Origin: Deltaproteobacteria bacterium
GTDB lineage: Bacteria; Desulfobacterota; BSN033; UBA1163
Assembly (NCBI GenBank): GCA_016875255.1
Contig: VGRU01000056.1
Coordinates: 1-15,971, forward strand
Length of the DNA: 15,971 nt
Direction of reading: 5' to 3'
Under the pieces are notes generated by a model, which saw nothing but the letters and a program-made list of their open reading frames with translations, had not been told where the DNA came from and did not search any database. The translations under genes and the position numbers were made by a program. Shown one piece after another: positions 1-15,971 of this stretch (positions are counted from its first letter, which is position 1; each line of letters begins with the position of its first letter).

Positions 1-48
1 CAGAGGGACTGGGAAGAGAGGAAGTTGGAAGATCTAATATAACAAATA

Positions 49-552
49 ATGCACACCAAGAAAGAGGGTGGCACAGGCTTCCAGCCTGTGACTTCTTTTA
101 AAATCACCAGAAGAAATCTACCCCACTGGCAGGAGCCTGACAGAGCATATTTTTTGACATGGCGATGCCTGAAAGGGCAAGTATTAGCAGATGAAGAGCG
201 TACAATAACCTTGGACTCTCTGCGCTACTGGGATGGGCAAAAATGGACTCTCTATGCGGCCGTGGTTATGCCTGATCATGTTCATGCTTTGTGTCAGCCT
301 TTGGTTAAAGACGAAGGCGGCACGTATGACTTAGGAGAGATCTTACACAGCGTGAAGAGTTTTAGTGCAGATAGGATTAACCAGCAGAGAGGAACGAAGG
401 GATCGATTTGGCAGGATGAGCGATTCGATCGTATTGTACGTGATGAAAAGGAATTGAGTGAAAAATGGCAATATATTAAGAACAATCCAGTAAAAAATGG
501 GCTTTCAGAAAGACCTGAAAATTACCCCTGGTTTTATGAGATTTCTTTATAG
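49..552 (+). CDS. REP-associated tyrosine transposase (RAYT, IS200-like Y1 family)
   Basis: A 167-residue single-domain HUH/Y1 transposase of the type that acts on short palindromic REP sequences rather than on a full insertion sequence. Seen: the family-like N-terminal block RRNLPHWQEPDRAYFLTWR (from residue 21), the metal-binding HUH motif PDHVHAL with His77 and His79, and the C-terminal block WQYIKNNPVKNGL whose Tyr142 is the likely nucleophile. The length is normal for RAYTs. The frame is framed by two inverted REP-like palindromes (67-90 and 557-580), the usual context for this family. The upstream palindrome lies inside the reading frame (residues 7-14, GGTGFQPV), so the true start is uncertain: ATG at 49 includes it, while GTG at 88 would exclude it. 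No strong ribosome binding site decides. In such proteins the domain nicks single-stranded REP DNA; activity here is inferred. Confidence 0.88.
   Translation: MHTKKEGGTGFQPVTSFKITRRNLPHWQEPDRAYFLTWRCLKGQVLADEERTITLDSLRYWDGQKWTLYAAVVMPDHVHALCQPLVKDEGGTYDLGEILHSVKSFSADRINQQRGTKGSIWQDERFDRIVRDEKELSEKWQYIKNNPVKNGLSERPENYPWFYEISL
67..90 (+). repeat. REP-like palindrome, upstream copy
   Basis: GGTGG foot followed by a 7-bp perfect stem CACAGGC / GCCTGTG (72-78 with 84-90) and a 5-nt loop TTCCA. It is the inverted partner of 557-580 and overlaps the first codons of the RAYT frame. RAYT-linked REPs typically have a short conserved foot 5' of an imperfect hairpin, as here. Confidence 0.8.
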
Positions 553-556
553 TGTA

Positions 557-580
557 CACAGGCCAGAGGCCTGTGCCACC
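557..580 (-). repeat. REP-like palindrome, downstream inverted copy
   Basis: An 8-bp stem CACAGGCC / GGCCTGTG (557-564 with 568-575), loop AGA, then CCACC, which is the complement of the GGTGG foot of the copy at 67-90. It starts four bases after the RAYT stop codon. The two copies face each other with feet on the outside, so together they bound a compact element of about 514 bp. Confidence 0.8.
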
Positions 581-610
581 AATAGTCTAATAGTTTAAAA
601 ATAATAACCT

Positions 611-2005
611 ATGAACCCAAAGAGAGTCATTATTATCGGCGGAGGTCCAGGCGGTTATGTGGCTGCGATTCGGGCGGCTCAATTAGGAGCCAAAGTGACC
701 CTGATCGAGAAGGATAAAATCGGCGGAACCTGTCTCAATCGTGGGTGTATTCCCACAAAAGCCCTTCTGCACGATGCAAAATTACTTCACTCACTCAAAG
801 GGTCCCCTGTCTTTCAGCTCCTTTCCTTCGACACTTCCGGACTTCTAAACCCAATGATGGAGCGGAAGAAGAAGGTCGTTGAGGAGCTGGTAAAGGGCGT
901 CGAGATATTGCTCGAATCGCATCGGGTGACCATTAAGCATGGTCAGGCTGACCTTTTGAATCCCAATCAAGTGGTTCTGTTGAATGGAGAGAAAGAGATC
1001 ATTGATGCTGATACAATCATTTTGGCTCCCGGTTCGAAATCGAAGGGACTTCCAAACATCACTCCAGACAGTAACAGGATCATCACCAGTGATGAAGCGC
1101 TGGAGATAACACAAATCCCCCGGGAAATGGTCATCCTCGGTGGAGGATACATCGGCGTTGAGTTTGCCACGCTCTTCAATACACTCGGTTCAAGAGTAAC
1201 GATTGTAGAGATTCTGGAGAATATTCTTCCTGGTCTTGAGGGAGAATTAATCCGGAATCTTCGGAGGTTTTTGGAAAGGGACGGGGTCAAGATTTTAACT
1301 CAATCCTCTGTCGAAGAGATTCAATATGGGGAGAATGGGTTAAGGCTTACGGTTAAAACCCCCCAGGGGATCCAGGAGATCATTGCTGAAAAATTACTTA
1401 TGGCTGTGGGAAGAGGCCCCAACTTAGAACTAAGTTTTTCAAAGGCAGGTATTGAGATTTCCCCTAAAGGGATTAAGGTCAACCGTCGAATGGAAACAAC
1501 TGTTCCGGGTATCTATGCGATCGGAGATGCCATTGAAGGAATCATGCTTGCTCATGTGGCAATGGAGCAGGGCATGGTAGCAGCGGAGAATGCGATGGGT
1601 CTCCATCGAGAATGGAATCCCCTTTTAATCCCCCTTTGCATCTTCAGCCATCCTGAAGTTGCTTCCATTGGCCTCACTGAGAAAGAGGCAAAGACAAAAG
1701 GAGAGATAAAGATCGGTCGTTTTCCATTCCGGTCCAATCCGAAGGCCGTGATCTCAGGAGAGACCGATGGACTGATCAAAGTGATTGCGAGTCGCGAGAA
1801 CGATACCCTCTTAGGTGTTCATATCATCGGGCCTGAAGCAACTGTTCTCATCTCCATTGCATCGACGATGATAGGGGGCAAGCTAAAAGAGTTTGCCAGT
1901 TTCATTCAAGCCCATCCCACAGTTCCGGAGGCGCTGAAAGAGGCATGCCTCGATGCGGATGGCTTGGCGATTCATCTTCCCAAGCCACTGCGACCCAAGC
2001 CGTAG
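611..2005 (+). CDS. lpdA: Dihydrolipoyl dehydrogenase (E3 / glycine cleavage L-protein)
   Basis: A 464-residue flavoprotein that reoxidises protein-bound dihydrolipoamide with NAD+ in 2-oxoacid dehydrogenase complexes or the glycine cleavage system. Seen: N-terminal FAD-binding Rossmann motif GGGPGGYVAA (residues 10-19), redox-active disulfide GGTCLNRGCIPTK with Cys41 and Cys46, a second dinucleotide-binding motif GGGYIGVEFA near residue 180, the FAD-contact motif AIGDAIEG, and the C-terminal AHPTVPEALKEA block carrying the His-Glu catalytic pair from the partner subunit. Length and domain order are normal for Lpd. The CLNRGCIPTK form and the HPT motif separate it from mercuric and glutathione reductases. 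No strong ribosome binding site is visible before ATG 611. No E1/E2 genes are nearby; lipA follows on the same strand, and a GcvT-containing fusion lies 5.5 kb downstream, so a role with glycine cleavage is plausible but inferred. Confidence 0.95.
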   Translation: MNPKRVIIIGGGPGGYVAAIRAAQLGAKVTLIEKDKIGGTCLNRGCIPTKALLHDAKLLHSLKGSPVFQLLSFDTSGLLNPMMERKKKVVEELVKGVEILLESHRVTIKHGQADLLNPNQVVLLNGEKEIIDADTIILAPGSKSKGLPNITPDSNRIITSDEALEITQIPREMVILGGGYIGVEFATLFNTLGSRVTIVEILENILPGLEGELIRNLRRFLERDGVKILTQSSVEEIQYGENGLRLTVKTPQGIQEIIAEKLLMAVGRGPNLELSFSKAGIEISPKGIKVNRRMETTVPGIYAIGDAIEGIMLAHVAMEQGMVAAENAMGLHREWNPLLIPLCIFSHPEVASIGLTEKEAKTKGEIKIGRFPFRSNPKAVISGETDGLIKVIASRENDTLLGVHIIGPEATVLISIASTMIGGKLKEFASFIQAHPTVPEALKEACLDADGLAIHLPKPLRPKP

Positions 2006-2095
2006 AACATAGGTAGAAGGTAGGGATCCTTAAAATTCTTAAGATTGTCATTGTCACTAATGAGTCCATTATTGAAAAGATATATTTTGGAAAAT

Positions 2096-2165
2096 CTCCC
2101 CTTGCCCCTCTTTGCCAAAGAGGGGAAGTTCCTCCCTTTTGCAAAGGGAGGGAAGGAGGGATTAG
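2096..2165. repeat. Dispersed double-hairpin repeat, copy 1
   Basis: Two adjacent near-identical hairpins: CCCCTCTTT / AAAGAGGGG (2105-2113 with 2117-2125, loop GCC) and CCTCCCTTT / AAAGGGAGG (2131-2139 with 2143-2151, loop TGC), bounded by AATCTCCCC on the left and GGAGGGATT on the right, so the whole unit is roughly palindromic. Related copies lie at 11781-11816 and 14257-14335. All are intergenic. Short reading frames that cross it are artefacts of the repeat. It could act as an RNA-processing or stabilising structure between lpdA and lipA; no function is demonstrated. Confidence 0.8.
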
Positions 2166-2200
2166 AGAGCTGATGCCTGGACAATTATAGACTGGTTTGT

Positions 2201-2235
2201 AATTGAAAATTGCCAATTGGTCATTGAACATTGAA
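2201..2235. repeat. Degenerate AATTG-type low-complexity tract at the lipA start
   Basis: Repeats of ATTG-containing units (AATTGAAAATTG, CCAATTGG, CATTGAACATTGAAG) run directly into the lipA start codon. The lipA TTG start is the last unit of this tract, which may explain why no ribosome binding site is seen there. Confidence 0.5.
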
Positions 2236-3094
2236 GACCTTAAAAAAACCTCCCTGGCTTAAAAAGCGGATTCCGCCTTATCAGGATCTTCTTAAAGTGA
2301 AGACCCTCCTGGAGGAATCAGGCCTTCACACCGTTTGTGAGGAGGCGCATTGCCCGAACCTCGGGGAGTGTTTTTCACAAGGGACAGCAACCTTTTTAAT
2401 ACTGGGGGATATCTGCACAAGGAATTGCGGATTCTGTGCTGTCCGGCACGGAACTCCTGTCCCTCCTGCGGAAGATGAACCGAATAGAATTGGGAGAGTG
2501 GTTGTTGAGATGGGCCTCCATTATGTAGTTATCACCTCTGTGACCCGTGATGACCTCCCCGATGGCGGCGCTTCTTTATTTGCGAGAACGATCGAGGCGA
2601 TTCGAGAGCAGGATCAAGGGATTAAGATCGAGGTGCTGGTTCCGGATTTCAGGGGAGACCTCTCTTCTCTTGAGATCATCCTTCGTGCGTCACCGGATGT
2701 CCTTAATCACAATATCGAAACAATCCCCCGACTTTACTCCGAAGTCAGGCCTCAGGCGAACTACAAAAGATCACTTCATCTACTTAAAGAGTCAAGGAGA
2801 AGCTATCCATGGATCCATACCAAATCGGGTTTTATGCTTGGGCTGGGTGAGACGCATGAAGAGGTTTTGGATCTAATGGAAGACCTAAGAGGGGTGGGAT
2901 GCGATTTATTGACCATCGGCCAATATCTGCAGCCTCGATCCGATCGATTGCCTGTCAAAAGATATATCCCTCCCGAAGAATTCGAAGAGTATCAAAAGAT
3001 CGGGATGAAGATAGGCTTCAAAGCCGTTGCCTCCGGCCCCTTCGTTCGCAGCTCCTTCCATGCCTCCCAGATGTTTGCGAGCACTTCAAATTGA
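2231..3094 (+). CDS. lipA: Lipoyl synthase
   Basis: A 287-residue radical-SAM enzyme that inserts two sulfurs into octanoyl groups bound to carrier proteins (H-protein, E2 subunits), making the lipoyl cofactor. Seen: the auxiliary-cluster cysteines in CEEAHCPNLGEC, the radical-SAM cluster motif CTRNCGFC (C-x3-C-x2-C) shortly after, VTSVTRDDLPDGGA, the HNIETIPRLY block, and the C-terminal RSSFHA serine motif that ligates the auxiliary cluster. Length is typical. The start is TTG at 2231: an in-frame TGA at 2225-2227 excludes anything further upstream, and MKTLKKPPWLKKRIP aligns with the usual LipA N-terminus. There is no clear Shine-Dalgarno. Together with lpdA it supplies the lipoate arm of lipoyl-dependent complexes; lipB or lplA is not in the window. 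Confidence 0.96.
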   Translation: MKTLKKPPWLKKRIPPYQDLLKVKTLLEESGLHTVCEEAHCPNLGECFSQGTATFLILGDICTRNCGFCAVRHGTPVPPAEDEPNRIGRVVVEMGLHYVVITSVTRDDLPDGGASLFARTIEAIREQDQGIKIEVLVPDFRGDLSSLEIILRASPDVLNHNIETIPRLYSEVRPQANYKRSLHLLKESRRSYPWIHTKSGFMLGLGETHEEVLDLMEDLRGVGCDLLTIGQYLQPRSDRLPVKRYIPPEEFEEYQKIGMKIGFKAVASGPFVRSSFHASQMFASTSN

Positions 3095-3119
3095 CCTCCT
3101 CAACGTGATTTGGTAAACT
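3091..3119 (+). promoter_or_regulatory. Candidate sigma-70 promoter for the patatin-like gene
   Basis: TTGACC (3091-3096), 17-bp spacer, TAAACT (3114-3119). The -35 box overlaps the lipA stop codon. It would place transcription start about 25 bases before the ATG at 3153. The -10 box matches the consensus at four of six positions, so this is moderate evidence. Confidence 0.4.
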
Positions 3120-3152
3120 CATTCATAAGAGGGTCTATCCAGGAGAAAGTCG

Positions 3153-4061
3153 ATGAACCTTAACAGATTGGTTTGCATTTTAACTATTTTTATAGCCATA
3201 ACCTCCTGCACCCTGAAAGAGACACAGCCTCCTCCAATCATTCCGGAGGCGCCGGTCCAGCCTCCGCCTAAACCCGCGAAGATTGCGCTGGTGCTTGGGG
3301 CTGGGGCATCCAAGGGGTTTGCTCATATTGGTGCGCTTAAGATTCTTGAAACGAACAAAATCCCGGTTCATATGATCGTGGGGACGAGTGTGGGCAGTGT
3401 CGTCGGAAGCCTTTATGCCTATGGGCTCAATGCTTTTGAGCTTCAGAGATTATCCTTCTCCATCGAACAGAAGGATATTGTGGATATTACCATCCCTGAC
3501 AATGGGTTCATCAAAGGGGAGAAACTGGAGGAGTTTGTCAATAAGACATTGAAGAATACCCCAATGGAAAAACTGAAGATCCCTTTTTATGCAGTTGCCA
3601 CAGAAATCCAGAATGGTCAGGAGACCGTCTTCAACAGGGGGAATACAGGGCAGGCGGTGAGGGCAAGCTCCGCCATTCCGGGTGTTTTCAGACCTGTTAA
3701 AATAGGGGATAAGATCTATGTCGATGGGGGCGTGGTCAGTCCCGTGGCAGTGGATGCCGCTAAACGATTGGGGGCGGATCTGGTCATTGCCGTGGATATC
3801 TCTGCCAGTTCGGAGCGGACTCCTCCCGGAAATACAATTGAGACCCTTCTTCAGTCGATCAATATCATGTATTCGAAACTTGCCGCCATTCAACTCTCAC
3901 AGGCTGATGTGGTGATTCGGCCCAAGGTGGGCCATATCGGGTCCGCCGATTTTTCAAAGAGACATGAGGCAGTTCTCGAAGGCGAGAAAGCGACCATTGA
4001 AGTCATGCCAAGAATCATCGAAATGATTACTCATCTCCGTTTGGAAGGGAGGTTGGAGTAA
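3153..4061 (+). CDS. Patatin-like phospholipase, predicted lipoprotein (RssA/NTE family)
   Basis: A 302-residue predicted lipid acyl hydrolase anchored to a membrane. Seen: an N-terminal signal peptide with lipobox ITSC (lipidated Cys19), a short proline-rich linker (residues 26-41), the oxyanion-hole loop LGAGASKGFAHIG (from residue 48), the nucleophile elbow GTSVG with Ser79, and the dyad aspartate in YVDGG (Asp191). The Ser-Asp dyad is intact, so catalysis is expected; the natural substrate is unknown. The start ATG at 3153 has a good AGGAG upstream. The oxyanion loop has Ala-Ser-Lys where many members have Gly-Ala-Arg. Its own promoter candidate precedes it and it is probably not co-regulated with lipA. 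Inner- versus outer-membrane location is not settled: the residue after Cys19 is Thr, not the Asp that marks inner-membrane retention in enterobacteria, which leans to the outer membrane. Confidence 0.88.
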   Translation: MNLNRLVCILTIFIAITSCTLKETQPPPIIPEAPVQPPPKPAKIALVLGAGASKGFAHIGALKILETNKIPVHMIVGTSVGSVVGSLYAYGLNAFELQRLSFSIEQKDIVDITIPDNGFIKGEKLEEFVNKTLKNTPMEKLKIPFYAVATEIQNGQETVFNRGNTGQAVRASSAIPGVFRPVKIGDKIYVDGGVVSPVAVDAAKRLGADLVIAVDISASSERTPPGNTIETLLQSINIMYSKLAAIQLSQADVVIRPKVGHIGSADFSKRHEAVLEGEKATIEVMPRIIEMITHLRLEGRLE

Positions 4062-4128
4062 GAAAGAATAGGAAATCTTTGATGACAGGTTCGTCACCCT
4101 CAAACAATGAAAATGTTCCGTGTGTTTG

Positions 4129-4266
4129 GGTTAAGGTTACGGTGACGAAGCCCCTGCCTACCGGCAGGCAGGCGTTTCGGTGACGGTTACGGTTACGTGG
4201 AAAGAATTAAGAGACGATAAACGTAGCCTTTTATGAACGATACGGGCCTCGTTACCTTTACCGTTA
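4129..4266. repeat. GGTTACGG-type degenerate repeats around a CCTGCC hairpin
   Basis: The 246-bp gap between the patatin gene and the next gene contains runs of GGTTAAGGTTACGGTGACG (4129-4147) and GGTGACGGTTACGGTTACG (4179-4197), and an inverted degenerate copy CGTTACCTTTACCGTTA (4250-4266). Between the first two sits a hairpin CCTGCC/GGCAGG at 4153-4172. A related hairpin occurs at 10217-10235. No gene is visible here. Confidence 0.55.
4153..4172. repeat. CCTGCCTACCGGCAGGCAGG hairpin, copy 1
   Basis: The 20-nt near-palindrome can form a CCTGCC/GGCAGG or CTGCC/GGCAG stem. It matches 10217-10235 except for one missing base. No T-run follows, so it is not a typical intrinsic terminator. Confidence 0.65.
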
Positions 4267-4307
4267 GACTCTTTTTTTGACCAATTGGAGATGAGGGGGA
4301 TAAAACA

Positions 4308-4721
4308 ATGAACCAAGACCAGGAGCATCTTCGGTTGTTATCGATTTTCCATTACATTGTGGGAGGGATTGCCGCTCTATTCTCTTTCTTCCCGGTCATT
4401 CATCTTGCCCTGGGAATCCTCTTTCTTGTCGCTCCTCAACGCATGGGAGGAAGTCCTCCGCCCCCGTTTTTGGGATGGATTTTTATCATTATGGGGGGAG
4501 GCTTCATGCTTGTAGGCTGGGCATTTGCGGTCTGTGTGATCCTGGCCGGGCGATTTATTGTCAGGCATAAACACTACATCTTCTGTCTTGTCATAGCCAG
4601 CCTGAACTGCCTTTTTATGCCCTTCGGGACGATTCTTGGCGTGTTTACCATCGTCGTTTTGGTGCGACCCTCTGTGAAAGCTCTGTTTTATCCGAGCGAG
4701 GATTTAGTGCTTGCAGTTTAA
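4308..4721 (+). CDS. Small multi-pass membrane protein of unknown function
   Basis: A 137-residue protein I can only place as a conserved-looking integral membrane protein. Seen: a short charged N-terminus (MNQDQEHLRLLS), a hydrophobic segment at about residues 14-44, a proline/glycine loop GGSPPPPF, a second hydrophobic segment at about 53-82, and one or two more between about 89 and 122, with RHKHY in a loop. Four short helices is the likely topology. The start has a strong purine-rich ribosome binding site (GAGGGGGA, about 8 nt upstream). I see no catalytic or metal-binding motif. It is separated from the patatin gene by 246 bp of repeats and faces the minus-strand sensor gene tail to tail with 21 bp between stops, so no operon partner suggests a role. 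Confidence 0.75.
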   Translation: MNQDQEHLRLLSIFHYIVGGIAALFSFFPVIHLALGILFLVAPQRMGGSPPPPFLGWIFIIMGGGFMLVGWAFAVCVILAGRFIVRHKHYIFCLVIASLNCLFMPFGTILGVFTIVVLVRPSVKALFYPSEDLVLAV

Positions 4722-4742
4722 TGCACCCCTGAAAAGGGAAAC

Positions 4743-6365
4743 TTAAATTTCTATGTCCGGATATAATTTTTTAAAACAGTCCGGACAGATGCCGTGGGTG
4801 AATTCTGCTTCGGAACGGTCCCGAATATAGGTCTCGATCTGGCTCCAATAACCTTTGTCATCCCGTATTTTTTTACAGGATGCGCAGATAGGCAATAACC
4901 CGCTCAACTGTTTAACTTCGCTAAGAGCCTTTTGAAGCTGTACGATCAATTTCTCCTTCTCTGCTTCTGCCTTCTTTTGTTCATTAAAAAGCTTTGCATT
5001 GGCAATGGCGCCTGCTATCTGGTGGCCTACTCTTTCAGACAGACTGAGGTCCAGTTCGGCATAAGCATTCGGTTTCAATGATCGAAAGTGAAGAGCGCCT
5101 ATCACTTCGTCCTTTGAAATCAAAGGAACGGATATCATCGATCGAAATCCAGCACGAAAGGAATTCAAGAGGTGAGGATAAGCTTTAAACAATTCATTTT
5201 CATCTTCCGCATGGATGAGAAGGCCAGATCGCGTAACCACAAGTTCTTCATAAATTGAATGAGCAAGGGAGAAAACATCTCCCTGATTGCGGCCATCAAC
5301 TTCATTTCCCCAGGCATAAGCCATTGTAACGGTCTGGGCTTCAGAATTAATGATGGCCACCGAAATCCTGTCAAATGGGATCAATTTACGGACTTCTTCA
5401 GCGAAAAGGCTATAGACTTCGTCAATATCCAGCGTCGAACTGATAATTTGTCCGATCCTGGCGATGGTTGCATTTTCTTGCGATAATCTATTGGCGGCCT
5501 TCTCGCTTCTTATCAGCGCTTGTTCCATCTGGTTACGCTTAGTGACGTCGTGCGCCATACCTCGCACAATGGGCTCAGCCACACCCTCCGTGCGCAGAGT
5601 GTTGTTGTATTCCCATAGTCGTTTTTCTCCTGTCCGGGTCTGAACCAACATTAAACCCTTAGCCACCCCATTTTTTTTGATTGTAGCAAGGTAGTCCGCA
5701 AACCCCTCTTTGACTTCCGGCAATAAGAAGTCGCGCAAGTTCTTCTGCAATAAAAATTTTGAGTCGTATCCCAAAAGATTTGCGGCTCCTTTATTTACAG
5801 AAAGCAATTTACCTCGAAGATCGTGGGTGCAAATTAAGTCTTGACTGAATTCGACCAGGTCCCGATAGCGATCTTCGCTCTCCCGTAGCGCTTCCTCCAT
5901 CTGTTTGCGCTCTGTGATATCCCGGAAACTCCACACTCTTCCAATGATTTGATCCCCAATCTTCTGGGGTTGTGAATATCGCTCAAAGACCCTGCCGTCT
6001 TTGAATTCGAGGACATCATAACTCTCATCCTCGGGAAGATTATACAACTCCCTCACTTTCTTAAGAAAGCCTTCTGGGTCTTTTAACTGGTCCAAGACAA
6101 ACGCAAGTGCCCGATCATCGTCTTTTGACGCAAGAATGGATTCAGGAATCCTCCACATCTGGACAAATTTTCCGTTAAACCTCTCTATCTTCCCCTCTCT
6201 GTCCACTACAAGAATTCCGTCTGCGGTTGACTCCAATGTGGCATTGAGAAGAGACAGGCTATGTTTGATTTCTTCCTCAGCCTTCTTACGTTCTATGATT
6301 TTCTGTTGAAGTTGTTCGTTTATCTTTTGAAGTTCAACAGTTAATGGTGGCGTTTTAATATTCAT
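4743..6365 (-). CDS. PAS-PAS-GAF sensory protein ending in a four-cysteine module (no kinase domain)
   Basis: A 540-residue predicted cytoplasmic signalling protein. Seen in order: an N-terminal coiled coil (about 8-33), a PAS-like domain (about 36-155, ending in FRDITERKQ), a second PAS domain (about 160-285, ending in AHDVTKRNQ), a GAF domain (about 300-460), a coiled coil (about 463-490), and a C-terminal module of about 53 residues with Cys494-x2-Cys497 and Cys527-x2-Cys530 (PICASCKK and HGICPDC) around RDDKGYW. The paired CxxC motifs suggest a small zinc or Fe-S site. There are no transmembrane segments and no His-kinase, GGDEF or helix-turn-helix domain, so the output is probably the cysteine module or a partner protein. 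From memory, this C-terminal module recurs at the ends of PAS and receiver proteins in related bacteria; its function is not known to me. The ATG at 6365 has only a weak ribosome binding site. A broken hybrid kinase lies immediately upstream on the same strand. Confidence 0.85.
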
Positions 6366-6432
6366 TCCGTTGACCTATGGTATCCATCTCAAAAACTTAA
6401 TAGCAGATGTTTAACCCCTTTAACACCCCTTT

Positions 6433-7149
6433 TCAAGTCAATTCACTTTTAGAGCCTCCTTGAAGGCACGGGGCCAGTTCCCTCTTACCGCCCATCCCCG
6501 GCATGACTACATCGGTTAAGAGAAGATGGATCGGGTTACTATTCCCTTCTTGAACCAAACGCAATGCTTCTTCTCCACTGGCAGTTTCGAGGACAATGTA
6601 ACCATTCCTCCTCAGAATGGCACCGGCCACTCTTCGGACGGCCTCTTCATCCTCTGCCAGCAGGATTGTTTCAAAGCCCTGAAGCGATCCCAAAAGGTTA
6701 CCTTGTGGCTCAATCCAATCGAAGTCTTCTTCGACCCTTGGCAGATAGATCTTAAATGTCGTGCCTTGTCCAGGTTCGCTATAAACCAAAATACTCCCAC
6801 CCATCTGTTTAATGATGCCGTAAACAGTGGAAAGACCAAGGCCCGTTCCTCTACCCTCCCCCTTCGTGGTGAAGAAGGGTTCAAAGATGTGCTCTTTGAT
6901 CTCGGGTGACATACCACATCCTGTATCACTTACTGAGAGCATCACATAGGGCCCTGGTGCAACATCAATATGTGTTCGTGCATACTCCTCATCCAATTTC
7001 ATATTGGTTGTTTCAATAGTAAGCCTTCCTCCTCCCGGCATTGCATCTCTGGCGTTCACTGCCAGGTTGATGATCACTTGCTCGATCTGGCCCGGGTCCA
7101 CCTTGGTCTTTCCAAGATTCTCAGCCAAACAGGTTACGGGTTCAATATC
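6433..7149 (-). pseudogene. Truncated hybrid histidine kinase fragment (HATPase + partial receiver)
   Basis: The readable frame covers only the back half of a hybrid sensor kinase. Seen, numbered from the TTG at 7128: N-box NLAVNARDAMP (22-31), G1 box DTGCGM (68-73), F box FEPFFTT (82-88), G2 box GRGTGLGLS (92-100), then a receiver from about residue 153 with acidic residues EDEE and phosphoacceptor Asp206 in LLLTDVVMPGMGG. The receiver stops after this, without the conserved Thr/Ser and Lys strands; the last 17 residues do not look like a receiver. At the other end, kinase-like sequence (DIEPVTCLAENLGK) continues upstream of the TTG to an in-frame TGA at 7150-7152; the H-box/DHp domain and sensor are absent. 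Loss at both ends argues for a pseudogene rather than a short functional kinase. The adjacent PAS-GAF protein lacks a kinase domain, so the two may derive from one ancestral sensor locus. Confidence 0.75.
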
Positions 7150-7192
7150 TCAGGTGAGGTGAATGAAATTTGATACTTTCGACGGCGCCGAA

Positions 7193-7373
7193 CTTCGTCC
7201 TTTAGGTCGGGGTGAAAAGCGCCGCTTCCTTCGACAAGCTCAGGACACTAAATCTATCAAAGTGCAGTATCAATCCCTGCCTGCAGCGGGCTGAGCCTTC
7301 GGCCTGAGACTTCGGCATGAGCTCAGTCGAACGCTCGGGCTGAAGGTAAACCACGGGCTTTAGATCGGGGGAG
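7193..7373. mobile_element. Possible decayed IS200/IS605-type non-autonomous element
   Basis: The segment is bounded by CTTCGTCCTTTAGGTCGGGG (7193-7212) and CCACGGGCTTTAGATCGGGG (7351-7370), which share CTTTAG-TCGGGG in the same orientation. Subterminal hairpins at the two ends of IS200/IS605 elements often contain a CTTTAG loop of this sort and share orientation. No transposase is present. The inverted TTCGAC-AGCTC repeats inside resemble another dispersed repeat. This is a pattern-based guess. Confidence 0.3.
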
Positions 7374-7410
7374 TTGAATGGGTTGATTCTATGGCAGGAT
7401 TTATGTAAAA

Positions 7411-7424
7411 ATATGATATCATAT
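7411..7424. promoter_or_regulatory. Perfect 14-bp palindrome, possible operator
   Basis: ATATGATATCATAT is an exact inverted repeat centred 46 bp before the ATG of the GcvT-SHMT gene, in an AT-rich tract where a promoter is expected. It overlaps possible -10-like hexamers (TATGAT, TATCAT), but no good -35 box sits at the right distance. A regulator-binding role is inferred only. Confidence 0.35.
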
Positions 7425-7463
7425 AAAAAGATAGAAGATCTTAACTGGAAAGGGGTTTAAAGA

Positions 7464-10178
7464 ATGCCAAAAAACTTAAAACGAACACCCCTTTATTCAT
7501 GGCATAAGGAACATGGTGGGCAGATGGTGGAGTTTGCCGGCTGGGAGATGCCGGTCTCTTATAAGGCGGGCATCCTCGAAGAACATCTTGCCACAAGAAG
7601 ATACGGAGGCCTCTTCGATATTTCCCACATGGGACGTTTCCTGATTTACGGAGAAGAAGCCATTCCCTTTTTACAGCAGGTCCTGACGAATAATGTCCTG
7701 GCTTTGGAGCACGGCATGGCCCAGTACACCCTGATCCAGAATGAATGGGGCGAAGCCATTGATGATGCTTATCTTTATCGGCTGGATATAGGAAACCTTC
7801 CTTCAGAATCGAGATACCTTCTTGTGGTCAATGCCGCCAATAAAGTGAGAGACTGGAATTGGTTGATCGAGCATCAGAGACGGTTCAGGGGCCTCATCCT
7901 CGAAGATAAAAGTGAAGAGATGGGAATGATTGCCCTCCAGGGCCCCGTTACCAAAAGGGTGTTGGAAAAGATCGTCATCGAGAGCCATTCAAAACTACCT
8001 GATCCCTGGAGGAATCGTTTGAGGGTTTGCGAGATCGAAGGGACCAGAGTCGCTGTCACCATCTCAAGAACCGGATATACGGGAGAGCCCATCTGCTTCG
8101 AACTCTTTTCCGAGAGAGAGAAGATGCGAATGATATGGGAAGCGATTCTTGCCGTTGGAGAGAAAGAGGGTATTGTACCGGTAGGTTTGGGGGCAAGAGA
8201 TACCCTGAGAACCGAGGCAGGTCTTCCCCTGTATGGCCATGAATTGGGGATGGATCAGGAGGGAAAAGAGATTCCCATCTTTGCGGTTTATTCAGCCGGA
8301 TTGGCAGTCAGTTTTTCTCCTTTGAAAGGGGATTTTATAGGCAGGGAGGCGCTGCGGAGACAGTTTGAAGAATTGAAAGCAAGGACGGATGGAACTCCTC
8401 TCCCCCCCAGAGAGAAGCAGACCATTCCCAGACGGGTTGTTCCCGTTGCGATGATTGGAAGTCAGGGCGGACAGGCGATTGCAAGGCAAGGCTATGAAGT
8501 CTTTGTGAACGGAAAACCGGTAGGGCATGTGACCAGTGGAACCATGGTCCCTTACTGGATATTTTCTGACGAGGGAATCCTGTCCAAACCGACCGAAGAA
8601 AGAGGGATGAGGGCCATTGCCTTGGCCTATATCGATTCCGATTTTGAAGAGGGGAAGAGGATAGAGATCCAGCAGAGAGGAAAGACGATCGAAGGAATCA
8701 TCGTAGAAAAGCATTTATCCGGTGAGGCGCCTCCCTATGCCCGGCCCATTCTGGTTCAGGAGAAGATATTAAAAAGGCGTGAGCCTGTCAGGGATTTGAA
8801 AGATGCGGCAAAAAAGCTGGTCGAGCGGGCGATCCGGAATACCTACTGGAGGCAGAGAGAGACGATTAACCTTATTCCTTCGGAACAGACGCCGTCCCCG
8901 TTGGTAAGACTCCTCACGATCATGGATCCATCGCACCGGTATGCGGAGCACCGTGTCGTCAAGGCCCTTGGAGAGAGGGATGTTTTCTATTATCAGGGAA
9001 CGAAGTTGATCGAAGAGGTGGAAGTCCTCCTTGCAGATGAGATGCGAAGCTATTTAGGGTGCTCCGAGGTTGAGGCGAGGGTGATCAGCGGGCAGATGGC
9101 CAACACGGTTGTCTTCAGCGGTTTGATGGATTTTCTCAACCGGCTCGACCGGAAGAGCGATCCTCGAAGGATCAGGAAGGTGATGAATCATCATCTCGGA
9201 AGGGGGGGCCATCTCAGCGCACAACCCATGGGCGCTCTGAGAGATTTTATAGCCATCGATCCTCTGACGGAGAGGCCTTCCGTGGTTCCGTTCCCGGTGC
9301 TGAAGGAGGATCTCTATCAGATCGATCTCTCCAAAACAGAAGAACTTCTGGGAATACATAAACCTGAGTTGATCGTTCTTGGCAAGAGCATGATCCTTTA
9401 TAGGGAACCTCTCAAAGAGGTTGCGCGGATGGCATCCAATATCAAACCCAGGCCGATCATTCTTTATGACATGGCCCATGTATTGGGATTGATCGGGCCC
9501 TATTTTCAGGAACCCTTTCAGGAGGGGGCGGATATCGTCACCGGTTCCACTCATAAAACCTTTTTCGGTCCCCAGAGGGGGATCATTGGGAGCAATATGT
9601 CAGAAGGGACGTCGTACGAGGACCTCTGGGAAGCCATTGTCCGGAGGGTTTTCCCCGGAAGTGTGAGCAACCATCATCTCGGAACGCTTTTAGGACTGCT
9701 CATGGCGGCCTATGAGATGAATCTCTATAAATCAGACTATCAGAAGGCAGTGATCTCCAATGCCAAAGCCTTTGCCCGTTCTTTGAAAGAGAAAGGATTA
9801 ACCGTGGAGGGAGACTCGCGGCTTGGATATACGGAAACCCATCAGGTGATCGTCAGAGTGGGTTATGGAAAGGGACCGGTCGTGGCCGAACGGCTGGAGG
9901 AGAACAACATCATCGTCAACTATCAGGCCGCCCCGGATGACGAGGCCTTCACCGCAGCCAGTTGTCTGAGGATGGGAGTTCAGGAGATGACCCGTTTCGG
10001 GATGAAGGAGGAGGATTTTAGGCAATTAGCAGAATATATGAGCGAGGTCATCCTTCATGGCCGATCCGTGGCGAAAGAGGTTTCAGGATTCAGAAAGAGA
10101 TTTACGGAGATGAGTTACTGTCTGCCTGAGGCAGAGGCCGCCTCGCTGGTCAATGGACTCATTGAAGCGATCCGATAG
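7464..10178 (+). CDS. Fused aminomethyltransferase (GcvT) - serine hydroxymethyltransferase-like protein
   Basis: One uninterrupted 904-residue frame. Residues 1 to about 430 are GcvT: FAGWEMPVSY, GLFDISHMG, the catalytic-aspartate region AIDDAYLYR (Asp100/101), ALQGP, SRTGYTGE, PVGLGARDTLRTEAGLPLYGHE, DFIGREAL and VTSGT. After a linker (about 431-450), the rest is a PLP fold-type I SHMT-like domain: NLIPSE, RYAEHR, YYQGTKLIEEVE, ISGQMAN, GGHLS, LYDMAHVLGLIG and the PLP-lysine motif GSTHKTFFGP with Lys698. GcvT transfers the aminomethyl carbon between lipoyl-H-protein and tetrahydrofolate; SHMT interconverts glycine and serine with the same methylene-THF. Both normally are separate proteins of about 365 and 420 residues. 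The GcvT part has two insertions (about 301-325 and 361-378). The SHMT part lacks the usual QGGP motif (SNHHLGT instead). ATG 7464 is preceded by GGAAAGGGG. A role in glycine/serine C1 flux is strongly suggested; the SHMT substrate is less certain. Confidence 0.9.
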   Translation: MPKNLKRTPLYSWHKEHGGQMVEFAGWEMPVSYKAGILEEHLATRRYGGLFDISHMGRFLIYGEEAIPFLQQVLTNNVLALEHGMAQYTLIQNEWGEAIDDAYLYRLDIGNLPSESRYLLVVNAANKVRDWNWLIEHQRRFRGLILEDKSEEMGMIALQGPVTKRVLEKIVIESHSKLPDPWRNRLRVCEIEGTRVAVTISRTGYTGEPICFELFSEREKMRMIWEAILAVGEKEGIVPVGLGARDTLRTEAGLPLYGHELGMDQEGKEIPIFAVYSAGLAVSFSPLKGDFIGREALRRQFEELKARTDGTPLPPREKQTIPRRVVPVAMIGSQGGQAIARQGYEVFVNGKPVGHVTSGTMVPYWIFSDEGILSKPTEERGMRAIALAYIDSDFEEGKRIEIQQRGKTIEGIIVEKHLSGEAPPYARPILVQEKILKRREPVRDLKDAAKKLVERAIRNTYWRQRETINLIPSEQTPSPLVRLLTIMDPSHRYAEHRVVKALGERDVFYYQGTKLIEEVEVLLADEMRSYLGCSEVEARVISGQMANTVVFSGLMDFLNRLDRKSDPRRIRKVMNHHLGRGGHLSAQPMGALRDFIAIDPLTERPSVVPFPVLKEDLYQIDLSKTEELLGIHKPELIVLGKSMILYREPLKEVARMASNIKPRPIILYDMAHVLGLIGPYFQEPFQEGADIVTGSTHKTFFGPQRGIIGSNMSEGTSYEDLWEAIVRRVFPGSVSNHHLGTLLGLLMAAYEMNLYKSDYQKAVISNAKAFARSLKEKGLTVEGDSRLGYTETHQVIVRVGYGKGPVVAERLEENNIIVNYQAAPDDEAFTAASCLRMGVQEMTRFGMKEEDFRQLAEYMSEVILHGRSVAKEVSGFRKRFTEMSYCLPEAEAASLVNGLIEAIR

Positions 10179-10216
10179 AGAGATCTGAGAAATTTTAAAG
10201 CTCTCTTGATTCGATA

Positions 10217-10235
10217 CCTGCCTACCGCAGGCAGG
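10217..10235. repeat. CCTGCC hairpin, copy 2
   Basis: CCTGCCTACCGCAGGCAGG forms a CCTGCC/GGCAGG stem and differs from the copy at 4153-4172 by one base. It lies 39 bp after the fusion gene's stop and is followed by GATTTTAAAA, so it could serve weakly as a terminator, but it looks like a dispersed repeat. The rest of the 229-bp gap to the next gene holds the promoter at 10294-10321 and nothing else recognised. Confidence 0.6.
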
Positions 10236-10293
10236 GATTTTAAAAGAAGATTACAGAGATTTCAGGGCTCTCCCAATCTTAGGGGCGATGGAT

Positions 10294-10321
10294 TTGACAA
10301 AAATATTGGTGGTGGTAGAAT
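10294..10321 (+). promoter_or_regulatory. Sigma-70-type promoter for the small lipoprotein gene
   Basis: A perfect -35 box TTGACA (10294-10299), 16-bp spacer, and -10 box TAGAAT (10316-10321, five of six consensus bases). It lies 87 bp before the ATG at 10408, giving an untranslated leader of about 80 nt. It is the best promoter match I found in the window. Confidence 0.65.
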
Positions 10322-10407
10322 GTCAGCGGATGACGAATAAGTCAGATTGCTGCTCTAAAGAATGCTCCAGTGGTTGAAAGAGAATAAAACATGAAGGGGG
10401 ATGACAA

Positions 10408-10965
10408 ATGAATAGTTCAAAGAAGATGCGGTATTGGAGTTTAATGGTACTGGTTTCTTTTTTGATTGTTTCGGGATGCTCCAATACTCCCAAAACACTC
10501 GATCGCTCCGTGACCGGCCCGCAGGTCATTGTAAACCCGGAATCGATTCGTCTCGGAGTCGCCAAATTGATGGACACCGTCATCGTCTTTGAGGGCTCCG
10601 GGTTTAAACCGGGGGATTCCATGTTTATCACCCTCATCGGGCCCAATGAGACCAAGGCGATTGTGGCAGAAGGGCCTATTAAACCGGATGGAACTTTTAA
10701 GGTAGAGTTGGGCAAATCTTCGATAAACAAATTGACCAAAGCCATGGAGATCTTAAAGGCCGATATCGTCCCCAACGAGAAGTTTGAGCCTGTGGTTGTG
10801 ATCAGTCAGCCTCCCATTCCCAAGGGGGTTTACACGGTAAAGGTCACCAGCATGCTCTCCCCGCTGACCGCCGAGACAAAATTGACCGTCAAAGGACCTA
10901 CGGTCATCGATAGCGTGATGGATTGGATCGGAGGACTAACCGGAAAGATCAAACACAAAAAATGA
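10408..10965 (+). CDS. Predicted lipoprotein of unknown function
   Basis: A 185-residue exported protein. Seen: basic N-terminus MNSSKKMRYW, a hydrophobic stretch, and lipobox VSGC with Cys24 as the lipidation site. The mature part contains alternating short hydrophobic strands and turns (VIVFEGSGFKPGDSMFITLIG, then GTFKVELG, and GVYTVKVTS near the end) that suggest one or two beta-sandwich (Ig/TIG-like) domains, and a basic tail KIKHKK. I do not recognise the family. The residue after Cys24 is Ser, which in enterobacteria favours outer-membrane sorting. It has a strong ribosome binding site (AAGGGGGA) and its own promoter at 10294-10321, so it is probably a single-gene unit. It converges with the YhhN-family gene; a hairpin lies between them. 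Confidence 0.8.
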   Translation: MNSSKKMRYWSLMVLVSFLIVSGCSNTPKTLDRSVTGPQVIVNPESIRLGVAKLMDTVIVFEGSGFKPGDSMFITLIGPNETKAIVAEGPIKPDGTFKVELGKSSINKLTKAMEILKADIVPNEKFEPVVVISQPPIPKGVYTVKVTSMLSPLTAETKLTVKGPTVIDSVMDWIGGLTGKIKHKK

Positions 10966-10969
10966 AAAT

Positions 10970-11016
10970 AGAAAAATAGGAGGGACGCCTCCAATCAAAA
11001 GAGGGAAGCGTCCCTC
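10970..11016 (-). terminator. Intrinsic terminator of the YhhN-family gene (possibly bidirectional)
   Basis: A perfect 9-bp stem GAGGGACGC / GCGTCCCTC (10980-10988 with 11008-11016). Read on the minus strand it begins just after the stop codon at 11018-11020 and is followed by CTATTTTTCTATTTT, a U-rich tail. On the plus strand the stem follows the lipoprotein stop, but no T-run comes after it. Confidence 0.75.
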
Positions 11017-11017
11017 A

Positions 11018-11671
11018 TCACTTCAAAAAGCCTACAGAAAACGCCAGCATGAATTGACCGATGTAATAGAGTGGCAGGCCGAGGAACCGGTTTCGGTATT
11101 CCTCTTTGATGAATCTTTGTCGGGCGACAAAAATGTCTGAAACATAAAAAGAGAGAGCTCCAACCAGGATGAGCGTCCTTCCTTCAACCTGGAAGGAAGA
11201 TTTCCAGAACACTGCCAATGCCCCAATTGCCATGAACGTAATCACCATGATGTAGAGCAACACGGGGATCAGCATGGCCTTTAAATGAGGACGAAGCCAG
11301 AGAAAGATAAGGGCGCTTATGACGACGATGATAAACAACCCCGGTGAAAACCAATAGGAAACTGAGACGAGGGTTGAAAAGCTGAAGATGTAGAGAAAAT
11401 GCCCAAGTAAAAAAGCGACCAGCCCTACCATAAACGCTTTTTTCTGCGGAAGAGCCAGACACACATCCCCCACGAGACAAAACACCAGACCGATCAAGAG
11501 ATAATGGAAATAAACCGGAACCGGCCGAGGCTGGAACAGCGCGGTGATGACAAAGAACAACGAAAGAATGGACTTCGTGATCAATAGAGGCTGTCTGTTC
11601 TTCTTTTTCTCATAATAAAGCACCCCAAACAGTAAAATGGTCCCTAAAAGGATGATCAAACCATTCATCAT
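11018..11671 (-). CDS. YhhN family integral membrane protein (lysoplasmalogenase-like)
   Basis: A 217-residue protein with about eight hydrophobic segments. Family features seen: LVGDVCLALP with Asp69, FMVGLVAFLLGHFLYIF, the IPVLLYIMVITFMAIGAL block, GALSFYVSDIFVARQRF with Asp179, and the final PLYYIGQFMLAFS segment. Members of this family (human TMEM86, some bacterial YhhN) hydrolyse the vinyl-ether bond of lysoplasmalogens; activity here is inferred. Plasmalogens are common in anaerobes, which fits the setting. I place the start at ATG 11671 (MMNGLIIL), preceded by GGGGGA. The open frame extends to 11806, but that extension (Arg/Leu-rich, beginning inside a dispersed hairpin) is unlike the family and is rejected. 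A terminator follows directly. Confidence 0.85.
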   Translation of the reverse strand: MMNGLIILLGTILLFGVLYYEKKKNRQPLLITKSILSLFFVITALFQPRPVPVYFHYLLIGLVFCLVGDVCLALPQKKAFMVGLVAFLLGHFLYIFSFSTLVSVSYWFSPGLFIIVVISALIFLWLRPHLKAMLIPVLLYIMVITFMAIGALAVFWKSSFQVEGRTLILVGALSFYVSDIFVARQRFIKEEYRNRFLGLPLYYIGQFMLAFSVGFLK

Positions 11672-11780
11672 GCTCCATCCCCCGCAAACGACTTTATATA
11701 AGAGGAGTCTATAAAACCTGTATGGAGGAGTCAATAGGCAACGGGACAGGCAGGCAAGAAGAGCACGGCATAATTTTAAA

Positions 11781-11816
11781 ATCTCCCTCCATCCCCCTTT
11801 TGTCAAAGGGGGATAA
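11781..11816. repeat. Dispersed hairpin repeat, copy 2 (single hairpin)
   Basis: A 10-bp stem ATCCCCCTTT / AAAGGGGGAT (11791-11800 with 11805-11814, loop TGTC), preceded by AATCTCCCTCC. It is the same family as 2096-2165 and 14257-14335, but only one hairpin remains. It lies between the divergent YhhN-family and PEP carboxykinase genes. Confidence 0.75.
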
Positions 11817-11859
11817 AAAGAGCTATAAATGAAGGGTTACATGAAAACCTATTTAACTC

Positions 11860-11888
11860 TTGCAAAATTCATCCGTTCTATATATAAG
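11860..11888 (+). promoter_or_regulatory. Candidate promoter for PEP carboxykinase
   Basis: TTGCAA (11860-11865) with TATATA (15-bp spacer) or TATAAG (17-bp spacer, 11883-11888). It lies about 60 bp before the ATG at 11946. The AT-rich context is right, but neither spacing-box combination is strong. Confidence 0.4.
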
Positions 11889-11945
11889 AGAATCAGTCCT
11901 GTTTAAAGGCTTTTCAAAAAAAGAAGACGGAGGGAGAAGAATCCG

Positions 11946-13712
11946 ATGGCGACCCCCCTTGAACACTGGGTTGAAGAACAGGCGAGGTTGACCGAACCGA
12001 AGCGCATCTGGTGGTGTGACGGCTCTGAAGAAGAGGCCCACCGGCTGATCGAAACCGGAGTGAATGAGGAAAAAATCGGGAACCACCCGATCTTTCACAG
12101 ACTGAACCAAACCGCTTATCCCTTTGCTTATCTTCATCGAAGCCACCCCACCGATGTGGCTCGCACCGAACACCTCACCTACGTGTGCCATCCCGAGGCA
12201 ACCCTTGCCGGGCCTAACAATAACTGGATGGAACCCAAAGAGGCCAAAGAACTCCTCACTGGATTGACCAAAGGGTGTATGAAGGGGCGGACCATGTATG
12301 TCCTTCCCTATATGATGGGCCATCCTGATTCTCCCTATGCCAGGGCATGTGTTCAGCTTACGGATGTCTCCTACGTTGCCATCAGCATGAGAATCATGAC
12401 CCGCATGGGAAAAAAGGTCACTGAAAAGATCGGAAACAGGGAGGATTTTGTTAAAGGACTTCATTCCGTCGGGGATTTCGATCCGAACCGGCGTTTCATC
12501 ATGCATTTTCCGAACGAACATTTTGTCTGGAGCATCGGTTCAGGCTACGGAGGGAATGCCCTTTTAGGGAAGAAATGTTTCTCTCTCAGGATCGCCTCCT
12601 GTCAGGGATTGAAGGAGGGGTGGCTTGCGGAGCATATGGTCATCATCGGGATTGAAGATCCCGAGGGGAAAATCACCTATGTGGCGGCGGCCATGCCTTC
12701 GGCCTGTGGAAAGACGAATCTGGCTATGCTGGAATCGACTCTTCCCGGCTACAAGGTCTGGACCCTGGGAGACGATATCGCCTGGCTCAACATTGGACCG
12801 GATGGCCGTCTCTGGGCCATCAATCCTGAAATTGGGCTTTTTGGCGTGGCTCCGGGCACATCCATGAAGACCAATCCCAACATGATGAGGTCTTTAACAG
12901 CAGGGAAGTTCTTTCCGGTTCTTTTTACAAATGCGGCCTTAAATCTTGATACGAATGAACCCTGGTGGGAAGGGATGGAAGGTCAGATTCCCAAGAACGT
13001 CTTCGACTGGCAGGGCCATCCCTGGGAGGATTCGAATGGGAACAAGGCGGCCCATCCGAATTCACGCTTCACGGTCTCCATTGAACATGTTCCCACCCTC
13101 TCGAAAGAATTTGAAAACCCGAAGGGAGTGCCCATTTCAGCCATCCTGATCGGAGGGCGAAGGAGTCAGCTAATCCCTCTGGTGGTGGAGGGATTCGACT
13201 GGCCGCACGGGGTCTTTTTAGGGGCAAGGAATGGTTCCGAGACAACAGCGGCGGCGCTCCATCAGATAGGGGTGCTCAGAAGAGATCCCATGGCCATGCT
13301 TCCTTTCTGCGGATACAATATGGGCCATTATTTCAGCCACTGGCTCCATATGGGAGAAAGGCTGGCCAACCCGCCAAGAATTTTTTCCGTCAACTGGTTC
13401 AGGATGGATGAGAACGGCGATTTTATCTGGCCTGGATTCGGAGAGAATATCCGGATATTAAAATGGATCGTGGACAGAGTTAATGGCAGGGCGGGAGCGA
13501 GAGAAACGCCTGTCGGCCTTGTCCCTTACTTAAAGGATCTGGAACTGGACGGAGTGAACCTCTCTGAAGAGAGGCTTGAAAAATTGTTTGAAATTCATCC
13601 GAGGGCCTGGGATGACGAGATATTAGGAATCGAAAAGTTTTTCGGAGAGTTCAGTCAAACCATGCCTGAAGCGATGTGGGAAGCGTTGCATACCCTGAAG
13701 TCCAGCCTGTAA
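11946..13712 (+). CDS. pckG: Phosphoenolpyruvate carboxykinase (GTP)
   Basis: A 588-residue cytosolic enzyme that interconverts oxaloacetate + GTP and PEP + CO2 + GDP. Seen: N-terminal TEPKRIWWCDGSEEE, the R-x-E block DVARTEHLTYVC, the phosphate-binding region GSGYGGNALLGKKCFSLRIAS, P-loop PSACGKTN (residues 251-258) with the hyper-reactive Cys254 typical of the GTP class, metal-binding LGDDIAWLN, the TNPNMM motif, and the C-terminal NWFRMDENGDFIWPGFGENIR guanine-binding region. The length is slightly below the usual 600-620, lost mainly at the N-terminus. The GTP class is told from the ATP class (pckA) by PSACGKTN and the C-terminal block. ATG 11946 has a GGAGGG ribosome binding site. In anaerobes it can run towards gluconeogenesis or towards carboxylation of PEP; the sequence cannot tell which. 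Its stop is 3 bp from the convergent atpC stop. Confidence 0.97.
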   Translation: MATPLEHWVEEQARLTEPKRIWWCDGSEEEAHRLIETGVNEEKIGNHPIFHRLNQTAYPFAYLHRSHPTDVARTEHLTYVCHPEATLAGPNNNWMEPKEAKELLTGLTKGCMKGRTMYVLPYMMGHPDSPYARACVQLTDVSYVAISMRIMTRMGKKVTEKIGNREDFVKGLHSVGDFDPNRRFIMHFPNEHFVWSIGSGYGGNALLGKKCFSLRIASCQGLKEGWLAEHMVIIGIEDPEGKITYVAAAMPSACGKTNLAMLESTLPGYKVWTLGDDIAWLNIGPDGRLWAINPEIGLFGVAPGTSMKTNPNMMRSLTAGKFFPVLFTNAALNLDTNEPWWEGMEGQIPKNVFDWQGHPWEDSNGNKAAHPNSRFTVSIEHVPTLSKEFENPKGVPISAILIGGRRSQLIPLVVEGFDWPHGVFLGARNGSETTAAALHQIGVLRRDPMAMLPFCGYNMGHYFSHWLHMGERLANPPRIFSVNWFRMDENGDFIWPGFGENIRILKWIVDRVNGRAGARETPVGLVPYLKDLELDGVNLSEERLEKLFEIHPRAWDDEILGIEKFFGEFSQTMPEAMWEALHTLKSSL

Positions 13713-13715
13713 GGA

Positions 13716-14123
13716 TTAACCCCGGGTGAGTTTGAGGCGGGTGATGGCACGGAGAAGTGCGACCCTCGCCCGATCGATATCGATGTCCGAAGGCCTCTCG
13801 GCAAGTCTCTTTTCCGCTCTCTCCTTTGCCCTTTGAGCACGGGCTGCGTCGATCTCTTCGGGCCGCTCTGCGGCTTCTGCAAGAAGGATCACTTTTTCAC
13901 CGTCCGTCATCAGAAAGCCGCTGCTTGTGAAGAGGCTCAGTTTTTCTCCGCCGGGTTTGGTGATCTTTGTGACGCCGACCTGGAGGCTCGAAACAAATGG
14001 AGTATGTCCGGCAAGGATGCCGAAGTAACCGACCGTGCCCGGCGCAACCACGGATTCGATCGGCTCACTGAAGACCACCTTCTTTAGAGTCACGACATCA
14101 AGAATAAAGGGCTTGGTTTCCAT
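13716..14123 (-). CDS. atpC: F-type ATP synthase epsilon subunit
   Basis: A 135-residue F1 central-stalk subunit that couples rotation to catalysis and can inhibit ATP hydrolysis through its C-terminal helices. Seen: N-terminal beta-sandwich with LDVVTLKKVVFSEP, the family motif APGTVGYFGILAGHTPFVSSLQVG and FTSSGFLMTDGEKVILLAEAAE, then a C-terminal helical hairpin of about 45 residues rich in Ala, Arg and Glu (PEEIDAARAQRAKERAEKRL and DRARVALLRAITRLKL). Full length. It follows atpD as in standard atp operons, but with a 334-bp spacer instead of the usual few bases. The ribosome binding site before ATG 14123 is weak. It converges with pckG with no room for a private terminator. Confidence 0.95.
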   Translation of the reverse strand: METKPFILDVVTLKKVVFSEPIESVVAPGTVGYFGILAGHTPFVSSLQVGVTKITKPGGEKLSLFTSSGFLMTDGEKVILLAEAAERPEEIDAARAQRAKERAEKRLAERPSDIDIDRARVALLRAITRLKLTRG

Positions 14124-14457
14124 CTCGATAGTTTTCTCTAAATCCGAAATCCGAATATCGAAATCCGAAACAAATTCGAATCTTCAAAATTCGTATCACT
14201 TTAGCATTTTGAAAAAAAGAGTTTTACGAGTCAATTGACCAAAAGATTCATCATAAAATCCCCCTTAATCCCCCTTTTCCAAAGGGGGAAACCCTTATCT
14301 CCTCCCTTTGGCAAAGGGAGGTCGGGAGGGATTTTACAAAGATTTTCAAACCGCTAAAGTGATACCAAAATTCAAATTTTCTAAACTCTTTTGTTTGAAA
14401 CATTTAAAATTTGGTCATTTGAGCTTGTTTCGTGCTTCGTATTTCGAATTTTTGTTT
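14124..14457. repeat. atpD-atpC spacer: long imperfect inverted repeat around a hairpin core
   Basis: No gene is visible. Inner arms share a perfect 13-nt match, GTATCACTTTAGC (14193-14205) against GCTAAAGTGATAC (14353-14365), with imperfect pairing on both sides (14190-14228 against 14325-14368). Outer arms are degenerate TTCG-spaced repeats: AATCCGAAATCCGAATATCG (14141-14160 and on) pairs with TTGTTTCG-TTCG-TTCG at 14425-14450. The double-hairpin repeat sits in the loop. In the atp transcript this could fold into a stem of roughly 300 nt. Confidence 0.7.
14257..14335. repeat. Dispersed double-hairpin repeat, copy 3
   Basis: Hairpins CCCCCTTT / AAAGGGGG (14270-14277 with 14281-14288, loop TCC) and CCTCCCTTT / AAAGGGAGG (14301-14309 with 14313-14321, loop GGC). 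The outer ends AAAATCCCCC and GGGAGGGATTTT are themselves inverted. The organisation is the same as copy 1 at 2096-2165. It lies inside the atpD-atpC spacer. Confidence 0.8.
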
Positions 14458-15873
<1,416 letters not shown>

Positions 15874-15925
15874 TCAATTGGAATGTGGATCGTAGAGTGT
15901 GGTTAGTGGAAAATGAATTTTAAAT

Positions 15926-15960
15926 TCCACCTTCCACCTTCTACCTTCTACTTTCCACCC
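15926..15960. repeat. CCACCTTC-type low-complexity tract upstream of atpD
   Basis: A pyrimidine-rich run of TCCACCT / TCTACCT units. A short related purine-strand tract (TAGGTAGAAGGTAGGG) occurs at 2011-2026 after lpdA. Its position suggests that the spacer between atpD and the next atp gene upstream is also expanded by repeats, but that gene is outside the window. Confidence 0.5.
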
Positions 15961-15971
15961 TCTTATTTCTT

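Follow-up and report, generated by a model that had tools for sequence, protein, structure and literature searches.

Introduction

In plant mitochondria, glycine decarboxylase works with a separate serine hydroxymethyltransferase (SHMT). The gene described here would achieve the same overall conversion of two glycine to serine, with recycling of tetrahydrofolate (THF), in a single polypeptide, whereas the plant enzymes are separate proteins. Another point of comparison is the group formed by dimethylglycine dehydrogenase/oxidase and sarcosine oxidase, in which a GCV_T domain is likewise fused to an enzyme that shares its C1 intermediate; for dimethylglycine oxidase/dehydrogenase, PMC5082570 describes channelling to THF by way of an internal cavity. 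The partner in those enzymes is an N-terminal FAD oxidase, whereas here it is a C-terminal PLP-type SHMT domain, and it is the folate itself that would move.

A search of the open-access literature by title and start of abstract (subscription papers lie outside its scope) returned no description of a GcvT-SHMT fusion. The words “fusion” and “fused” are absent from the main text of a study on Desulfobacterota (PMC12827605) and from PMC7547702; according to the methods of the former, sequences whose domain structure deviated were taken out ahead of tree building, and pathway surveys that discard odd domain structures in this way could miss the fusion. GcvT and SHMT are each known, and their combination appears, as far as searched, to be undescribed rather than unseen, since the architecture is already displayed as precomputed Pfam domains in a protein collection.

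A Single Frame for Two Enzyme Domains

The window (the whole stretch of 15,971 nucleotides analysed here) contains, at 7464-10178(+), a single open frame of 904 aa with no internal stops. The first-pass annotation, made from the sequence alone, had proposed that GcvT is followed in this frame by an SHMT-like domain. This was borne out by domain searches with PF00464 and the GcvT families, which matched both halves of the 904-aa protein above cut-off: GCV_T at residues 10-264 (249.3 bits), GCV_T_C at residues 323-363 (43.3 bits), and SHMT at residues 453-859 (128.6 bits). The features of the window are as follows:

611..2005, +, lpdA-like dihydrolipoyl dehydrogenase (L-protein), with Pyr_redox_2 and Pyr_redox_dim
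2231..3094, +, lipA-like lipoyl synthase, with Radical_SAM and LIAS_N
7464..8738, +, T domain, aminomethyltransferase (GcvT), residues 1-425
7764..7766, +, Asp101, aligned with Asp96 of the T. maritima T-protein (alignment)
8739..8795, +, linker, residues 426-444, with pLDDT below 50 at 434-438
8796..10178, +, S domain, SHMT-fold PLP domain of a divergent “long” clade, residues 445-904 plus stop
9555..9557, +, Lys698, PLP Schiff-base lysine (E. coli Lys229), in GSTHKT (alignment, residue counts)
9924..9926, +, Gln821, in place of the folate-contacting Asn347 (E. coli) or Asn341 (B. stearothermophilus) (alignment, residue counts)

The predicted model of the whole protein has a pLDDT of 87.2 and a pTM of 0.81. 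Besides the linker segment, residues 333-336 and 731-733 have a pLDDT below 50, and stretches of the active site are modelled less surely (61-65 at 491-510, and 55 in the block 731-740).

The T Half

The T half scores above two GcvT models, TIGR00528 (254.5 versus a cut-off of 235.85) and NF001567 (301.7 versus 300), and below a third, NF010093 (211.9 versus 459). Its fold is complete in the predicted model, matching structure 1wos over 358 of the latter's 361 residues, and the folate-site Asp, Glu, and Arg are conserved. Of 40 fused T rows, 39 have Asp at the position of Asp101, which we take to be catalytic as in T. maritima, and one has a gap; all 99 database matches have Asp there. The likeness to GcvT/T-protein (TIGR00528; 1wos, 1yx2, 3a8i) thus extends to the whole T fold, to the site residues and, in relatives, to the neighbouring glycine cleavage system (GCS) genes. 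The difference is that the T half of the fusion runs on into a second enzyme and that Pfam GCV_T_C matches it at only 38 of 80 positions, apparently because of extra residues in the C-terminal barrel. The tree of T domains has long branches and is poorly resolved, and it is not used here to count fusion events.

An S Half from a Divergent SHMT Clade

Both the profile and the fold of the SHMT superfamily (PF00464) match the S half, and the PLP lysine and the SHMT catalytic residues are kept in the alignment-wide residue count; Lys698, already picked out as a PLP landmark, does sit within GSTHKT. That the C-terminal half might prove to be a different PLP enzyme had been foreseen as a refutation, and this did not occur: it belongs to the SHMT family. 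Canonical GlyA was rejected as its identity, because the S half lies below the NCBI SHMT/GlyA model NF000586 (247.5 versus a cut-off of 335) and because the tree sets GlyA apart from the S clade. Judged by sequence, the S half falls in a divergent clade close to archaeal-type SHMT. The M. jannaschii enzyme (4bhd/4uqv) is its nearest solved relative by sequence and fold, with a match to 4bhd over 399 of 415 residues, 30-36% identity in structural alignments, and the common motifs GSTHKTFFGPQ and VSNHH. It differs from this relative in having inserts near residues 558-572 and 597-610, in having Gln at the Asn347 position, and in being joined to GcvT. In comparison with canonical GlyA (NF000586; 1dfo, 1kkj), the fold, the catalytic residues, and the expected reaction are the same, whereas the S half has Gln at the positions of Asn347, Ser99, and Arg235 and falls in a separate clade.

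Asn347 in E. coli SHMT, or Asn341 in that of B. stearothermophilus, is a folate contact (PMC4257618). Gln occupies this position in 40 of 41 fused rows (one gap), in all 119 database matches, and in all eight rows labelled as unfused members of the long clade, one of which (L023) is a fusion cut by its contig end. Asn is found there in the six GlyA rows and in eight of ten archaeal-like rows (the others being one Ile and one gap). The Gln at the Arg235 position (E. coli numbering) is also found in the archaeal-like rows, and the Thr226 position is occupied by Ser. In these counts, two of the six GlyA rows are gapped at the positions from Ser35 to Glu57.

In an S tree obtained by a quick search, all fused rows cluster in a single group, which also contains L029 and L023 (SH-aLRT 93, not starred). 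One locus, L072, labelled “archaeal-like” by score, is placed in the long clade. Thirteen loci were dropped from the trees and residue counts as duplicates or fragments (L035-L040, L042, L044, L065, L073, L076, L077, and L084), and pieces below 280 (S) or 250 (T) residues were excluded. A single fusion event would be the simplest history.

Distribution and Redundancy

A survey of genomes for proteins with both domains, suggested at the outset, showed the architecture to be recurrent. A protein search with residues 430-904 passed 5726 of 7998 scored candidates; among the best 120 of the 5726, which include the window's own protein, GCV_T, SHMT, and GCV_T_C were present together in 106, the other 14 being shorter and without GCV_T. 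A search with a 916-aa homologue (L012) passed 5724 of 7999, and the best 120 of the 5724 all had the three domains. Both totals include other relatives and are not counts of fusions. Among the names visible, the source records call the fusion proteins only aminomethyltransferase, glycine cleavage T protein, or GcvT, so that, if both halves are active, an SHMT is hidden beneath a GcvT name. The loci are labelled Deltaproteobacteria, Syntrophaceae, SAR324, Planctomycetota, Nitrospiraceae, and Firestonebacteria, among others, with the proviso that MAG labels may be wrong.

Within the phylum, 34 of 395 sampled genomes have a fusion match, counted where identity reached 55% or more and the frame either measured 663-1112 aa or ran into the end of its contig, as in G032. 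All 17 genomes analysed from the closest family match, and in 14 of them the fusion is intact; the other copies are cut (G031), in two frames (G009), or represented only by an S part at a contig end (G032). At the level of the order, the genomes analysed are these same 17. No fused frame was found in the six other genomes of the class; in G036, the match starts at the contig edge and is not judgeable. One genome, G022, has a fusion-type T-protein alone (L065), a stand-alone long-clade S (L064) on another contig, and another archaeal-like SHMT.

In all 17 genomes of the closest family, PF00464 finds solely the fused S domain. Chance gaps are unlikely to hide GlyA in every one of them, since FTHFS was found in 15 of the 17 (once as a fragment) and GCV_T in 16. 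The fused domain is also the sole SHMT match in 10 of 21 further fusion genomes, the other 11 having another, and all nine fusion genomes outside the family in a separate set carry another SHMT. In total, it is the sole match in 27 of 47 fusion genomes; as 20 keep another SHMT, it is not always the housekeeping enzyme.

As regards the T-protein, the GCV_T search found no other of ordinary length in the closest family, where 11 of the 17 genomes have a further match in a frame of 771-841 aa. The example from G001 (C92, L085 484-2937) is DMGDH-like (DAO, FAO_M, GCV_T, and GCV_T_C), so that these cells carry another fusion with a GcvT domain. Among the 21 further genomes, G081 has a separate T-protein of ordinary length, G140, G183, and G341 have GCV_T matches in frames of 769-819 aa, and G140 has one short partial match in a 659-aa frame. 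Separate GCV_T proteins of ordinary length are present in G010, G014, and G015, and the SAR324-type genomes G011-G013 have several additional GCV_T proteins; sole-T status is therefore not general.

Gene Neighbourhood

In the window, lpdA and lipA lie about 4 kb upstream of the fusion. A close relative, G001, has gcvH-gcvPA-gcvPB-lipB-lpdA (L075), then lipA and, about 8 kb further on, the fusion (L001). Other orders are gcvH-gcvPA-gcvPB, two radical-SAM genes, and an lplA-like gene before the fusion (L009, with gcvPA and gcvPB assigned by position), fusion-gcvH-lipB-radical SAM (L088), fusion-gcvH-gcvP part (L093), and lpdA-fusion (L091). In a set of 17 fusion genomes from inside and outside the closest family, gcvPA shares a contig with the fusion, at a distance of no more than about 16 kb, in seven (G001, G002, G004, G005, G007, G008, and G016); in G003 and G006 of this set, no P-protein was found. 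GCS neighbours thus speak for T-protein membership in several lineages but not generally. No riboswitch, such as that for glycine, was matched in the window by Rfam at the gathering threshold.

In L029, a separate S gene is followed by a serA-like 2-hydroxyacid dehydrogenase gene, and in L027 the S gene stands alone, flanked by rpiB on one side and purD-purE on the other; rpiB-glyA adjacency occurs in bacteria.

The interval between lipA and the fusion differs in gene content between the window (3153-7128) and L001 (2664-9630), which have patatin-like and small membrane genes in common, as if this were an insertion-prone spot. An ORF in it, 6433-7128(-), resembles, by eye, a C-terminal fragment of a hybrid histidine kinase, and a small IS200-like (Y1_Tnp) transposase ORF lies beside lpdA at 49-552(+). 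A UPF0047 protein is encoded near the fusion in L001 (4170-4589, by Pfam); directly 3′ of the stand-alone S gene in L024, 2279-2695 is UPF0047-like by the start of its sequence.

A Probable Bifunctional Enzyme and Its Alternatives

The gene product is probably a real bifunctional T-protein/SHMT whose halves share methylene-THF. This link had been proposed in the first-pass annotation and is well supported by the domain matches, the conserved residues, the neighbours, and the status of the fused domain as sole SHMT in 17 of 17 family genomes. The T domain would convert the aminomethyl group of lipoylated H-protein plus THF to 5,10-methylene-THF and ammonia, reversibly, and the PLP-dependent S domain would convert methylene-THF and glycine to THF and serine, again reversibly. 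The joined halves would then place the tail of the pathway in one protein (two glycine to serine, CO2, and NH3, or the reverse), with THF turning over locally between the two reactions. From the sequence, we infer that both activities are present, that folate is the carrier for the S half, and that the protein dimerises via this half. The FTHFS in most family genomes would allow a reductive glycine-type direction. Counting against the bifunctional reading are the missed NF000586 cut-off, the Gln at the Asn347, Arg235, and Ser99 positions, the Ser at that of Thr226, the active-site pLDDT of 55-65, the additional SHMT in all nine fusion genomes of the set outside the family and in 11 of the 21 further ones, the proximity of gcvPA in only 7 of 17 fusion genomes, the failure to find a P-protein in G003 and G006, and the two-gene form, L029.

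If both halves are active, the protein is a natural one-chain link of glycine cleavage, or of reductive glycine synthesis, to serine, a direct test object for folate channelling, and a ready-made fused module for engineering of the reductive glycine pathway.

That methylene-THF is handed straight from one active site to the other is speculative. A fuller scheme would be a glycine-serine converter in which methylene-THF/folate passes between T and S without release, the Gln-for-Asn pterin contact is an adaptation of the clade, and the protein is the only such C1 hub in a whole uncultured order and possibly catalyses the final step in a route of the reductive glycine type; taken together, this is unlikely. 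Another possibility, which is a sub-case of the bifunctional reading rather than its competitor, has an even chance: the fusion merely fixes a 1:1 ratio and co-expression, and methylene-THF escapes to the pool. The evidence here comes in part from the linker. Measured from ...PPYA to NLIPSE, this stretch spans 41-49 residues in 265 long fused sequences (the window and duplicates included), and much of it consists of structured domain ends. Its shortness and narrow range are compatible with channelling and argue weakly against a simple tether, as does, also weakly, the overall confidence of the predicted model, which fits domains in a defined arrangement. The sequence in mid-linker, however, varies freely, another SHMT is present in 20 of the 47 fusion genomes, and in L029 T and S are separate adjacent genes, GAGGAG lying directly before the T stop and the ATG of S two bases after it. 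The fusion is therefore not obligatory; L029 could be either a fission product or an unfused ancestor.

It is improbable that the S half, despite its SHMT fold, catalyses another reaction (of the transaldolase, aldolase, or 2-methylserine type) or uses a pterin other than THF. A transaldolase was judged unlikely from the residues and from the score of 155.7 for the fluorothreonine transaldolase model TIGR04506, far under its cut-off of 650. Moreover, the catalytic residues are kept, 27 of the 47 fusion genomes yielded no SHMT besides the fused domain, and unfused kin lie in the rpiB-S-purD-purE cluster or beside the serA-like gene; Gln may also give the same amide-type contact as Asn.

That one half of the protein is a catalytically dead scaffold has general precedent only and is very improbable, given that the catalytic positions of both halves are conserved across diverged members and that T and S each change chiefly at third codon positions. 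In a comparison with five relatives (L001, L010, L002, L004, and L007) over 2715 aligned bases of equal length, the differences fell mostly at third positions in the T and S halves alike; those from L001 at positions 1/2/3 were 17/12/95 in T and 10/7/37 in S. At the junction, L001 differs by 1/0/0, too few to judge by codon position, and the other four relatives lean less to third positions (e.g., 9/3/11 in L010).

An assembly or frameshift artefact that joined two genes was rejected as having a negligible chance, since the architecture recurs in many other records and genomes; nothing was found in its favour, although L029 shows that T and S genes can be adjacent. The frameshift or missed stop that had been envisaged at the junction was not seen, 8740-8830 being unbroken in other assemblies. 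It is rather some apparent absences of fusion that are artefacts. In a family genome, L011 (1169-3821) contains the fusion in two frames, with residues ~258-284 absent between the matched parts, and is a broken gene or an assembly gap. The “alone” label is an artefact for this locus and also for L023 and L042, both of which are truncated by the end of their contig.
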